A stretch of 64,000 nt of DNA from Dehalococcoidia bacterium (GTDB lineage: Bacteria; Chloroflexota; Dehalococcoidia; SpSt-223). The stretch lies in NCBI GenBank assembly GCA_025054935.1, contig JANWZD010000001.1, forward strand, positions 513,008 to 577,007. The letters run 5' to 3'. The notes beneath the pieces are model-generated. The model worked only from the letters and a program-made list of their open reading frames with translations, searched no databases and was not told the DNA's origin. The translations under genes were made by a program, and so were the position numbers. Shown here piece by piece: positions 1 through 64,000 of this stretch. Within the stretch, counting starts at the first letter, position 1; each line of letters opens with the position of its first letter.

Positions 1-1
1 T

Positions 2-2068
2 ACGCTCGAGACGCCGATCAGCGCCCTGCGGGGGTTCGACCGGCGGGTCATCCCGGCATTCCGCCGCCTTGGGGTGGAGACGGTGCGCGATGTGCTGCTC
101 TTCTTCCCCCACCGTCATCTCGACCGGCGCGCTGTTGTGCCTATCCGCGACCTCAGCCTCGGCACCGATGCGACCATCCTCGTGACGATCTGGGAGCTTG
201 CCGAGCGCGTGATCGGGCCGGGCCGCCAGCTCGTCGAGGCGACCGTGAGCGACGCGAGCGGGACGCTGCGCGCGCGTTGGTTCAACCAACCGTGGGTGGC
301 GCGCACGGTACGGCCAGGCTCGCGCTGGCTGTTGTCCGGGCGCGTCGAGTCGTTCAAGGGGCGGCTGGAGCTGACCGTCGACGATTACGAGCCGTTCGAT
401 GAAGAGGGAGATCGCACCCACGCCGGCCGCCTCGTTCCTGTCTATCCCCTCACCGAAGGGATCGCCCAGCGCACAGTGCGGCGGCTCGTCAAAAGCGTCG
501 TCGAGCGCTACGCCGCTCTGCTCCCCGAACCGCTCCCGGCGGAGATCCGCCGCCAAGCGCGGCTGATGGATCGCATCCCCGCCGTCCGCGCGATGCATTA
601 CCCCGAAACGCCGACCGAACTCGCGGACGCCAAGCGGCGCCTTGCCTTCGATGAACTGTTTATCCTCCAGCTTGGGCTGCAGCGCGCCAAAGCCGAATGG
701 CAGCAGGCCGGCTACGCCGAGCCCATCATTGTCCCGCCTGCCCAGATCGATCAGTGGACGAACCGTCTGCCGTTCACGCTAACGACTGCCCAACGCCGCG
801 CCCTGCAGGAGATCTTGGCCGACCTCGCCCGGGACCGCCCGATGGCCCGCTTACTCCAAGGCGATGTCGGCAGCGGCAAGACGGTGGTCGCCGCGATCGC
901 GCTCGCCGCCGCAGTCACCGCCGGCGGACAGGGTGCCCTTCTCGCGCCGACCGAGATCCTCGCCAACCAGCATCGCGCCTCGCTTGGCCGGCTCTTTTCC
1001 CTCCTCCTCCCGCAGGCGCGGGTCGAGGTGCTGACCGGCGCCGTTCAGGGCAAGAAGCGTCAGCGCCTCCTCGACGACGTCGCTGCTGGCGAGGTCGCGC
1101 TCCTCGTCGGGACCCACGCCGTCATCCAAGAGCAGGTAACCTTCAAGCGGCTGCTCCTCGGCGTAATAGACGAGCAGCACCGCTTTGGGGTCGCGCAGCG
1201 TGCTGCCCTGCGTCACAAGGGGGTCTCCGGACAGCGTCATCCCCATATGCTGGTGATGACTGCAACCCCCATTCCCCGCACCCTTGCCCTCACGCTCTAT
1301 GGCGACCTCGACTTGTCGGTGCTCGACGAGCTGCCGCCGGGACGGCAGCCGATCCGCACCCGCCTCGTTCCTCCCGAAAAGCGGGAGCGCGCCTATCAAT
1401 TCGTGCGCGAGCAGGTGCGTCTGGGCCGGCAGGCGTATGTGATCTGCCCTTTGATCGAGGAGTCCGAGAAGATCGAGGCCAAAGCCGCGACCGCAGAGTT
1501 CGACCGCCTCCGCCACATCTTCCCCGACTTGCGGCTCGGCCTGCTCCACGGCCGGATGAAGCCGAAAGAAAAGGATGCCGTGATGATCGCCTTCCGCGAT
1601 GGCGCTATCGATGTGCTCGTCTCAACGGCGGTCGTCGAAGTCGGCATCGATGTCCCGAACGCTACCGTGATGCTGATCGAAGGCGCCGAGCGGTTCGGCC
1701 TCGCCCAGCTTCATCAGTTCCGGGGCCGGGTCGGCCGCGGGCAGGATCAGAGCTACTGCCTGCTGCTCACCGACTCCGCGCAGGAGAGCGAACGGCTGCG
1801 GATCGTGGAGCAGACCAACGACGGGTTCGCCCTCGCGGAAGAGGATCTTCGCCTGCGCGGCCCCGGCGAATTCTTCGGCGTCCGCCAGAGCGGCCTCCCA
1901 GAATTGAAAGTCGCCCGCCTTTCGGATGCCGAACTGATGGACCTCGCCCGTGAACAGGCAGAGCGGATCATCGCGACCGACCCGGGTCTCGAAGCGCCCC
2001 AGCATCAGCTGCTCCGCGCCGAATTTCAGCGCATCTGGATCGAGGGCACGAGCGGCGACCGCTCCTGA
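2..2068 (+). CDS. recG: ATP-dependent DNA helicase RecG (5'-truncated by window edge)
   Basis: RecG remodels stalled replication forks and branched recombination intermediates. The reading frame is open from base 2, and the residues before the first GTG at 74 (TPISALRGF...) already match the RecG N-terminal wedge region, so the true start lies upstream of the window. Visible in order: an OB-fold wedge domain, Walker A GDVGSGKT (about nt 860-883), the DEQH box followed by RFGV (about nt 1168), the TATPIPRTLALTLYGDLD block, and the helicase C-terminal lobe with QFRGRVGRG. The C-terminus is complete and of normal length for the family. The gene is convergent with the ppgK-like gene. Confidence 0.96.
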   Translation, partial: TLETPISALRGFDRRVIPAFRRLGVETVRDVLLFFPHRHLDRRAVVPIRDLSLGTDATILVTIWELAERVIGPGRQLVEATVSDASGTLRARWFNQPWVARTVRPGSRWLLSGRVESFKGRLELTVDDYEPFDEEGDRTHAGRLVPVYPLTEGIAQRTVRRLVKSVVERYAALLPEPLPAEIRRQARLMDRIPAVRAMHYPETPTELADAKRRLAFDELFILQLGLQRAKAEWQQAGYAEPIIVPPAQIDQWTNRLPFTLTTAQRRALQEILADLARDRPMARLLQGDVGSGKTVVAAIALAAAVTAGGQGALLAPTEILANQHRASLGRLFSLLLPQARVEVLTGAVQGKKRQRLLDDVAAGEVALLVGTHAVIQEQVTFKRLLLGVIDEQHRFGVAQRAALRHKGVSGQRHPHMLVMTATPIPRTLALTLYGDLDLSVLDELPPGRQPIRTRLVPPEKRERAYQFVREQVRLGRQAYVICPLIEESEKIEAKAATAEFDRLRHIFPDLRLGLLHGRMKPKEKDAVMIAFRDGAIDVLVSTAVVEVGIDVPNATVMLIEGAERFGLAQLHQFRGRVGRGQDQSYCLLLTDSAQESERLRIVEQTNDGFALAEEDLRLRGPGEFFGVRQSGLPELKVARLSDAELMDLAREQAERIIATDPGLEAPQHQLLRAEFQRIWIEGTSGDRS

Positions 2069-2113
2069 ACCGCTGCGCGCGTCCGACGCAGGCGGGCGCG
2101 ACGGGGAACCGCT

Positions 2114-2171
2114 CCGCTCTGCTCCGCGAGCCCTCGGCCTGCTGCCGAAAGCAGGAGACGAGGCAGAGCGG
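2114..2171. terminator. Hairpin between convergent recG and ppgK-like genes
   Basis: A perfect 9-bp inverted repeat, CCGCTCTGC (2114-2122) and GCAGAGCGG (2163-2171), encloses a second hairpin CCTGCT/AGCAGG (2138-2155). The position between two convergent genes suits a bidirectional terminator, but no clear T tract follows on either strand, so this is a structural inference only. Confidence 0.35.
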
Positions 2172-2180
2172 CGGGAGCCG

Positions 2181-3296
2181 TCAGCGGGATGCTGTCCGCT
2201 CTGCTCTCGCCTCGCTCGGCACGGTGCGCTCCGCCGGTTCAGGAGGCAGCAAGGCGCTCGCGGCCCGCGCCGCGCCAACGATGCCGGCAGCGTCCAGCAG
2301 CGTTGCCGCAACGACCGGCGTCGAAAGGGTGAGAGAGGAAAAGAACTTTGCGCTCTTCTTGCTCACCCCGCCGCCGAGGATGAACAGGTCGGGCGCAAGC
2401 AGCCGCTCAAGGACGAGCAGATACTCATTGACCTGGCGGCCCCAGCGCCGCCACCCCCACCCCTTGCGCTGCCGAACGCTCGCCGCAGCGCGACGCTCAG
2501 CCGCCTTGCCGCGGAGTTCAAGATGGCCGAGCTCCGTGTTTGGCACGAGCCGACGGTCAACGAAGAGCGCGGTGCCGATCCCGGTGCCGAACGTCACCAT
2601 CAAAACGACGCCATCGCAGCCGGCGCCGGCGCCGTAGGCCATCTCGGCGATCCCGGCGGCATCGGCGTCGTTCAGCATTACGAGCGGACAGCCGGTCGCC
2701 TGCGCCAACAGCGTCTGGCCGTTGACGCCCACCCACGCGGGGTCCACATTCGAGGCGGTGCGGACAACGCCGCCCTTCACCACCGCGGGAAAGGCGCAGC
2801 CGATCGGCCCACGCCAATCGAAATGACGCGCGAACTGAACGACAGCTGCGGCAACCGCTTCAGGAGAAGCCGCTTGCGGCGTCGGCACGCGGAGGCGCTC
2901 GCCCACAAGCTCGCCTCGCCCGACATCGACCAGCGCGCCCTCGATGCCCGTCCGGCTGACATCGATGCCAAGCACCACCGTGCCGAGAGAAGGCGGCGCT
3001 GAAAGGAGAAGCCGTTCAAGAAGGTAGTCGGCGCGAGAGGGTCGCGGCAGAGGAACATCCGTCGCCAGCGCCGCTCCCTGACCAGCCAGCGCAGCGGCGC
3101 CGCGGTCCGTCACGTCCGAGGGAAGCGCCGGGGCAGCCCCCAGCTCGAGGGCGGCCGGCGACACGCCGGTCGCCTCGTCGGCGAGGAGTGGCGCCTCCGC
3201 GCTCACGGGAGGCGCGGAGCGGCGCTGCCCTCGCCCGCCGAACAGCCCTGCAAGCGGACTGCGCCAGAGCATCGCGATCGTCTGCCCCAACGTCAT
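2181..3296 (-). CDS. ppgK: ROK-family kinase, polyphosphate glucokinase-like, with N-terminal extension
   Basis: It resembles polyphosphate glucokinases, which phosphorylate glucose using polyphosphate or ATP. Visible motifs: GCAFPAVVKGGVVRTASNVD (sugar side), LNDADAAG with the catalytic Asp, TFGTGIGTALF (second phosphate loop), NTELGHLELRGK, and the C-terminal FILGGGVSKK. The kinase begins only near residue 106; the first ~105 residues are Ala/Pro-rich with no family I recognise, which is unusual. The ATG at 3296 overlaps the comEA stop as ATGA, so translational coupling supports the long start. The first phosphate loop reads GIDVSRTG where the family normally has GIDIGGSG, so activity is uncertain. 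Confidence 0.82.
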   Translation of the reverse strand: MTLGQTIAMLWRSPLAGLFGGRGQRRSAPPVSAEAPLLADEATGVSPAALELGAAPALPSDVTDRGAAALAGQGAALATDVPLPRPSRADYLLERLLLSAPPSLGTVVLGIDVSRTGIEGALVDVGRGELVGERLRVPTPQAASPEAVAAAVVQFARHFDWRGPIGCAFPAVVKGGVVRTASNVDPAWVGVNGQTLLAQATGCPLVMLNDADAAGIAEMAYGAGAGCDGVVLMVTFGTGIGTALFVDRRLVPNTELGHLELRGKAAERRAAASVRQRKGWGWRRWGRQVNEYLLVLERLLAPDLFILGGGVSKKSAKFFSSLTLSTPVVAATLLDAAGIVGAARAASALLPPEPAERTVPSEARAERTASR

Positions 3297-3853
3297 GGGG
3301 CGGTCACGCGGTCCTTGACGAGCTCAAAGTTGCGCTCATTCATGATCCCCCGCTCGCGCAGCTCCTCGACCCGGCGGAAGGGGCCAACCCGCTCCCGCGA
3401 CTCGATGATGCGGCTTGCAGTCAGCTCCGCAATTCCGGGCAGCGCGATCAGCTCGGCTGCCGTCGCGGTATTGAGGTTGACCTTCGCCGCCGGCGTTGGC
3501 GTGGCAGGGGGCCGCCCGATCTCGTCGCCGCGCCGCGGCACCCAAATCTCCTGCTCGTCGGCGACCCGCGCCGCCGGATTGATCGCCCGTTCCTCCGCAT
3601 CGGGGGTCAAGCCGCCGGCAGCGCGGATGGCGTCCTCAACGCGGTCGCCGAGCCGCAAGGTGTAGACCCCCGGCGACACGACCGCGCCTCGCACCGCGAC
3701 CTTGATCGAGGGGTCGAGCGGAAGCGGAACAATCTGCACCGGCTCCGGGCGCTCGACCCAGCTGCGTGCAAGCAGCAGAGCGAGCGCAACGAGGGTAGCG
3801 CTCATGAGCAGCAGCAGAAGGGTCGACAGCGCTGGCGGTGCGGACTTCTCCAT
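3293..3853 (-). CDS. comEA: ComEA-like competence DNA-binding protein
   Basis: Membrane-anchored DNA receptor for natural transformation. The 186-aa product has one N-terminal membrane helix (about residues 10-28), an SLBB domain (VAVRGAVVSPGVYTL... to about residue 110) and a C-terminal helix-hairpin-helix pair (VNLNTATAAELIALPGI, about 124-185) that binds DNA backbone. This is the standard ComEA order. It is the first gene of a two-gene unit with the ROK kinase. No comEC follows here. A -10 box only 9 bases before the ATG and no Shine-Dalgarno suggest a nearly leaderless mRNA. Confidence 0.9.
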   Translation of the reverse strand: MEKSAPPALSTLLLLLMSATLVALALLLARSWVERPEPVQIVPLPLDPSIKVAVRGAVVSPGVYTLRLGDRVEDAIRAAGGLTPDAEERAINPAARVADEQEIWVPRRGDEIGRPPATPTPAAKVNLNTATAAELIALPGIAELTASRIIESRERVGPFRRVEELRERGIMNERNFELVKDRVTAP

Positions 3854-3862
3854 CGTGCTGCC

Positions 3863-3891
3863 ATCATACGCCGCAAGGTGCAGGCGGGCAA
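3863..3891 (-). promoter_or_regulatory. comEA promoter, nearly leaderless
   Basis: On the minus strand, -35 TTGCCC (3891-3886), a 17-base spacer and -10 TATGAT (3868-3863), followed by only 9 bases before the ATG at 3853. Transcription would start 2-3 bases before the start codon or at it. Confidence 0.6.
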
Positions 3892-3998
3892 TCGCGGTCC
3901 AAACAGTCCGGAGGACCTACTCGACTGGGGAGAGACGGCCCTGTCATCTGAGCGCAGAGATGATATGGTGAATAAGGAAATCTGGCGGAGGAAGAGCC

Positions 3999-5069
3999 AT
4001 GCAGTTGGGCTACTTTTCTCTTTTCGACAATCTGCCGATCTTTGGAGATGAGCGCCGCAATCCGGCGGCGATGCTTTCCGAGCTCGTCGAGGAGGCGATT
4101 GCCGCCGACGAACTCGGCTTCAGTTCCTTCTGGGTCGCTGAGCACCACGGTCCGCATTTCGGCCAGCTGCCGGCGCCAGCAGCCTATCTCGGCTACCTCG
4201 CGGCGGTGACGAAGCGCATCACCCTCGGTCCAGCCTGCGTCATCCTGCCGATCAATCATCCGGTGCGGGTGGCAGAGGAGTATGCCGTCCTCGACCGGCT
4301 GTCGGGAGGCCGGATAGCGCTTGCGGTCGGCCGCGGAAATGAGCCGGGCGATTATGCGCTCTTCGGCGCAGACTACGACAAGAGCCGCGACCTGCTGCGG
4401 GAAGGGACCGAACTGATCGTCAAGCTGTGGACACAGCCAGGGCTGACCTTCCACGGCGAGCACTACCGGCTCGAAGAGCCGTTCACGCTCAACCAATATC
4501 CTGTCCAGCAGCCGCACCCGCCGATCGCGATCGCGGCCTACAGCCCGCCGACCGTTCAGATGACGGCGGAGCTCGGCGTGGACCTGATGCTCTCGCCGTT
4601 CGGGGTCGGCATGGCCTTCGGCGGGCTGGACAAGGCAGTGGCCGCGTTCCGTGAGGCAGCGGCGAAGGCAGGACATCCGAACCTGAAGATGATCTGCTCG
4701 TACTACTGCGCTATCTCAGAGAGCCCGGCCGATACGGAGCGTCACCAAGCGCGCCTCCTGCGATTTGTTCACGGGCTGCTCGAGATCGCCGCGGCGAAGC
4801 CGGACCCGCGGGTCTCGACCCCGCTTGCCGCTGCCCGCCAGCGCGTTCTCCAGATGCGGCCGAGCGACATCGGGCCGGACATGCTGATCACCGGCGATGC
4901 CGAGACCGTGATCAAGACCCTGAAGTGGTGCGAAGAACTCGGCATCGATGAAGTGATCCTCGACGTAAACTTTGGGTGCTATCCGCACCGCGAAACAATG
5001 CGGCAGCTCGAACTGCTGGCGCGCGACGTCTTTCCTGCCTTCCAGTCGACCAAGGTCAGCGTGGGCTGA
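3999..5069 (+). CDS. LLM-class flavin-dependent oxidoreductase (luciferase-like)
   Basis: A bacterial-luciferase-fold monooxygenase or reductase using FMN or F420; the substrate cannot be inferred. The 356-aa length is typical. N-terminal GYFSLFDNLP, the WVAEHHG motif (about residue 45), the ITLGPACVILPINHPVRVAEE block and the GRGNEP loop are diagnostic. The start is set by a strong Shine-Dalgarno (GGAGGAAG) 5 bases before the ATG. It stands alone, divergent from comEA, and its 3' end overlaps the GH18 gene by 14 bases tail to tail. Confidence 0.9.
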   Translation: MQLGYFSLFDNLPIFGDERRNPAAMLSELVEEAIAADELGFSSFWVAEHHGPHFGQLPAPAAYLGYLAAVTKRITLGPACVILPINHPVRVAEEYAVLDRLSGGRIALAVGRGNEPGDYALFGADYDKSRDLLREGTELIVKLWTQPGLTFHGEHYRLEEPFTLNQYPVQQPHPPIAIAAYSPPTVQMTAELGVDLMLSPFGVGMAFGGLDKAVAAFREAAAKAGHPNLKMICSYYCAISESPADTERHQARLLRFVHGLLEIAAAKPDPRVSTPLAAARQRVLQMRPSDIGPDMLITGDAETVIKTLKWCEELGIDEVILDVNFGCYPHRETMRQLELLARDVFPAFQSTKVSVG

Positions 5070-6774
5070 CCGCAGCCGGACGCGGCGTCATCGCCTCAGC
5101 GGGGATGATCCCCGCCTCGAGCGCGATGTCGCCGCCGTTCGCGATCGTGATGTCGCCCGCCTTTGCCCAAGGTACATCGACTTTCCAGCGCTGGAGGACA
5201 GCGCGCTGGAGGCGGATCACGGTGTGATTGCCGCGGTCTTCGACCCGTGAGGTGGGCAGCCCGAAGGCATGCAGCGGGTCAGGATGACGGAAATACGCCT
5301 GCCTGAGGGCGGGATCGAGGTCGAGCAGAGCGAGCCGCGCCGCTTGAATCTCGGCCCAGCTTCTCCCCGCATCAAACGCCGCCGGCAGGGGGCGGGGAGT
5401 CGAGCGCTCACGCTCCAGCCAGCCATCTCTCCCCGCAGCGCTCAGTTCGTCGAAGACATTGATCAAGTTGACCGCCCCCCGCTCCGGCGACCACTGAAAG
5501 ATCGCCTTCTGGAACACTTGGCTGATCAAGCCATTCCAGACGAAGCGGTGCGAGCGGGGAAAGCCTACCCCCTCGACCCCGCCAAGCCGCCGGAACTCGC
5601 TGTAAAACGGCACGCCCTCGTCGTCGGTGACGGCGAAGCCGGTCCGGCCGAGTTCGCCGGTCTGAGTGAAGAAGTGACCGTTCGGGAGATCCCAGTTGGG
5701 GCGGGGTGCGCTTGTTCCCGCGGTCCGAGCAGGCTCGGCGAGCGCTTGCGCTGCTTGGTGCCCCTGGTCAAACGCCGTGAAGGCGTTCCATGCTGGCGGC
5801 CCTTCGTGACCGAGCCGCCAGGCGGCCCAGCCAGCGAGGCGATAGACGCGAATGAGCGCCAGTTTTGCGCTGATGGCGCGCTCATCCTCAAACCAGATAA
5901 TCCGCTCCTGCCCATTTTCGGTGTACCGCACCCAGGCGCTCTCATGCTCGACCGAATAGCCAAGCTGGGCGCCGGGACGCTTAGCGATCGCGTCGATCTC
6001 AGCCCAGGTGCGCACCACGGCCGGTTCGCTGCTGTTCAGCTTCCAGTCGTACCCCCAGAGGCCGATCCCGAGCAGCAGCTTCTGAGGGGGCACCACCGAG
6101 GCGGCATACTCTGCGGTGCGGCGCACCCAGTCGATCGGCGCGGTCGAGCCGGGGGGACCCGAGGCCGGGTGATAGGCGTACGTCATCAAGACGACATAAT
6201 CGCTTACCCGCCCAAGCGCCGCGTAGTCGTACGCGCCTGCCCAGCCCGTTGTCAATTCGCGCGGCTTCGCGGCGACGGCGATGGTCGTCAGCTTGCCAAG
6301 CGGCCGCAGCTTCGCGCTCAGTTCCTGCATAAAGGCGGTCAGTCCTGCCCGGTCAGACGGCTCTAGGGCCTCGAAATCGATGTTTAGTCCATCGTAGTCG
6401 TGGTCGCGGACGAGTTCGACGAGGCGATCGATCACTTTGGCGCGACGAGCCGGCGTCATGAGCACTGGGCTGAACTTCTCATAGCGCGGCCGGTTGTTGA
6501 CGAGCGGGATCAGCCTCACGCCAGCCCGCTTGACAATCGCGCTCACCTCCGGGCGGTCGCGCCCGGACACCTCGCCGTCCTCCTCGACCGTGAAGTAGAC
6601 GGGCGAGACAGCATCCAGCTGGCTAATCCGCTGCCGGAGAGCGTGCATCGTCTCCGCAGTGTAGACGTGCATATACATGAAGCGCCGGATTGGGGCCGGT
6701 TGGGCTGCCGCTGACGGCGGGAGGAGAAGGCCGAAAGCAGCAATGAGCGGAACGAGCGAGAACCAGCGACGCAC
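5056..6774 (-). CDS. Secreted GH18-family glycoside hydrolase (YaaH/SleL-like) with C-terminal repeat domain
   Basis: Probably a secreted hydrolase of peptidoglycan or other N-acetylglucosamine polymers. With the start at GTG 6774 the protein is 572 aa and begins MRRWFS, followed by a hydrophobic stretch and PPSAAAQ, a normal Sec signal peptide. The GH18 catalytic motif DGLNIDFE ends in the acid Glu at about residue 135. The C-terminal half carries GGVEGVGFPRSHRFVWNG and similar stretches, an LGFP-like repeat region often attached to exported Chloroflexota proteins. TTG 6810 and ATG 6786 are in frame, but the first forms the -35 and the second lies inside the -10 hexamer, so GTG 6774 is preferred. 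Confidence 0.85.
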   Translation of the reverse strand: MRRWFSLVPLIAAFGLLLPPSAAAQPAPIRRFMYMHVYTAETMHALRQRISQLDAVSPVYFTVEEDGEVSGRDRPEVSAIVKRAGVRLIPLVNNRPRYEKFSPVLMTPARRAKVIDRLVELVRDHDYDGLNIDFEALEPSDRAGLTAFMQELSAKLRPLGKLTTIAVAAKPRELTTGWAGAYDYAALGRVSDYVVLMTYAYHPASGPPGSTAPIDWVRRTAEYAASVVPPQKLLLGIGLWGYDWKLNSSEPAVVRTWAEIDAIAKRPGAQLGYSVEHESAWVRYTENGQERIIWFEDERAISAKLALIRVYRLAGWAAWRLGHEGPPAWNAFTAFDQGHQAAQALAEPARTAGTSAPRPNWDLPNGHFFTQTGELGRTGFAVTDDEGVPFYSEFRRLGGVEGVGFPRSHRFVWNGLISQVFQKAIFQWSPERGAVNLINVFDELSAAGRDGWLERERSTPRPLPAAFDAGRSWAEIQAARLALLDLDPALRQAYFRHPDPLHAFGLPTSRVEDRGNHTVIRLQRAVLQRWKVDVPWAKAGDITIANGGDIALEAGIIPAEAMTPRPAAVSPR

Positions 6775-6781
6775 GGAGAGG

Positions 6782-6810
6782 AGCATACGACGCGAGACGC
6801 CCGTAGTCAA
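6782..6810 (-). promoter_or_regulatory. Leaderless promoter of the GH18 gene
   Basis: Minus strand: TTGACT (6810-6805), 17-base spacer, TATGCT (6787-6782), then CCTCTCC and the GTG at 6774. The spacing puts transcription initiation at or next to the start codon. Confidence 0.65.
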
Positions 6811-6877
6811 CTCGCCTGCACTCAGGGAGGCCTCACGCAGAACGTGTCGGAAAGGAACCGATTTCGCCGAGGACCTC

Positions 6878-6907
6878 TTGTCGCGGTCGGCGAGTCGAGC
6901 CTACACT
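6878..6907 (+). promoter_or_regulatory. Probable promoter of the LCP gene
   Basis: TTGTCG (6878-6883), 18-base spacer, TACACT (6902-6907), giving a leader of about 40 bases that carries the GAGGGA ribosome site of the GTG at 6955. Confidence 0.45.
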
Positions 6908-6954
6908 CCTCCTTCGGTACCCCCTGCACTGTGGCAAACCGACGAGGGACGGGT

Positions 6955-8274
6955 GTGAATCGGGTGGCTCCGCCTGCTGCGCGCCTTGCCGTGATGGCGA
7001 TGCTCGTGAGCTACCTTCTCGGCGCTTGGCTCATCGCCGCCACGGGGATCGGCGCCGCGCTGCGGACCGCCGACGCCTGGGCCCATCGCCCGGTTCTCCC
7101 CATCCCAACGGACGAAGGACCGAGCGCCTTTGCGCCCGGCGAAGAAGCGACCCTCGACGGGATCCCGATCTGGGGCGGCAGCGAGCGGATCAACGTGCTT
7201 CTCCTCGGGATCGACACCCGCCCCGACGAGGTGTTCTGGGAGCCGGGCCGAACCGACTTCATCGCAGTGGCAACGATCGACCCCCTGAGCCGCTCCGCCG
7301 GCCTGATCTCTTTCCCGCGCGATCTCTGGGTGCCGATCCCCGTCTCTCCTACCCTCCGCTTCGAAGAACGGGTGAACGCCGCCTATCGCATCGGCGAGTT
7401 AGAGCGCGCCCCGGGCGGCGGGCCGGCTGTCGCGCGGCGGATGATTGAATATAACTTCGGGATCCGAACCCATTTTTACGTCGTTGTCGATTTCAATGCC
7501 TTCGTCCGCGCGATTGACCGCATTGGCGGCATCACTGTCGATATCGAACGGCCGCTGAAAGACAATCTCTATCCCACCGACTATTACGGGACGAAGCGGA
7601 TCTACTACGCGCCCGGCCTCCAGTGGCTCGACGGCCGCGCTGCGCTCGAGTACGCCCGCTCGCGCCACCAAGACAACGACTTCGAGCGCAACCGCCGCCA
7701 GCAGAAACTGCTCCTTGCGCTGCGCCAGAAAGCGCTCGACCTCAATCTGCTTCCTCTGCTGCCCCACCTCTTGCTGGAGCTGCGCAACGACATTCGGACG
7801 GATATGAGCCCTGCTCAGATCATGGCGCTCGCGCGGCTTGCCGCCGGGATCGACCTGCAGGATGTCACTCTTCGCTCGATCGGCCTTGAGGGCATCATTC
7901 GGGTGCCCGGGGAGCTCTACTTCGTCCCCAACCGACCGGTCGTCAGTTCGATCATTGCGGATGTCTTCACCGACCCTCGGGTCCGGCGGGAAGCGGCCCA
8001 CGTCGTCATTGTCACCGACGCGACAAGGCGCCCCCAAGCGCGTCGGCTCGCTTCCTTCCTCGGCCAGCGCGGAATGACCACCCAGATAGAAGAGCGCTCT
8101 GCCGATGTGCCTCCCGCTGAAACTGTGGCGATCGACTATACCGGGAAGCCGGCAACTCTCCGCTATCTCGCCGAGCAGTTGAAACTGAGCCCCGCGCATG
8201 TGATCGCCGACCTGTCGGGGCTGGGCGCCGGCGATATTGAGATCCATATCGGCCCCGATCTTCGCCTTCCCTGA
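6955..8274 (+). CDS. LytR-CpsA-Psr (LCP) family protein with LytR_C domain
   Basis: LCP enzymes move lipid-linked glycopolymers onto peptidoglycan outside the membrane. The 439-aa product has one N-terminal membrane helix, then the LCP catalytic domain: INVLLLGIDTRP, SAGLISFPRDLWVPIP (pyrophosphate-binding Arg/Asp), RVNAAYRIG, and ALEYARSRHQDNDFERNRRQQ. A LytR_C domain follows (HVVIVTDATRRPQARRLASF onward). The frame is open upstream to 6844, but GTG 6955 has GAGGGA 7-9 bases before it and gives a normal short cytoplasmic tail. The WecA-like and GT genes at 31.5-33 kb could supply its substrate; that link is inference. Confidence 0.9.
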   Translation: MNRVAPPAARLAVMAMLVSYLLGAWLIAATGIGAALRTADAWAHRPVLPIPTDEGPSAFAPGEEATLDGIPIWGGSERINVLLLGIDTRPDEVFWEPGRTDFIAVATIDPLSRSAGLISFPRDLWVPIPVSPTLRFEERVNAAYRIGELERAPGGGPAVARRMIEYNFGIRTHFYVVVDFNAFVRAIDRIGGITVDIERPLKDNLYPTDYYGTKRIYYAPGLQWLDGRAALEYARSRHQDNDFERNRRQQKLLLALRQKALDLNLLPLLPHLLLELRNDIRTDMSPAQIMALARLAAGIDLQDVTLRSIGLEGIIRVPGELYFVPNRPVVSSIIADVFTDPRVRREAAHVVIVTDATRRPQARRLASFLGQRGMTTQIEERSADVPPAETVAIDYTGKPATLRYLAEQLKLSPAHVIADLSGLGAGDIEIHIGPDLRLP

Positions 8275-8297
8275 ACCGCCAACGCCGCTGCCGAGCG

Positions 8298-10457
8298 TCA
8301 GCGAGGGAGTGCGTGGCGGCGCAGCGCTTCGGCGAGCAGCGTCGCGATATGGCGGACCCTGATCCGGTCGCCGCCCGCAGCGAGAGCGCTGTTCAGATGG
8401 AGCAGACAGCCCGGGTTCTCCGTCGCGACTTCAGGAGCGCCGGAAGAGCGGAGGGCGGCGAGCGCCCGCTGCGCGATGCGCCGGCTCACCTCGGGATGAT
8501 CAAAGGCGACCGCGCCGCCGAAGCCGCAGCAGACGTCGCTCTCGGGCAATTCGACCAGCCGATAGCCCGCTCGGAGGAGGAGGTCCGCCCCCGCCGAGGG
8601 GCGACCCAGCAGATGAGTCCGTTGACAGAAGGGACGCCACGCCACCTGCCGGCCGCTGGAGGAAAGAGGCGGCGGCGCGACAATCTGGTCCAAAAAACTG
8701 ACGAGGTCGAACGTGCGGGCGGCAAGCCGTTGCGCTCGCGCGCGCCACTGCGGCTCGGAAGCGAACAGACGCTCGTAGTCCTGCGCCAGAGCGATGGCAC
8801 AGCTGGTCCCCGGCGTCACGACCCAGTCGAACTCGCCTTCCAGCGCAGCGATCGTCTGGCGAGCGAGCCGGCGGGCGCGTTCCTCGTCGCCCGAGTCGAG
8901 ATGCGGCAGCCCGCAGCAATGCTGACCGGGCGGAGCCACCACCCGCAGCCCGCACTGGCGCAGCACCTCCACCGTGTCGTGGACGATCGCGGGCGCGAAG
9001 CGATCAGCGAGACACTGGAGAAAGAGCGCCACCCGCTTGCCTGCCGTCGCCGGCGTTGCCCACCGCGCATGGCGGGGCGGCAGCGCCTCTTGCTTGAACA
9101 GGCGGTCCCGCGCCGGACGAAGCGCCGGGCGCGGCGGGAGACGCCAGCGCTGCGGCGGGGGTAGGAGCGTCTGCAGGAGCGGCGGCGGCAGAAGGGCCGC
9201 TGCGGGAGCAGCGAGACGAAGCGACCATTCGACGAGCAGCGGGCGAGCCCAGATCGCGAGGAGGAGGCGTTTCGCTTGCGAGCCCGAGGCCACCCGCGGG
9301 AGCGCCGCCCGCGCCGCGCGGATTTGCTGCGGCAGCGGGATCGCCGCCGGACAGACCGACGCACAGGCGTGGCAAGAAAGGCAGAGAGAGAGCGGTCCCG
9401 CCGCCGCCGCAGCGCCATGATGAAACCGCGTATTTACGAGCCCGATCGCGCCGCTGTAGATATAGCCAAACGCATGGCCGCCGACGAGCTGATAGGGGGG
9501 ACAGACGTTGGCGCAGGCGGCGCAGCGGATGCAGCGAAGCGCCTCTCGCGCCTCGGGGTCGCGCCACATTGCCCGGCGTCCGTTGTCAACCAGGATAATG
9601 TGCAGTTCACGTCCCGCCTCCGCGCCGGTGATCAGCGTGGTGAAACTGGTGATCGGCTGAGCGGTCGCCGAGCGCGCGAGCAGCCGGAGTTGCGTTGCGG
9701 CATCGGCCAGCGTCGGCAGGAGCTTTTCCCATCCCGCGAGGACAATCGTCAGCGGCGGAAGCGTTGTTACGAGGTCGCCGTTGCCTTCATTCGTGACCAA
9801 GAGCACGCTGCCGGTCTCGGCAATTAGGGCATTTGCGCCAATCAGCCCTGCATCAGCGCGGAGAAAGACCTCGCGCAGAACACGGCGAGCTAGGCGCACA
9901 AGCGCGGGAATGTCGTCCGGCGGCGCGCTTTCTCCAAGCACAGTGTGAAACAGTTCGGCAATCTGCGCCCGGTTTTTATGGATAGCAGGGATGACCATGT
10001 GGCTGGGCAGCTCGCGCGCCAGCTGGAGGATCCACTCGCCAAGGTCGGTCTCGACCACCGTGATCCCGGCAGCGGCAAGACTGCGGTTGAGGAAGAGCTC
10101 CTCCGTCACCATGCTCTTCCCTTTGATCAGCAGCCGCGCTCCCCGCGCTTGAAGGATCGCCGCAACCGTCGCCTGCGCCTCGGCCGCGGTCGCAGCATGA
10201 TGGACAACGGCGCCGGCAGCGGCGGCGCGGTCGGCAAACACCGCGATTGCGGCTTCCGGGTCGGCGAGCACGGCATCCTTTGCTGCCCGGAGGCGCGACC
10301 GCGCTCCCTCAAAGCTGTCGCCGACCTCGGCAAGCTCAGCAAGAGCAGCGGCCCGAGCGCGCTGCCACCCCCGCTGGAAAGCGAGAAGGTTCGCCGCAAG
10401 CTGGGGATCGGCAAGCGCAGCCGCCACTCGGTCACGAAAGGGAGCGATTTCACTCAT
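8298..10457 (-). CDS. Fused LutB-LutA lactate oxidation iron-sulfur protein
   Basis: Part of the LutABC-type L-lactate dehydrogenase. The first ~390 residues are LutB: a LUD domain (LLIKGKSMVTEE, DLGEWILQLA, IAETGSVLLVTNEGN) and two 4Fe-4S motifs, CIRCAACANVCPP and CLSCHACASVCPA. Residues from about 475 onward are LutA-like with two CCG motifs, QHCCGLPHLDSGD and DVCCGFGGAVAFDHPE, which bind an iron-sulfur cluster. LutA and LutB are separate proteins in Bacillus; here one 719-aa chain carries both, in the order B then A. It overlaps lutC by ATGA and is the downstream gene of the pair. Confidence 0.9.
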   Translation of the reverse strand: MSEIAPFRDRVAAALADPQLAANLLAFQRGWQRARAAALAELAEVGDSFEGARSRLRAAKDAVLADPEAAIAVFADRAAAAGAVVHHAATAAEAQATVAAILQARGARLLIKGKSMVTEELFLNRSLAAAGITVVETDLGEWILQLARELPSHMVIPAIHKNRAQIAELFHTVLGESAPPDDIPALVRLARRVLREVFLRADAGLIGANALIAETGSVLLVTNEGNGDLVTTLPPLTIVLAGWEKLLPTLADAATQLRLLARSATAQPITSFTTLITGAEAGRELHIILVDNGRRAMWRDPEAREALRCIRCAACANVCPPYQLVGGHAFGYIYSGAIGLVNTRFHHGAAAAAGPLSLCLSCHACASVCPAAIPLPQQIRAARAALPRVASGSQAKRLLLAIWARPLLVEWSLRLAAPAAALLPPPLLQTLLPPPQRWRLPPRPALRPARDRLFKQEALPPRHARWATPATAGKRVALFLQCLADRFAPAIVHDTVEVLRQCGLRVVAPPGQHCCGLPHLDSGDEERARRLARQTIAALEGEFDWVVTPGTSCAIALAQDYERLFASEPQWRARAQRLAARTFDLVSFLDQIVAPPPLSSSGRQVAWRPFCQRTHLLGRPSAGADLLLRAGYRLVELPESDVCCGFGGAVAFDHPEVSRRIAQRALAALRSSGAPEVATENPGCLLHLNSALAAGGDRIRVRHIATLLAEALRRHALPR

Positions 10458-10924
10458 TCGTCACAGACCACGAGGATCGTGAGCGCGGCTGGACCGTGAA
10501 CGCCGATCGTCAAGACCCGCTCGATATCTCCCGTCCGGCTCGGACCGCTGAGGAGAAGAACGGGAGCGCGCACTGCCGCCGCGAGGGAATGAGCTGCGGC
10601 AAGCGCTTCCGGCAGCGTCGGGATGAGCCGCTCCTGCGGCAGCACGACCACCAGATGCTCGGCGAGCAGGCAGCACGCCCGGTCGTCTGTCGGCTCGACG
10701 ATGACCACGCTGCCCGTCTCGGCGACCCCCACCTGTCCCAGGACGACAACCTCTGACTGCAGCCGCGCTGCCGGAGGACGATCGCACCCAAGCCACGCCC
10801 GAGCGGAGGCGGTAGCGCCGGCGCCGGCAGGAACTGCCTCGCCTACCTGCGACCGCGGGATCAGCCGCGCTTCCGCTCCAAGCAGCTGAGCGCGCCGCAA
10901 GAACCCAGCAATGATGTCGGTCAC
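10454..10924 (-). CDS. lutC: LutC/YkgG-like LUD-domain protein
   Basis: Third component of the lactate oxidation complex. The 156-aa LUD domain shows the LGQVGVAETGSVVI core and LPQERLIPTLPEAL. The frame runs open to 11005, but the family N-terminus (a helix like TDIIAGFLRRAQ) begins at GTG 10924, which has GGAG about 9 bases upstream; the extra 27 codons look non-coding. It is translationally coupled to the LutB-LutA fusion through an ATGA overlap. No lutP permease or LutR/LldR regulator lies beside it. Confidence 0.85.
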   Translation of the reverse strand: MTDIIAGFLRRAQLLGAEARLIPRSQVGEAVPAGAGATASARAWLGCDRPPAARLQSEVVVLGQVGVAETGSVVIVEPTDDRACCLLAEHLVVVLPQERLIPTLPEALAAAHSLAAAVRAPVLLLSGPSRTGDIERVLTIGVHGPAALTILVVCDE

Positions 10925-11386
10925 CCAAACCGCTCCGCCACGGAATAATCGCATGCCGTCATGAGAATGGCATACCCACCGCTGTATCGCGCAGAACGCA
11001 GTCAAGCACGCACGCGGCGCCGGAAATCATCGCGTTCCTCTTTTCCGCAACATGCAAGGTCAGCATTGTGTGCCAGCCAGACAGTCCTACGACAGGCTGG
11101 ACGGCGCGGAAAGAGCGCCACCGATCGCGAAGACCCTTAGCGAGAACAGAGCTGGCAAATGCTACGTCAAACATCGTACTTTTCTCGTTCTCCGCCCTTC
11201 ATGTGCGCCAAGGGAATGGACAGCGTTCGAGGTTTAAATTAAGGTTGGTCTTAACGTAGCGTGACGCTCGACCGATGAACCTGCTCGCGGTCCCCGCCCC
11301 GTCCTCGGACCGAGCAGGAGCACTCGTCTGAAGGGATGTCCTCGCACCATCCACACGTGCCGAGGACTCGGATGGAAGGAGCATCA
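10925..11386. other. 462-base intergenic region with possible folded element
   Basis: No gene recognised. It is visibly lower in GC than its neighbours, notably around 11231-11254. Complementary arms TGCCAGC (11071-11077) and GCTGGCA (11151-11157) could close a structure containing GGCGC/GCGCC (11103-11119) and TCGC/GCGA (11125-11143). An inverted repeat TTAAG-N6-CTTAA near 11238-11253 precedes the XRE gene and could be its operator. Short ORFs here have no ribosome site or family features. Confidence 0.35.
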
Positions 11387-12997
11387 ATGGGACGCAGAGA
11401 AAAGGTGGTGGCCGCCGAGCCAAACACCATCGAATCGCTTGGCGCAACCTTGCGTCGGGCTCGGCAGCAGAAGAGCATCTCTCTGACTGATCTTGCACAA
11501 CGGCTCGGCTATTCGAAGAGCCACCTCTCGGTCGTCGAGACCGGACGCGTATGGCCATCGCGAGAACTGCTCCAAGCTTACGAAGAGGCGCTCGACCTCC
11601 AGAGTTCGTCGCTGGTGCAGCTGGCTGAGTCGCTCGCCCCGCTTCGCCGTTCACGCGCCTCTGCTCCTTATGTCGGGGCGTCAATCGAAACGCTGCTGCG
11701 GCGGGTAGCGCGCGGGGTTGGCGAACGAATCCGGCCCGAAGGGCGCGAGCGCGGCCGCACGAGCCCCCCGGGCAACGGCACCGCGACCCGAGAGACCCAG
11801 ACCGCGATTGAGTGGGCCTGCAACCTTGTTGATTGGGCAGCGAACCATCCTCCCGTTCCCCCCCGGGAAGAGATCATCGTTGTTGGCTTCAGCGCTGCCG
11901 ATGTCATCCCAACGCTCACCGACTCCGGCGCGCCGTTCAAGGCAGCGCTCCAAGGCGCGCTCAGCAACGGCTGGAATGTCTCGCAGCTGCGCTGGCTCGA
12001 CAGCAGCGAGGAGTATCGCCTCTCTCTATTTGTGGGCATGCTGGATTTTTATGGATTTCGCGGCACCTACCGTCCGTTCATCCTGCCGACGACGAAAGGG
12101 CTCGGGACGCCTCCCTACGGACTTGTCGCCGTTCCCGGGTACGGCGCGCTCCTGCTGCTTCCGACCCGCACCGACCGAGTTGGCCACTACGCTGTCTACG
12201 CCGCGCTGTCGTTCAGCGACCCGGAGACGACGGCAATTCTCTGGGAGAACGGCGCTGCGCTTCGCGACCTTGGACAGTCCCTCGCGACGACGTATGAGCG
12301 CCCCTTGGACTGGCGCTCTGCCCGTACGCCTCGGGAGGAGTGGGCGCGTTTCAGCGAGGCCGAAACGCGCACCATCATCCAGCCCGGCGACCGCCTCCTC
12401 GTCCGCGATGGCATCGGCTCGCCGGGGCTGCTGGCGGATGATCGCCTCGAGAGCGACCTTGCGCGAGAGAAAGAGGACCCGGCATGGGAGCCGTTCTTGC
12501 GGACACTGCAGAGCGACCGCCGCCTGCAGCAAACCGCTTTCCGAGACCAAGCCCGCGTCCATCTGTATCGCGAACTGCTGACAAAGCGCGGGCTTGAACG
12601 GTTTGCCGACGGCGTGCCTAGCCCGCTCGACGCCAGCATCCCGTCCCTCAGCAGCGACCAGCGTGCCGCCTGGCTTCGGACGCTTGCTGCGCTGCTGCTG
12701 AACTCACCTCAGTATGAAATCGGTCTCCTCGACGAAGTGCCGGATTGGCTTGCCCCCGGAGGCGGCTGGCTGGTCAAGGGCACAAGCGCAGATGGTTTCG
12801 TTCATTTCGAGACGCTCGCCCGGCACGACGGCGCCCCGGCTCAGCTGCTGATCGAGATCCGCGACGCGATCCTCACTCAAGGGATGCGCGACTATTTCTT
12901 CGCGTTGTGGGAACGAGTGCCGCTCGCCAACCGCACGAAGGAGGCGGTCGCCGAGTATCTGCAGCAGCTTGCCCAGCGTGCCGAAAGCGCGCGCTAA
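11387..12997 (+). CDS. XRE-family helix-turn-helix protein with large uncharacterised C-terminal region
   Basis: Residues about 17-70 form an XRE helix-turn-helix ([37 protein letters not shown]). The remaining ~450 residues match nothing I can name; they include an alpha/beta-looking part ([30 protein letters not shown]) and a helical C-terminus. It may be an effector-sensing or signalling regulator. Start ATG 11387 is favoured by GGAAGGAG with 5-base spacing; the frame is open to 11336. It is a lone gene, convergent with the YyaL-like gene with which it overlaps by 4 bases. Confidence 0.75.
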
Positions 12998-15036
12998 CGC
13001 CGCCCGGCGGCGAGCAGGGCGCTGAGCGCGTCGGGGTCCGTGACCGGCGCTTGGCAGACATAGTGCCGGCAGACATAGACTGCCGGCCGCCCGTCAATCG
13101 GGGTCTTCCCTGCCGTCAGCGGTGTTGGGCGCGCAGGGTCAGCGAAGGCGACGATTTTGTTCGGCAGATAGGGACGGCGCACGCGGCGCAGGAGTTCGTG
13201 AGCCTCGCTGCTCCCAAGGTCGCCGGCGAGGACGATTTCCAACGGCTCGCTGACGGCGAAGTCGAGCGCGGCGAGAAGCCGACCAAACGCCGAGGGCGCG
13301 CGTTCAAGATAGAGCACGAACGAGCGGAGCACCGTTGTCGCGCGCCGCTCATACTCTTCGTTGCCGGTGTGCAGCGCAAGGCGCGCCAGCGCATCGACCG
13401 CCGCTGAGTTGCCAGAGGGAGTCGCGTTGTCGAAGACATCGCGCGGGCGAAGGATGAGCTGCTCCTGGTCAGCTGCGATGTCGTAGAAGCCGTCTCTGGT
13501 TTCATCCCAGAACAGCCGGATCATGTCGCGCGCGAGGAGATCCGCTGCCTCAATCCAGCGGGGCGCAAACGTCAGCTCGTAGAGCGCGATCAGCCCGTCG
13601 ATCAAGTTGGCGTAGTCCTCGAGATAGCCGAGAATGTGGGCCCGGCCATCTTTCCACGTGCGCAGCAGCCGCCCATTTGGTCGCATTGCGTCGAGCAGGA
13701 ACGCAGCGTTTGCCTCAGCAGCGCGGCGGTATTCCGGCCGTTCGAGCACGGCCGCCGCTTCGGCGAAAGCGCGAAGCATCAGCCCGTTCCAGCTTGTCAG
13801 CACCTTTTCGTCGCGCCCGGGTTTGACCCGCTGCTCTCGGGCTTGGAAGAGGATGCGGCGTCCTCGCGCCAGCGCCTGCTCAACCTCTTCTTCCGCAAGC
13901 CCCAGCTGTCTCGCGGCGTCAGCGGGGGGGAGCGCCACGTGCAGGACAGAGGCGTGCTCAAAATTGCCCTCCGCCGTCACTCCATAGACGAGGGAGAAGA
14001 TCCGGGCATCTGTCTCGCCAAGCAGTGCGCGCACCTCGTCCAACGTCCAGAGGAAAAACTTGCCCTCTTCTCCCTCGCTGTCGGCATCCTGAGACGAGTA
14101 GAACCCTCCCTCCGGAGCGGTCATCTCGCGCAGGACGTAGTCCAGCGTTTCTTCCGCGATCCGGCGATAGAACGGCTCGCCAGTGAACTGATAGGCAGCG
14201 AGATAGACCCGGGCGAGCTGCGCATTGTCGTACAGCATCTTCTCGAAGTGCGGCACCAGCCAAGAATCGTCGGTCGAGTAGCGATGAAAGCCGCCGCCCA
14301 GCTGGTCATACATCCCTCCTTCAGCCATCTTGCGGAGGGTGCGCTCAACCATGGCGCGAGCGCGGGCATCGCCCGTGCGCGCGGCAACGCGCAGCAGCAC
14401 GTCGAGGATCATCGGCTGGGGGAACTTCGGCGCCCCGCCGAACCCGCCGGCGCGGGGGTCAAAAGAGAGAGCGAACTGCTGGACGGCGCGGTCGAGGATG
14501 TCCGGGTGCAGCAGTCGCTGCGGACCGCCGAGCTCTTGCGACTGACGAAGTTGCTCGGTGATCCGGCGCGCGCTCTCGATGACCGCGCCGCGTCGCGAAC
14601 GATATGCCTCAGCGGCTGCGCGAAGCACCCGCGGAAAGCCGGGCATGCCTCCCCGGTCCTCGGGAGGAAAGTAGGTGCCGCCGTAGTAGGGGTGTCCCTC
14701 GGGCGTCAGGAACACCGTCATCGGCCAGCCGCCGTGACCCGTCATCAGTTGGACGGCCGCCATGTAGATCTGGTCCAAATCTGGCCGCTCCTCGCGGTCG
14801 ACCTTGATGTTGATGAACAGCTCGTTCATCAGCGCCGCGATTTCCTCATTCTCAAAAGACTCGCGCTCCATGACATGGCACCAGTGGCAGGCGGAGTAGC
14901 CGATCGAAAGGAGGATCGGCTTGTCCTCCTCACGAGCGCGGCGCAGCGCCTCCTCTCCCCACGGATACCAATCCACGGGGTTGTGGGCGTGCTGCAGCAG
15001 ATAGGGGCTCGTTTCGAATTGAAGGCGGTTGGCCAT
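12994..15036 (-). CDS. Thioredoxin-domain protein of the YyaL/DUF255 family
   Basis: A 680-aa member of the YyaL (spermatogenesis-associated protein 20-like) family, full length. The N-terminal ~170 residues are a thioredoxin-like domain with [18 protein letters not shown] and CHWC at residues 50-53 ([17 protein letters not shown]), then [15 protein letters not shown]. The rest is an alpha/alpha barrel resembling N-acylglucosamine epimerases and glycosidases. Its biochemical function is not established. GAGGAG lies upstream of the ATG. Confidence 0.9.
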
Positions 15037-15096
15037 GCTCTCCTCGGTGACGCCGATTCGCTAAAGTGTGCCACGCCGCGCCAAGGAGAGCGCGAG

Positions 15097-15125
15097 TTGT
15101 TGGCGAGAACGCGATGGCCTATTTT
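15097..15125 (+). promoter_or_regulatory. Promoter of the PNPOx-like gene
   Basis: TTGTTG (15097-15102), 17-base spacer, TATTTT (15120-15125). The leader would be about 23 bases and includes the ribosome site of the ATG at 15155. Confidence 0.5.
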
Positions 15126-15154
15126 GGGCGCGCAGAAGCGGAGGGAGGAACACG

Positions 15155-15697
15155 ATGGAGAACGCTTATCGAGCGCAATATCGGCAGATGACGCGGGCGC
15201 AGATCCTGCAGGAGGAGCGCGAGGCGACCCCGGAACAAGCCGAGCAGGTGCGGGAAGCGATCAAGGAATGGATCAAGCATTCCTCACCGCACACCGCGAA
15301 GTTCCTGATCACGCTGCGGAAGGATGGCCGTCCGCATTGCCGGCCGGTGAGCGCTTTCGTGGAGGGGTGGACCGTCGGAACGATCAGTCAAGGGGAGCAC
15401 CTGAAGAACCAGCATATCCGCAACAACCCGGTCGTCGCCTATCTCTGGGTCGAGAAATGTCCCCCCGAAAACCAATGGCTCAAGAGTGTCTGGATGCAAG
15501 GGATCTGCGAGATCATCGAGGACGAGGCGGAGATCCAGGCGTTCTTCGACCGGCGCGAAGCGGCGACGGGGGTCGGCAACAATCACCCAAATGAGCCCTG
15601 GAAAAAGCTGCTGCTGCGCACCACTCCCCAGCTGGTGCGCGCAGAAGGCTTTCTCGGTCCGACGAAACCGGTTCTCCTGCGCGACTTCTCCCGGTAA
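15155..15697 (+). CDS. Pyridoxamine-phosphate-oxidase-fold flavoprotein
   Basis: A split-barrel FMN or F420 binding protein: KFLITLRKDGRPHCRPVSAFVEGW (strand pair with the flavin-phosphate site), NQHIRNNPVVAYLW and WMQGICEIIEDEAEI. The 180-aa length is normal for PPOX-class oxidoreductases; the substrate is unknown. Start ATG 15155 has GGAGGAA upstream; the in-frame extension to 15068 lacks a ribosome site and reads as non-coding. Confidence 0.85.
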   Translation: MENAYRAQYRQMTRAQILQEEREATPEQAEQVREAIKEWIKHSSPHTAKFLITLRKDGRPHCRPVSAFVEGWTVGTISQGEHLKNQHIRNNPVVAYLWVEKCPPENQWLKSVWMQGICEIIEDEAEIQAFFDRREAATGVGNNHPNEPWKKLLLRTTPQLVRAEGFLGPTKPVLLRDFSR

Positions 15698-15703
15698 AGG
15701 CAA

Positions 15704-15808
15704 TCGCACTTTGCGCGCCGTCGCGGAATACCTGCTTGGCGAGAAGCGGCAGACGCGCCGGCGCGCCCAGTCGCACTTTGCGCGTCGCCACGGAATACCG
15801 CTTGGGAG
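15704..15808 (+). repeat. Two imperfect direct repeats before the YbjN-like gene
   Basis: Copies begin at 15704 and 15771 (67 bases apart). Both start with the same 14 bases, TCGCACTTTGCGCG, and continue with CGGAATACC and GCTTGG; over about 36 bases I count three substitutions and one indel. The second copy ends directly at the ribosome site of the next gene, so a duplicated leader or operator is plausible. Confidence 0.6.
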
Positions 15809-15813
15809 GGAAG

Positions 15814-16245
15814 ATGAACACACGCAGTCGAATCGAAGAAGTGTGCGGCGCGCTCGGCCTCCGGTTTTCGCCGGCAGGGCACGACTCCATCATCATTCGC
15901 TTCGGCCCGCCGACGACAAGCATCGTCGTTCAGGCGCGCGACCTCGTGGTGAAGCTGGACCGCCCCTGCGGCATTGTGCTTCAGTCGGCGCTTCCTGCCG
16001 CCATTCAAGAAGCCAACCGGCTGAACGCAGAGATCATGCCGATGGGCGCGTTTACGGTCCGAGAGCGGGATCGGCTGCTGAGCTTCGGACTGGCTCTCAT
16101 CGCCCCCACGGGGCTGACACCAGAGCAGCTTGACATCGGGCTGGCGGCGGTCGTCCTTAATCCGTTCGCTGCCCGCTTCGCGCCGTTTCTCGAGCAGACG
16201 CTCGGCGATCTTGACTGCACCCGCTGGTGGAACGGAGCCGCCTAG
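15814..16245 (+). CDS. Small YbjN-like / secretion-chaperone-fold protein
   Basis: A 143-aa protein with the pattern of the YbjN superfamily (GAFTVRERDRLLSFGLALIAPTGLTPEQLDIGLAAVV). These proteins are often regulators or chaperones; no activity can be stated. Start ATG 15814 (MNTRSRIEEV) has a GGGAGGG ribosome site; the frame is open upstream through the direct repeats, but that part is not protein-like. It follows the PNPOx-like gene by 116 bases and overlaps the VOC gene tail to tail by 4 bases. Confidence 0.6.
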   Translation: MNTRSRIEEVCGALGLRFSPAGHDSIIIRFGPPTTSIVVQARDLVVKLDRPCGIVLQSALPAAIQEANRLNAEIMPMGAFTVRERDRLLSFGLALIAPTGLTPEQLDIGLAAVVLNPFAARFAPFLEQTLGDLDCTRWWNGAA

Positions 16246-17123
16246 CGGCGGCGCGCCGCCCAGCGCCGGGCCGATTCTTGGTCCTCAGGACGAGGCGAGT
16301 CCGGCGGCCGCTCCTGCATGCCCCAGAGAATGCCGTCCGGGTCGGTGAAATAGGCAAGACGCCCCGACCCCTCAAACGGCGGGTTGACGAAGCGCACGCC
16401 TTTCGCCAGCAGGGCAGCAGCAAGCTCGTCAAGCCGGTGAACGCGCATTATGACGCAATTGCTCGCTTGGCTGCGGTCCTGCAGCGGCGGCTGCGGCTGG
16501 CCGCCCGGCTGGATATCCAGCAGCGCCGTCTCCCCTAAATCGAACATCGCCCCGCCCGCGCGTTCACGGACAAGAGGAAAGCCGAGAACATCGCGGTAGA
16601 ACACCTTTGACCGCTCGAGGTCGGTCACGCGAAGCACTACCCAGCCGAGCGACTGAATATCCGGCGGCAGGGAAGGCACCCCCGGGATCCTAGTCGCGCC
16701 GGCGTCCCAGCGCCGCCACGCTTCCTGATCTTGGGGACGCGATGACCCTCGGCTCCGCTCTTGGAGCCCAGTGACATTGCCGGAAGGGTCGAGAAAATAG
16801 GCGAGCCGACTGTCCGGTTCAGGGCGAAAGTCATTGATGAAGATCGTCCCGGCCGCCTTGAGGCGGTCGATCGTGCCTTGGATGCCGTGGCACCGGAACA
16901 CGGGGATGAGCGGCGCCTGGGCGCGGTCGGTGTAGCGCGGCGGACGCGTCCCGCCGGGCGACACCCACAGGATCGTCGTCTCGCCCGCCCAAAACATCTG
17001 CGAGTTCGGCCGGCCACGAAGCCCCGGCAGGCCGACGACGTCGCGATAAAACGCAATCGTCGGATGCGGGTCGGGCGTTCTCCGCGCAAACCAGCCTATC
17101 CCTTGGTAGTGGTCCCAAGGCAT
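16242..17123 (-). CDS. Two-domain VOC (glyoxalase/bleomycin-resistance fold) protein
   Basis: Two vicinal-oxygen-chelate modules in 293 aa: residues 1-125 (TIAFYRDVVGLPG... RLAYFLDPSGNVTGLQE) and about 155-280 (SKVFYRDVLGFPLV... RLAYFTDPDGILWGMQE). Each ends with the usual DP-G-N/I signature carrying a metal-ligand Glu. Dioxygenase, lyase or resistance roles are possible. GGGGGAGAG precedes the ATG. Both modules end with a similar RP-DQE-A-RRW tail, a sign of internal duplication. Confidence 0.82.
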   Translation of the reverse strand: MPWDHYQGIGWFARRTPDPHPTIAFYRDVVGLPGLRGRPNSQMFWAGETTILWVSPGGTRPPRYTDRAQAPLIPVFRCHGIQGTIDRLKAAGTIFINDFRPEPDSRLAYFLDPSGNVTGLQERSRGSSRPQDQEAWRRWDAGATRIPGVPSLPPDIQSLGWVVLRVTDLERSKVFYRDVLGFPLVRERAGGAMFDLGETALLDIQPGGQPQPPLQDRSQASNCVIMRVHRLDELAAALLAKGVRFVNPPFEGSGRLAYFTDPDGILWGMQERPPDSPRPEDQESARRWAARRR

Positions 17124-17416
17124 TGCTCTCCCCCTGCCGCCGTCACGATCTCGCTGCCCGCTCTGACGCCTTCAGCGTGCCTCCGCGTATGGTACCGAGC
17201 CGCCGGCTTTCTGTCCTCCCGCAGAAACGCTCTCGGCCGGCCGCCTGCCTCTGCGGGCTCTGTTGCTCCTGCCAATTCCTGCCGAAAGCAAGAGTAGAGC
17301 GGGCGGGCGTCTCCCCCAAATTGGCTATAGCGCATACGGGATTTGACGCACAGACGCGACGCCGCGCGGCCGGTAGACTGAGACGACGCGAAGCGGAGCG
17401 TTGAGAGAGGCGGAGG

Positions 17417-21889
<4,473 letters not shown>

Positions 21890-21894
21890 GAGCC

Positions 21895-22710
21895 ATGTCC
21901 GACCTCGACCAAGCCCCACGCCCCGCCGCCTCGTCCGACTGGTCGACGATCGAACTGAAAACCCTTACCCTCGAAGCAAGCCTCCAGCAGCAGCTGATCT
22001 ACGCGCGCGACCTCGCGCGGGCGTTCGCTGAACTCGAAGCGAAGGAGGCCCAGCGCAAGCGCCTGCTTGAAAAGGTTATCTCGGCGCAGGAAGACGAGCG
22101 TCGGCGCATCGCGATCGATATCCACGATGAAGTGCTGCAGATGCTCGGGTTCAACTTGATGAAGATCGACCTGATCGAGCGGCTCTGGCAGAAAGGCGAC
22201 TATCCGCTCGCGCTGGAGCACCTGCGAACCTTGCGCGACACGCTCGAGTCAGCCATCAATCTGCTGCGCGATATCATCACCGACCTCCGGCCGCCCTCTC
22301 TCGATGTCCAAGGGCTCATCCCGACGCTCGATGAATATCTCAAGCGCTTCCGTCGCGAGACCGGGATCGAGGTCGCGCTCTCGAGCGCTATCGGCCGCCG
22401 GCAGTCGCCGACCGTCGAAACGCTGATCTACCGCCTTGTGCAAGAAGCGCTCGTCAACACGCGAAAGCACGCCAAAGCGACCCGCGTCTCGGTCGATCTC
22501 GTCGCCCAGGGAGATCGAATTCAGGTGACGGTGCAGGATAACGGCCGTGGCTTCGTGGTCGAGGAGGCGCTGCGCGACAGTTTGGCACGCGGAAGCATCG
22601 GGCTCCATTCCATCATCGAGCGCGTGCATCTCGCCGGGGGCGAGTGCGAGATCCTGAGCGAACCGGGCGCGGGCACGACGATCCGCTTCTCCGTCCCGAT
22701 GAACGCTTAA
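21895..22710 (+). CDS. NarL/LiaS-type sensor histidine kinase, cytoplasmic and orphan
   Basis: 271 aa: an N-terminal coiled coil (20-60), HisKA_3 dimerisation domain with the phospho-acceptor His at about 77 (ERRRIAIDIHDEV), RPPSLDVQGL, and a HATPase_c domain (LVQEALVNTRKHAKAT, VQDNGRGF, GSIGLHSIIERV). There is no membrane segment or PAS/GAF input domain, so the signal likely comes from a partner. No response regulator is adjacent. AGGAG precedes the ATG. It follows the HAD gene in the same transcript. Confidence 0.88.
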   Translation: MSDLDQAPRPAASSDWSTIELKTLTLEASLQQQLIYARDLARAFAELEAKEAQRKRLLEKVISAQEDERRRIAIDIHDEVLQMLGFNLMKIDLIERLWQKGDYPLALEHLRTLRDTLESAINLLRDIITDLRPPSLDVQGLIPTLDEYLKRFRRETGIEVALSSAIGRRQSPTVETLIYRLVQEALVNTRKHAKATRVSVDLVAQGDRIQVTVQDNGRGFVVEEALRDSLARGSIGLHSIIERVHLAGGECEILSEPGAGTTIRFSVPMNA

Positions 22711-22982
22711 GAGTTCGGGCCCTCACGCCCCTGGCTGGGCGGTGAGAAGGCGGACTGCTCGCTCCACGCCGCATCGGCCGCCTCGTTCGCAGCACGCCAC
22801 CGCTCCCACGTCTCGGTGAACTCCGCGCTCAACTGGAGATAGCGCGCCTCTGCTTCCGGTATGCCCGCCGGCTCATAGCCGGGCCGAACCTCGCGTTTGC
22901 GCCAGATCAATTCGTGGCGAAGGCGGGCGATCTCCTCATCCAGCGCCCGCAGTCGTGCCTCGAGCCGTTCGATCTCGTCCAT
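22707..22982 (-). CDS. Small coiled-coil protein of unknown function
   Basis: A 91-aa protein beginning MDEIERLEARLRALDEEI, a leucine-heptad coiled coil to about residue 30, followed by charged sequence ending in EGPNS. ATG 22982 has a clear AGGAG with 7-base spacing. A much longer frame continues upstream through the antisense of the phosphomutase and is not real. The gene is divergent from the phosphomutase and overlaps the kinase tail by 4 bases. No family recognised. Confidence 0.65.
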   Translation of the reverse strand: MDEIERLEARLRALDEEIARLRHELIWRKREVRPGYEPAGIPEAEARYLQLSAEFTETWERWRAANEAADAAWSEQSAFSPPSQGREGPNS

Positions 22983-23069
22983 AGTCTCTCCTGCGCCCCG
23001 GCACTGCCGGGCTTGACGGCGGCCGAAGGCGATGCCAAGATGCGGCTGCACCCTGCTTGGAGTTTGCCC

Positions 23070-24461
23070 GTGACGCAGCCAGCGATCAACCCGACGATCT
23101 TTCGCGACTACGACATTCGCGGTGTTGTCGGCACTGATCTTGATGAGCGGATTGTCGCGCAATTGGGGCGCGCCTTCGGGACGTTCCTGCGCCGCAGCAG
23201 CGAGCGGCCGCGCGTCGCCGTCGGCCACGATGCCCGGCTTACGTCGCCCAGCTACGCTGCCGCCGCCATCGACGGCCTCCTCGCCGCCGGCTGCGATGTG
23301 GTCGCGATCGGTATGGTCCCGACACCAGTGCTCTACTTTGCCGTCAACACCCTGGGGGTGGAAGGAGGGCTGTGCGTTACCGCAAGCCATAATCCCCCCC
23401 GATTCAACGGCCTGAAGCTGCGCAAACGGCCGGGGCAGAGCGGCGAGCCGCTGACGAGCGAGGAGATCCAAGAGATCCGGCGCCTTGCTGAAACGGAGCA
23501 CTTTGCCGATGGCGCCGGCACGCTCGAAAACGGCGATGCCGTGACCCCCTATCTGGACTACCTCGCGCAGCGCCTTCGCCTCAGCCGCCCAGTGCGGGTC
23601 GTCCTCGACACTGGCAACGGCGCGACGGGACCGACAGCGCTCGAGGCGCTTCGCCGGATCGGCGCCGAGGTGTGCGGCCTTTTCACAGAGCCGGACGGCA
23701 CCTTCCCGAACCATCTGCCAAATCCCCTCAAGCCCGAGAACCTGCAGTCGCTCATCAAGGAGGTGCAGCACACCGGTGCCGAGATCGGGGTCGCTCTCGA
23801 CGGCGACGGCGACCGGCTCGGCATTGTCGCCGACAACGGGGCCATCCTCTGGCCGGACCAGTATCTCATCTTTCTCGCCCGCCACGCGCTCGCCGCTCGC
23901 CGCGGTCCCGTGGTGTTCGACGTGAAATGTTCGATGGCGCTGATCGAGGAGATCGAGCGCGCTGGCGGGACCCCCATCATGACCCGCACGGGCTACACGA
24001 ATATCGCCCGCAAACGGCGCGAGGTCGGAGCGGTGATCGCGGGCGAATTCTCGGGCCACCTGTTTTTCGACGACCCCGTCATCGATTTCGACGATGGGAC
24101 CTTTGCCGCCGGCATGCTGCTGCACTGGCTTGCCGCCCAAGAGCAGCCGCTCTCGGCGCAGATGCGCAGCCTCACCCAGTATGCGGCCACTCCCGAAGAG
24201 CGCTACGCCTGCAATGAGGCCGCCAAGCAGCGCGTCGTCGAGGAAGTGCGCCGGCGATTCAAGCAGGAATACGACACTATCGATATCGACGGCGTCCGGA
24301 TCATCTTCCCCGACGGCTGGGCGCTTGTCCGCGCTTCGAACACCGAGCCCGCTCTCACCGCCCGCTACGAAGCGCGAAGCCCGGAGCGACTGCGCGCTAT
24401 CGTCGCGCTTGTCAAAGACGTGTTGCGCCAATTTCCCGAGGTCGACCTCGAGCGCGAGTAG
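23070..24461 (+). CDS. Phosphomannomutase/phosphoglucomutase
   Basis: An AlgC/ManB-type alpha-D-phosphohexomutase interconverting hexose 6- and 1-phosphates for sugar-nucleotide synthesis. FRDYDIRG at the N-terminus, TASHNPPRFNGLK with the phosphoserine, ALDGDGDRLG (metal loop), GEFSGHLFF (sugar binding) and RASNTEPALTARYEA (phosphate binding) are all present. The 463-aa length is typical. GTG 23070 is chosen because GGAG lies 7 bases upstream; ATG 23040 is an alternative. Confidence 0.94.
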   Translation: MTQPAINPTIFRDYDIRGVVGTDLDERIVAQLGRAFGTFLRRSSERPRVAVGHDARLTSPSYAAAAIDGLLAAGCDVVAIGMVPTPVLYFAVNTLGVEGGLCVTASHNPPRFNGLKLRKRPGQSGEPLTSEEIQEIRRLAETEHFADGAGTLENGDAVTPYLDYLAQRLRLSRPVRVVLDTGNGATGPTALEALRRIGAEVCGLFTEPDGTFPNHLPNPLKPENLQSLIKEVQHTGAEIGVALDGDGDRLGIVADNGAILWPDQYLIFLARHALAARRGPVVFDVKCSMALIEEIERAGGTPIMTRTGYTNIARKRREVGAVIAGEFSGHLFFDDPVIDFDDGTFAAGMLLHWLAAQEQPLSAQMRSLTQYAATPEERYACNEAAKQRVVEEVRRRFKQEYDTIDIDGVRIIFPDGWALVRASNTEPALTARYEARSPERLRAIVALVKDVLRQFPEVDLERE

Positions 24462-24487
24462 CGAGAAGACCGCAGGAGAGACCCGCC

Positions 24488-25681
24488 GTGCCCGATATCG
24501 CCCACGAACTCGACCCGCCAAGCCGGCTCCTGCTCGGTCCCGGTCCCAGCAACGTTCACCCGCGGGTGAGCCGCGCGCTCGCCGCGCCGGTGCTCGGCTA
24601 TCTCGACCCCGCTTGGTTCACCGTCATGGACGAGACCGTTGCGCTGCTTCGCCGGGTGTACGGCACCGAGAACCGCGTCACCTTCCCCATTTCGGGGACA
24701 GGCACCGCGGGGATGGAAGCGCTGCTGTACAACCTCCTCGAGCCGGGCGACAAAGCGATCATCGGCGTGAACGGCTATTTCGGCGACCGACTGCACCAGA
24801 TCGCCCTGCGGGCCGGCGCGGAGGTCCTCCCCCTGCGCGCTCCGTGGGGGCAGCCGGTCGACCCTGAGCGCGTTCGGATCGCCCTCAAGGAGAACCCAGG
24901 GGTGAGCCTCGTCGCCGTTGTCCACGGTGAGACCTCAACCGGGGTTCTCCAGCCGCTCGACCGCCTCGGCGAGATTGTGCGGCAGTACGGCGCGCTGCTC
25001 CTTGTCGACTGTGTGACAACCCTTGGCGGCGAGGCGGTCGATATCGACGCGAACGGGATCGATGCTGCCTACAGCTGCACGCAGAAAGCGCTCAGCTGCC
25101 CGCCGGGGCTGTCGCCGATCACGCTCAGCGAACGGGCGTGGGAGAAAATCGCGCGGCGGAAGACCCCCGCTCAGTCGTGGTACCTCGACCTGAAGCTGCT
25201 GGCGGAATATTGGCTCGGCAATCGGACCTATCACCACACGCCGCCAGTGGCGATGATCTACGCCCTGCGAGAGGGGCTCCGGCTCGTCCTCGAGGAAGGG
25301 CCGGAGCAGCGGTATGCTCGCCATCGGCGGAACGCCGCTGCGCTGCGTGCTGGGCTCGCCGCGCTCGGCCTGCCGTTCATCGCCGCCGATCCCTACTCGC
25401 TGCCAACCCTGACCGCAGTCCAGCCCCCAGCGGGCGTGGACGAGGCGGCACTGCGCGCGGCGCTCCGCGACCGCTATGGGATCGAAATCGGCGGAGGATT
25501 AGGCCCCCTGCGCGGCAAGGCGTGGCGGATCGGCTTGATGGGGGTGAATGCGACGGCCGCCAATGTCCTCCTCGTCCTGACCGCGCTCGAAGCTGTGCTC
25601 GCCGAGGCCGGCTATCCTGTCGCGCCGGGAGCGGCCAGCGCCGCGGCACGGCAGGTCCTCGCTGCGGCGCCGTCCGACTAA
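24488..25681 (+). CDS. PLP-dependent aminotransferase, alanine-glyoxylate / serine-pyruvate type
   Basis: A class-V aminotransferase of 397 aa: LLGPGPSNVHPRV, GTGTAGMEALLYNLLEPGD (PLP phosphate), VHGETSTGVLQPLDRL, VDCVTTLGGEAVDID, and CTQKALSCPPGLS with the Schiff-base Lys. It would use glyoxylate or pyruvate as acceptor. It is 24 bases upstream of a 4-hydroxy-2-oxoglutarate aldolase-like gene whose product would be glyoxylate, so a joint pathway is likely. The GTG start has GGAGAG upstream. Confidence 0.9.
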   Translation: MPDIAHELDPPSRLLLGPGPSNVHPRVSRALAAPVLGYLDPAWFTVMDETVALLRRVYGTENRVTFPISGTGTAGMEALLYNLLEPGDKAIIGVNGYFGDRLHQIALRAGAEVLPLRAPWGQPVDPERVRIALKENPGVSLVAVVHGETSTGVLQPLDRLGEIVRQYGALLLVDCVTTLGGEAVDIDANGIDAAYSCTQKALSCPPGLSPITLSERAWEKIARRKTPAQSWYLDLKLLAEYWLGNRTYHHTPPVAMIYALREGLRLVLEEGPEQRYARHRRNAAALRAGLAALGLPFIAADPYSLPTLTAVQPPAGVDEAALRAALRDRYGIEIGGGLGPLRGKAWRIGLMGVNATAANVLLVLTALEAVLAEAGYPVAPGAASAAARQVLAAAPSD

Positions 25682-25705
25682 TGCCCCGCCCGACCAAAGG
25701 AGAAC

Positions 25706-26608
25706 ATGATGGTGAGCGTGCAGGGTGTCTTCCCTCCTGTTCCGACAATCTTCGACGCCGAAGGAGCGCTCGACCTCGAGCGGTTTGCTCGGAACCTCCG
25801 GCGGTGGAACGCGACCGGTCTTGCCGGCTACGTGGTGCTGGGGTCGAACGGAGAGTTTGCGCTTCTGGAGGAGCGGGAGAAGCTCGCCCTGATCGAACGC
25901 GCCCGCGACGAGACCCCGCCGGACAAGCGTCTCATCGCGGGAACTGCGGCCGAGTCGACGCGCGGCACGATCGCGCTCACGCGGGCGGCGGCAGCGCTTG
26001 GCGCCGACGCGGCGCTCGTGCTGACCCCGCATTTCTATTCGCCCTTCTACGACGAGGCAGCGTACCTCCGGCACTTCATGGCGGTCGCCGACGCCTCCCC
26101 CATCCCGGTCCTCGCCTACTCCATGCCCGCCTTCGCCAAGGTCGACCTCGCGGTCTCGACCCTCCTTGCGCTCGCTGAGCACCCGAACATCATCGGCTAT
26201 AAAGAGAGCGGGAGCGATGTCGCCAAGATCGCGGCGGTCGCAGCGAGCGCGCCCTCCCACTTTGCGCCGCTCATCGGCTCGGGGAGCCACTATCTTCCCG
26301 CGCGGCTGCTCGGCGCAACGGGCGGCATTCTCAGCCTCGCCATCGTCGCGCCGGAGGCATGCGTCGAACTCGACGCCGCGATCGCCTGCGGCGACCTGCC
26401 GAAAGCCCAAGCGCTTCAGCGGCGGCTGCTTGCGCTCAACACTGCCATCACCAGCCGCTACGGCATCGCGGGGGTGAAGGCAGCACTCGACCTCCTCGGC
26501 TATGCGGGGGGAGCCCCCCGTTCCCCACTCACGCCGCTTGATGAGACCGCCCGGCACGACCTCGCGACTGTCCTCGCTGCTGCCGGTCTTCTGCCAAGCG
26601 CCGCCTAA
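25706..26608 (+). CDS. DapA-superfamily aldolase, closest in motifs to 4-hydroxy-2-oxoglutarate aldolase
   Basis: A 300-aa TIM-barrel, class-I (Lys) aldolase/lyase. GSNGEFALL replaces the GTTGE of DapA; the Schiff-base Lys is in NIIGYKESGSD and the partner Tyr in VLAYSMP. GSNGEF, SPIPVLAYS and the C-terminal YGIAGVKAALDLLGYAGG look like mitochondrial HOGA1 as I remember it, rather than DapA. Expected reaction: 4-hydroxy-2-oxoglutarate to pyruvate and glyoxylate. Other family roles cannot be excluded. AAAGGAG precedes ATG 25706; ATG 25709 is equally possible. Confidence 0.82.
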   Translation: MMVSVQGVFPPVPTIFDAEGALDLERFARNLRRWNATGLAGYVVLGSNGEFALLEEREKLALIERARDETPPDKRLIAGTAAESTRGTIALTRAAAALGADAALVLTPHFYSPFYDEAAYLRHFMAVADASPIPVLAYSMPAFAKVDLAVSTLLALAEHPNIIGYKESGSDVAKIAAVAASAPSHFAPLIGSGSHYLPARLLGATGGILSLAIVAPEACVELDAAIACGDLPKAQALQRRLLALNTAITSRYGIAGVKAALDLLGYAGGAPRSPLTPLDETARHDLATVLAAAGLLPSAA

Positions 26609-27894
26609 GAGCGCTCCTCCGTCGCCGAGTCGCGAAAGACGGCCCGAGGCGGCGCAAGAAGCGCGATTGCGGCCATCAGCCCCACAACCAGCACTCCCTG
26701 CAGGGCAAACGTCATCTGCACGCCGATGAGGTCGGCGAGGGCGCTAATCGGCAGTACCATCAACGGCATCATCGAGAACGTGAACATATAGACGCTCATC
26801 AGGCGGCCGAGGTAGTCGCGGTCGCAGTTCAGCATCAGCAGCGTGTTGTTGAGCGACATGAAGAGGTTGCTCACGCCGCCGGCGCCCATCAGCAGGATCG
26901 CCGCCACGGCGAAACTACTGGTCGCTCCAACGACGAGCAGCAGCGCCCCAAAGGCGAGTGCTGCCACAAGCTGCAGCACCGCCTTGCGGGGATAGTCGGC
27001 AAACGCTCCCAGCGCCAGCGACCCGACAAGCGCGCCAAGGCCCTGCATCGTCATCAGGAAACCGAGCCCGGCCGACTCAACGCCGAGCACCGAGACGGCG
27101 TAGACCGGCAAGAGATTGACGTAGGGCATGCCGATGCCGACGAAGACAAAAGCCGTCAGGATCATCACCCAGAGCGAAGGCTGGGCCGCAATATAGCGGA
27201 AGCCGGCGCCAATCTCTGCAAACATCGGCCGACGTGGCGCCCCGCTCCGCCGCGGAAGCCGGACTAGGAGCAGCGGGAGCGCCGAGAGGAAGTAGCAGGC
27301 ACTCATCAGGTAATACACCCCAGCAATCCCAACGCCCGGCAGGGCGATGAGGATCCCCGCGAGCGCCGGCCCAACGATGCGGGACAAGTTGAAGAACGAG
27401 TTGTTCACCGCAATGGCGTTGGCAAGAAAGCGCTCCGGAACGACGTCCGGCAGCGCACCTTGGCGAGCGGGCATGTTGAAGGCGAACAGCGTGCCTTGCC
27501 AGAGCGCAGAGACGACAAGATGCCAGACCTGGATCACGCCCGTCTGCACGAGCAGCGCAATGACAACGGTCTGGAGGCCAACGAGCAGCTGCGTGACCGC
27601 CATGATGGCTCGGCGGTCATAGCGGTCGGCGGCGACGCCGGCGAACAACGTCAAGACGAGGCCGGGCACTCCCCATGCCACCGCGACAAGGCCGAGGTCG
27701 GTCGCGCGACCAGCGATGAGATACGCGAGGTAGCCGGTCGTCACCATCTGCATCGTCATCGGCACATAGGTGCAGACCAGCCCGAGGACAAAAGCGCGGA
27801 ATTGCGGTTGGCTGAGGGAGATAAACATCTTCGGCCAGCGGGACTCCGGCGCTGGCCGATCGGCGCTCAGTTCGATGACCGTTCGCTGGCTCAC
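26605..27894 (-). CDS. MFS transporter (12 TM), enterobactin-exporter-like MFS_3 family
   Basis: A 429-aa major facilitator predicted to export small molecules. About 12 hydrophobic helices, motif A-like GVAADRYDRRAIM between helices 2 and 3, and FNMPARQGALPDVVP with NAIAVNNSFFNLSRIVGPALAG are typical of the MFS_3 exporters. The frame stays open to 28971 but that is antisense to the next gene. GTG 27894 is chosen because TACAAT lies 6 bases before it; ATG 27828 is an alternative. The 3' end overlaps the aldolase gene by 4 bases. Confidence 0.88.
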   Translation of the reverse strand: MSQRTVIELSADRPAPESRWPKMFISLSQPQFRAFVLGLVCTYVPMTMQMVTTGYLAYLIAGRATDLGLVAVAWGVPGLVLTLFAGVAADRYDRRAIMAVTQLLVGLQTVVIALLVQTGVIQVWHLVVSALWQGTLFAFNMPARQGALPDVVPERFLANAIAVNNSFFNLSRIVGPALAGILIALPGVGIAGVYYLMSACYFLSALPLLLVRLPRRSGAPRRPMFAEIGAGFRYIAAQPSLWVMILTAFVFVGIGMPYVNLLPVYAVSVLGVESAGLGFLMTMQGLGALVGSLALGAFADYPRKAVLQLVAALAFGALLLVVGATSSFAVAAILLMGAGGVSNLFMSLNNTLLMLNCDRDYLGRLMSVYMFTFSMMPLMVLPISALADLIGVQMTFALQGVLVVGLMAAIALLAPPRAVFRDSATEERS

Positions 27895-27900
27895 TGAGCG

Positions 27901-27929
27901 ATTGTACCACCGACGTTCGAGAGCAACGC
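27901..27929 (-). promoter_or_regulatory. Leaderless promoter of the MFS gene
   Basis: Minus strand: GCGTTG (27929-27924, weak), 17-base spacer, TACAAT (27906-27901), then 6 bases to GTG 27894. No ribosome site exists in the gap. Confidence 0.5.
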
Positions 27930-27938
27930 GCCTATACT
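27910..27938 (+). promoter_or_regulatory. Leaderless promoter of the GT39-like gene, overlapping the divergent MFS promoter
   Basis: TATACT (27933-27938) is followed by 7 bases and GTG 27946. The -35 region (CCGACG, 27910-27915) is weak. The core elements of two divergent promoters occupy the same ~40 bases. Confidence 0.5.
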
Positions 27939-27945
27939 TCGCTCC

Positions 27946-30366
27946 GTGCTCGGCTCTCGGTGGCGCCTCCCGCTCGAAGCGGGCGGCAGCGCGCCCTTCA
28001 CCCGCATCGACTGGCTTCTCTTCGGCGGGGTGATCCTCGTCGCCGCCCTCCTGCGTCTTCCCGCCCTCGACACGATCCCGCCGGGGCTGTGGCGCGATGA
28101 GGCAGGCTACGCGCTCGCCGCTCAAGACATTCAGCGGGGCCTCCTCAAGGTGTACTGGGGAGACAAAGAACCGCTCTTCCCCTATGTTCTCGCCGGGGTC
28201 TTCGCCGCACTGGGGCCGAGCGTGGAGACAGTGCGGGGAACGGCGGCGCTTTTCGGCGTCGGCACGGTCGGCCTGACATTTCTCCTCGGCCGCCTGCTCC
28301 TCGGCCGCTGGGGCGGCAGCGTCGCCGCCATCGGTCTCGCGACGACCTTCTGGACCCTCGACCTGAACCGCATCGGCTTTCGCGTCAACACTATGCCGTT
28401 CTTTCTGACCCTCGCTTTCTGGCTCCTGTGGCGGGGGCTCATCCGCGGCGGCCGCGGAAACTGGCTCGGCGCCGGGATCGCCCTCGGCGTAACGCCGTAT
28501 ACCTATCTCGCAGCGCGAATGGCGCCAGTTGCGGTTGCGCTCTTCTTCGGCTGGCTGCTCCTTGTCGACCGACGACGCGTTGCTGCCGACCGCAGCGGAT
28601 GGGCGCTGCTTGCCGGGGGGATGATCCTCACCGCGCTTCCTCTCCTCATCTATTTTGTGGTCGAACCAGCCTCCTTTCTCGACCGCGCCAAGCAGCTGTC
28701 GCCGTTCTCCGGAGCAGCTTCCCCCGCGGAGATCGCGGTCATCGCGGCGAGAGGCGTGTGGGACACCGTCGGGATGTTCTTCTGGCGCGGCGACAGCGAG
28801 CCCCGCCACAATCTCCCCGGCCGGCCCGTGCTTGACCTTGCGAGCGGCGCCCTGTTCGCCCTTGGCGGAGCGATCTGCATCGTCCGGTTCCGCGAGCGGG
28901 CGGCAGCGTTTCTCCTCCTCTGGCTGGCGATGCTCCTCCTGCCAAGCGCGCTCGCCGTCGACAACCCCCACGCCCTGCGCACGCTCGGCGCCGCTCCCGC
29001 TGTCTTCCTGCTCGTTGCGCTCGGCGCCTCCACCCTCGGGATGGCGCTCACGTCGCTGCTCCGCCGCCCGGCGGTAGCGCCGACGCTCGCGGCGGCCTGG
29101 CTGGTGATCGCCGGGGCGCTCACCGTGCGAGACTATTTTCTAGTTTGGGCTGCTTCGCCGCTGACCGCCCAGTTCTTCGAAGCAGAGGTGACCGCCGCCG
29201 CCCGCCTCCTGCGCGACGCGCCCCCTGGAACCCTCGCCTACGCCTCGGCGCCCTTTGTGCCGCACCCGACGGTTGAATTCCTCGCCCCCGCACGCGCCCC
29301 ACTCTGGTTCGACGGCGGCGAGGGGGTCGTCTTCCGGCACGACCGCGGGCCAAACGGGACCGTCTACGCGCTCCCCGGCTCGAACGAGCGAGCGCGCAGC
29401 ACGCTTCAGTCTGCGGTCGGGGACGCTGTCATCACGCCGGGCCCGGCCGGCGCAGACGGTCGGCCCCGCGCTTGGCTGGTCTTCCTCCCGCCGACCGCGC
29501 CGATCGTCGTGCCCCGCCTCCCGCAGCCGGCCGCCTTCATCGCCGGCGGGGTCGTCGAGGTGACGAGCAGGAGCGACATCCCGCCCGCGATCGCGCCGGG
29601 CGGGCGGGTCGAGGTGGCGATCGCATGGTCGCCGCGCGGCCCGACCGTGCAGCCGGACCTCGCTTTCTTCGTCCACCTGCTCGACGCGACGGGACAGCTC
29701 CGCGGCCAGCATGACGCGGTGACGTATCCGAGCTGGCAGTGGCAGGGCGGCGAGCGCGTCATCAGCTGGTTTTCGCTGCCGGTCGCCCCCGATGCTCCGC
29801 CCGGCCGCTACCGCCTGATTGCCGGGGTTTACCCCCGCGCCACCTTGCAGCGCCTGCCCTGGACAGCTGCTGGCCCCGCAGGCGAACAGCCGGTCGGCGA
29901 CACCATCGAGCTCGGCATCACGAAGATTGCGCCGCCGCCGCCGCCGCCGCCGGAGCGCTGGCTCGGGGTTGCGCTCGGGGGGCGGATCGCGCTCGACGGG
30001 GTCGACCTCCCCCCCGGCGGCTGCGCCCTGGAGAGCGCGCGCCCCCCCTGCGATCTCACGATCGCGCTGCATTGGCGAGCACTGACCGTCCAGCCGGACG
30101 ACGTCCAAGTCTTCGTCCATCTGGCGGGCAGAGACGACCGCCCGGTCGTCCAAGCCGACGGCGCGCCGCGGGGCGGAACGTATCCAACCTCACTCTGGTC
30201 GCCCGGAGAACGGGTGCTCGACCAACGGGCGCTGCAGCTCCCGGCAGGACTTCCGCCCGGCGACTACCGCCTTCTCGTCGGCCTCTACCGCCTCGAGGGA
30301 GGAGCGCGGCTTGCGACGCCGTGGGGAGCGGAGAGTATCGAGATCGCGACGGTACGGGTCGGCTGA
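27946..30366 (+). CDS. GT39-like membrane glycosyltransferase with duplicated C-terminal domains
   Basis: An 806-aa polyprenyl-phosphate-sugar glycosyltransferase-like protein. About 10-12 membrane helices fill the first ~420 residues; the early loop has PPGLWRDEAGYALAAQ, the acidic D-E motif of GT-C enzymes, and NRIGFRVNTMPFF. Beyond the helices are two related beta-rich extracytoplasmic modules (about 540-655 and 675-805) sharing TVQPD-FVHL, WSPGERV/WQGGERV and PPG-YRL--GLY/GVY, joined by a run of seven prolines. The acceptor is unknown. The GTG start follows a -10 box by 7 bases with no ribosome site. Confidence 0.82.
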   Translation: MLGSRWRLPLEAGGSAPFTRIDWLLFGGVILVAALLRLPALDTIPPGLWRDEAGYALAAQDIQRGLLKVYWGDKEPLFPYVLAGVFAALGPSVETVRGTAALFGVGTVGLTFLLGRLLLGRWGGSVAAIGLATTFWTLDLNRIGFRVNTMPFFLTLAFWLLWRGLIRGGRGNWLGAGIALGVTPYTYLAARMAPVAVALFFGWLLLVDRRRVAADRSGWALLAGGMILTALPLLIYFVVEPASFLDRAKQLSPFSGAASPAEIAVIAARGVWDTVGMFFWRGDSEPRHNLPGRPVLDLASGALFALGGAICIVRFRERAAAFLLLWLAMLLLPSALAVDNPHALRTLGAAPAVFLLVALGASTLGMALTSLLRRPAVAPTLAAAWLVIAGALTVRDYFLVWAASPLTAQFFEAEVTAAARLLRDAPPGTLAYASAPFVPHPTVEFLAPARAPLWFDGGEGVVFRHDRGPNGTVYALPGSNERARSTLQSAVGDAVITPGPAGADGRPRAWLVFLPPTAPIVVPRLPQPAAFIAGGVVEVTSRSDIPPAIAPGGRVEVAIAWSPRGPTVQPDLAFFVHLLDATGQLRGQHDAVTYPSWQWQGGERVISWFSLPVAPDAPPGRYRLIAGVYPRATLQRLPWTAAGPAGEQPVGDTIELGITKIAPPPPPPPERWLGVALGGRIALDGVDLPPGGCALESARPPCDLTIALHWRALTVQPDDVQVFVHLAGRDDRPVVQADGAPRGGTYPTSLWSPGERVLDQRALQLPAGLPPGDYRLLVGLYRLEGGARLATPWGAESIEIATVRVG

Positions 30367-30483
30367 GCACGCGACGCCGTCTGCTGCTCCCCCGCGGCAG
30401 GAGAGCGCCGCGCCGGTGCCGTCCCGGGCAGGAGCAGGTCTCGCGTGCCGCCGTCCGCCCGGCAGCCGAGCGCTTTGGGACGC

Positions 30484-30513
30484 TTGACGGGACGAGAACA
30501 AATGTTCTATTCT
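30484..30513 (+). promoter_or_regulatory. Sigma-factor gene promoter with LexA-like operator in the spacer
   Basis: TTGACG (30484-30489), 18-base spacer, TATTCT (30508-30513). The spacer ends with GAACAAATGTTC (30496-30507), which fits the Gram-positive LexA core GAAC-RNRY-GTTC; the dyad extends to AGAACA-AA-TGTTCT. A repressor bound here would block RNA polymerase. This makes SOS control of the next gene likely. Confidence 0.7.
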
Positions 30514-30570
30514 CAACGCGGGATGAGCCCCCGCTGAGCGCGGGGCGATCGCGGCGGAAGGAGCGCTCCG

Positions 30571-31110
30571 CTGAACTGCAGCTACCACCCTCTCTACGCT
30601 CTTGTCCTCGCTTCTCAGGCGGGCGACCGCGCCGCTCAGGAAGCATTAGTCGAGCGGTTTCAGCCGCTTCTCCGTTCGCTCTGCCGAGGCTGGCCCGACT
30701 ATGAGGAGCACTATCAGGAGATGGTCTGCCAGTTTCTCGAACTGGTTCGCGACTACGATCCCAGCAGCTCCATTTACTTCGGCCACTACATCAAGGTGAA
30801 ACTCGCCTGGCGGATGAAAAACTACCGTCGCCGCATTCGGCAGCGAACGCGGCCGGAAACGCCGCTGCCCGCGCCGGAGCACGCCATCGCTGCCGCGCCT
30901 GACCTTATCGAGCGTGTCGACGTGGAGATCGCGCTGCAGCGGCTGTCGGCGCGCCAACGCGACGTCCTCATCCGGTCGTACTGGCACGACGAGGACGCGG
31001 CACCGATCGCGCGCGCGCTTGGGATCAGCGCGCGCGCTGTCCGCGCTCTCCGGCTGCGCGCCGAGCGCCGGCTCGCTGCGCTTCTTGGCGAGAAGCAGGG
31101 TCCCCCGTAG
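30571..31110 (+). CDS. Small sigma-70-like factor, apparent CTG start
   Basis: A 179-aa ECF/group-5-like sigma factor. Region 2 is seen in LASQAGDRAAQEALVERFQP, EMVCQFLELVRDYDPSSS and FGHYIKVKLAWRMKNYRRR; region 4 in IALQRLSARQRDVLIRSYW and IARALGISARAVRALRLRAE. An in-frame TGA at 30535 and GGAAGGAG at 30556-30563 with 7-base spacing leave CTG 30571 as the only sensible start; ATG 30721 would delete half of region 2. No anti-sigma gene is adjacent. The architecture recalls UviA/TcdR/BotR factors, and UviA is damage-inducible. Confidence 0.8.
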   Translation: MNCSYHPLYALVLASQAGDRAAQEALVERFQPLLRSLCRGWPDYEEHYQEMVCQFLELVRDYDPSSSIYFGHYIKVKLAWRMKNYRRRIRQRTRPETPLPAPEHAIAAAPDLIERVDVEIALQRLSARQRDVLIRSYWHDEDAAPIARALGISARAVRALRLRAERRLAALLGEKQGPP

Positions 31111-31118
31111 GAGAGTTC

Positions 31119-31147
31119 TCGACTCGGCGCGACCAGTCTGCTACGCT
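31119..31147 (+). promoter_or_regulatory. Leaderless promoter of the small lipoprotein gene
   Basis: TCGACT (31119-31124), 17-base spacer, TACGCT (31142-31147), then 6 bases to GTG 31154. No ribosome site precedes the GTG. Confidence 0.5.
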
Positions 31148-31153
31148 GAACAC

Positions 31154-31576
31154 GTGCGCGCGCTTCTTCCTCTGCTCGCGCTTCTGCTCTGTGCCAGCTG
31201 CGGGTGGAGCAGCCCGATACGGGAAGCAGAAGAGCAGGCGCTCGCGGCGTTCCGCGCCGAGTTTGGCGGGGTCGGCCGCCGCCCGCCTTGGACAACCAAG
31301 ATCAGGATCGCCCCTGACGGCGATTGGGTCGTCCGCGAGATCAGCCATCTCGCCGTCGAGACCCGCCTCGTCGCGCTCGACGATGAGGCGCGCCGGCGCG
31401 GGGTTGAGTGGCGCGGCGAGGTGATGGTGACCTACTGGTCGCGGGTGATTGACGCAGCCGCTTGGCGCGGGCCAGCACTGCCCAGTTCGTGGGACCAGTA
31501 CGCGGCGCTCTATCGCGTCGAACGCGCCGACGGCCGCCTCATCGTCGCTCCCGTGCTGCCTTCCCCCGGGTTCTGA
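31154..31576 (+). CDS. Small exported protein, possible lipoprotein
   Basis: A 140-aa product starting MRALLPLLALLLCASC, a short signal peptide whose CAS-C end only loosely fits a lipobox. The mature part (AFRAEFGG, WVVREISHLAVETRLVALD, YAALYRVERADGRLIV) matches no family I know. It ends 4 bases before the sugar-1-phosphate transferase gene and is probably cotranscribed with it. Start at GTG 31154 is supported by the leaderless promoter and signal peptide. Confidence 0.65.
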   Translation: MRALLPLLALLLCASCGWSSPIREAEEQALAAFRAEFGGVGRRPPWTTKIRIAPDGDWVVREISHLAVETRLVALDDEARRRGVEWRGEVMVTYWSRVIDAAAWRGPALPSSWDQYAALYRVERADGRLIVAPVLPSPGF

Positions 31577-31580
31577 GCGC

Positions 31581-32621
31581 GTGATCGCCACGCCGCCCCT
31601 CGTCGGCTACCTGATTGTCGCCGCCGTCGCCTTTGCTGTCGGCACGTTGGCGCTCCCGCTCGCTCACCGGTTCGGGGTCGCCCAAGGGATGATCGATCTT
31701 CCTCGCCCGGGGGAAGCGCAAGAGCGGCCGCTGCCGCGGAGCGGCGGCTACGCGCTGTATGCAGGGTTCTTCGCCGGGCTGCTTGCCGCCATCGTGCTCT
31801 TCCCGCGCTATCCGGGCGAGTGGCTTCGCCTTGCCGGGCTCGTCGCCGGCGCTCTTCTTATCCTGCCGGTCGCCTACCTCGACGACCGCTACCGCCTCTC
31901 GCCCTGGCCCCAGTTCGGGATGCAGGTCGCTGTGGCCCTTGTCGCCGTGCTGTTCACGATCCAGATCGACATGGTCCGCCGCATCGAACTGCCCCTGCTG
32001 ATCGCGGTCCCCCTCACCGTGCTCTGGATCGTCGGCATGATCAACACCGTCAATTTTGCCGACGGCGTCGACGGCCTCGCCGGCGGCGTGGGCGCCATCG
32101 CAGCCTTGACCCTCTTTCTAGTCTCGGTGATCCAAGGGCAGCACTCGATTGCGGCGTTGCCGCTGGCGCTCGCGGCCGCCTCCCTCGCCTTCTTGCGCTG
32201 GAACTTTTTCCCCTCCCGGCTGATCCTCGGCACCTCGGGAGCGACGCTGATCGGCTTCCTCTTGGCGGTCTTTTCGATCATCGGCGGAGCGAAGATCGCC
32301 GCGGCGCTGATGGTGATGGGGCTGCCGATTGCGGATGTCGCCTCGGTGATCCTCTACCGCCTGCTCCAGCGGCGCTCGCCGTTCAAAGGCGGCGACCGGG
32401 CGCATCTTCACCACCGCCTGCTCGATCTCGGGCTGACCCAGCGTCAGGTGGTGTATCTCTTCTACGCACTCACCGCCTTCCTCGGCGGACTGGCGATCTC
32501 GCTGGGCGCGGCGGGCAGTGAACGCTGGCCGGGGCTGATCCCGATGGCGGTGATTGTCGTGGGGGTGCTCGCCTACGTCCTCTCCAAGACGTGGCGGCCT
32601 GCCAGGGCGTCGCGCCGCTAG
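31581..32621 (+). CDS. Polyprenyl-phosphate N-acetylhexosamine-1-phosphate transferase (WecA/TagO family)
   Basis: Loads a sugar-1-phosphate onto undecaprenyl phosphate, the first step of many surface glycopolymers. The 346-aa protein has about 10-11 membrane helices, PRPGEAQERPLPRSGG, LDDRYRLSPWPQ (catalytic Asp pair), NTVNFADGVDGLAGG (metal-binding Asn/Asp) and the cytoplasmic HLHHRLLDLG motif that separates WecA/TagO from MraY. GTG 31581 follows the lipoprotein stop by 4 bases; ORF extension to 31449 is inside that gene. It overlaps the GT2 gene tail to tail by 4 bases. Confidence 0.92.
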   Translation: MIATPPLVGYLIVAAVAFAVGTLALPLAHRFGVAQGMIDLPRPGEAQERPLPRSGGYALYAGFFAGLLAAIVLFPRYPGEWLRLAGLVAGALLILPVAYLDDRYRLSPWPQFGMQVAVALVAVLFTIQIDMVRRIELPLLIAVPLTVLWIVGMINTVNFADGVDGLAGGVGAIAALTLFLVSVIQGQHSIAALPLALAAASLAFLRWNFFPSRLILGTSGATLIGFLLAVFSIIGGAKIAAALMVMGLPIADVASVILYRLLQRRSPFKGGDRAHLHHRLLDLGLTQRQVVYLFYALTAFLGGLAISLGAAGSERWPGLIPMAVIVVGVLAYVLSKTWRPARASRR

Positions 32622-33340
32622 GAGCGGCGGAGCGGCGGAGCGGGGCCGAAGCGAACGCGCAACAGCCCCCGCACGTCGTCGATCGCAGTGCGGATGATGT
32701 TGACGCGGCTATCGAGATCTTCGATCCATTCGACCGGCACCTCTGCGATCCGGTAGCCGTGCTGCTCCGCGCGGAGCAGCAGCTCCGTATCGAAGAACCA
32801 GCTCTCGTCTTCGACAAGGGGCAGCAGCTCGTGCGCCGCCTGCCGGGTGATCGCCTTGAAGCCGCACTGCGCATCCGAGAAGTGGTTCCAGAAGAGCACC
32901 TTGATCAGCAGGTTGTAGCCTCGCGAGATCACTTCGCGCTTCAGCGAGCGGGTGGTGCGCGAGGCCGGCATTAGCCGAGAGCCGATGGCGAGGTCGTAGC
33001 CGCGGGTGACGATGGCGTCAATGAGCGGAGGAAAGGCGTTCAGATTGGTCGAGAGGTCGACATCCATATAAGAGAGGATGTCGGCAGTGGACGCGAGCCA
33101 TGCTGCGCGAAGAGCGCGTCCGCGGCCTTTCTGCTCAAGGCGAAGGTAGTGAACATCGGCGTGCTCAGCGGCGAGCGCTCTGCCGACTTCAGGGGTGCGG
33201 TCGACCGAGGCGTTGTCCGCGATGACGATCCGCCACGGGTAGGAAAAGCGCTCAATGAGAAACGCCCGCAGCTGCGCGATGCTCCCCGGCAGCGCTTTCT
33301 CTTCGTTGTAAACGGGAATGACGATCTCGACCGAGGGCAT
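32618..33340 (-). CDS. Family 2 glycosyltransferase (dolichol-phosphate glucosyltransferase-like)
   Basis: A 240-aa cytoplasmic GT-A enzyme: VEIVIPVYNEEKALPGSI, VIADNASVDRTPEVG, RGRALRAAWLASTADILSYMDVDLS (DVD-type metal motif) and SDAQCGFKAITRQAA. These match polyprenyl-phosphate glucose/mannose synthases such as Alg5, so it may make the donor for the GT39-like enzyme. It has no membrane anchor. It lies 48 bases after tmk on the same strand. Confidence 0.87.
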   Translation of the reverse strand: MPSVEIVIPVYNEEKALPGSIAQLRAFLIERFSYPWRIVIADNASVDRTPEVGRALAAEHADVHYLRLEQKGRGRALRAAWLASTADILSYMDVDLSTNLNAFPPLIDAIVTRGYDLAIGSRLMPASRTTRSLKREVISRGYNLLIKVLFWNHFSDAQCGFKAITRQAAHELLPLVEDESWFFDTELLLRAEQHGYRIAEVPVEWIEDLDSRVNIIRTAIDDVRGLLRVRFGPAPPLRRS

Positions 33341-33388
33341 CGCGCTACCACACCCAGACTCCCTGCGCTCCCAGCAGCAGACGCCGAA

Positions 33389-34015
33389 TTATAGGTCGCC
33401 CTTCGCTCCCGCGGAGACGAAGGGAGCAACCGCCGTGAGCACAGCGCGGTGCACGGTCGCCGGGTCAGCGCTGCCGTCGACCACGCGCACCGCAGCGCCG
33501 GCAAGGCGGGCGGCGTCGCGGGCGCGCTGATACGCCCGCGCCACCGCGCGTAGCCGATCGAGCCGCTCATACTGTTCGGGGGGGCGGCCCCGCTGGAGGA
33601 GCCGCGCGAGGCAGACCTCCGGCGGCACGTCGAGAAAGACGGTGAGGGCGGGGTGATCAGCCCAGCGATTGATCGCAGCGACCCACTCGACGGGGAGGTC
33701 GATGCTCTGGTAGGCGAGCGATGAGAGCAGGGAGCGGTCGCTGACCACAACCGCGCCCGCTTCGAGAGCGGGGGCGATGTCGCGCTGCAGATGCTCAAGC
33801 CGGTCGGCCGCAAACAGCAGCGCCACGGTCGCCGGCGCGAGCGGAAGCGAACCGCTCAGGAAGCGGCGGAGGAGCTCGCCAATCGGCCGGTCGGTCGGCT
33901 CCCGCGTTGCGAGCACCGCGTGGCCGCGGCGACGAAGCGCATCGGCCAAGAGCGCGCATTGGGTTGTCGTCCCAGCGCCGTCGAGCCCCTCGAGAGCGAT
34001 GAAGCAGCCCGCCAT
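33389..34015 (-). CDS. tmk: Thymidylate kinase with P-loop Lys replaced
   Basis: Makes dTDP from dTMP. The 208-aa length is normal, with REPTDRPIGELLRRFL (substrate binding), FAADRLEHLQRDIAPAL, SDRSLLSSLAYQS and a short lid rich in Arg. The P-loop reads EGLDGAGTTTQ: residue 16, normally the invariant Lys, is Thr. Some bacterial TMKs carry this variant as far as I recall, so function is still likely. ATG 34015 begins 1 base after the purH stop, so it is the last purine-operon gene. Confidence 0.88.
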   Translation of the reverse strand: MAGCFIALEGLDGAGTTTQCALLADALRRRGHAVLATREPTDRPIGELLRRFLSGSLPLAPATVALLFAADRLEHLQRDIAPALEAGAVVVSDRSLLSSLAYQSIDLPVEWVAAINRWADHPALTVFLDVPPEVCLARLLQRGRPPEQYERLDRLRAVARAYQRARDAARLAGAAVRVVDGSADPATVHRAVLTAVAPFVSAGAKGDL

Positions 34016-34016
34016 G

Positions 34017-35636
34017 CTAGTGGCGAAAGTGACGCATGCCCGTGAACACCATCGCCATGCCGTAGTGATTGACGGTCTTGATGACCTCATCATCGCGGAT
34101 CGATCCGCCCGGCTGAATGATGGCGGTAACCCCACCTTTGGCTGCCCGTTCGACTCCGTCGGGGAAGGGGAAGAACGCGTCTGAAGCGAGCACCGAGCCG
34201 GGGGCGCGGTCGCCGGCGCGCTCGAGCGCAATCGCCACCGAGGTGACGCGGTTCGGCTGGCCGGCGCCCATTCCGACCATCATGAGGTCTTTCGCAAGGA
34301 CGATGGCGTTCGACTTGATATGGCGGCAGACCCGCCACGCGAAGAGAAGATCGGTCAGCTCCTCGAGTGTCGGGCGCCGCGCAGAGACAACTTTGAGATC
34401 GAGCGGGTCGACAGGGACCGCATCCCGCGTCTGCACGAGCAGGCCTCCGCTGACGCGGCGGAGGTCGTACTCGAGCGGGAGATGACCGGCGGGGGGCTGC
34501 GAACGCTCATGCGCCTCGGCGACGAGGCGCTGCCACTCGTCGCCCGCGACAGGACGCCGGGGCGGCGGCTGCACCAGCCAATCGCCGACTTCGAGCAGCC
34601 GCAGGTTACGCTTCTTCTTCAGGATGGCGAGCGCTTCCGGGGTAAATGCGGGCGCGATAATCACTTCGTAGAACGTCTCGGCCATCAGCCGCGCCGTGTC
34701 GGCATCGACCGCGCGGTTGAGCGCGACGATGCCGCCGTACGCCGAGACCATATCCCCCTCAAAGGCGCGCTGATAGGCTTCGGCGAGGATCGGCCGCGTC
34801 GCTAGGCCGCAGGGGTTGGTGTGCTTGACAATAGCGACCGTCGGCGCAATGAAGTCGGCGACGGCGCTCAGCGCCGCGTCGGCGTCGAGAATGTTGTTGA
34901 ACGACAGCTCCGCTCCGTGAAGCTGACGCGCGTTGGTGATGCGCAGGCCGCGCGGCGCCGGCGACAGTTCGCGATAGAACGCTGCCTGCTGATGCGGGTT
35001 CTCCCCGTAGCGGAGCGTGCGCACCTTTTCGAGGGCAATGGTGAGCTGCTGGGGAAAGCGCTCGGCATCGCCGCGGAGGTAGTGCGCAATCACGGTATCG
35101 TACGCGGCCGTATGCTGGAAGGCCTTCGCCGCCAGCTGACGGCGAACGGCGAGGTCGAGCCCGCCGTCACGCAGCCCTGCGAGAACGCGGTCGTAGTCTG
35201 CGGGGTCGCAGACGACAATCACGTCCGGATGATTCTTCGCGGCAGCGCGGAGCAGTGTGGGGCCGCCGATGTCGATCTGCTCGAGCGCCGCTTCCAGCTC
35301 GACGTCGGGAGAGGCGACGGTCTCGGCGAACGGGTACAGGTTGACGCAGACTAGGTCGAGGGGAGCAATGCCGTGACGAGCGATCTCCTCCAGGTCGCTC
35401 GCGACGCGCCGCCGCGCCAGCAGGCCGCCGTGGATGTTCGGATGGAGGGTCTTGACCCGTCCCTCGAGGATCTCAGGGAAGCCGGTAAGGTCGCTGACCG
35501 ACCGGACCGCCACGCCGGCGTCGCTGAGCGCGCGTTTGGTGCCGCCCGTGGAGTAGAGGTCGAACCCGAGCTCCTGGAGGCCGCGGGCAAACTCGACAAT
35601 CCCGTGCTTGTTGGAGACGCTAAGAATGGCGCGCAT
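34017..35636 (-). CDS. purH: Bifunctional AICAR transformylase / IMP cyclohydrolase
   Basis: Catalyses the last two steps of IMP synthesis. N-terminal MGS-like cyclohydrolase domain (RAILSVSNKHGIVEFARGL, STGGTKRAL, EGRVKTLHPNIHGG) and C-terminal formyltransferase (IVKHTNPCG with the catalytic Lys-His, SDAFFPFPDGVERAAKGG, TGMRHFRH). 539 aa, typical. ATG 35636 has GGAGGGG upstream. Its leader holds a ZTP riboswitch and it has its own sigma-70 promoter in the 212-base gap after purN, so it can be expressed apart from purF-purN. Confidence 0.96.
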   Translation of the reverse strand: MRAILSVSNKHGIVEFARGLQELGFDLYSTGGTKRALSDAGVAVRSVSDLTGFPEILEGRVKTLHPNIHGGLLARRRVASDLEEIARHGIAPLDLVCVNLYPFAETVASPDVELEAALEQIDIGGPTLLRAAAKNHPDVIVVCDPADYDRVLAGLRDGGLDLAVRRQLAAKAFQHTAAYDTVIAHYLRGDAERFPQQLTIALEKVRTLRYGENPHQQAAFYRELSPAPRGLRITNARQLHGAELSFNNILDADAALSAVADFIAPTVAIVKHTNPCGLATRPILAEAYQRAFEGDMVSAYGGIVALNRAVDADTARLMAETFYEVIIAPAFTPEALAILKKKRNLRLLEVGDWLVQPPPRRPVAGDEWQRLVAEAHERSQPPAGHLPLEYDLRRVSGGLLVQTRDAVPVDPLDLKVVSARRPTLEELTDLLFAWRVCRHIKSNAIVLAKDLMMVGMGAGQPNRVTSVAIALERAGDRAPGSVLASDAFFPFPDGVERAAKGGVTAIIQPGGSIRDDEVIKTVNHYGMAMVFTGMRHFRH

Positions 35637-35680
35637 GAGACTTCCCCTCCGTAGCGTGAACGTCGGGTATGAGGCGGCGC

Positions 35681-35761
35681 TGCAGCCCAGGCGAGCGGCT
35701 GCATGGCGAAGACGCTGAGACTTCCCCGTGGTCCGTTCCACGTGCGCGCCAGTCGTCCCAG
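35681..35761 (-). promoter_or_regulatory. ZTP (pfl-motif) riboswitch upstream of purH
   Basis: Reading the minus strand from 35760: GGGAC, GACTGGCG, then GTGG-N6-CCAC (P2), CGGGGAAG and GTCTC, which pairs with GGGAC (P1 with one G-U). After a linker, GCAGC-CGCTCGCCTGG-GCTGC forms P3, whose CGCC can pair with GGCG of the first part to make the diagnostic pseudoknot. GACTGGCG, ACCACGGGGA and CGCCTGGGC are the conserved blocks of the class. ZTP/ZMP accumulates when 10-formyl-folate is short, the exact condition where more PurH is useful. Confidence 0.93.
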
Positions 35762-35769
35762 CGAGGGTG

Positions 35770-35799
35770 ATGATAGGAATCGGGCGAGGCGGGTGTCAA
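35770..35799 (-). promoter_or_regulatory. purH promoter
   Basis: Minus strand: TTGACA (35799-35794, perfect), 18-base spacer, TATCAT (35775-35770). The predicted transcription start (about 35763) falls just before the first riboswitch helix, so the whole leader of about 127 bases is the riboswitch plus its expression platform. Confidence 0.8.
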
Positions 35800-35848
35800 T
35801 GCGGCCGCCTGCCGCAGGGGAGGGCGCGTCTTGTGCGCAAAGGGAGCG

Positions 35849-36463
35849 CTACGCCTTTTCGACAATCCGGACGCGCCGCCCCTCGATGCGAAGCCGTCCC
35901 TCGGCCAGCAGGCGGACCGCCTCTGGCAGCAAGCGATGCTCCTCCGCGAGAATGCGGGCGCTCAGGCTCTCGACGGTGTCGTCATCGAACACCGGCACCG
36001 CGGCCTGCAGGATGATCGGCCCGGCGTCGACTTCCTCCGTCACGAAATGGACCGTGCAGCCAGTGACCTTAACGCCATACTCCAGCGCATCCGCCTGGGC
36101 ATGGAGCCCTCCAGCAAATGCCGGCAACAGCGAGGGATGGACATTGAGGATCCGGCCGGCAAACTGGCGCACGACCTCGGGATGCAGGATCCGGTCGAAG
36201 CCGGCAAGGACCACGATCTCGACCCCATAGGAGAGAAGGGTCTCGCAGATGGCGAGATGCTGCGCTTTCCGGGAGGGAAAAGCCGCCCGCTCATGGACAA
36301 CAGTCGGGACGCCCGCCGCCGCGGCCCGCTCTAAGGCCGGCACTCCCGCATGGTTGCTGATCACAACCACGATCTCGCCGCCGAGCTGGCCGGCCGCTTG
36401 GGCATTGAGGAGGGCCTGCAGGTTCGAGCCTCGGCCTGAGACGAGGACCCCAATCCGGCTCAC
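35849..36463 (-). CDS. purN: Phosphoribosylglycinamide formyltransferase (PurN)
   Basis: Adds a formyl group from 10-formyl-tetrahydrofolate to GAR in purine synthesis. 204 aa with VLVSGRGSNLQALL (GAR phosphate), VISNHAGVPALERA, VLAGFDRILHPEVV, NVHPSLLPAFAG with catalytic Asn-His, and HFVTEEVDAGPIILQ with the catalytic Asp. GTG 36463 overlaps the purF stop as GTGA. Confidence 0.95.
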   Translation of the reverse strand: MSRIGVLVSGRGSNLQALLNAQAAGQLGGEIVVVISNHAGVPALERAAAAGVPTVVHERAAFPSRKAQHLAICETLLSYGVEIVVLAGFDRILHPEVVRQFAGRILNVHPSLLPAFAGGLHAQADALEYGVKVTGCTVHFVTEEVDAGPIILQAAVPVFDDDTVESLSARILAEEHRLLPEAVRLLAEGRLRIEGRRVRIVEKA

Positions 36464-37896
36464 GAGCGGACGGCGACGATCGGCACGCCGCGGCCGTTCA
36501 CGCGGGTCTCCAGTGCCAGCTTATCCATCTCCAACTGGACCGGGATCGGATAGTCGCCGGTGAAGCAGGCGGTGCAGAACCGCTCCGCGGGCAGCCCGAC
36601 CGCCCGGTGCAGCCCGGCGATGCTGAGATAGCCGAGCGAATCGGCGCCGATCCACTGCCGAATCTCCTCAACGCTCTTGTGCGCGGCGATCAGCTGATCG
36701 CGCGTCGCCAAGTCAACCCCGAAGAAGCACGGATGTTTGACCGGCGGCGCGCAGACGCGGAGGTGCACCTCGGTCGCGCCGGCACGACGCAGCAGCGCCA
36801 CCACATGCGGCGTTGTCGTGCCGCGAACGATGCTGTCGTCGACAACGACGACCCGCTTCCCCTCGAGGACGTGCGGCAGCGGGTTGAACTTCAAGCGGAC
36901 CCCAGCATCACGAATGCGCTGGTCCGGCTGGATGAAGGTGCGGCCGACGTAGCGGTTCTTCAGCAGCCCCTCGCGAAACGGGATCCCTGATGCCCGCGCA
37001 TACCCGATCCCGGCCGCAGTCGCCGAGTCGGGGATCGCCATCACGAGGTCCGCCTCGACCGGATGCTCGGCAGCGAGCTCCGCTCCCATCGCCTCGCGCG
37101 CGAGATAGAGCAGCCGGTCTTCGATCACGCTGTCTGGCCGGGCGAAGTAGATGAATTCGAAGATGCACGTCGCCTGGCGCTCGTTCAGCCGCCCGAGGAA
37201 GCTGCAAATTCCTGACGCGCCAAGCTGGACAATCTCTCCGGGCATCACTTCGCGCAGGAAGGTAGCGCCGATATGGTCGAGCGCGCAGCTTTCGGAAGCC
37301 GCAACCCACCCGCTGCCGAGCTGCCCAAGACACAGCGGCCGAACGCCCAGCGGGTCGCGCACGGCATACACCGCCTCGCGGGTCAGCAGCGTCAGGCTGT
37401 AGGCGCCCGAGAGACGCGCCATCGCTCGGCGAATCTTCTCTGGCCAGGTAACGCCCGGCGCTTGCGCGATCAGGTGAGCGATCACCTCGGAATCCGTCGA
37501 GCTTTGGAATGTCACCCCCTGCGCCATCAGCTCCTCGCGGAGCGGCTGCGCATTGACCACGTTGCCGTTGTGAGCGAGGGCCAGCGGTCCGAGCGGTGAG
37601 GAGACGACGAGCGGCTGCGCGTTGACGAAGCGGCTTGAGCCGGTGGTCGAATACCGATTGTGGCCGATCGCGAGGTCGCCCTGCAGCAGAGCAAGATGCT
37701 CCTCTTCAAACACTTGGTTGACGAGCCCCATCCCGACATGCCGCTGCACCTCGCCCTGGCGGTCGATGACGGCGATGCCGGAACTCTCTTGCCCCCGATG
37801 CTGAAGCGCATATAGCGCAAAAAAGGTGAGCCTCGCGACATCCTCCCCAGGGGCGTAAATCCCGAAGACGGCGCATGCTTCCTGCAACTGCTCCAT
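36460..37896 (-). CDS. purF: Amidophosphoribosyltransferase (PurF), 4Fe-4S type
   Basis: First enzyme of purine synthesis (PRPP plus glutamine). From ATG 37896 the protein reads MEQLQEACAVFGIYA: a short propeptide with the nucleophile Cys at residue 8. Glutaminase (GHNRYSTTGSS, HNGNVVNAQPLRE, STDSEVIAHL) and PRTase (VVVDDSIVRGTTTPHVV) parts are intact. Cysteines at CIFEFIYFARPDS, CFFGVDLATRDQLI and RFCTACFTGDYP fit the Bacillus-type structural iron-sulfur cluster. GGGAG lies 7 bases before this ATG; the extension to 37959 is rejected. Confidence 0.95.
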   Translation of the reverse strand: MEQLQEACAVFGIYAPGEDVARLTFFALYALQHRGQESSGIAVIDRQGEVQRHVGMGLVNQVFEEEHLALLQGDLAIGHNRYSTTGSSRFVNAQPLVVSSPLGPLALAHNGNVVNAQPLREELMAQGVTFQSSTDSEVIAHLIAQAPGVTWPEKIRRAMARLSGAYSLTLLTREAVYAVRDPLGVRPLCLGQLGSGWVAASESCALDHIGATFLREVMPGEIVQLGASGICSFLGRLNERQATCIFEFIYFARPDSVIEDRLLYLAREAMGAELAAEHPVEADLVMAIPDSATAAGIGYARASGIPFREGLLKNRYVGRTFIQPDQRIRDAGVRLKFNPLPHVLEGKRVVVVDDSIVRGTTTPHVVALLRRAGATEVHLRVCAPPVKHPCFFGVDLATRDQLIAAHKSVEEIRQWIGADSLGYLSIAGLHRAVGLPAERFCTACFTGDYPIPVQLEMDKLALETRVNGRGVPIVAVRS

Positions 37897-38001
37897 CTCG
37901 AACTCCCACCCGCTCGGCCTCGGGTGTGACCTAGTCGCGTCGTGCTGGTGCGCCGCCATGCGCGAAACAGTTCATCGCGGCCGGCCTTGGCCGCAGCAAA
38001 A

Positions 38002-38031
38002 AGTATATCGCCGCCGCTTCCCTGCCGGCAA
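38002..38031 (-). promoter_or_regulatory. purF promoter
   Basis: Minus strand: TTGCCG (38031-38026), 18-base spacer, TATACT (38007-38002). The leader to ATG 37896 would be about 99 bases and contains a GC-rich dyad (GCGGCC...GGCCGC) near 37980-37993. I do not recognise a riboswitch in it. Confidence 0.55.
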
Positions 38032-38119
38032 TCTTAGCAAGCAAGCAGACAGGAGTGAAGCTCCTGCAGTCCGGTCTGCTACGATCGCTCTGCGCCCAGC
38101 GTCTGAGCGGGAGCAAAGG

Positions 38120-38944
38120 GTGTGGGACGGTAAGCGAATCAGCGTCATCTTTCCGACGTATAACGAGAAAGACTCCATCCGCGCCGCCATCGAGGAATTT
38201 TTCGCAACCGGCGTCGTTGATGAGATTGTCGTCGTCAACAACAACGCCGCTCCCGGCACGCACGAGGAAGTGGCCAAGACGGCGGCGCGCGAAGTGTTCG
38301 AACCGCGGCAAGGATACGGCGCCGCAATTCAGCGAGGCCTGCGCGAAGCGACAGGCGACTACCTGATCATCGCCGAACCGGACGGCACCTTCGACGGCCG
38401 CGACGTGCGCAAGCTGCTTGCCTACGCGGAAGACTTCGACGTCGTCTTCGGCACGCGCACGACCAGCTCGCTGATCGGCGAAGGCGCGAACATGGGGCTG
38501 TTTCTCAAGTGGGGAAACTGGGCCGTCGCCAAGCTGTTCGAAATCCTCTTCGACACCACCCACTTCTCTGACGTCGGCTGCACGATGCGCCTCCTCACCC
38601 GCGAGGCGCTCGCCAAGATCCAAGACGGCTTCACCGTCGACGGCTCGCATTTCGGGCTGGAGATGATGCTGCTCGTCGTCACGCGCGGCCTGCGCTATAT
38701 CGAGATCCCGGTTCACTATCGCGCCCGTGTCGGCAAATCGTCCGTCACCGGCGACCCGCTCAAGGCGGTGCTGCTCGGCCTGCGGATGATCCTGTTTATT
38801 CTCACTTGGCGGCTGCGGCTTGCCCGCCCTCCGTCAGGACGGCTCGCTCTCCTCCTGCCGCTCGCGCTGCTGATCCTCCTTGCGATCTCGTCGGAAGGAG
38901 CGCGCTGGATCAGCAGTCTGAGGCGCAATTTGCATCACTCCTGA
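38120..38944 (+). CDS. Family 2 glycosyltransferase with C-terminal membrane helices
   Basis: A 274-aa DPM1-like enzyme: ISVIFPTYNEKDSIRAAI, VDEIVVVNNNA, QGYGAAIQRGLREATGDYLIIAEPDGTFDG and SDVGCTMRLLTREAL. One or two hydrophobic segments near the C-terminus (MILFILTWRLRL, LALLLPLALLILLA) would anchor it. It may transfer sugar to polyprenyl phosphate. GTG 38120 has GGAG 6 bases upstream. A perfect dyad CAGGAG-TGAAG-CTCCTG (38049-38065) lies in the leader region shared with purF and could be an operator. Confidence 0.82.
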   Translation: MWDGKRISVIFPTYNEKDSIRAAIEEFFATGVVDEIVVVNNNAAPGTHEEVAKTAAREVFEPRQGYGAAIQRGLREATGDYLIIAEPDGTFDGRDVRKLLAYAEDFDVVFGTRTTSSLIGEGANMGLFLKWGNWAVAKLFEILFDTTHFSDVGCTMRLLTREALAKIQDGFTVDGSHFGLEMMLLVVTRGLRYIEIPVHYRARVGKSSVTGDPLKAVLLGLRMILFILTWRLRLARPPSGRLALLLPLALLILLAISSEGARWISSLRRNLHHS

Positions 38945-38961
38945 GCGCTCTTCCCGCGTGT

Positions 38962-38990
38962 TTGACACGCTTTCCAGCCTTCCGTAGCAT
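38962..38990 (+). promoter_or_regulatory. Sigma-70 promoter of the amidohydrolase operon
   Basis: TTGACA (38962-38967, perfect), 17-base spacer, TAGCAT (38985-38990). It would drive the amidohydrolase, proline-rich protein and acyl-CoA ligase genes, which are closely spaced or overlapping. Confidence 0.75.
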
Positions 38991-39021
38991 TCGCGGGAGT
39001 CCCACATTGGTCTGATTGGTT

Positions 39022-39939
39022 ATGGAGCACGGAACCACGAGTCCCACCCAACCGATGACGGTGTCCGAGGATGGGCGCCGTTTTCTTCTGCCGGCGATCG
39101 ACCCCGTCGTCAACCTCTGGACCGCCGAGGACATCGCCGTTTTCCCCGACCACCTGAACGAATTTTGGGAGCGCATCCGTCTCAACGAGCAGTTCAAGCG
39201 CGGCGTTGAGATCGAGCAGATGATCGAGATGATGGACCGCGCCAATATCGAAATCGCCTTTCTCTTAGCAGCGCGGGGCGGCGAATGGGAGATCACCTAC
39301 AAACGGGTGTATGACGTCTGCGAGCGCTACCCCGACCGCTTCCGTCCGATCGCCGGGATCGACCCGAACCGCGGGATGGCCGGCGTCAAGGAGCTCGAGA
39401 TCGCCGTCACCGAGTATGGCTTCATCGGGGCCCATCTCTACCCCCATTGGTTCGGCATGCCTCCGGACCACGCCCTCTATTTCCCCTACTACGCCAAATG
39501 CGCCGAACTCGAAGTGCCGATTCAGATCCAAGTCGGGCATTCCGCGCAGCGGCGGATGCCCACCGTCGCCCGGCCGATGGCGCTTGACATGGTGGCGATC
39601 GCGCTGCCCGAACTGAAACTGTTCTTGATCCACACCGGCTGGCCCTATATCGGGGAGTCGATCTCGGTTGCGTGGAAACATGAACATGTCTATATCGGCA
39701 CCGATGCCCATGCGCCCCGCTACTGGGAACCCGAGTTCATCCAGTTCATCAATACGCGCGGGCGCAAGAAGGTGATCTTCGGCACCGACTGGCCGATTAT
39801 TGACTTCGAGCGCGCGCGGCGAGAGATCCTCGAGATCGGCATCCGGGATGAGAGCATGCCGTGGCTGATGCGCGAGAACTGCCGACGGCTCTACGATCTC
39901 TGGGAGCTTCCGCCGACCCCAGGCACCGAAGGGGAGTGA
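39022..39939 (+). CDS. Amidohydrolase-2 family protein lacking the N-terminal metal motif
   Basis: A 305-aa TIM-barrel protein like the ACMSD and gamma-resorcylate decarboxylases. Retained blocks: RPIAGIDPNRGMAGV, PIQIQVGHSAQRRMP, LFLIHTGWPYIGESI and KKVIFGTDWPIIDFERAR. Where the family normally has an N-terminal D-x-H-x-H metal motif it reads AIDPVVNLW, so two metal-binding His are absent. It may be a non-metal or non-catalytic member. No strong ribosome site; ATG 39022 sits about 25 bases after the predicted transcription start. First gene of a three-gene operon with an acyl-CoA ligase. Confidence 0.78.
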   Translation: MEHGTTSPTQPMTVSEDGRRFLLPAIDPVVNLWTAEDIAVFPDHLNEFWERIRLNEQFKRGVEIEQMIEMMDRANIEIAFLLAARGGEWEITYKRVYDVCERYPDRFRPIAGIDPNRGMAGVKELEIAVTEYGFIGAHLYPHWFGMPPDHALYFPYYAKCAELEVPIQIQVGHSAQRRMPTVARPMALDMVAIALPELKLFLIHTGWPYIGESISVAWKHEHVYIGTDAHAPRYWEPEFIQFINTRGRKKVIFGTDWPIIDFERARREILEIGIRDESMPWLMRENCRRLYDLWELPPTPGTEGE

Positions 39940-39946
39940 GCAAGCC

Positions 39947-40954
39947 GTGACCATCATCATCACGACCGATGTTGAGCGCGCGGCGCGGCGCACCGACCGG
40001 ACCCTGCGCATCGGAGAAAGCGACGTCGTCGGCCCGGAGGCGCGAGCGCTCGCCGAGCGGCTTGGAGTGCGGATCGTCCGCGCTAATGGCGACGTGCTTG
40101 TTGCCCCTCCTGCCGCACCGCCGCCTGTCACCCCGCCGCCGGTCTCCCCAGCCGCGCCTTCCCCGTCGCCACCTTCACCCCACGGTGTCGCTCCGCCGCC
40201 CCCGCCTCTTGCGCCCGCCCCAAATCCTGTCGAGGTGCTGCGCCGCCTGCGCGAGCAGAGTGCAGGCGGCCAGCCGCGCGAGAGCGGACCCGTTTCTCCC
40301 GTCCCGCCTCCGCGGCTTCCGATCGAGCAGTACGGCGCCGGCCGCGTGACTGACCCGGTGCAGGAGATCGGGCGTCCAACCCCGCGTCCTGCCTCGCCGC
40401 CCCCAATCCGCTTCCCGAGCGAGGTATCGTCCGCGCCTGCTGCCGAGCCCGCGGCAACGGCGACGGTGCTGCCGGTCCAGCGGATCCCGGTGGCGACGCC
40501 GGCCGAACCGCCGGCAGCAGCAGCCCCTTCCCCCGTGGCGCCCCCTCCCTCGCCGACGCTCATCTCCTCGCGCCGCCCGCCCACCTACCGCCAGCGCCGA
40601 CGGGCAGCGCGCATTGGGGCTCCGCCGTCGCAGATGGGCATCATTCTTGGCCGCATCATCGACTCCCGAGAGGTGCGCCGCGCTGCCGAACAGGGGGTCC
40701 GGCTCGTCCGGGTCGCGCCCGAAGCGTACATCACGCGCGCGGCGCGGCGGGCAGCGGCGGTCCTCGGCGTGGTGCTGTATCCCGACAGCAGCCTGAACGA
40801 GGTCGATGACCGAACAAAGGCGGGAACAGTGCTCAACCCGATCTCGCTTGAGCCCGCGATCACGCGCCGCGGCCCGGGGATTGTCCATCCGGGCGGGCTT
40901 CCGATTGGCGGCGATCATCTTCCCGGCACGCTCGGTGTGGAGGAGAAGGCATGA
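39947..40954 (+). CDS. Proline/alanine-rich linker protein with two short related end domains
   Basis: A 335-aa protein. Residues 1-50 (DRTLRIGESDVVGPEARALAERLGVRIV) and about 225-275 (VRLVRVAPEAYITRAARRAAAVLGVVLY) each carry a D-x-x-T-P-A-A-R-like helix motif, of the type seen at the start of some microcompartment and CoA-related proteins. Between them lie about 170 residues of Pro/Ala/Ser with no fold. Function unknown; a scaffold or tether is possible. GTG start with GGGGAG upstream; its stop overlaps the ligase start as ATGA, so they are coupled. Confidence 0.65.
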   Translation: MTIIITTDVERAARRTDRTLRIGESDVVGPEARALAERLGVRIVRANGDVLVAPPAAPPPVTPPPVSPAAPSPSPPSPHGVAPPPPPLAPAPNPVEVLRRLREQSAGGQPRESGPVSPVPPPRLPIEQYGAGRVTDPVQEIGRPTPRPASPPPIRFPSEVSSAPAAEPAATATVLPVQRIPVATPAEPPAAAAPSPVAPPPSPTLISSRRPPTYRQRRRAARIGAPPSQMGIILGRIIDSREVRRAAEQGVRLVRVAPEAYITRAARRAAAVLGVVLYPDSSLNEVDDRTKAGTVLNPISLEPAITRRGPGIVHPGGLPIGGDHLPGTLGVEEKA

Positions 40955-42510
40955 CCCAACTGACGAAACCGTGGGTTTCGGTGCCGCTCAATATCGCAGA
41001 CGGCCTGCGCGTCAGTGCCTACCGAACGCCGAACAAAGTTGCTGTCTTCCAAGGCGAGAAGCGCCTCACCTTTCGCGAGCTGAACGAGCGCGCGAACCGG
41101 GTCGGCAATGCGTTCCGAGGTCTCGGCCTCCAGCAGGGCGATCGGATCGGGATTGTCCTTGCCAACATCCCGGAATACATCGAGATCTGCTTTGGGCTCG
41201 CCCGCGCCGGCTTTGTCATGGTGCCGATCAGCTATCGCCTGATTGGCTCAGAGATCGCCTATCACTTGAACGACTCGGGCGCAGTCGCGTGCATCTTCGC
41301 CGACGAATACGACGGCGCGATCGAAGCGGCGCGTACCGAGGCGAAGGATGTGCGCCACTGGGTCCGGCTGGGCGCGTCTCCTCGCGCCGGCACGATGAAC
41401 TACGAGGACCTGCTCGCGAGCGCCTCTACGAGCGATACCTACGTTCCGGTCGACGAGACGACCCCCTTCTGCATCTACTACACCTCGGGCACGACCGGAC
41501 TTCCGAAGGGCGCGGTTGTCTCTCACCGCTCGCGCGCGCTCACTTTCTTCGCCATGGCAGCGGAATTCGGCTGCTATTCCCCCGATGACATCGGGCTTGG
41601 CACCGCGCCGATCTATCACGGCGCAGGAATGGCGTTCTCCTTGGCAACGGTCTACTTCGGCGGCACCCTCTCGGTGATGAAGCAGTTCCGTCCAGAAGAA
41701 ATGCTCCACCGGATCGCCACCGAAGGGGTCACCAACGCCTTTATGGTGCCGACGATGTTCCACGCCATCTTCGGCCTCCCGAAAGCGACCCGCGACAAAT
41801 ACGACCTCAGCCGCTTCCGCGTCTGGATGTCGAACGCCGCCGCGCTGCCCCAAGCGACAAAGGAACTGATCGTCGCCGAATGGCCGCACACGCGCCTTTT
41901 TGAGCTCTACGGCTCAACCGAGGGAGGCATCGTTACCGCCCTCCGACCGGAGGATCAGCTTCGGAAGATCCAATGCGTTGGGCATCCCTTTCCGCTCACC
42001 GAAGTCATCCTCCTCGACGACGACGGCAACGAGGTCGGGAACAACACCGTCGGCGAACTGTTCTCGCGGAGCCCGTATCTCTTCAACGGCTATCTCAATC
42101 GTCCTGAAGAGACGGCCGCTGCCTTCCGAGGCGAATTTTTCAGCGCCGGCGATCTCGCTGTCCGCGATGACGAAGGCCATATCTACATCGTCGACCGCAA
42201 AAAAGATATGGTCGTCTCCGGCGGCACCAACATCTATCCGCGCGAGATTGAAGAGGTGCTCTTCCGCCATCCGAAGATCGCCGATGTCGCCGTGATCGGG
42301 GTTCCCGACCCCTACTGGGGTGAAGCGCTGAAGGCAATTGTTGTGCTTCGTCCCGGCGAGCAGGCGACCGAAGAGGAGATCATCGCCTTCACCGAAGGAA
42401 AGCTGGCCGGCTTCAAGAAGCCGAAAAGCGTGGCGTTTGTCGACGAACTGCCGCGCAACGCTGCCCAGAAGGTGCTCAAGCGGCAGCTTCGCGAGCAGTT
42501 CAAGAACTGA
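40951..42510 (+). CDS. Acyl-CoA synthetase (AMP-forming)
   Basis: A 519-aa ANL-superfamily ligase activating a carboxylic acid to its CoA thioester through an acyl-adenylate. Motifs: YTSGTTGLPKG (P-loop), ELYGSTEGG, FFSAGDLAVRDDEGHIYIVDRKKDM, and the C-terminal catalytic Lys in NAAQKVLKRQL. Medium- or long-chain fatty acid and aromatic acid substrates are all possible; the operon with an amidohydrolase-2 protein hints at an aromatic or dicarboxylic route. It overlaps the regulator tail to tail by 11 bases. Confidence 0.9.
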   Translation: MTQLTKPWVSVPLNIADGLRVSAYRTPNKVAVFQGEKRLTFRELNERANRVGNAFRGLGLQQGDRIGIVLANIPEYIEICFGLARAGFVMVPISYRLIGSEIAYHLNDSGAVACIFADEYDGAIEAARTEAKDVRHWVRLGASPRAGTMNYEDLLASASTSDTYVPVDETTPFCIYYTSGTTGLPKGAVVSHRSRALTFFAMAAEFGCYSPDDIGLGTAPIYHGAGMAFSLATVYFGGTLSVMKQFRPEEMLHRIATEGVTNAFMVPTMFHAIFGLPKATRDKYDLSRFRVWMSNAAALPQATKELIVAEWPHTRLFELYGSTEGGIVTALRPEDQLRKIQCVGHPFPLTEVILLDDDGNEVGNNTVGELFSRSPYLFNGYLNRPEETAAAFRGEFFSAGDLAVRDDEGHIYIVDRKKDMVVSGGTNIYPREIEEVLFRHPKIADVAVIGVPDPYWGEALKAIVVLRPGEQATEEEIIAFTEGKLAGFKKPKSVAFVDELPRNAAQKVLKRQLREQFKN

Positions 42511-45500
42511 CGGGCAATCCCCGACGGATCCGTTCGAACAGGGCGACAGTCTCCGGCAGCGGGTCGGCGCCCAGCTCCTCGCGGAGTGCCCGGAGACAGC
42601 GCCGATACACCCGGACCGCCGCCTCGCGGTCGCCGGCCGCCGCATGGGCGCGCATCAGCAGCTGATGGGCGCGCTCGTAGGCGCGGTCACGCCGAAGCAC
42701 TGCCTCGCCGAGCGCCACCGCCTCGGGGAGGCGGCCATCCGCGAGGAGACGGGCGCCGAAGTCGACCGCCGCGCTGAGGTAGCGCGCAAGGAGGCGCTCG
42801 CGCTCTTCAATCGTCCACGGGTCGTAGAGCGCTTCGACGAGATAGTCGCCGCGATAGAGGGCGAGCGCGCTTTCGAGCGCCCGCTTCGCGAAAGCATCGT
42901 CCCCGCGCGCCGCGCTCTCGACGCGAACATCGAACTCATCGACGTCGATCCACACCCCGGACGTAGGCGCAAAGGCGTACGCCAGCCCATTGCGGCGGAT
43001 AAAAAAGGGCGGGACCCGCGCCGGCCGGCGCGGCTCGATCGCCGCGTTGAGGGCGTTGAGCGCGACCTTGAACTGGCCTTCAGCAGCCGCCGGGTCGACC
43101 GCCGGCCAGAGCAGACTGCAAATCTGTTCCCGCTGCAGCCACCGGCCGCGCCACGTAACAAGCAGCTGGAAAAGCTGCTTGGCCTTTTCGCGCTGCCACT
43201 CACGGGGGGCAACTTCGCGCCGGCCGCGCCACACTCGGAAGGTGCCGAGCAGCTGCACGCGAAGGGTGTAGCCGGGGTGATAGTCGGTCAGCGTCGGGTC
43301 GGCGGCGACGGTAGGAAACGCCTGACGCACGATTTCCTCCGCAAGCGCCGCGTATCGCGTCGCGCGCGCCTTCAGGAGCACCGGGATCAGCGCCGCCGTA
43401 TCACGCGGGCCGTAGAGGCTCGGGCCCGCGAGCAGACCCCGGACTCCTAGGCGGGTGACAAGTTCGAGCAGCGCTTCGATCGGCTCCTGTGCCTCCTCGC
43501 CGCGCTGGAGAGCGAAGATAGCGCGCCAGAGCGCGACAACCGCGAGCCCGAAAGCGTCTTCTACCTGACGCGCTGCGCGCTCTGCCCGCTCGAGCGCGTC
43601 TGCGCTGTCTGCCGCTTCGTTCGCAACGGCAACGGCCGCCCTCGCCACCAGCGCCCACGCTCTGAGCCAGCGATCGCCAGCGCGGGCAGCGATCGCCGTC
43701 GCCCGTTCAAATGCGCCGTCGGCGTCCCCAAGCTCTCCGGCGTGCCCATGCGCTGCGAGAAGCCCGAGATACGCTTCGGCCTCGGTTCGCTGAATGCCCG
43801 CGGCGCGGGCGACGGCGATCGCGGTCTCGTAGGCGCGGATCGCGGCCGCCGGATCGAGCGGGGCGGCGACCTGATAGGCATGACCGAGCCGGATCCATGA
43901 CACCGCTTCGGTCAAGAGATGGCCGGCGCGCTGGGCCTCGAGGATCCCGCGCTGGGCCATCGCGAGGGCGCGCGCGCCGCTGCCCATCGCGGCATCGAGG
44001 TAGGCGAGGAGGAGCGCCGGCTCGCGGTGAGCCGCCGGCACACCGCCCGGTGAGCCGATCTCGATCTCGCGCTCGACATTCGCCCGCGCTTCTGCGAGCC
44101 GCCCAGTCCGCAGCAGAAGCCGCGGCGGCGCCTCCTCCATCGGCGCGGCGCCGAGCGACCGTTTCGCGGCAAGCACCCGCAGCGCCTGCCTCGGCCTTCC
44201 CACGTCGATCCAATGCTGCGCGACGAGGTCGAGATGCTCCGCCCACCGCGGATCGTCCCGCGACAAGAGGCGGCGAGCGGCGCGCAGGGCTGCTCGTGCC
44301 TGGTTCGGCTCGACCGTATCGAGCGCAAGGGAGGCGAGCAGATGAAGCGCGCTCACTGCCATTGCGGCGTCATCCGCCGCTGCCGCGCACGCTCGCTTCG
44401 CAAGCGCCCGCGCTCGAGGAATCCTTCCTGCCGCGCGATGCGCCCGCGCTGCGGCGAGCGCCGCCCGCGCGGGGGCGTCTTCTCCGTACAGCCGCTCGAA
44501 CCAGCCGGCAACTGCCGCGGGGTCGAGCGCGAGCCACGCCTCCGCGCAGCGATCGAAGAGCGCACGCGCCGTCTCTGCATCCTCAGCGAGCAGCCAGTGG
44601 CCGAGGGCCGCCGGGTTGTCGCCCAGCCGCTCCGCAACCGCCCGATTGCACTGCTGCCACCATCCCCTCTCCCGACGGGCAAGGTCACGGACCGCCTGAC
44701 GCACAATCGGAAGAAGCAGCGGCCCCGTGCGCGGCGCCCCGAGAGAATCGAGCGTCGTCTCCTCGAGGGCTCGGCCGAGCACTGCCGAAACGGCCGGAAG
44801 CGCGCTCGGCTCGTCGACCGCAGCAAGGGCAAAGAGCGCCCGCCGGTCGGCCTCGTCAAGAGGCGCCACGATCTCGCGCTCGACATAAGCGGCCAGCAGC
44901 GCCTCCGCTTCCTCGCGCGAGCTGCTCCTGAGCGCAAGGTCAACGGCAATCGGCCATCCTTCCGCCGCCTCCAGCGCGGCTCCGCCAGTCAGCTGCTGGC
45001 GACAGAGGGCGCGCAGCTGCCGGGCTTCCTCGTCAGTAAACGCGAGGTCAGCCGGACCAATCCGGACCGCATCGCCGCGCGCAAGGAGAGACGCTCCTGC
45101 GGCAGGAAGCGGCCAGCGGCGAGCAGCGAGGATGAAATGGACCTGCTCCGGCAGCCACGCGATGAGTTCCTCGACGAGCCGTGCGGCGGCAGCGCTGAGC
45201 AGATGAGCGTCATCGAGGATGAGGAGCGTCTCGTCCTCCAGCGCACGGGCAAGCGCGTTGGCGAGAGCAGACGGAGAGCGCGCTTCTGCGGCGCTCGGCA
45301 CAAGCGCGGCGAATGCTTGGGCGAGGTGAGCGAGCAACGTCTCGGCTGGCTCTGCAGCCGCCCGGCACCAGACCACTGGCCAGCCGCCCCGCTCAGCCAG
45401 GCCGGCGAGGGCGATGGTCTTCCCATAGCCTGCGGGAGCGACCAGAACAGTGAGCCGGACCTCCCCTGCGACCGCGAGCAGCTGGTCGAGGCGGGGACGA

Positions 45501-45586
45501 CGCAGCCATCGCTCGCGCCAGCGGGGGATGGCCGTCCGGCTGAGCACGACGGGGTGAAACTCGCCTGTAACTGGTTCCTCTACCAT
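42500..45586 (-). CDS. MalT-like ATPase fused to C-terminal OmpR-like/BTAD transcription activator
   Basis: A 1028-aa STAND-type regulator. N-terminal ATPase: APAGYGKT at 50-57 and LLILDDAHLL, as in MalT. A long TPR-like helical middle (about 330-780) should sense a ligand or partner. The C-terminus has a winged helix (VQLLGTFRVWRGRREVAPREWQREKAKQLFQLL) and a BTAD domain (VDEFDVRVESAARG... ELGADPLPETVALFERI). In classical SARP regulators these DNA-binding parts are N-terminal; here the order is reversed. It is divergent from the phasin-like gene, so PHA control is a candidate role. Confidence 0.88.
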   Translation of the reverse strand: MVEEPVTGEFHPVVLSRTAIPRWRERWLRRPRLDQLLAVAGEVRLTVLVAPAGYGKTIALAGLAERGGWPVVWCRAAAEPAETLLAHLAQAFAALVPSAAEARSPSALANALARALEDETLLILDDAHLLSAAAARLVEELIAWLPEQVHFILAARRWPLPAAGASLLARGDAVRIGPADLAFTDEEARQLRALCRQQLTGGAALEAAEGWPIAVDLALRSSSREEAEALLAAYVEREIVAPLDEADRRALFALAAVDEPSALPAVSAVLGRALEETTLDSLGAPRTGPLLLPIVRQAVRDLARRERGWWQQCNRAVAERLGDNPAALGHWLLAEDAETARALFDRCAEAWLALDPAAVAGWFERLYGEDAPARAALAAARAHRAAGRIPRARALAKRACAAAADDAAMAVSALHLLASLALDTVEPNQARAALRAARRLLSRDDPRWAEHLDLVAQHWIDVGRPRQALRVLAAKRSLGAAPMEEAPPRLLLRTGRLAEARANVEREIEIGSPGGVPAAHREPALLLAYLDAAMGSGARALAMAQRGILEAQRAGHLLTEAVSWIRLGHAYQVAAPLDPAAAIRAYETAIAVARAAGIQRTEAEAYLGLLAAHGHAGELGDADGAFERATAIAARAGDRWLRAWALVARAAVAVANEAADSADALERAERAARQVEDAFGLAVVALWRAIFALQRGEEAQEPIEALLELVTRLGVRGLLAGPSLYGPRDTAALIPVLLKARATRYAALAEEIVRQAFPTVAADPTLTDYHPGYTLRVQLLGTFRVWRGRREVAPREWQREKAKQLFQLLVTWRGRWLQREQICSLLWPAVDPAAAEGQFKVALNALNAAIEPRRPARVPPFFIRRNGLAYAFAPTSGVWIDVDEFDVRVESAARGDDAFAKRALESALALYRGDYLVEALYDPWTIEERERLLARYLSAAVDFGARLLADGRLPEAVALGEAVLRRDRAYERAHQLLMRAHAAAGDREAAVRVYRRCLRALREELGADPLPETVALFERIRRGLPVSS

Positions 45587-45645
45587 GAGGCTGTCGAAGC
45601 ACTACACCAGCCGGCATTCACCGGCGCAACCATTGGAGCACCACG

Positions 45646-45975
45646 ATGACAACTGAAGCAACCCGAGCCCAACAGCAAGCCCAGAAGCAAATCGAACTCG
45701 CGACCGAGTGGGCCATCCGTTCGGCACGGGCGTGGAACGACCTCGTCTTCACGACGACCGACATGGCGTTCGACGTTGCGCTCAAGAACTGGGATTACAG
45801 CCGCAGCCTGCGCGCCTCTGCCGAGCAGGCGATCGAGGATGCGGTCCGAACCCAGCAGCGCCTCGCGAAGGAGATGATGCAGGTCTGGCAGGGATACGCG
45901 AACACTGTCCAGGCCTATGTTACCTCGCAGATGTCGGCCGCTGCGGAGGCATCCCAGAAGCAGGCGGAAAGCTAG
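45646..45975 (+). CDS. Phasin-like small helical protein
   Basis: A 109-aa, almost wholly helical and amphipathic protein (QQQAQKQIELATEWAIRSA, WNDLVFTTTDMAF, AIEDAVRTQQRLAKEMMQ, TSQMSAAAEASQKQAES) with the size, low Cys content and Gln/Ala-rich helices of phasins, which coat polyhydroxyalkanoate granules. The nearby PhaC cluster at 53.8-56.1 kb makes this more likely. TTGGAG precedes the ATG. Two hairpin terminators follow it. Other helical coat proteins are possible. Confidence 0.65.
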   Translation: MTTEATRAQQQAQKQIELATEWAIRSARAWNDLVFTTTDMAFDVALKNWDYSRSLRASAEQAIEDAVRTQQRLAKEMMQVWQGYANTVQAYVTSQMSAAAEASQKQAES

Positions 45976-45983
45976 TTCTCAGA

Positions 45984-46003
45984 CGCCAGCCGAGCTGGCG
46001 CGC
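45984..46003 (+). terminator. First hairpin terminator after the phasin-like gene
   Basis: CGCCAGC-CGA-GCTGGCG: a perfect 7-bp stem with a 3-base loop, followed by CGCGTTT. It lies 9 bases after the stop codon. Confidence 0.6.
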
Positions 46004-46026
46004 GTTTCCCCCTCCTCCCCCTTTCC

Positions 46027-46062
46027 CGACGGGGCGGCGATACTGCCGCCCCGTCGTTATTT
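46027..46062 (+). terminator. Second, strong intrinsic terminator between convergent genes
   Basis: GACGGGGCGGC (46028-46038), 6-base loop, GCCGCCCCGTC (46045-46055), then GTTATTT. The 12-bp stem (with flanking C-G) followed by a T-rich run is a classic terminator for the plus strand and probably also stops the minus-strand vWA operon, whose stop codon abuts it. Confidence 0.82.
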
Positions 46063-48639
46063 CCGGGCGCGGCCGCGAGGCAGCCCAATCCCGCGGAGCC
46101 GCCGGGCGGCGATGTCGAAGACGAAGAGGACGAGCGCACCCCCGAGCAGCCACGGCCAGAGCGGCATCCACCGCAGCCCGGGCGGGCGCCCGGTGTCGGC
46201 AAACGCCATCGCGGGGTCCGCAATCTGCCGGCCTCCGGTCACGCCGCTCAGCCGGTTCAGCAGGCGATCATTCGGCGCGAGCGAGCGGGCCTCGGGGTCC
46301 GCGACCGCAACAAAGCCGGCGAGTTCATTCCGCTCGGGCAGGCCGGCGCGGGCAATGCGGACGCGCACCTCATGGGCGCCCGCTTCCTCAGCGGTGAACT
46401 GGACCCGATACCGCCCCGGCGCCTCCTGCCGCAGCAGGAAGAGACGAGCCGTTCCCGAGGGGGCGATGACGGTCGCCTCGACATCAGCGAGGTCGACGAA
46501 CTGGCCATCGTCGGTGAGCGCATCCACCGTCAGCGTGACGTGCAGCGCTTCGGTCTCCGCGCGCACGCTCACCCCGAGCTCCGCGGGCACCCCCATCGCG
46601 TAGCGCACAATCTGGCCCCAGAAGCGCGCTCGTTCTGGCCACGTCGCAAACTCGCCTGCCCAGTCGTCCTGCAGCCCGGATGTCCAAGCGATAGTTCGGC
46701 CGTTGCCATACTGCCAATGCGCAAGCAGCGGGTCGCCGGAGGGCGAGATGAGCACCGTCTCTGCGGCATCGCGCGGCGTTGTCACCGCGTAGGTCGCGAG
46801 CGTCGGCAGCTGAGCAGGCACAAACGACCGGAGCGCCGGGCTCGGAGCGACATACTGCGGCTGGATTCGTCCTTGGGCGGTCGTCGCGCCCATGGCGATC
46901 GACGTCTCCTTCGCGACAATCCGAGGGATGTCGCGCACGCGCTCGGTGAAGTAATACCGGCCGCCGCCCTCCCGACCAAGGCGGCTCATCAGTTCGGTAT
47001 CGGAGTCCGCGCCGACAGCAACGGCAGAGATCGTGATCTTCGCCGCCCGCGCCTCGCGCAGCAGCCGGTCGTAGTCGCCCGAAGGCGCCTGCCCATCCGA
47101 GAGCAGCAGCACATGCTTGTAGCGCGCCTCGGTAGCGCGAATGCCGTGAACGGCGCGTTCAAGCGCGGGGAAGATCTCGGTCCCGCCATCTGCTTGGATG
47201 CTGGTGATGCGCGCCTGGATCGCGGGCACCCCCCGGTTGTCGGACACCCGCTGCGGCGGCACAAGCCAGCGGTGGTTGGAGTCGAAGACGACGATCGCGA
47301 TGATGTCGTCATCGCGGAGCATATCGACCGCAAGCAGGGCCGCTTCTTTAGCCATCTGCATCTTGGTGACGCCGTCACTCCGCAAGTCCATACTGCCCGA
47401 CTTATCGATAACCAGTGCCAGCCCAAAGGTGCCTTCTTCCGGCTTCGGAGGGATGTCGGCGTGCATCGGGAGCAGTTCGCCCAGCAGGTGCGACCCATAG
47501 TCCCCGAGGGCAAAGCTATTGGGGCCGCCCACAATGACAAGACCCTTGCCGAGGTCGCGCACGAACGCTTGGATCGTCCGTTGCTGGTCGAGCGTCAGGG
47601 AAGTCGCCGCGACGTTGACGAGCGCGATCGCGTCGAACTGGCGGAGGGGAGCAACGTTCGGCGGCACCGTCGTCGAAAGGCGCACCTCGGTCTGCAGTCC
47701 GTCCGCCCGCAGCATTTCGTTCAGCCGCGCCGCCTCGCCGGGCCGGTCTTCGTAGAGGAGGACACTCCCTGGCGGCTTGACCGCATAGAACCCTGCCGCC
47801 GCGAGCGCTTGGGCTGCCCCCTGGGAAACCCGCGCCTCAAGGCGGTGGAAACCGAGCCCTTCTGCGACAAGGGGAATGACATACTGCGTCGTTCCAGCGC
47901 GGAGCCGCACTGGCTGATCAGCGACAAGGCGGCCATCGAGCAAGAGCGCAAGCCGGCCATCGCCCGCCGCCGCCGACTCAATCTGGACCGAGACATCGAA
48001 CGGATCCCCCTCCCGCAGCAGCGCGGGGGCTTCAACTTGGCGGATCACAAGCCCGCTTGCGGGGAGCGTCGGCTTGACTACATCAACAACGATGCCGTTC
48101 GCTGCCAGCCCGGCCATCACTTGCTCGGCCGAGCCGAGGTTCTCCCAGCCGTCGGAAAGCACAACCAGCCGGCGAACGCCGCCCGCGGGGAGCATCGCTT
48201 GCCCGAGGCGCAGCGCGGCCGCGAGGTCGGTCCGGTCGTCGCGCGGGAGGGCGGCAACGCGGAAATCGCGCGCCTTGCCGAGCGGCTGGAGAACAACCGG
48301 CTCGCGGCCGAAAGCGACAACGCCCGCTTGGTCCTCTGGTCCCATCCGTTCGAGCGCTTGGCGCACCCATGCCGACGCCGCCGCTTGGAACCCTGCTGTC
48401 GAGGCGGAGCTATCGATGAGAAAAATCGTCGCTTTCGGTCCCCCCGGCGCACGCCACTGCAGGTCTGCCAGCGCGAGAACAACCAGCGCCACCACGACTG
48501 AGCGCAGCGCCAGCACCAGAAAGCGGCGCCCGACTGAGGTGAACGTGAGCCGCCGGTAGCCCAGCCAGATCATCGGCACCAGCGCGAGCAGGAGCAGCAG
48601 CGCCCACGGAGCGCCGACCTGGAGAGGACCAACCGTCAT
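46057..48639 (-). CDS. Membrane protein with two von Willebrand A domains and GATase-like middle
   Basis: An 860-aa protein with two N-terminal membrane helices, a first vWA (IFLIDSSAST, a DxSxS metal site), a glutamine-amidotransferase-like part (LVIVGGPNSFALGDYGSHLL), a second vWA (LALVIDKSGSMD ... LLLSDGQAPSGD), a beta-rich module and a C-terminal helix (WLLGGALVLFVFDIAAR). This architecture recurs in BatA/BatB-like clusters. Such proteins assemble or fold partners at the membrane; the client is unknown. ATG 48639 overlaps the upstream stop as ATGA. Confidence 0.85.
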   Translation of the reverse strand: MTVGPLQVGAPWALLLLLALVPMIWLGYRRLTFTSVGRRFLVLALRSVVVALVVLALADLQWRAPGGPKATIFLIDSSASTAGFQAAASAWVRQALERMGPEDQAGVVAFGREPVVLQPLGKARDFRVAALPRDDRTDLAAALRLGQAMLPAGGVRRLVVLSDGWENLGSAEQVMAGLAANGIVVDVVKPTLPASGLVIRQVEAPALLREGDPFDVSVQIESAAAGDGRLALLLDGRLVADQPVRLRAGTTQYVIPLVAEGLGFHRLEARVSQGAAQALAAAGFYAVKPPGSVLLYEDRPGEAARLNEMLRADGLQTEVRLSTTVPPNVAPLRQFDAIALVNVAATSLTLDQQRTIQAFVRDLGKGLVIVGGPNSFALGDYGSHLLGELLPMHADIPPKPEEGTFGLALVIDKSGSMDLRSDGVTKMQMAKEAALLAVDMLRDDDIIAIVVFDSNHRWLVPPQRVSDNRGVPAIQARITSIQADGGTEIFPALERAVHGIRATEARYKHVLLLSDGQAPSGDYDRLLREARAAKITISAVAVGADSDTELMSRLGREGGGRYYFTERVRDIPRIVAKETSIAMGATTAQGRIQPQYVAPSPALRSFVPAQLPTLATYAVTTPRDAAETVLISPSGDPLLAHWQYGNGRTIAWTSGLQDDWAGEFATWPERARFWGQIVRYAMGVPAELGVSVRAETEALHVTLTVDALTDDGQFVDLADVEATVIAPSGTARLFLLRQEAPGRYRVQFTAEEAGAHEVRVRIARAGLPERNELAGFVAVADPEARSLAPNDRLLNRLSGVTGGRQIADPAMAFADTGRPPGLRWMPLWPWLLGGALVLFVFDIAARRLRGIGLPRGRARK

Positions 48640-50447
48640 GTCGCTCGCCTCCGGAGATAGAGCGCCCATTCAACGAGGAGGAGGAAGAGGACGCCGGCAA
48701 CAAGATACGGCCAGAACTCAATCCCCTCTTCGCTGAGGCGGCCAACGGGGAGCGCGGCCGACGGCAGCGGCGGCTCCACGCTCACTTGGCGCGGCGCGAT
48801 GTCGGACTCACTCTCGCTGGCGACATTGACTGCGAACAGCGCGAGAGGATCCGCGCCGAGTCGGCGGAGCTGATAGAGCCCGGCGCGTTCCGTCGCGTCG
48901 GTGAGCGCGAGATCGGCGGCCGGCTGGCGACGGCCATCCGGACCGACAAGGTCGCCCTGCAAGCCGCTCGGCAGCCGGACGGCTGTCCCCGGCTCCACCG
49001 ATTCGGCAGGCGCCGAGAGCAGCCAATCGACCGCATTCGCAATCAGCGCCGGAAAGGCGACCAGCTTGGGCAAGTTCGACGCTGCCGGGTCAAACCCGAG
49101 GATGACGACGCGCCGTCCCTCCCGTTCGCCTTCCAAGATGAGCGGACCGTCCATCCCTCGCACCACTGGCGCCGCCCACGGCGGAACGGTAAGCTGCGCT
49201 ACGCGGCCGAATTCCGCAGGACCCAAGTCAACTCCCGCCACGATGGCACTCGCAGGGTCGACGCCGACCGCGAAAGATGGGGAACTGAAGCGCGCCTCGG
49301 CAAGCCACGAGCCAACCGGCGGGTTGACAATCAGCACGGGCGTCGCAGGCAAAGCCGGCGGGAGGTAGCCGTCGAAGACGACGATCGCCGCGTTGCCGGG
49401 CCCGCTGTACTGGTCTGGGGCGCGTTCCCGCAGCGTCAACTGCGGAAGCGCGCGCAGCGCCCGCCGCATCAGTTCGGGCGCAGCCGAGACTAGAAGCGCC
49501 TCGTACTCGCCGGGCTGGGCAATCACCACCTCCGCCCGGTCATCAGCGGCGAGAAGATCGCTCCCCAGCAGCTGAACGCTGAAAACGCGCGTACCGACGG
49601 GAGGATCAAAGATGAGGTCTACCGTTCCGCGGGCGCCAAGACGAACGACCTGCTCCCGGACGAGGAGTCCATCGCCGACGGCCCGAACCGTTCGCTCCAC
49701 CGGACGAGAAGCGAAGTTCGCCACGCGGACGAAGACCGCCGAGCGGGCAGCGCCGCCCAGCGGCCGGCGGACGCCGATCTGGACGATCGCCTGGTTCTCG
49801 CCGCTGCTCCCGACGAGGACAACCGAGCTTGAGGCCGGGATCGCGGGCAGCGGACCGGAAAAGGCGCCATCGCTGAACAGGACGACCGATGCCGTGGCGG
49901 CCGGCCACGAGGCGGCAATCGCGCCCGCGAGGAGCCACGCCGTGCGCAGGTCAGCAGCGCCATCCGACGGCGGGATCGCCTCGATCGCTGCCTGAGCCGC
50001 GCCGGACTCCCGCGTCATCACTTCAAGCGACGCCCGCGGGCCGGCGCGAATGACCGCGATCATCGTTTCCGGGCCGGCGCTGGCGGCGCGCTCGCGGGCG
50101 CGGGCCTTTGCTTCGGCAAGCCGAGAGGGGGCTCCATCGGTGGCGTTCATCGAGGCCGAGGCGTCGACGACCAAAACGAGGAGGCGGGAAGGAGGCGTTG
50201 TCCTCTCCCAGAACGGCCGCGCGAGGGCGAGCGTCCCAACCAGCACGATCAGCAGCTGGAGCAGAAGCAGGACCGTGAGGGGCGGCCGGCGAAGGCGCGT
50301 CCGCATCTCGAGGTCTTGCGCCAAGTTCCGCCAGAGCAGAACGCTGCTGACCGGTTCGCGCCGACGGTGGGCCCGGATCAGGTAGAGGAGGATGATGAGC
50401 GGGATGAGCCCAAGAAAGGCGAGCAGCGCCGGCGCGAGCAGCGTCAC
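48636..50447 (-). CDS. BatA-like membrane protein with vWA domain
   Basis: 603 aa: a BatA N-terminal domain with two membrane helices (LALLGLIPLIILLYLI-like start, LRRPPLTVLLLLQLL), a vWA domain with LVVDASASMN metal site, a beta-rich periplasmic region and a C-terminal helix (WPYLVAGVLFLLLVEWALYL). It is the third gene of the four-gene operon, with GTGA and ATGA overlaps on each side, indicating equal-ratio translation. It probably forms a membrane complex with the 860-aa protein. Confidence 0.87.
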   Translation of the reverse strand: MTLLAPALLAFLGLIPLIILLYLIRAHRRREPVSSVLLWRNLAQDLEMRTRLRRPPLTVLLLLQLLIVLVGTLALARPFWERTTPPSRLLVLVVDASASMNATDGAPSRLAEAKARARERAASAGPETMIAVIRAGPRASLEVMTRESGAAQAAIEAIPPSDGAADLRTAWLLAGAIAASWPAATASVVLFSDGAFSGPLPAIPASSSVVLVGSSGENQAIVQIGVRRPLGGAARSAVFVRVANFASRPVERTVRAVGDGLLVREQVVRLGARGTVDLIFDPPVGTRVFSVQLLGSDLLAADDRAEVVIAQPGEYEALLVSAAPELMRRALRALPQLTLRERAPDQYSGPGNAAIVVFDGYLPPALPATPVLIVNPPVGSWLAEARFSSPSFAVGVDPASAIVAGVDLGPAEFGRVAQLTVPPWAAPVVRGMDGPLILEGEREGRRVVILGFDPAASNLPKLVAFPALIANAVDWLLSAPAESVEPGTAVRLPSGLQGDLVGPDGRRQPAADLALTDATERAGLYQLRRLGADPLALFAVNVASESESDIAPRQVSVEPPLPSAALPVGRLSEEGIEFWPYLVAGVLFLLLVEWALYLRRRAT

Positions 50448-51373
50448 AGGAGGATCCTCCGCTTCCGGAGCTCGGTGACGACTAGGGTCTCGAGCGGCGT
50501 TGCGGTGCTCACCTGGGAGAAGGAGACGCCGAGTTCAGCACAGACCTGCGCTATCTCCGCGGTCCACGCTGCCAGCCGGCGCTGGTATTCGCGCACCACC
50601 GCCTCGCTCAGCGTTACCTCGACGATCTCTCCGGTCTCCCGGTCGATAAGTTCGACATCACCTGTCGGCGTTGGCTGGAGTTCTTGGGGCGCGAGCACCT
50701 GCAGGACGATGACCTCCACCCGGTCGGCGCGCAGCCGCTCAATGCCGGCGCGAAAGCCGGATGGGGAGAGCAAGTCCGAAACGAGAATGGCGACCCCATG
50801 CGGCTGGCCGAGCTGAGCGTAGCGACGGAGCGCAGCGTTCAAGTCAGTCGTTCCGGCCGCGTTCATCGCATCGAGGAAGCTGAGGAGACGATGAATGCGG
50901 TCCTTGCCGCGGAGCGGACCAGCACGCTCGACCACGTCATACGTCAGCGCGCTGAGCGAGACGCGATCGAGGCGGCTGAGCGCAATGTAGCCGAGCGCTG
51001 CCACGAGCCGCTTGGCATACCCCAGCTTGTTCGGCTGGCCGTACTCCATCGAGCGGCTGGCATCGAGGAGGAGGTGGACGTCGACATCTTCCCGCGCTTC
51101 CGACAGCCGCACAAAGAGGGCATCCATTCGCCCATAGAGGTTCCAGTCGATGCGGCGAAAATCATCGCCGGGAGCGTAGGGCCGATAATCGGCGAACTCG
51201 ACGGAGTTCGAGCGGGTCAGGCCGCGGTGTTCCCCGCTCAGGCCGGGCCGAGCGACGCGGCGAACAAGGAGGGCAAGCTGCTCGAGCGAGCGCAGAAACC
51301 CCTCGTCGCCCAGCAGCGTCCGCTGGCTGTCGACGCTGTCGGACCGCCGAACGGTCGGCGCTGGAGTGGTCAC
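50444..51373 (-). CDS. DUF58 domain protein
   Basis: A 309-aa soluble DUF58 protein: GLTRSNSVEFADYRPYAPGDDFRRIDWNLYGR is the family signature and HLLLDASRSMEYG a vWA-like metal site. DUF58 proteins are normally encoded beside a MoxR AAA+ ATPase and vWA membrane proteins. The vWA partners are here, but no moxR is seen in this operon. Overlaps both neighbours by 4 bases. Confidence 0.9.
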   Translation of the reverse strand: MTTPAPTVRRSDSVDSQRTLLGDEGFLRSLEQLALLVRRVARPGLSGEHRGLTRSNSVEFADYRPYAPGDDFRRIDWNLYGRMDALFVRLSEAREDVDVHLLLDASRSMEYGQPNKLGYAKRLVAALGYIALSRLDRVSLSALTYDVVERAGPLRGKDRIHRLLSFLDAMNAAGTTDLNAALRRYAQLGQPHGVAILVSDLLSPSGFRAGIERLRADRVEVIVLQVLAPQELQPTPTGDVELIDRETGEIVEVTLSEAVVREYQRRLAAWTAEIAQVCAELGVSFSQVSTATPLETLVVTELRKRRILL

Positions 51374-52980
51374 CGGCCCACTGAAGTGAAGTAGGAGCGC
51401 ACCGAAACGCGGCGCTCCGGAGAGACGAGCGTTGTATCCGCCGGACTGACCACCGGCTCGGTCGGCTGCGCCACCCCAACCCCCGCCGCCGGGCGAACCG
51501 TGGTGAGAATACTGCCTCGCTGCTCGCCCTCGCCGTCCGACGGCCGAAGCTCGCCTCCCGCGTCCGGCGACTCGAGCTGCAGCAGCCGCCCGCTGACGCC
51601 AAGCCGGTCGTCGCTTCTCCCCTCAAACTGCGGCAGTTCGCCCGAGCGCTGGTTGCCGACCCCTTGCTGCTGGGGTGCCCGCTGCCCCGGGAGCGCTTCT
51701 TGGCCTCCGGAGCCGGGGCGGTTCTGGCCGGGCATCGTTCCGGGTTGGGACCCGCGCGCCGAGGAGTCGCCCGACTGCTGCCCGCTGGCGGAGAGCTGCC
51801 CTCCTTGGGCCTCCATTCCCCCGCGGTCGCCACCCGCTTGGCTGTCGTTCAGCCCAAGCTCCCGACGCGCTTGGTCGAGCCGGCTTTGCGCCCGGCCGAG
51901 CTCACTTTGCGACACGACGTCCCGGCCGGCCATCCCCACCTGATCGCTGAGGTTGCGCATGGCGCGGTCGATCTCCTGATAGTCCCCGCGGTTCAACGCT
52001 TGCGCAGCGCGACGGAGAGCGTCGCGCAGGGCAGGGTTCTGCTGGGTCTGCTGCGCCGCTCGCTCAAGGGCTTGGGCCAACTCGCGCCGTGCCTGCGGCG
52101 AAAGCTGGTCGGATTCGCGCGCCAACTGGTTGAGCAGGTCGCCCGCAAGGCTATACTCGCCCCGATCGATCGCTCCGGCAACATCCTGGGCCGTCGTGGT
52201 TTGGCGCAGCTGGTCGGCGAGCGCCTGCAAGTTCTGCTGCTGGCGAGTGCTCGCCTCGATGCGAGCGTTCAGGCGGGCAGCCGCCTCGTTCAGTTGCCGC
52301 TGCGCCTCGGCCGGGTCGATCTGGCGCTCTTGGGCGCGCCGGCGGGTCTCCTCGATGCTGCCGAGGATGTCGTTGACATTGTTCTCGCGGAGGTCGCTGG
52401 TGACCGGCGCTGCCGCCGGCTCGGGCCCGGCTCCGCCCCCGAAGGGAGCGCGGACGAGGGCGGAGAGGTCGGGCAGCGTCACCCACGTGACCAGCGCTAC
52501 GAGCACCGCAGCGACGGCAACGGCGAGATCGCGCCGGGAGACGAGCGGGCCGACCGCCTCTGCTGGACGCCGATTGGCAAGCAGCGCGCCCGTGTCGGCG
52601 ATCTGAAGCTCCGCCAACTCTCCGCGGTGTGCCCCCTCCACGAGTTCGAGCGCCGTCCCGAGCCGCTCTTGCAGCTTCAACGAGCGGTCTGCCGCGCGCG
52701 CAGCATCGGCAGGGGAAGGACGGCTCCGAACGGCAGCGATAACGCCGCCGACAGCCGTCATGCCTGCAAGGAGCAGAAGCGCATCGGCCGCGCCGAACGC
52801 GCCGAGGGAAGCGAACCAGCGCGCGATCAGCAGCAGCCCCGCCACTGCCGCGACCGTGCGCAGCGCGCGCTCGAGGGCCCGCTTGCCCCACAGCCGCGCT
52901 CGCAGCACGCCGACGAAGAGAAGCAGCCGTTCTCGCTCGGGGTCGAGACGACGACTTGGCGAAGAGGCGAGGGCGACCAT
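51370..52980 (-). CDS. DUF4175-like membrane protein with long helical/low-complexity domain
   Basis: A 536-aa first gene of the vWA operon. Three membrane helices (about 42-60, 64-84 and 150-172), a long charged, Gln-rich helical region (about 205-360) with repeated LARESDQLSPQARRELAQALERA-like elements, then a Gly/Gln/Ser-rich tail. The layout is that of DUF4175-like proteins found beside DUF58/vWA genes. Role unknown. ATG 52980 has GGAGGGAAA immediately upstream; a -10 TACACT lies at 53017-53012. Confidence 0.72.
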   Translation of the reverse strand: MVALASSPSRRLDPERERLLLFVGVLRARLWGKRALERALRTVAAVAGLLLIARWFASLGAFGAADALLLLAGMTAVGGVIAAVRSRPSPADAARAADRSLKLQERLGTALELVEGAHRGELAELQIADTGALLANRRPAEAVGPLVSRRDLAVAVAAVLVALVTWVTLPDLSALVRAPFGGGAGPEPAAAPVTSDLRENNVNDILGSIEETRRRAQERQIDPAEAQRQLNEAAARLNARIEASTRQQQNLQALADQLRQTTTAQDVAGAIDRGEYSLAGDLLNQLARESDQLSPQARRELAQALERAAQQTQQNPALRDALRRAAQALNRGDYQEIDRAMRNLSDQVGMAGRDVVSQSELGRAQSRLDQARRELGLNDSQAGGDRGGMEAQGGQLSASGQQSGDSSARGSQPGTMPGQNRPGSGGQEALPGQRAPQQQGVGNQRSGELPQFEGRSDDRLGVSGRLLQLESPDAGGELRPSDGEGEQRGSILTTVRPAAGVGVAQPTEPVVSPADTTLVSPERRVSVRSYFTSVGR

Positions 52981-53068
52981 TTTCCCTCCGAAGCGGGCGC
53001 GGCGTAGGGAAAGTGTAGCCTACCCGACGCAAGGGCGTGAGGTTTTGCGTCCGCTTTGTAATAGCGCC

Positions 53069-53590
53069 TCAGCGGGATGGAGGTTTCGGGAGGTCGGTCG
53101 AAACTACGCTGGGCCCCGCCCGGGCAACTGCGGCGAGCGTTCCTGCCCCAATGACGATGCCGCCGCAGAGGGCCAGCAGCGCGATGGCGCTCATGACGAG
53201 GAGCGTGTCACGCGCGCGGCGTGGCCGCAGCGCCAGCGGCAGCGTGGCGACGCCGAGGAACAGCGCGCTCCCCGCAAGGGCGAGCGCCGGCAGCGTGTTC
53301 CAAGGGGTGAGCGCCATGACCGCAACCGCAACGACGATCGCGGCGAGGTCGGTTGTCCAAGCGGCGACCCAGTCGGCCCGAGAACGGGCACGCACGCGGC
53401 GGAGCGTCGTGCCGACATCACCGATGACCGCGCCGCTGGCAGAGAACAGGAGGCCGAGGAGCAGCGCCGAGCCGATGAGGCGGAGGTCGGCTCGGCCGCG
53501 CGCAAGCTCGACGACAATGACAAGCAGACCGAAGGCGAGCGGCCAGCTCGCGGCGATGACCCCGAGTTCGCGTGCGACGACCGCGATCAT
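53069..53590 (-). CDS. Small integral membrane protein of unknown function
   Basis: 173 aa with about five hydrophobic helices (GVIASWPLAFGLLVIVVEL-like, LIGSALLLGLLFSASGAVIG, LAAIVVAVAVMAL, ALALAGSALFLGVATLPLAL, LLVMSAIALLALCGGIVIG) and basic cytoplasmic loops. No family recognised. ATG 53590 has GAAGGGA upstream; the frame continues to 53746 without a ribosome site. It lies 88 bases before the vWA operon on the same strand. Confidence 0.65.
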   Translation of the reverse strand: MIAVVARELGVIAASWPLAFGLLVIVVELARGRADLRLIGSALLLGLLFSASGAVIGDVGTTLRRVRARSRADWVAAWTTDLAAIVVAVAVMALTPWNTLPALALAGSALFLGVATLPLALRPRRARDTLLVMSAIALLALCGGIVIGAGTLAAVARAGPSVVSTDLPKPPSR

Positions 53591-53791
53591 GGTTCCCTTC
53601 TCTTGGCCGGCTGCGGGAAGCGGCGCCCCCTGCGTGCGGTATGATGAAGCAGAGCGCGAAGATGAGACGAGCGCGTCGGGCCGCAACCGGCACCGGCGCT
53701 GCGAGCGCGCAGGGTCGTGCGCGACGTGCTTGCCGGGTAGAATCAAGATGACCCGTACTTTGCGGAGCGCCGATCACGAAGGAGGCACGGC

Positions 53792-54238
53792 GTGGCCGAC
53801 ACTTCTTCTCCCCCTCCCGATCCGCTGCAGGCGTGGCGCGCCATGCGCGACGCCGCAACCGAGCGCTGGGCGAAGGCGATGACCGAGCTCGTCGGAAGCG
53901 AAGCGTTTGCGCGCACGCTCGGCGCCTCGATCGATGCCTACCTCGCGACCGCAGCGCCGCTTCAGAAGGCGATCGGGGAGTATATGGAGGCAACGCTCGC
54001 GCAGCTGAACATGCCGAGCCGAGAAGATGTCTTGGGCGTGGCGCGGCGGCTCACCAACGTTGAGACGCGGCTCGACGACCTTGATGCGCGGTTGGACGAG
54101 CTTGAGGCGAAGCTCGACAACCTCGACGCGGCGCTTGCGCGTCTGCTCACCGCCCAGCCCGGCGCAGCGCCGGAGGAGCAGCCGTCCTCGCCGCCCCGCC
54201 GATCGGCACGGCGATCAGCGAAGGAGACCGGCGAATGA
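53792..54238 (+). CDS. Small PhaE/PhaR-like PHA synthase subunit
   Basis: A 148-aa partner of PhaC. Residues 1-75 are helical (WRAMRDAATERWAKAMTELV, AFARTLGASIDAYLATAAPLQ), then MPSREDVLGVARRLTNVE begins a perfect heptad coiled coil to about 115, and a basic tail follows. The MP-(S/T)-R-(E/S)-D-V start of the coil is shared with PhaE and phasin C-termini. It is much shorter than PhaE of class III synthases and nearer PhaR in size. GTG 53792 has GAAGGAGG upstream. The stop overlaps phaC (ATGA), so the two are coupled. Confidence 0.72.
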   Translation: MADTSSPPPDPLQAWRAMRDAATERWAKAMTELVGSEAFARTLGASIDAYLATAAPLQKAIGEYMEATLAQLNMPSREDVLGVARRLTNVETRLDDLDARLDELEAKLDNLDAALARLLTAQPGAAPEEQPSSPPRRSARRSAKETGE

Positions 54239-55338
54239 CCATCAACCCACAGCCTCCGTTCAGCGCTGAAGCGCTCGAACGGTTCCGCGCCGAGATCGAA
54301 CGGCTTGCCCGCGGGATGGAGCGGGGCGCGCAGTTGGCGACAGGGAAGCTCCGCCCCAAGATCGCGCAGACGCCGAAAGAGGCGATCTGGCGGCTGAATA
54401 AGACGACGCTCTATCACTACTACCCGCAGGCACCCGCGGAGAAGCGCCACCGTGTCCCCCTGCTGCTCGTCTTCGCGCTGATCAACCGGCCGTATATCTT
54501 CGACCTCCGGCCGGGAAACAGCTTTGTTGAGTTCATGCTCCAGCAGGGCTACAACGTCTACCTTCTCGACTGGGGCACCGCTGGGCCCGAAGATAAAGAC
54601 CTGCGCCTCGAGGACTATGCGCTCGATCTCTTGCCGCGCGCGATCCGCAAGCTGAAGGCGCATTCCGGCTCGAAAGAGTTCACGCTGCTCGGGTGGTGCA
54701 TCGGCGCCACTCTCGTCACCATTTACGCGGCGCTCCGCCAGCACGAGGGACTGAAAAACCTTATTCTCCTGACCGCCCCGCTCGACTTCTCAGACCGGTC
54801 CGCAGTGCCCTACAGCATCTGGCTCGACAGCGAATATTTCGACATCGACGGCTTGCTGAGTGCAGTCGATAACATGCCCGGCGAGATGATCGACTGGGGC
54901 AATAAGATGCTCAAGCCGTACGAGAATTTCGTCGGAAACTACGTCCGGCTCTGGGAAAACCTCGACAATCCGAGCGCTGTTGAGTCGTGGCAGGCGATGA
55001 ATGCCTGGGTGACCGACCTCACCCCCTTCGCCGGCGCCGCATTCCGAGAGTGGGTCGTCTGGTTTTACCGCGAGAACCGGTTGATGAACGGCACGCTCCA
55101 GATGAAAGGGCAGACGGTGGACGTCTCGAAGATCACGGTGCCCCTGCTCAACGTCATCGCGACCGCCGACCATATCGTGCCGAACGCCCAGTCGCTCTCG
55201 ATCATGGAGCGGGTCGGCAGCACCGACAAAAAGCTGCTCGCCGTTCAGGGCGGGCATATCGGGATCATGGCTGGGAGCAACGCCCGCAAACGCACTTGGC
55301 CTCAGATTGATGAGTGGCTTGCTCCCCGCTCCGACTAG
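54235..55338 (+). CDS. phaC: Poly(3-hydroxyalkanoate) synthase, class III/IV-like PhaC
   Basis: Polymerises 3-hydroxyacyl-CoA into storage polyester. The 367-aa length fits class III/IV. The lipase-like box is GWCIGA with the nucleophile Cys at 155; Asp 312 (ATADHIVP) and His 341 (QGGHIG) complete the triad. LINRPYIFDLRPGNSFVEFMLQQG and VYLLDWGTAGPED are conserved family blocks. Translational overlap with the small subunit gene suggests a fixed heteromer. Confidence 0.93.
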   Translation: MTINPQPPFSAEALERFRAEIERLARGMERGAQLATGKLRPKIAQTPKEAIWRLNKTTLYHYYPQAPAEKRHRVPLLLVFALINRPYIFDLRPGNSFVEFMLQQGYNVYLLDWGTAGPEDKDLRLEDYALDLLPRAIRKLKAHSGSKEFTLLGWCIGATLVTIYAALRQHEGLKNLILLTAPLDFSDRSAVPYSIWLDSEYFDIDGLLSAVDNMPGEMIDWGNKMLKPYENFVGNYVRLWENLDNPSAVESWQAMNAWVTDLTPFAGAAFREWVVWFYRENRLMNGTLQMKGQTVDVSKITVPLLNVIATADHIVPNAQSLSIMERVGSTDKKLLAVQGGHIGIMAGSNARKRTWPQIDEWLAPRSD

Positions 55339-55397
55339 CTCGCGCCCACACTGTATCTCGTCGCCGGGACTGCGCCGGCCCAAGGAGAGCCTCGTTC

Positions 55398-56129
55398 ATG
55401 CGTCTACAGGACAAGGTCGCACTCATCACGGGTGCCGGCCAAGGGATCGGGCGCGCGACTGCAGAGCGCTTCGCTCGCGAAGGCGCGACCGTAGTCGTCG
55501 CCGACATCAACTATGCCAAGGCAGAGCAAGTCGCCGCTGCACTCGGCAGCAGCGCGTTCGCGCTCCCTCTCGATGTGGGAGAAGCGGCTTCCGTCGAATC
55601 CTGCGTCGCAGCCGTCATCGAGCGCTGCCGACGGATTGACATCTTGATTAACAACGCCGGCATCACCCGCGACGCCCGCGCCATCAAGATGACAGAAGAT
55701 CAGTTCGACGCCGTCGTGAAGGTCAACCTCAAAGGCGTCTGGCTCTGCTGCCGCGCAGTTGCCCCGCACATGATCGCGCAGGGATCCGGCGCCATCATCA
55801 ATGCCAGCTCGATCGTCGCGAGCGCGGGAAACTTCGGCCAGGCAAACTACGCCGCCACGAAGGCCGGAGTGATTGCGATGACCAAAACCCTTGCGCGCGA
55901 ACTTGGGCCGAGCGGCATCCGCGTCAACGCTGTCGCGCCCGGCCTCGTCGCGACCGACATGGTCGCCACGATCCCCGAGAAGGTGGTCGATGCCTTCCGC
56001 GAGCGGACACCGCTGCGCCGGCTCGGAAGGCCTGAGGAGATCGCGGCGGTCTACGCCTTTCTTGCTTCCGATGACGCCAGCTTCATCAACGGCGCCGTCA
56101 TCCCGGTCGATGGCGGCTTGACGATCTGA
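55398..56129 (+). CDS. SDR-family 3-oxoacyl-ACP / acetoacetyl-CoA reductase (FabG/PhaB)
   Basis: A 243-aa NADPH-dependent short-chain dehydrogenase: TGAGQGIG (cofactor), NNAG, INASSIV (Ser), YAATK (Tyr-Lys catalytic pair), and PG-VATDM. Position 60 bases after phaC makes acetoacetyl-CoA reductase (PhaB) the likely role, providing (R)-3-hydroxybutyryl-CoA. FabG in fatty acid synthesis is the alternative. No beta-ketothiolase gene is nearby. ATG 55398 with AAGGAGAG upstream; extension to 55314 overlaps phaC and is rejected. Confidence 0.9.
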   Translation: MRLQDKVALITGAGQGIGRATAERFAREGATVVVADINYAKAEQVAAALGSSAFALPLDVGEAASVESCVAAVIERCRRIDILINNAGITRDARAIKMTEDQFDAVVKVNLKGVWLCCRAVAPHMIAQGSGAIINASSIVASAGNFGQANYAATKAGVIAMTKTLARELGPSGIRVNAVAPGLVATDMVATIPEKVVDAFRERTPLRRLGRPEEIAAVYAFLASDDASFINGAVIPVDGGLTI

Positions 56130-56133
56130 GCGG

Positions 56134-57522
56134 TCAGGCAAGCAGCTCAGTGAGCAGCCCGATATCCGCGAGGCGGTCGAGACGGTCGACCGCTTCTTCA
56201 AGCTGGCGCGCGCGCTCCGCGCCAAGGATCGGCTGAGCGCGCCGGCGGTAGAGCAGGCGCACGGTTTCGCCTTCGCGCTCGGGGTCGGTGATTGGCGGAA
56301 GGGGGGCGCTCAGAGCGGGGATCGCCTGGCCGTCGCGCAGACGCACAACCGCCTCAACGCGCGTCGCTGCCGCCGTCAACGCCGTCAGGCGCTCGCTGCC
56401 GGGCAGGCGGTGGAGACGGACGGCGGCAGTCAGCCGCTGCACCGCAGGGTCAGGGTGCGGCACCGTCGCGACATCGGCGAGATCCCACTGCTCACGGGTC
56501 AAGGCGAGGGCACACGCTCGGCCGATGCTGAAGTGCGCTTCGCTCGGCGAGCGCGGCACGACAACACCGTAGACGGCCTCCATTGCCGGGCTGACCCAGC
56601 AGTCGACCGCCTCGACCTCCGCTGCGGTGAAGCCCGCAGCGCGCTGCGCCTGCTGCAGCCCCCGGATCAGCCCAGAGAGACCGCTCGAAAACTGGTACTG
56701 CTTCAGCTGAAAGCCGTCTTCGGCAAGGATGCAGCCCTCACCGAGGCCGCTCGTCAGCGGGGTGATGTCCGCAACGCCGCCGTACGCCTGACACCATGCC
56801 GCCACAGCGCGCGGCGACGCCTGCATTCCACGCGCAGCCAGTTCGGCGCAGAAGACGGCGAGCGAGGCGCCGAGCGGCGTGCGCAGGGTCGAAACCGGCG
56901 CCGGCGCTTGGGCGATGAGACCGGCGCCCATGTCGCACGCGAGCGCGATCGCCTCGGCGATCCCGCGTTCGTCCAGCCCGGCGAGCCGAGCCGCAACCGC
57001 GGCGGCAGCTGGAGTGTGGGTCGGCGAGACAAACGCCTTCGCAGCACCCTCCACCCCGGGCCGGATTGCGTCGCCGAGACGGGCCGCAACTTCCCACCCG
57101 GCGATGAAGGCAGCGAGCAGTTCTCGGCCATGCACGCGCCGCTCCTCGCCCACCGCAAGCGCCGCCGCGCCGAGCACGGCGCTCGCGTGCGTCCGCGCCC
57201 GCGGGCTGAAATCGTCGGTGTGGCTCGCCATCGCGGTCCCCGCGCTCACCAACGCCGCAAGCTGGGGATGGGTGCGGCGGCGCGCGAAGAGGACGGTAGC
57301 CGCCGGCACCGCAGCGAAGCGCTCAACGTAGTCGAGCAGCGCCGCCCGCGCAGGGTTGAGCGCCGGATCGCTGCCGGCGGCAATGCCGCCGAGGAGGTTG
57401 AGCAGCGCCAGCTTTGCGAGCGCGACCGCGCGCGCCGGTACGTCCTCTAGGCGCAGGCTCGCCGCATAGCGGGCGAGGGCGCGCAGCGCATCCTCCTCCA
57501 GCGCTCCCCACGCTTCCGTCAT
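56134..57522 (-). CDS. MmgE/PrpD family protein
   Basis: A 462-aa member of the 2-methylcitrate dehydratase / iminodisuccinate epimerase family: LALLNLLGGIAAG, ASHTDDFSPRARTHASAVLG, FVSPTHTPAAAAVAARLAGLDE, and the C-terminal SEAHFSIGRACALAL. The substrate is not predictable, and there is no prpB/prpC nearby. ATG 57522 follows AGGAGAG. Convergent with the reductase gene, 4 bases apart. Confidence 0.88.
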   Translation of the reverse strand: MTEAWGALEEDALRALARYAASLRLEDVPARAVALAKLALLNLLGGIAAGSDPALNPARAALLDYVERFAAVPAATVLFARRRTHPQLAALVSAGTAMASHTDDFSPRARTHASAVLGAAALAVGEERRVHGRELLAAFIAGWEVAARLGDAIRPGVEGAAKAFVSPTHTPAAAAVAARLAGLDERGIAEAIALACDMGAGLIAQAPAPVSTLRTPLGASLAVFCAELAARGMQASPRAVAAWCQAYGGVADITPLTSGLGEGCILAEDGFQLKQYQFSSGLSGLIRGLQQAQRAAGFTAAEVEAVDCWVSPAMEAVYGVVVPRSPSEAHFSIGRACALALTREQWDLADVATVPHPDPAVQRLTAAVRLHRLPGSERLTALTAAATRVEAVVRLRDGQAIPALSAPLPPITDPEREGETVRLLYRRRAQPILGAERARQLEEAVDRLDRLADIGLLTELLA

Positions 57523-57559
57523 CTTTGCTCTCCTTCTCCTCGGCGGACCGTTCCCGGCA

Positions 57560-58444
57560 TCAGGCAGCGCGGGAGAGACGGCGCGCCTCTCGCAGTCGCC
57601 GGAGCGCGTTGCGCAACGTCGCGGCGAGGAGCGCAAGGCCGAACTGCAGGCCGGCCACCGACGCGATGGCGCCCGCGATCGAGGTGTCGGTGATGAAGGC
57701 GAGCAGCGTCCCGACGAGCGCGGCGCTCATCCCAAGCGCCACGGCAAGCGCGATCATGCGGGCAAGCCGCTCGGTAAGCAGAAAGGCAGTGGCCGGCGGG
57801 ACGATGAAGAGCGCGACGACCAGCACTGCCCCCACCGCCGTGAAGCCGCCGACCGCGGTGACCGACACCATCGTCATCAGAGCATACTGCAGCCAGCCGG
57901 GCGAGAAGCCGAGAGAGGCGGCGAGGAGCGGGTCAAACGTTGCCAGCTTCAATTCTTTATAGAGGAGCGTAACGACGAGCAGGTTGATGCCAAGCAGCCC
58001 TCCCATTACCCACAGCGCCTGCGGGCCGAAGGAGCGGTCGCCGATGATGAGCAGGTCCTGCGCGGCAAACTCGAGAGTGCCGTACAGCACGGCGTCGGCG
58101 TCGAGATGGACCTCCGCGAAGAAGCGCGACGTCACAAAGACCCCCAGCGCGAAGAGGCCCGAGAAGACAATCCCCATCGCGGCGTCATGCGTGACCGTTC
58201 GGCCGCGCTGAACTGCTTCGACGAGGGTCACGGTTAGGAGGCCGGCTGCTGCCGCACCGACAAACCCGGCCAAGAGATTGGGCCCTTGGGCGAGGAAATA
58301 GGCGGCGACAATCCCGGGCAGAATGGCGTGGCTGATCGCGTCCACCATCATGGCCATCTTGCGCAGGAGCAAGAACGAGCCGAGCAGGGCGCAGGCAGCA
58401 GCAACAAGGGCGCCTGTGAGCAGGATGACCAGCAGCGAACTCAG
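57560..58444 (-). CDS. Metal ABC transporter permease (ZnuB/MntB family), apparent CTG start
   Basis: 294-aa permease with about 8-9 helices; MMVDAISHAILPGIVAAYFL and LVVALFIVPPATAFLLTERLARM are family blocks. Last gene of the importer operon. The first ATG lies too deep in the conserved first segment; CTG 58444 overlaps the previous stop as CTGA and has GGAGG with 7-base spacing, the same geometry as the ATGA/GTGA couplings elsewhere. It would form a heterodimer with the upstream permease. Confidence 0.85.
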   Translation of the reverse strand: MSSLLVILLTGALVAAACALLGSFLLLRKMAMMVDAISHAILPGIVAAYFLAQGPNLLAGFVGAAAAGLLTVTLVEAVQRGRTVTHDAAMGIVFSGLFALGVFVTSRFFAEVHLDADAVLYGTLEFAAQDLLIIGDRSFGPQALWVMGGLLGINLLVVTLLYKELKLATFDPLLAASLGFSPGWLQYALMTMVSVTAVGGFTAVGAVLVVALFIVPPATAFLLTERLARMIALAVALGMSAALVGTLLAFITDTSIAGAIASVAGLQFGLALLAATLRNALRRLREARRLSRAA

Positions 58445-59325
58445 GGTCCCCCCTCCGCTCGCGCGCGCTGAGCGCGCCACCAGTGCGGCACCACGCCGCG
58501 GGCCGGCCCGAAAAGGATCGAGAGAACGACGATCCCCGTCAGCGCCAGCACAATGACCGGGCCCGTCGGGATCCGCGAGCCGCTGGCACTGACCAGCGCG
58601 CCCGCCACGCCGGCAGCGACCCCAAACACCGCCGAGAGGGCAATCATCCGCCCGAGGCGATTCGTCCAATGGCGGGCGGCGACCGCCGGGCCGACCAGCA
58701 TCGCCGCCATCAGCACCACGCCGACCGTCTGAAGGCCGATCACAATCGCGATCACGATCAGGGTAGTCAGGAGGACATTCAGCCGGCCGACGCCGAAGCC
58801 AAGGCTCGCCAAAAACTCCGGGTCGAAGGCGAGCAGTTTCAGCTCTTTGAACAGCAAAGCCGTTGTGACGAGCGCCGCCGCGGCGAGGATCGCCATCGTC
58901 ACGACATGGTCGGTCACCAGCGCCGCGGCTTGGCCGAAGAGATAGCGGTCTAACCCGGCCTGCGTGGCATCCGGACGGCGGCTTGCGGCCGTGAGCAGCG
59001 TCAGCCCGATGCCAAAGAAGACGGCAAGAACGATCCCAAGCGCGGCGTCTTCCCCAAGCTTGGTTCGGCGCACCATCCAGAGGAGGAGGAGCGCGCCCAC
59101 CCACGCGGTTATTCCCGCTCCGAAGAGCAGCACGCCCATGGCCTTCGAGCCGGAGAGGAGAAAGGCGAGACAGATCCCCGGCAGGGCGGCGTGAGCGAGA
59201 ACGTCGCCGAGCAGCCCTTGCCGCCGCAGGACTGCGAAGGTGCCGAGGACGCCGCTCACCGCCCCGAGGAGCGCCGCCCCGAGGATGACATTCCGCAGCG
59301 TATAGTCGGTCAGGACGGCCGTCAT
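58441..59325 (-). CDS. Metal ABC transporter permease
   Basis: 294 aa, 8-9 membrane helices, [25 protein letters not shown] and [19 protein letters not shown] family blocks. Paired with a second permease of the same length and family, typical of Mn/Zn importers such as Psa/Sit/Mnt. Start overlaps the ATPase stop by ATGA. Confidence 0.92.
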
Positions 59326-60062
59326 TGCTGCCCCGCCCGCAGCAGCCGCCCGAACCGGCCGCCATAGGCTGCCGCAAGGTGCTCTGGCGCCAGCGCTTCC
59401 TCGACTGTCCCCGCGGCGAAGAGGCGCACGTTGAGGAGTGCCGCCCAGTCAAAATACTCCGCCACCGTCTCCAAATCGTGATGGACACACACGACCGTTT
59501 TTCCCGCCGCGCGCAGTTCGCGCAAGACCTCGACGATCGCCTGTTCGGTCGCAGCGTCGATCCCCGCAAACGGCTCATCCATCAGATACAGGTCTGCCTG
59601 CTGGGCGAGCGCCCGCGCTAAGAAGACCCGCTGCTGCTGCCCGCCGGAAAGCTGCCCGATCTGGCGGTGAGCGAGGGAGCGCAGCCCGACCCGGTCAAGC
59701 GCCTCAAGCGCGATCGCGTGCTCCCGCCGGCCAGGCCGGCGCAGCCAGCCGAGGCGCCCATAGGTGCCCATCAGCACGACGTCGAGGACGTCTGTCGGAA
59801 AGTTCCAGTCGACGGCGGTGCGCTGCGGAACATACCCAATGCGCAGCCGGGCTTGGCGCGCGGGAACGCCGAAGACCCGAATTTCGCCGCGCACCCGCGG
59901 GACAATCCCCTGCACTGCCTTGAGCAGGGTCGATTTCCCGGCGCCGTTTGGTCCGACGATAGCCGCGAGCGTCCCTGGCGGCACTGTCAGGGTGACGCCG
60001 TCGAGCGCCGGCGTGTCGCGGTAGACCACGGTCAGGTCGGTCACCTCCAGCGCTGCGCTCAT
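59322..60062 (-). CDS. Metal ABC transporter ATP-binding protein, manganese-type
   Basis: 246 aa with Walker [13 protein letters not shown]-loop [22 protein letters not shown], signature [15 protein letters not shown], Walker [13 protein letters not shown] and switch His CVHHD. The VDW-FPT-V-DVV-MG stretch is typical of manganese/iron (Mnt/Sit) rather than zinc-only transporters. Overlaps the binding-protein gene by ATGA. Confidence 0.93.
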
Positions 60063-61048
60063 TGCAGTGCCCGAACGATCGTGTCGATATTCGCGCGCAC
60101 CATCCCGATATACGTGGACGCCGGCGTCTCTGCCCCGCCGAGCGCGTCAGAGTAGAGGCTTCCTCCCAGAGTGACAAGGCAGCCGTTCGCCATCGCCGCC
60201 CGCCGCACCGCCTCAATGGTCGCCGGCGCGACCGTCGTCTCGAGAAAGACCGCCTTCACGCCCCGCTCGCAGAGGAAGCCGGCCAATTCGCGAACGTCGG
60301 CAGCGCTCGCCTCGGTGACGGTGCTGATCCCTTGGAGGGCGCGCACTTCGAACCCATAGCGGGCGCCGAAATAGCCGAATGCATCGTGAGCGGTGACAAG
60401 AACACGGCTCCGCGGAGGGAGTGTCGCCGCTTGCGCCGCAACGTAGCGGTCGAGTTCCTCGAGCTGCGCGTCATAGGCGGCATGATTCCGCGCATAGAGT
60501 TCGGCGGCGCCGGGGTCAAGGGTGGAGAGCTGACGGGCGACCGTCTTCGCAACGATGCGCCACAGCGCGACATCGTGCCAGAGATGCGGGTCGAACGCGC
60601 CCTCGACCTCGGCGGCGGGGCGGAGCAGGGCGCGGGGGACCTCTGCTGTCACCGCGAAGGTCGGCCGCCCGCTGCGCGCGAGCCTCGCGAAGAGGTCGCT
60701 CATCCGCCCTTCGAGTTCCAGACCGTGGTAGAAGAGCGCATCGGCCGTTTCGAGCCGGCGGACATCGCCCGCAGTCGGCCGGTACAGGTGCGGGTCGACC
60801 CCGGGGCCCATCAGCGCGGTGACTTCGACCCGCTCACCGCCGATATTCCTCACGAGGTCGGCGACGATGCCCGTCGTCGCGACGATGCGCAGCGGGCGGC
60901 TCGCCTCGCCATCAGTCGGCTGCGCAGAGAGCGGCGCACAGGCGGCGAGCAAGACGACAAGAAGCGCTGCCGCTCTCCCGAGGAGATGCCCTCCTTCTGC
61001 GGCGTGGCCGCGCCGCAGGAGCGGCGCAGAACGGCCCCTGATCAACAT
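60059..61048 (-). CDS. Metal-binding lipoprotein of a Mn/Zn ABC importer (cluster A-I)
   Basis: 329-aa TroA/PsaA-like binding protein. Signal peptide ends in LLAAC (lipidated Cys about 37). Metal ligands are seen as His in [28 protein letters not shown] and an acidic residue in LYSDALG. There is no His-rich loop, which favours Mn over Zn. Four genes run SBP-ATPase-permease-permease with overlapping ends. ATG 61048 chosen for the signal peptide; the open frame to 61300 is not protein-like. Confidence 0.92.
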
Positions 61049-61069
61049 TTCTCTTCGCCAAGAAAAGAG

Positions 61070-61113
61070 TTTTGATGCGTCTAAATCATAGCGCAACTCC
61101 CTCTCCTTGGGAA
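61070..61113 (-). promoter_or_regulatory. Metal importer promoter with partial dyad at the start site
   Basis: Minus strand: TTCCCA (61113-61108), 17-base spacer, TATGAT (61090-61085). Overlapping the -10 end and start site is TTTAGACGCATCAAAA (61085-61070), an imperfect dyad (TTT-GA-GC / GC-TC-AAA). The position suits a DtxR/MntR- or Fur-type metal repressor, but the match to known operators is weak. Confidence 0.5.
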
Positions 61114-61237
61114 CACGATCTTGCCCCGCGCAGGACCTGCTTCCTCCTCGCCCGACCGAGCACTTATCGATCGCGAGCGGATCGTGTCCCCGAGCGGCAG
61201 AGAGGGCGCGCGCTGGGCGGAGAGGCGCTGCGGCAGG

Positions 61238-61267
61238 TAGACAGCAGCCAGGTGGCTCAGCTACGAT
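61238..61267 (+). promoter_or_regulatory. rpsT promoter
   Basis: TAGACA (61238-61243), 18-base spacer, TACGAT (61262-61267); leader of about 29 bases with AAAGGTG before the GTG start. Confidence 0.5.
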
Positions 61268-61302
61268 TGAGAGGTTCGATGCTTCGAGAAAGGTGAGCAA
61301 CC

Positions 61303-61653
61303 GTGCCGAATACGAAGTCCGCCGCGAAGGCGATGCGGCGAGCAGAGCGCCGCCGCGCGATCAACAAGCCGATCCGGACGCGTACCCGGACCGCGGTAAA
61401 AGAGGCGCGCCTCGCGATCGAGACTGGAAACGCCAATGCGCAGGAGGCGGTTCTGAAAGCCGTCTCGGCGCTTGACCGGGCAGCCTTCAAAGGCGTGATC
61501 CACAAAAACGCCGCCGCGCGCCGCAAGTCGCGCCTGATGCGCCGGCTCCACCAGCTGCAGCGTGCCGCGGCGGCGAGCAGCGCGTCTGCTGCGGCGGCTC
61601 CAGCCGCCGAGGCAGCCCCACCGCCCCAGAAGGGCAAGGCAAAGAAGCGCTAG
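61303..61653 (+). CDS. rpsT: 30S ribosomal protein S20 with C-terminal extension
   Basis: Binds 16S rRNA in the small subunit. Typical start PNTKSAAKAMRRAERRRAINK and GVIHKNAAARRKSRLMRRL. Of 116 residues, the last ~30 are an Ala/Pro/Ser-rich arm ending KGKAKKR that ordinary S20 proteins (about 85-90 aa) do not have. GTG start. Monocistronic and divergent from the metal importer. Confidence 0.96.
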   Translation: MPNTKSAAKAMRRAERRRAINKPIRTRTRTAVKEARLAIETGNANAQEAVLKAVSALDRAAFKGVIHKNAAARRKSRLMRRLHQLQRAAAASSASAAAAPAAEAAPPPQKGKAKKR

Positions 61654-61703
61654 CTGCGCCGGTTGTCCCGCCGGCCCCGTGACGAGACCCGGCTCACCGC
61701 CGA

Positions 61704-61753
61704 GGCGTATGCCTGTGCGCTTCGCTTTTCGCTTGCGCAGGCAGGAGTACGCC
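61704..61753 (+). terminator. Hairpin downstream of rpsT
   Basis: GGCGTA (61704-61709) pairs with TACGCC (61748-61753), enclosing TGCCTG-GCGC and GCGCAGGCA arms. It is strong but lacks a T tract after the stem, so termination is only likely, not certain. Confidence 0.45.
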
Positions 61754-61787
61754 CGGCGCGGAGCGGCGCTCGGGGCTGCCTCCTTCC

Positions 61788-61817
61788 CTTGACACCCGTG
61801 TGCCGGTCAAGAATACT
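61788..61817 (+). promoter_or_regulatory. Promoter of the DUF350/DUF4178 operon with dyad
   Basis: TTGACA (61789-61794, perfect), 17-base spacer, AATACT (61812-61817). CTTGAC (61788-61793) and GTCAAG (61806-61811) form a perfect 6-bp inverted repeat that spans the -35 and reaches the -10, a good operator candidate. Confidence 0.65.
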
Positions 61818-61845
61818 CTGAGCAATTTCGGCTCGGGGAAGTGCC

Positions 61846-62064
61846 GTGGACCTTGCGCCGGACATTCGGGTCTTCATCCTCTCGCTCTTCTACGCTGTCG
61901 TCGGTCTTGTCTTGCTGCTGATCGCGTTTTGGGTCTTCGACATGTTCACCCCGGCGCAGCTCGGCAAAGAGATCTTTCAAGAGCGCAACACGGCTGCCGC
62001 TGTGATGACCGGGTTCTTCGTGCTTGCGATCGCCCTCATCATCGCCGCCGCAATCCACGGGTGA
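61846..62064 (+). CDS. DUF350 small membrane protein
   Basis: 72 aa, two membrane helices (VFILSLFYAVVGLVLLLIAFWVFD and AVMTGFFVLAIALIIAAAI) with KEIFQERNTAAAVMTG between, the DUF350 (YjfL-like) signature. First gene of an operon with two DUF4178 proteins and a spermidine-synthase-like protein, a neighbourhood also known from actinobacteria. Molecular role unknown. GTG start with GGGGAA upstream. Confidence 0.85.
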   Translation: MDLAPDIRVFILSLFYAVVGLVLLLIAFWVFDMFTPAQLGKEIFQERNTAAAVMTGFFVLAIALIIAAAIHG

Positions 62065-62068
62065 CGAG

Positions 62069-62677
62069 GTGGAACGTCGCTCCCTCTCCTGTCCCGCCTG
62101 CGGCGGACCGGTCAGTGTCGCAAGTCGGTTCACCTCTCTTGTCGTCTGCGCCTATTGCGGCCAGACCCTGGTAGTGCGCGACACGGCGCTCGACCCGACC
62201 GGCAAGACCGCGAAGCTCGCAGAGCCGCTCTCGCGTCTGCGCGTCGGCAGCAGCGGAACGATCGCCGGCCGACGGTTCGAGACCCTCGGCCGCGTGCGCT
62301 ACCGCTATGAGAGAGGGATTTGGGATGAATGGTTCCTCCGCTTCGATGACGGCCAGCCTGCCTGGCTGAGCGAAGACGAGGGCGAATACGTTCTGTATGG
62401 GAAGCGGCGACTGACTGCGCCGGTGCCGAGCTGGGACAAGATCCGGGTCGGAGCGACGGTGGAGATCCCGCCCCACCGCATGTTTGTCACCGAGAAGGGA
62501 ACGGGCCATGTGCTCGGCGCAGAAGGCGAACTGGCAATGACCGCCCCGCCGGGCGCGACATTCCAGTACGTCGATGGGAATGCGGGCGGGCGCCTGCTCG
62601 TTCTTGTCTTCACTGAGAATGGCATCACGTTCGGCGTCGGCGACCCCTACGCGTTCCACGATATCGCTGTGACATAA
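62069..62677 (+). CDS. DUF4178 protein with N-terminal zinc ribbon (first copy)
   Basis: 202 aa. CPACGG and CAYCGQ form a four-Cys zinc ribbon (about residues 7-31). The DUF4178 body shows GTIAGRRFETLGRVRYRYERGIWDEWFLRFDDGQPAWLSEDEGEY. No membrane helix. GTG 62069 lies 4 bases after the DUF350 stop. Partner roles with DUF350 and SpeE-like proteins are inferred from repeated co-occurrence only. Confidence 0.82.
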   Translation: MERRSLSCPACGGPVSVASRFTSLVVCAYCGQTLVVRDTALDPTGKTAKLAEPLSRLRVGSSGTIAGRRFETLGRVRYRYERGIWDEWFLRFDDGQPAWLSEDEGEYVLYGKRRLTAPVPSWDKIRVGATVEIPPHRMFVTEKGTGHVLGAEGELAMTAPPGATFQYVDGNAGGRLLVLVFTENGITFGVGDPYAFHDIAVT

Positions 62678-62680
62678 CCG

Positions 62681-63583
62681 ATGCCGCTCGAGATCCGGAA
62701 ACTCTCCTGCCCTCGCTGCGGAGCGTCGCTCGAGGTCCTGAACGCGCGCCGGACGAAGACCCTCGTCTGCCGGAGCTGCGGCTCGCAGCTCGACCTGACC
62801 GACCCCGCGCTGCAGGTCGTCGCAAATCTCACCAATGTCCGAGCAACTCCGCGTACCCCCATCAGCCTCGGCATGTGGGGACAGTTCCGGGGAAAGCAGT
62901 GGCAGGTGATCGGCCGGGTCCGTTACCGCGAGGAAGGCGCCTTTTGGGACGAGTGGCTGCTGATGACCGAGGAGGGAGAACTTCTCTGGCTGACAGAGGG
63001 CGAAGAGGGGTTCACCCTGTACGACCCCATCGTTCCCCGCGAGCCGACCGACCCGGAAACAGTCGGCTTGACCCTCACCCTCGATGGGACCCGCTATCCG
63101 GTTCGGGCACGCGGCATCGGCACCATCGACTACCTCGAAGGCGAGCTGACGTGGAAGGCGACCCGCGGCGACCAAGTGCGCTACCTCGACGCGCAGCTCG
63201 GCCAGACCAAGGCCGCTATCGAGTGGACCCCCAGCGAGATCGAATTCTTTCGCGGCGAGAAGTTGCCGGCGAATGCTGTCCGGCAGGCGTTTGGCCTCCC
63301 CCTTCTTCGCCCCGATCAAGTCGTTTTCGGCAGCGGACGTCCCAGTCTCCTCTCCGCTCTCGTGCTGGCCGTCATCGTTTTTATCTGCGTCTGCGGCTGC
63401 CTCGCCTCATCCATCACGATCGATGAGCGCGAAGACGGCAGCGTTGATATTGCGTTCGTGCCGTTCGCCGGAGCCTCTCCGGGCGCCGGCAGCGGTTTCG
63501 GGGGGACAAGCCGAAGCGGAGGAGGAACCCGCAGCGGGAGCGGGGGCAGCTCTCGCAGCGGCGGTGGCGGCGGCGGGAAGTAG
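62681..63583 (+). CDS. DUF4178 protein with zinc ribbon, membrane helix and Gly/Ser tail (second copy)
   Basis: 300 aa. Zinc ribbon CPRCGA/CRSCGS, then a DUF4178 domain closely matching the first copy (WQVIGRVRYREEGAFWDEWLLMTEEGELLWLTEGEEGF), one membrane helix (about 225-245, LLSALVLAVIVFICVCGCLA) and a final ~35 residues of Gly/Ser/Arg. The two copies look like an in-operon duplication in which one gained a membrane anchor. ATG 62681 is 3 bases after the previous stop. Confidence 0.82.
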   Translation: MPLEIRKLSCPRCGASLEVLNARRTKTLVCRSCGSQLDLTDPALQVVANLTNVRATPRTPISLGMWGQFRGKQWQVIGRVRYREEGAFWDEWLLMTEEGELLWLTEGEEGFTLYDPIVPREPTDPETVGLTLTLDGTRYPVRARGIGTIDYLEGELTWKATRGDQVRYLDAQLGQTKAAIEWTPSEIEFFRGEKLPANAVRQAFGLPLLRPDQVVFGSGRPSLLSALVLAVIVFICVCGCLASSITIDEREDGSVDIAFVPFAGASPGAGSGFGGTSRSGGGTRSGSGGSSRSGGGGGGK

Positions 63584-63587
63584 CGAG

Positions 63588-64000
63588 ATGCGCGCGCTCC
63601 CAGGGCCGTGGCGACGACGCGCGTGGCTGACCGCCTTTTTCGATATCGACCCGGCAGTCACGCTGCTCGGCGCTGCCGGCATTGTCGCAGCCTGCACCTT
63701 CATCTACGAGCTGCTCCTCAGCACCCAAGCCGCCTATCTGCTCGGCAACAGCGTGTACCACTACTCCGTGACGATTGGCGCCTTCATGGCGGCGCTCGGC
63801 GGGGGAGCGTTCCTCTCGCGGTTCATTCGGGAGCATGTTCTGACCTGGTTTCTCGTCGTGGAAATCGGGGTCGCGCTCGCCGGCGGCTTTGCGGCGCTGA
63901 TCCTGTATGCCGTCTTCGCCTTCGACGGCCGGCTGTACTCCTGGGCGCTGTTCAGCGCAGTTGCCGTGGTTGGCGGACTGTGCGGACTAGAGCTGCCGCT
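63588..64000 (+). CDS. Membrane-anchored spermidine-synthase-like protein (3'-truncated by window edge)
   Basis: Starts at ATG 63588 and is open to the window end (137 codons). FIYELLLSTQAAYLLGNSVYHYSVTIGAFMAALGGGAFLS and the final GLELP are the N-terminal membrane part of SpeE-like aminopropyltransferase fusions; several helices are seen. The catalytic domain would lie beyond the window, so polyamine synthesis cannot be checked here. It is the fourth gene of the DUF350/DUF4178 operon. Confidence 0.78.
   Translation, partial: MRALPGPWRRRAWLTAFFDIDPAVTLLGAAGIVAACTFIYELLLSTQAAYLLGNSVYHYSVTIGAFMAALGGGAFLSRFIREHVLTWFLVVEIGVALAGGFAALILYAVFAFDGRLYSWALFSAVAVVGGLCGLELP

Follow-up and report, generated by a model that had tools for sequence, protein, structure and literature searches.

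A small sigma factor gene and its promoter

The stretch analyzed here, a window of 64,000 nt from a Dehalococcoidia genome (G000), carries on its plus strand a gene for a sigma factor of 179 aa with regions 2 and 4 (positions 30571 to 31110, with the stop codon at 31108 to 31110). Pfam returned Sigma70_r4_2 above its cutoff (3e-9) and Sigma70_r2 below it (0.0064), and the NCBIfam model TIGR02937, which stands for the general sigma70-ECF superfamily, matched above its cutoff (4e-14). The AlphaFold model contained two helical domains and a flexible linker (pLDDT, 87; pTM, 0.55), and a Foldseek search with this model matched ECF/sigma-70 structures. By these matches and the model, the protein belongs to the sigma-70 family, is of ECF size, and has a predicted sigma2-sigma4 fold.

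Translation probably starts at the CTG at 30571, 7 nt after the Shine-Dalgarno sequence AAGGAG (30558 to 30563). Because the frame holds no ATG, GTG, or TTG ahead of the ATG at 30721, which falls inside region 2, this CTG is probably the sole plausible start. The sigma gene of one congener, G001, also has a CTG start, with an in-frame stop just upstream, and so unusual a start codon may keep expression of the sigma factor low. In the second congener, G002 (L041), one inserted base, about 16 codons (about 50 bp) into the gene, breaks the frame from the CTG, by an assembly error, through the use of another start, or by decay. The next ORF (31154 to 31576, plus strand) encodes a putative lipoprotein of 140 aa with no Pfam family; it follows the sigma gene in G000 and G002 and is not beside it in G001, where the next gene is a convergent dehydrogenase-like ORF and not the lipoprotein/GT4 pair. 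It is plausible that the sigma factor has no cognate anti-sigma factor.

The sigma gene promoter is made up of a -35 element, TTGACG (30484 to 30489, plus strand; TTGACA in both congeners), a spacer of 18 bp (30490 to 30507), and a -10 element, TATTCT (30508 to 30513, plus strand; TACTTT and TACTCT in the congeners). As read from the sequence, the last 12 bp of the spacer are GAACAAATGTTC (30496 to 30507, plus strand), a predicted LexA operator (SOS box) that abuts the -10 element, lies 63 bp from the start of the sigma gene, and shares its motif with lexA and recA. The initial annotation had placed an exact SOS box between the -35 and -10 elements, and its sequence and positions were confirmed as stated. 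Its interpretation of the site as a LexA operator in a sigma-70-type promoter of a small sigma factor gains support from the motif used in the same genome and from conservation among orthologs.

A genome-wide count of GAAC-N4-GTTC was dropped as proof of the box, since the count is at background: the 3.57-Mb genome contained 55 such sites versus 58 for a reversed control pattern. Two sites occurred in the window versus 0.76 expected, and at least two were seen in 19 of 100 shuffles, so that this number is not significant alone. The exact 12-mer GAACAAATGTTC was present in four copies in the genome versus 0.08 expected under a dinucleotide model, the arrangement TTGAC-N4-8-GAACN4GTTC-TA occurred a single time in the window, and the chance of a box in any given 120-bp promoter window was 0.0018. 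The excess of the exact 12-mer, the position in the promoter, the conservation in the congeners, and the presence of boxes at the genome's own lexA and recA together put the sigma promoter box beyond chance.

The sigma factor orthologs in G002 and G001 were 73% and 61% identical, respectively, and the box was kept at the same promoter position in both (CTTGACAGGCATAGAACATTTGTTCTACTTT in G002 and CTTGACAAGAGTAGAACACTTGTTCTACTCT in G001). Box-like, inexact sites (GAACATTTGAGC, GAACATATGTGC) precede sigma homologs in two lineages that belong to other families of the class, namely, G005 (TTGACACAAATAGAACATTTGAGCTAT; 37 to 41% sigma identity) and contig 121 of G008 (TTGACATTAGTAGAACATATGTGCTAATATT; 39%). 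Conservation upstream of orthologs, by which the initial annotation had proposed to judge the box, is thus seen in both congeners and is degenerate in two further lineages; no sigma ortholog was found among the named genomes searched.

The 5′ leader (30520 to 30563, plus strand) consists of GGGATGAGC, a GC-rich inverted repeat, and GCGGCGGAAGGAG, the Shine-Dalgarno sequence included. The arrangement of GGGATGAGC, inverted repeat, and GCGGCRGAAGGAG is common to G000, G001, and G002, with one copy per genome. The leader had no Rfam match at the gathering score, only a subthreshold, chance-level one, and its folding energy was nothing unusual and no better than that of shuffles.

LexA and its motif in the same genome

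The genome of G000 gave one strong LexA match only (LexA_DNA_bind, 2.9e-19). The full protein is 212 aa long, with VKGQSM and AAG motifs recognized by eye, and comprises DNA-binding and self-cleavage domains. A box, GAACAGACGTTC, lies about 30 bp before the first HMM-matched codon of lexA, and the lexA genes of both congeners carry an identical one. Elsewhere in the class, lexA boxes were found in G008 (GAACTAACGTTC) and G023 (GAACACATGTTC), and the lexA promoter of G005 has a degenerate site, GAACTGATGTGC, with the same GTGC right arm as the sigma box of G008.

Two recA genes were present in G000, each cut by a contig end. Upstream of the gene on contig C16 (L039/L077) is a box, GAACAAGAGTTC, at a distance of about 30 bp from the probable ATG, and the gene on C4 (L038) has no LexA box upstream. 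Further boxes were located upstream of ruvC (40 bp), ssb (114 bp), and uvrD/pcrA (roughly 16 bp from a GTG), with gene identities assigned by Pfam. The initial annotation had allowed that the LexA of this genome might recognize another motif; its own lexA and one recA carry GAAC-N4-GTTC, which argues that it does not. The sigma operator matches this motif, and membership of the sigma gene in the GAAC-N4-GTTC LexA regulon is supported accordingly at the level of sequence.

The other three exact copies of GAACAAATGTTC precede a radical-SAM/SPL-like gene, a 190-aa ORF (L019 1605-2174), and a 150-aa ORF (L020 1527-1976) that lies upstream of a frame judged by eye to be PolA-like. Neither boxed ORF belongs to a Pfam family, and both are possible new SOS genes.

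Linkage of the sigma factor family to lexA across Chloroflexota

The family was searched with a profile (A2) built from six homologs, LexA-boxed sequences and their homologs. Neither the profile search nor the phylogenetic tree used promoter or neighbor information, and many of the genomes compared were fragmented assemblies. Members of the sigma clade scored 76 to 150 bits across the phylum versus about 72 bits and below for other sigma factors. A lexA gene was located directly upstream of the sigma gene, on the same strand, in G507, G549, G419, G605, G528, G577, G594, and G680, as well as in all five g252 genomes (G531, G461, G422, G496, and G587); in the five cases tested by Pfam, the upstream gene was confirmed by LexA_DNA_bind and Peptidase_S24 matches. 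In most genomes, the two genes were separated by anything between a few bp and about 110 bp; in g252, the gap was about 240 bp. Two exact boxes stand in place of lexA upstream of the sigma homolog of G410; G614 has only a degenerate site, seen by eye within TTGACG-N17-TATAGT; and the sigma copy on contig 218 of G008 lies next to neither a lexA gene nor a box. Among the surveyed loci, a tblastn scan found a LexA neighbor for 14 members of the sigma clade and for not one of the other sigma loci, which numbered about 60.

In the tree, 19 SOS-linked sigma factors and one control, that of G570, were set apart from 29 of the 30 controls (support, 92/95), and the G570 gene was later found directly behind lexA. 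The deep members of the clade were only 25 to 40% identical. A single origin of the clade is likely and stops short of proof, as the split was not starred in the tree and its support was moderate. LexA linkage holds in all but one or two members. The wiring to LexA appears to be a property of the sigma family, provided by its own box in some lineages and by apparent cotranscription with lexA in most others. Where lexA and the sigma gene form an operon, the promoter ahead of lexA showed no clear GAAC-N4-GTTC, so autoregulation of these operons is an assumption.

A probable additional layer of SOS control

The SOS response is usually drawn as single layered, with LexA coming off and the repair genes coming on. 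The arrangement described above very probably represents a second tier, in which a LexA-repressed promoter drives a stand-alone sigma factor and DNA damage probably switches on a second set of genes through it. From the position of the operator next to the -10 element, we infer that in the undamaged cell LexA bound at 30496 to 30507 would cover the spacer and block the housekeeping RNA polymerase. Upon DNA damage, RecA-triggered self-cleavage of LexA would free the promoter, the sigma factor would be made from its CTG-started message, and it would then bind RNA polymerase and redirect it to promoters of its own. Sigma factors under LexA repression, many of them encoded immediately after lexA, would give the SOS response such a layer across the phylum, and the link opens a direct and testable way to the regulon.

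To our knowledge, no description exists of a sigma factor family that is integrated, phylum-wide, into lexA operons or into promoters with a LexA box. No paper combining lexA, a sigma factor, Chloroflexota, and an operon was found in the literature searched, a body that leaves out most subscription papers. A LexA-controlled sigma factor is itself of a known kind: in Corynebacterium glutamicum, a proposed LexA box overlaps the sigma-A promoter P4 of the ECF sigma gene sigH, and the authors connect SigH with SOS and repair genes (PMC3489674). Unlike the sigma gene described here, sigH has P4 as one of several promoters, its product has an anti-sigma factor, RshA, and the case concerns one species and not a lexA-linked family. 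SigG of Mycobacterium tuberculosis is a DNA damage-inducible alternative sigma factor whose regulon does not consist of repair genes; it is induced via a RecA-independent (RecA-NDp) promoter, in contrast to the LexA box found here (PMC3776920). The Clostridium UviA/TcdR/BotR group resembles our protein, by analogy, in consisting of small sigma factors. The target of UviA is a bacteriocin, and several genes of the group lie on mobile elements (PMC4885068); the parts of the source consulted describe no lexA operon linkage for the group, a difference from the present clade. In Rhodobacter, the gene transfer agent (GTA) activator GafA is sigma-like and GTA production needs LexA, but GafA differs from a canonical sigma factor, and LexA is thought to exert its effect via CckA (PMC9638019).

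Candidate targets and alternative explanations

A set of phage-packaging or GTA-like genes is the likeliest single candidate for the regulon. On contig C5 of G000 (L160 506-8284), a portal gene is followed by scaffold, major capsid, and lysin-like genes, and a terminase gene (G000:C5:17588-18949) is located about 9 kb from this capsid cluster. In G000, a LexA box precedes the matched start of portal by 46 bp, and G001 and G002 likewise have boxes just before portal. The promoter that holds these boxes is conserved among the three congeners and has an unusual -35 region, CATACCGTTT-N11-CCGAAYGGATAYAGAAC. The portal gene is single copy, with identities of 93% and 84% to its counterparts in the congeners, and the G002 cluster is situated among ordinary chromosomal genes, with no integrase seen in a reading of the ORFs only. 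Head genes at a fixed place, apparently kept vertically and lacking an integrase, have a GTA-like look, as far as genes tell.

That the SOS-induced sigma factor mainly activates this domesticated phage or GTA-like packaging system, much as UviA activates a bacteriocin, is a possibility that we put forward tentatively. In G410 and in each of the five g252 genomes, the sigma gene, alone or together with lexA, is oriented divergently from terminase/portal at a distance of about 1 to 3.3 kb, although such physical linkage was limited to 2 of 12 genera. The terminase family was present in 13 of 16 sigma-clade genomes versus 108 of 384 others (P = 2.5e-5) and, counted by genus, in 9 of 12 versus 73 of 213 (P = 0.01); it is, however, also common in genomes without the sigma factor. 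Moreover, the LexA boxes in the capsid promoter could act without a sigma factor. The motif of the portal promoter, ACCGTTT-N15-18-GATA, was rejected as a sigma consensus, since portal is the only site at which G000, G001, and G002 all have it. The region upstream of the terminase gene contains a block conserved in G000 and G002, with no LexA box and no motif shared with portal. Whether the sigma factor is, Chloroflexota-wide, the part of an SOS switch (with lexA or under a box) that damage uses to start GTA-like packaging is doubtful on the present evidence. The LexA-sigma link may explain how phage-derived packaging genes of Chloroflexota respond to DNA damage.

The terminase family turned up in all listed genomes of family f13, and 121 of 400 Chloroflexota genomes had it overall, a spread that points to a widespread and perhaps vertically kept packaging system. 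An SOS-boxed ORF of 119 aa on contig C8 of G000 (position 57361; L032 1191-1547) had a weak match (29%, 8e-5) to a small ORF before the terminase gene of G410, and no prophage was seen around this gene.

The initial annotation had offered the nearby envelope glycan genes as a possible regulon, and this proposal was not borne out. Glycosyltransferase genes flank the sigma gene in G000 and G002, and one G008 homolog also lies near polysaccharide-type genes; the neighborhood is different in G001 and in the lexA-sigma lineages, no common promoter was found, and adjacency alone is a weak argument, so that control of the neighboring glycan genes by the sigma factor is improbable.

A decaying gene or mobile element relic without a regulon would account for the CTG start, the G002 frameshift, and the fact that one homolog adjoins phage genes (in G410) and another a tyrosine recombinase-like ORF (on contig 218 of G008). 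Such a relic is hard to reconcile with a frame that is intact in both G000 and G001 and encodes a conserved sigma2/sigma4 core, with the conserved promoter and leader, and with the phylum-wide lexA linkage, and we regard it as quite improbable. Least credible is a chance palindrome before a sigma gene that is constitutive or under other control, which agrees with the lack of genome-wide enrichment of GAAC-N4-GTTC as such (55 versus 58) but not with a box that sits in a promoter, is kept in the congeners, has box-like counterparts in two other lineages, and belongs to a sigma family adjoining lexA. The second GAAC-N4-GTTC site of the window, at 39727 to 39738 (GAACCCGAGTTC), has a non-RNRY core, lies inside an apparently coding stretch, and is itself likely due to chance.
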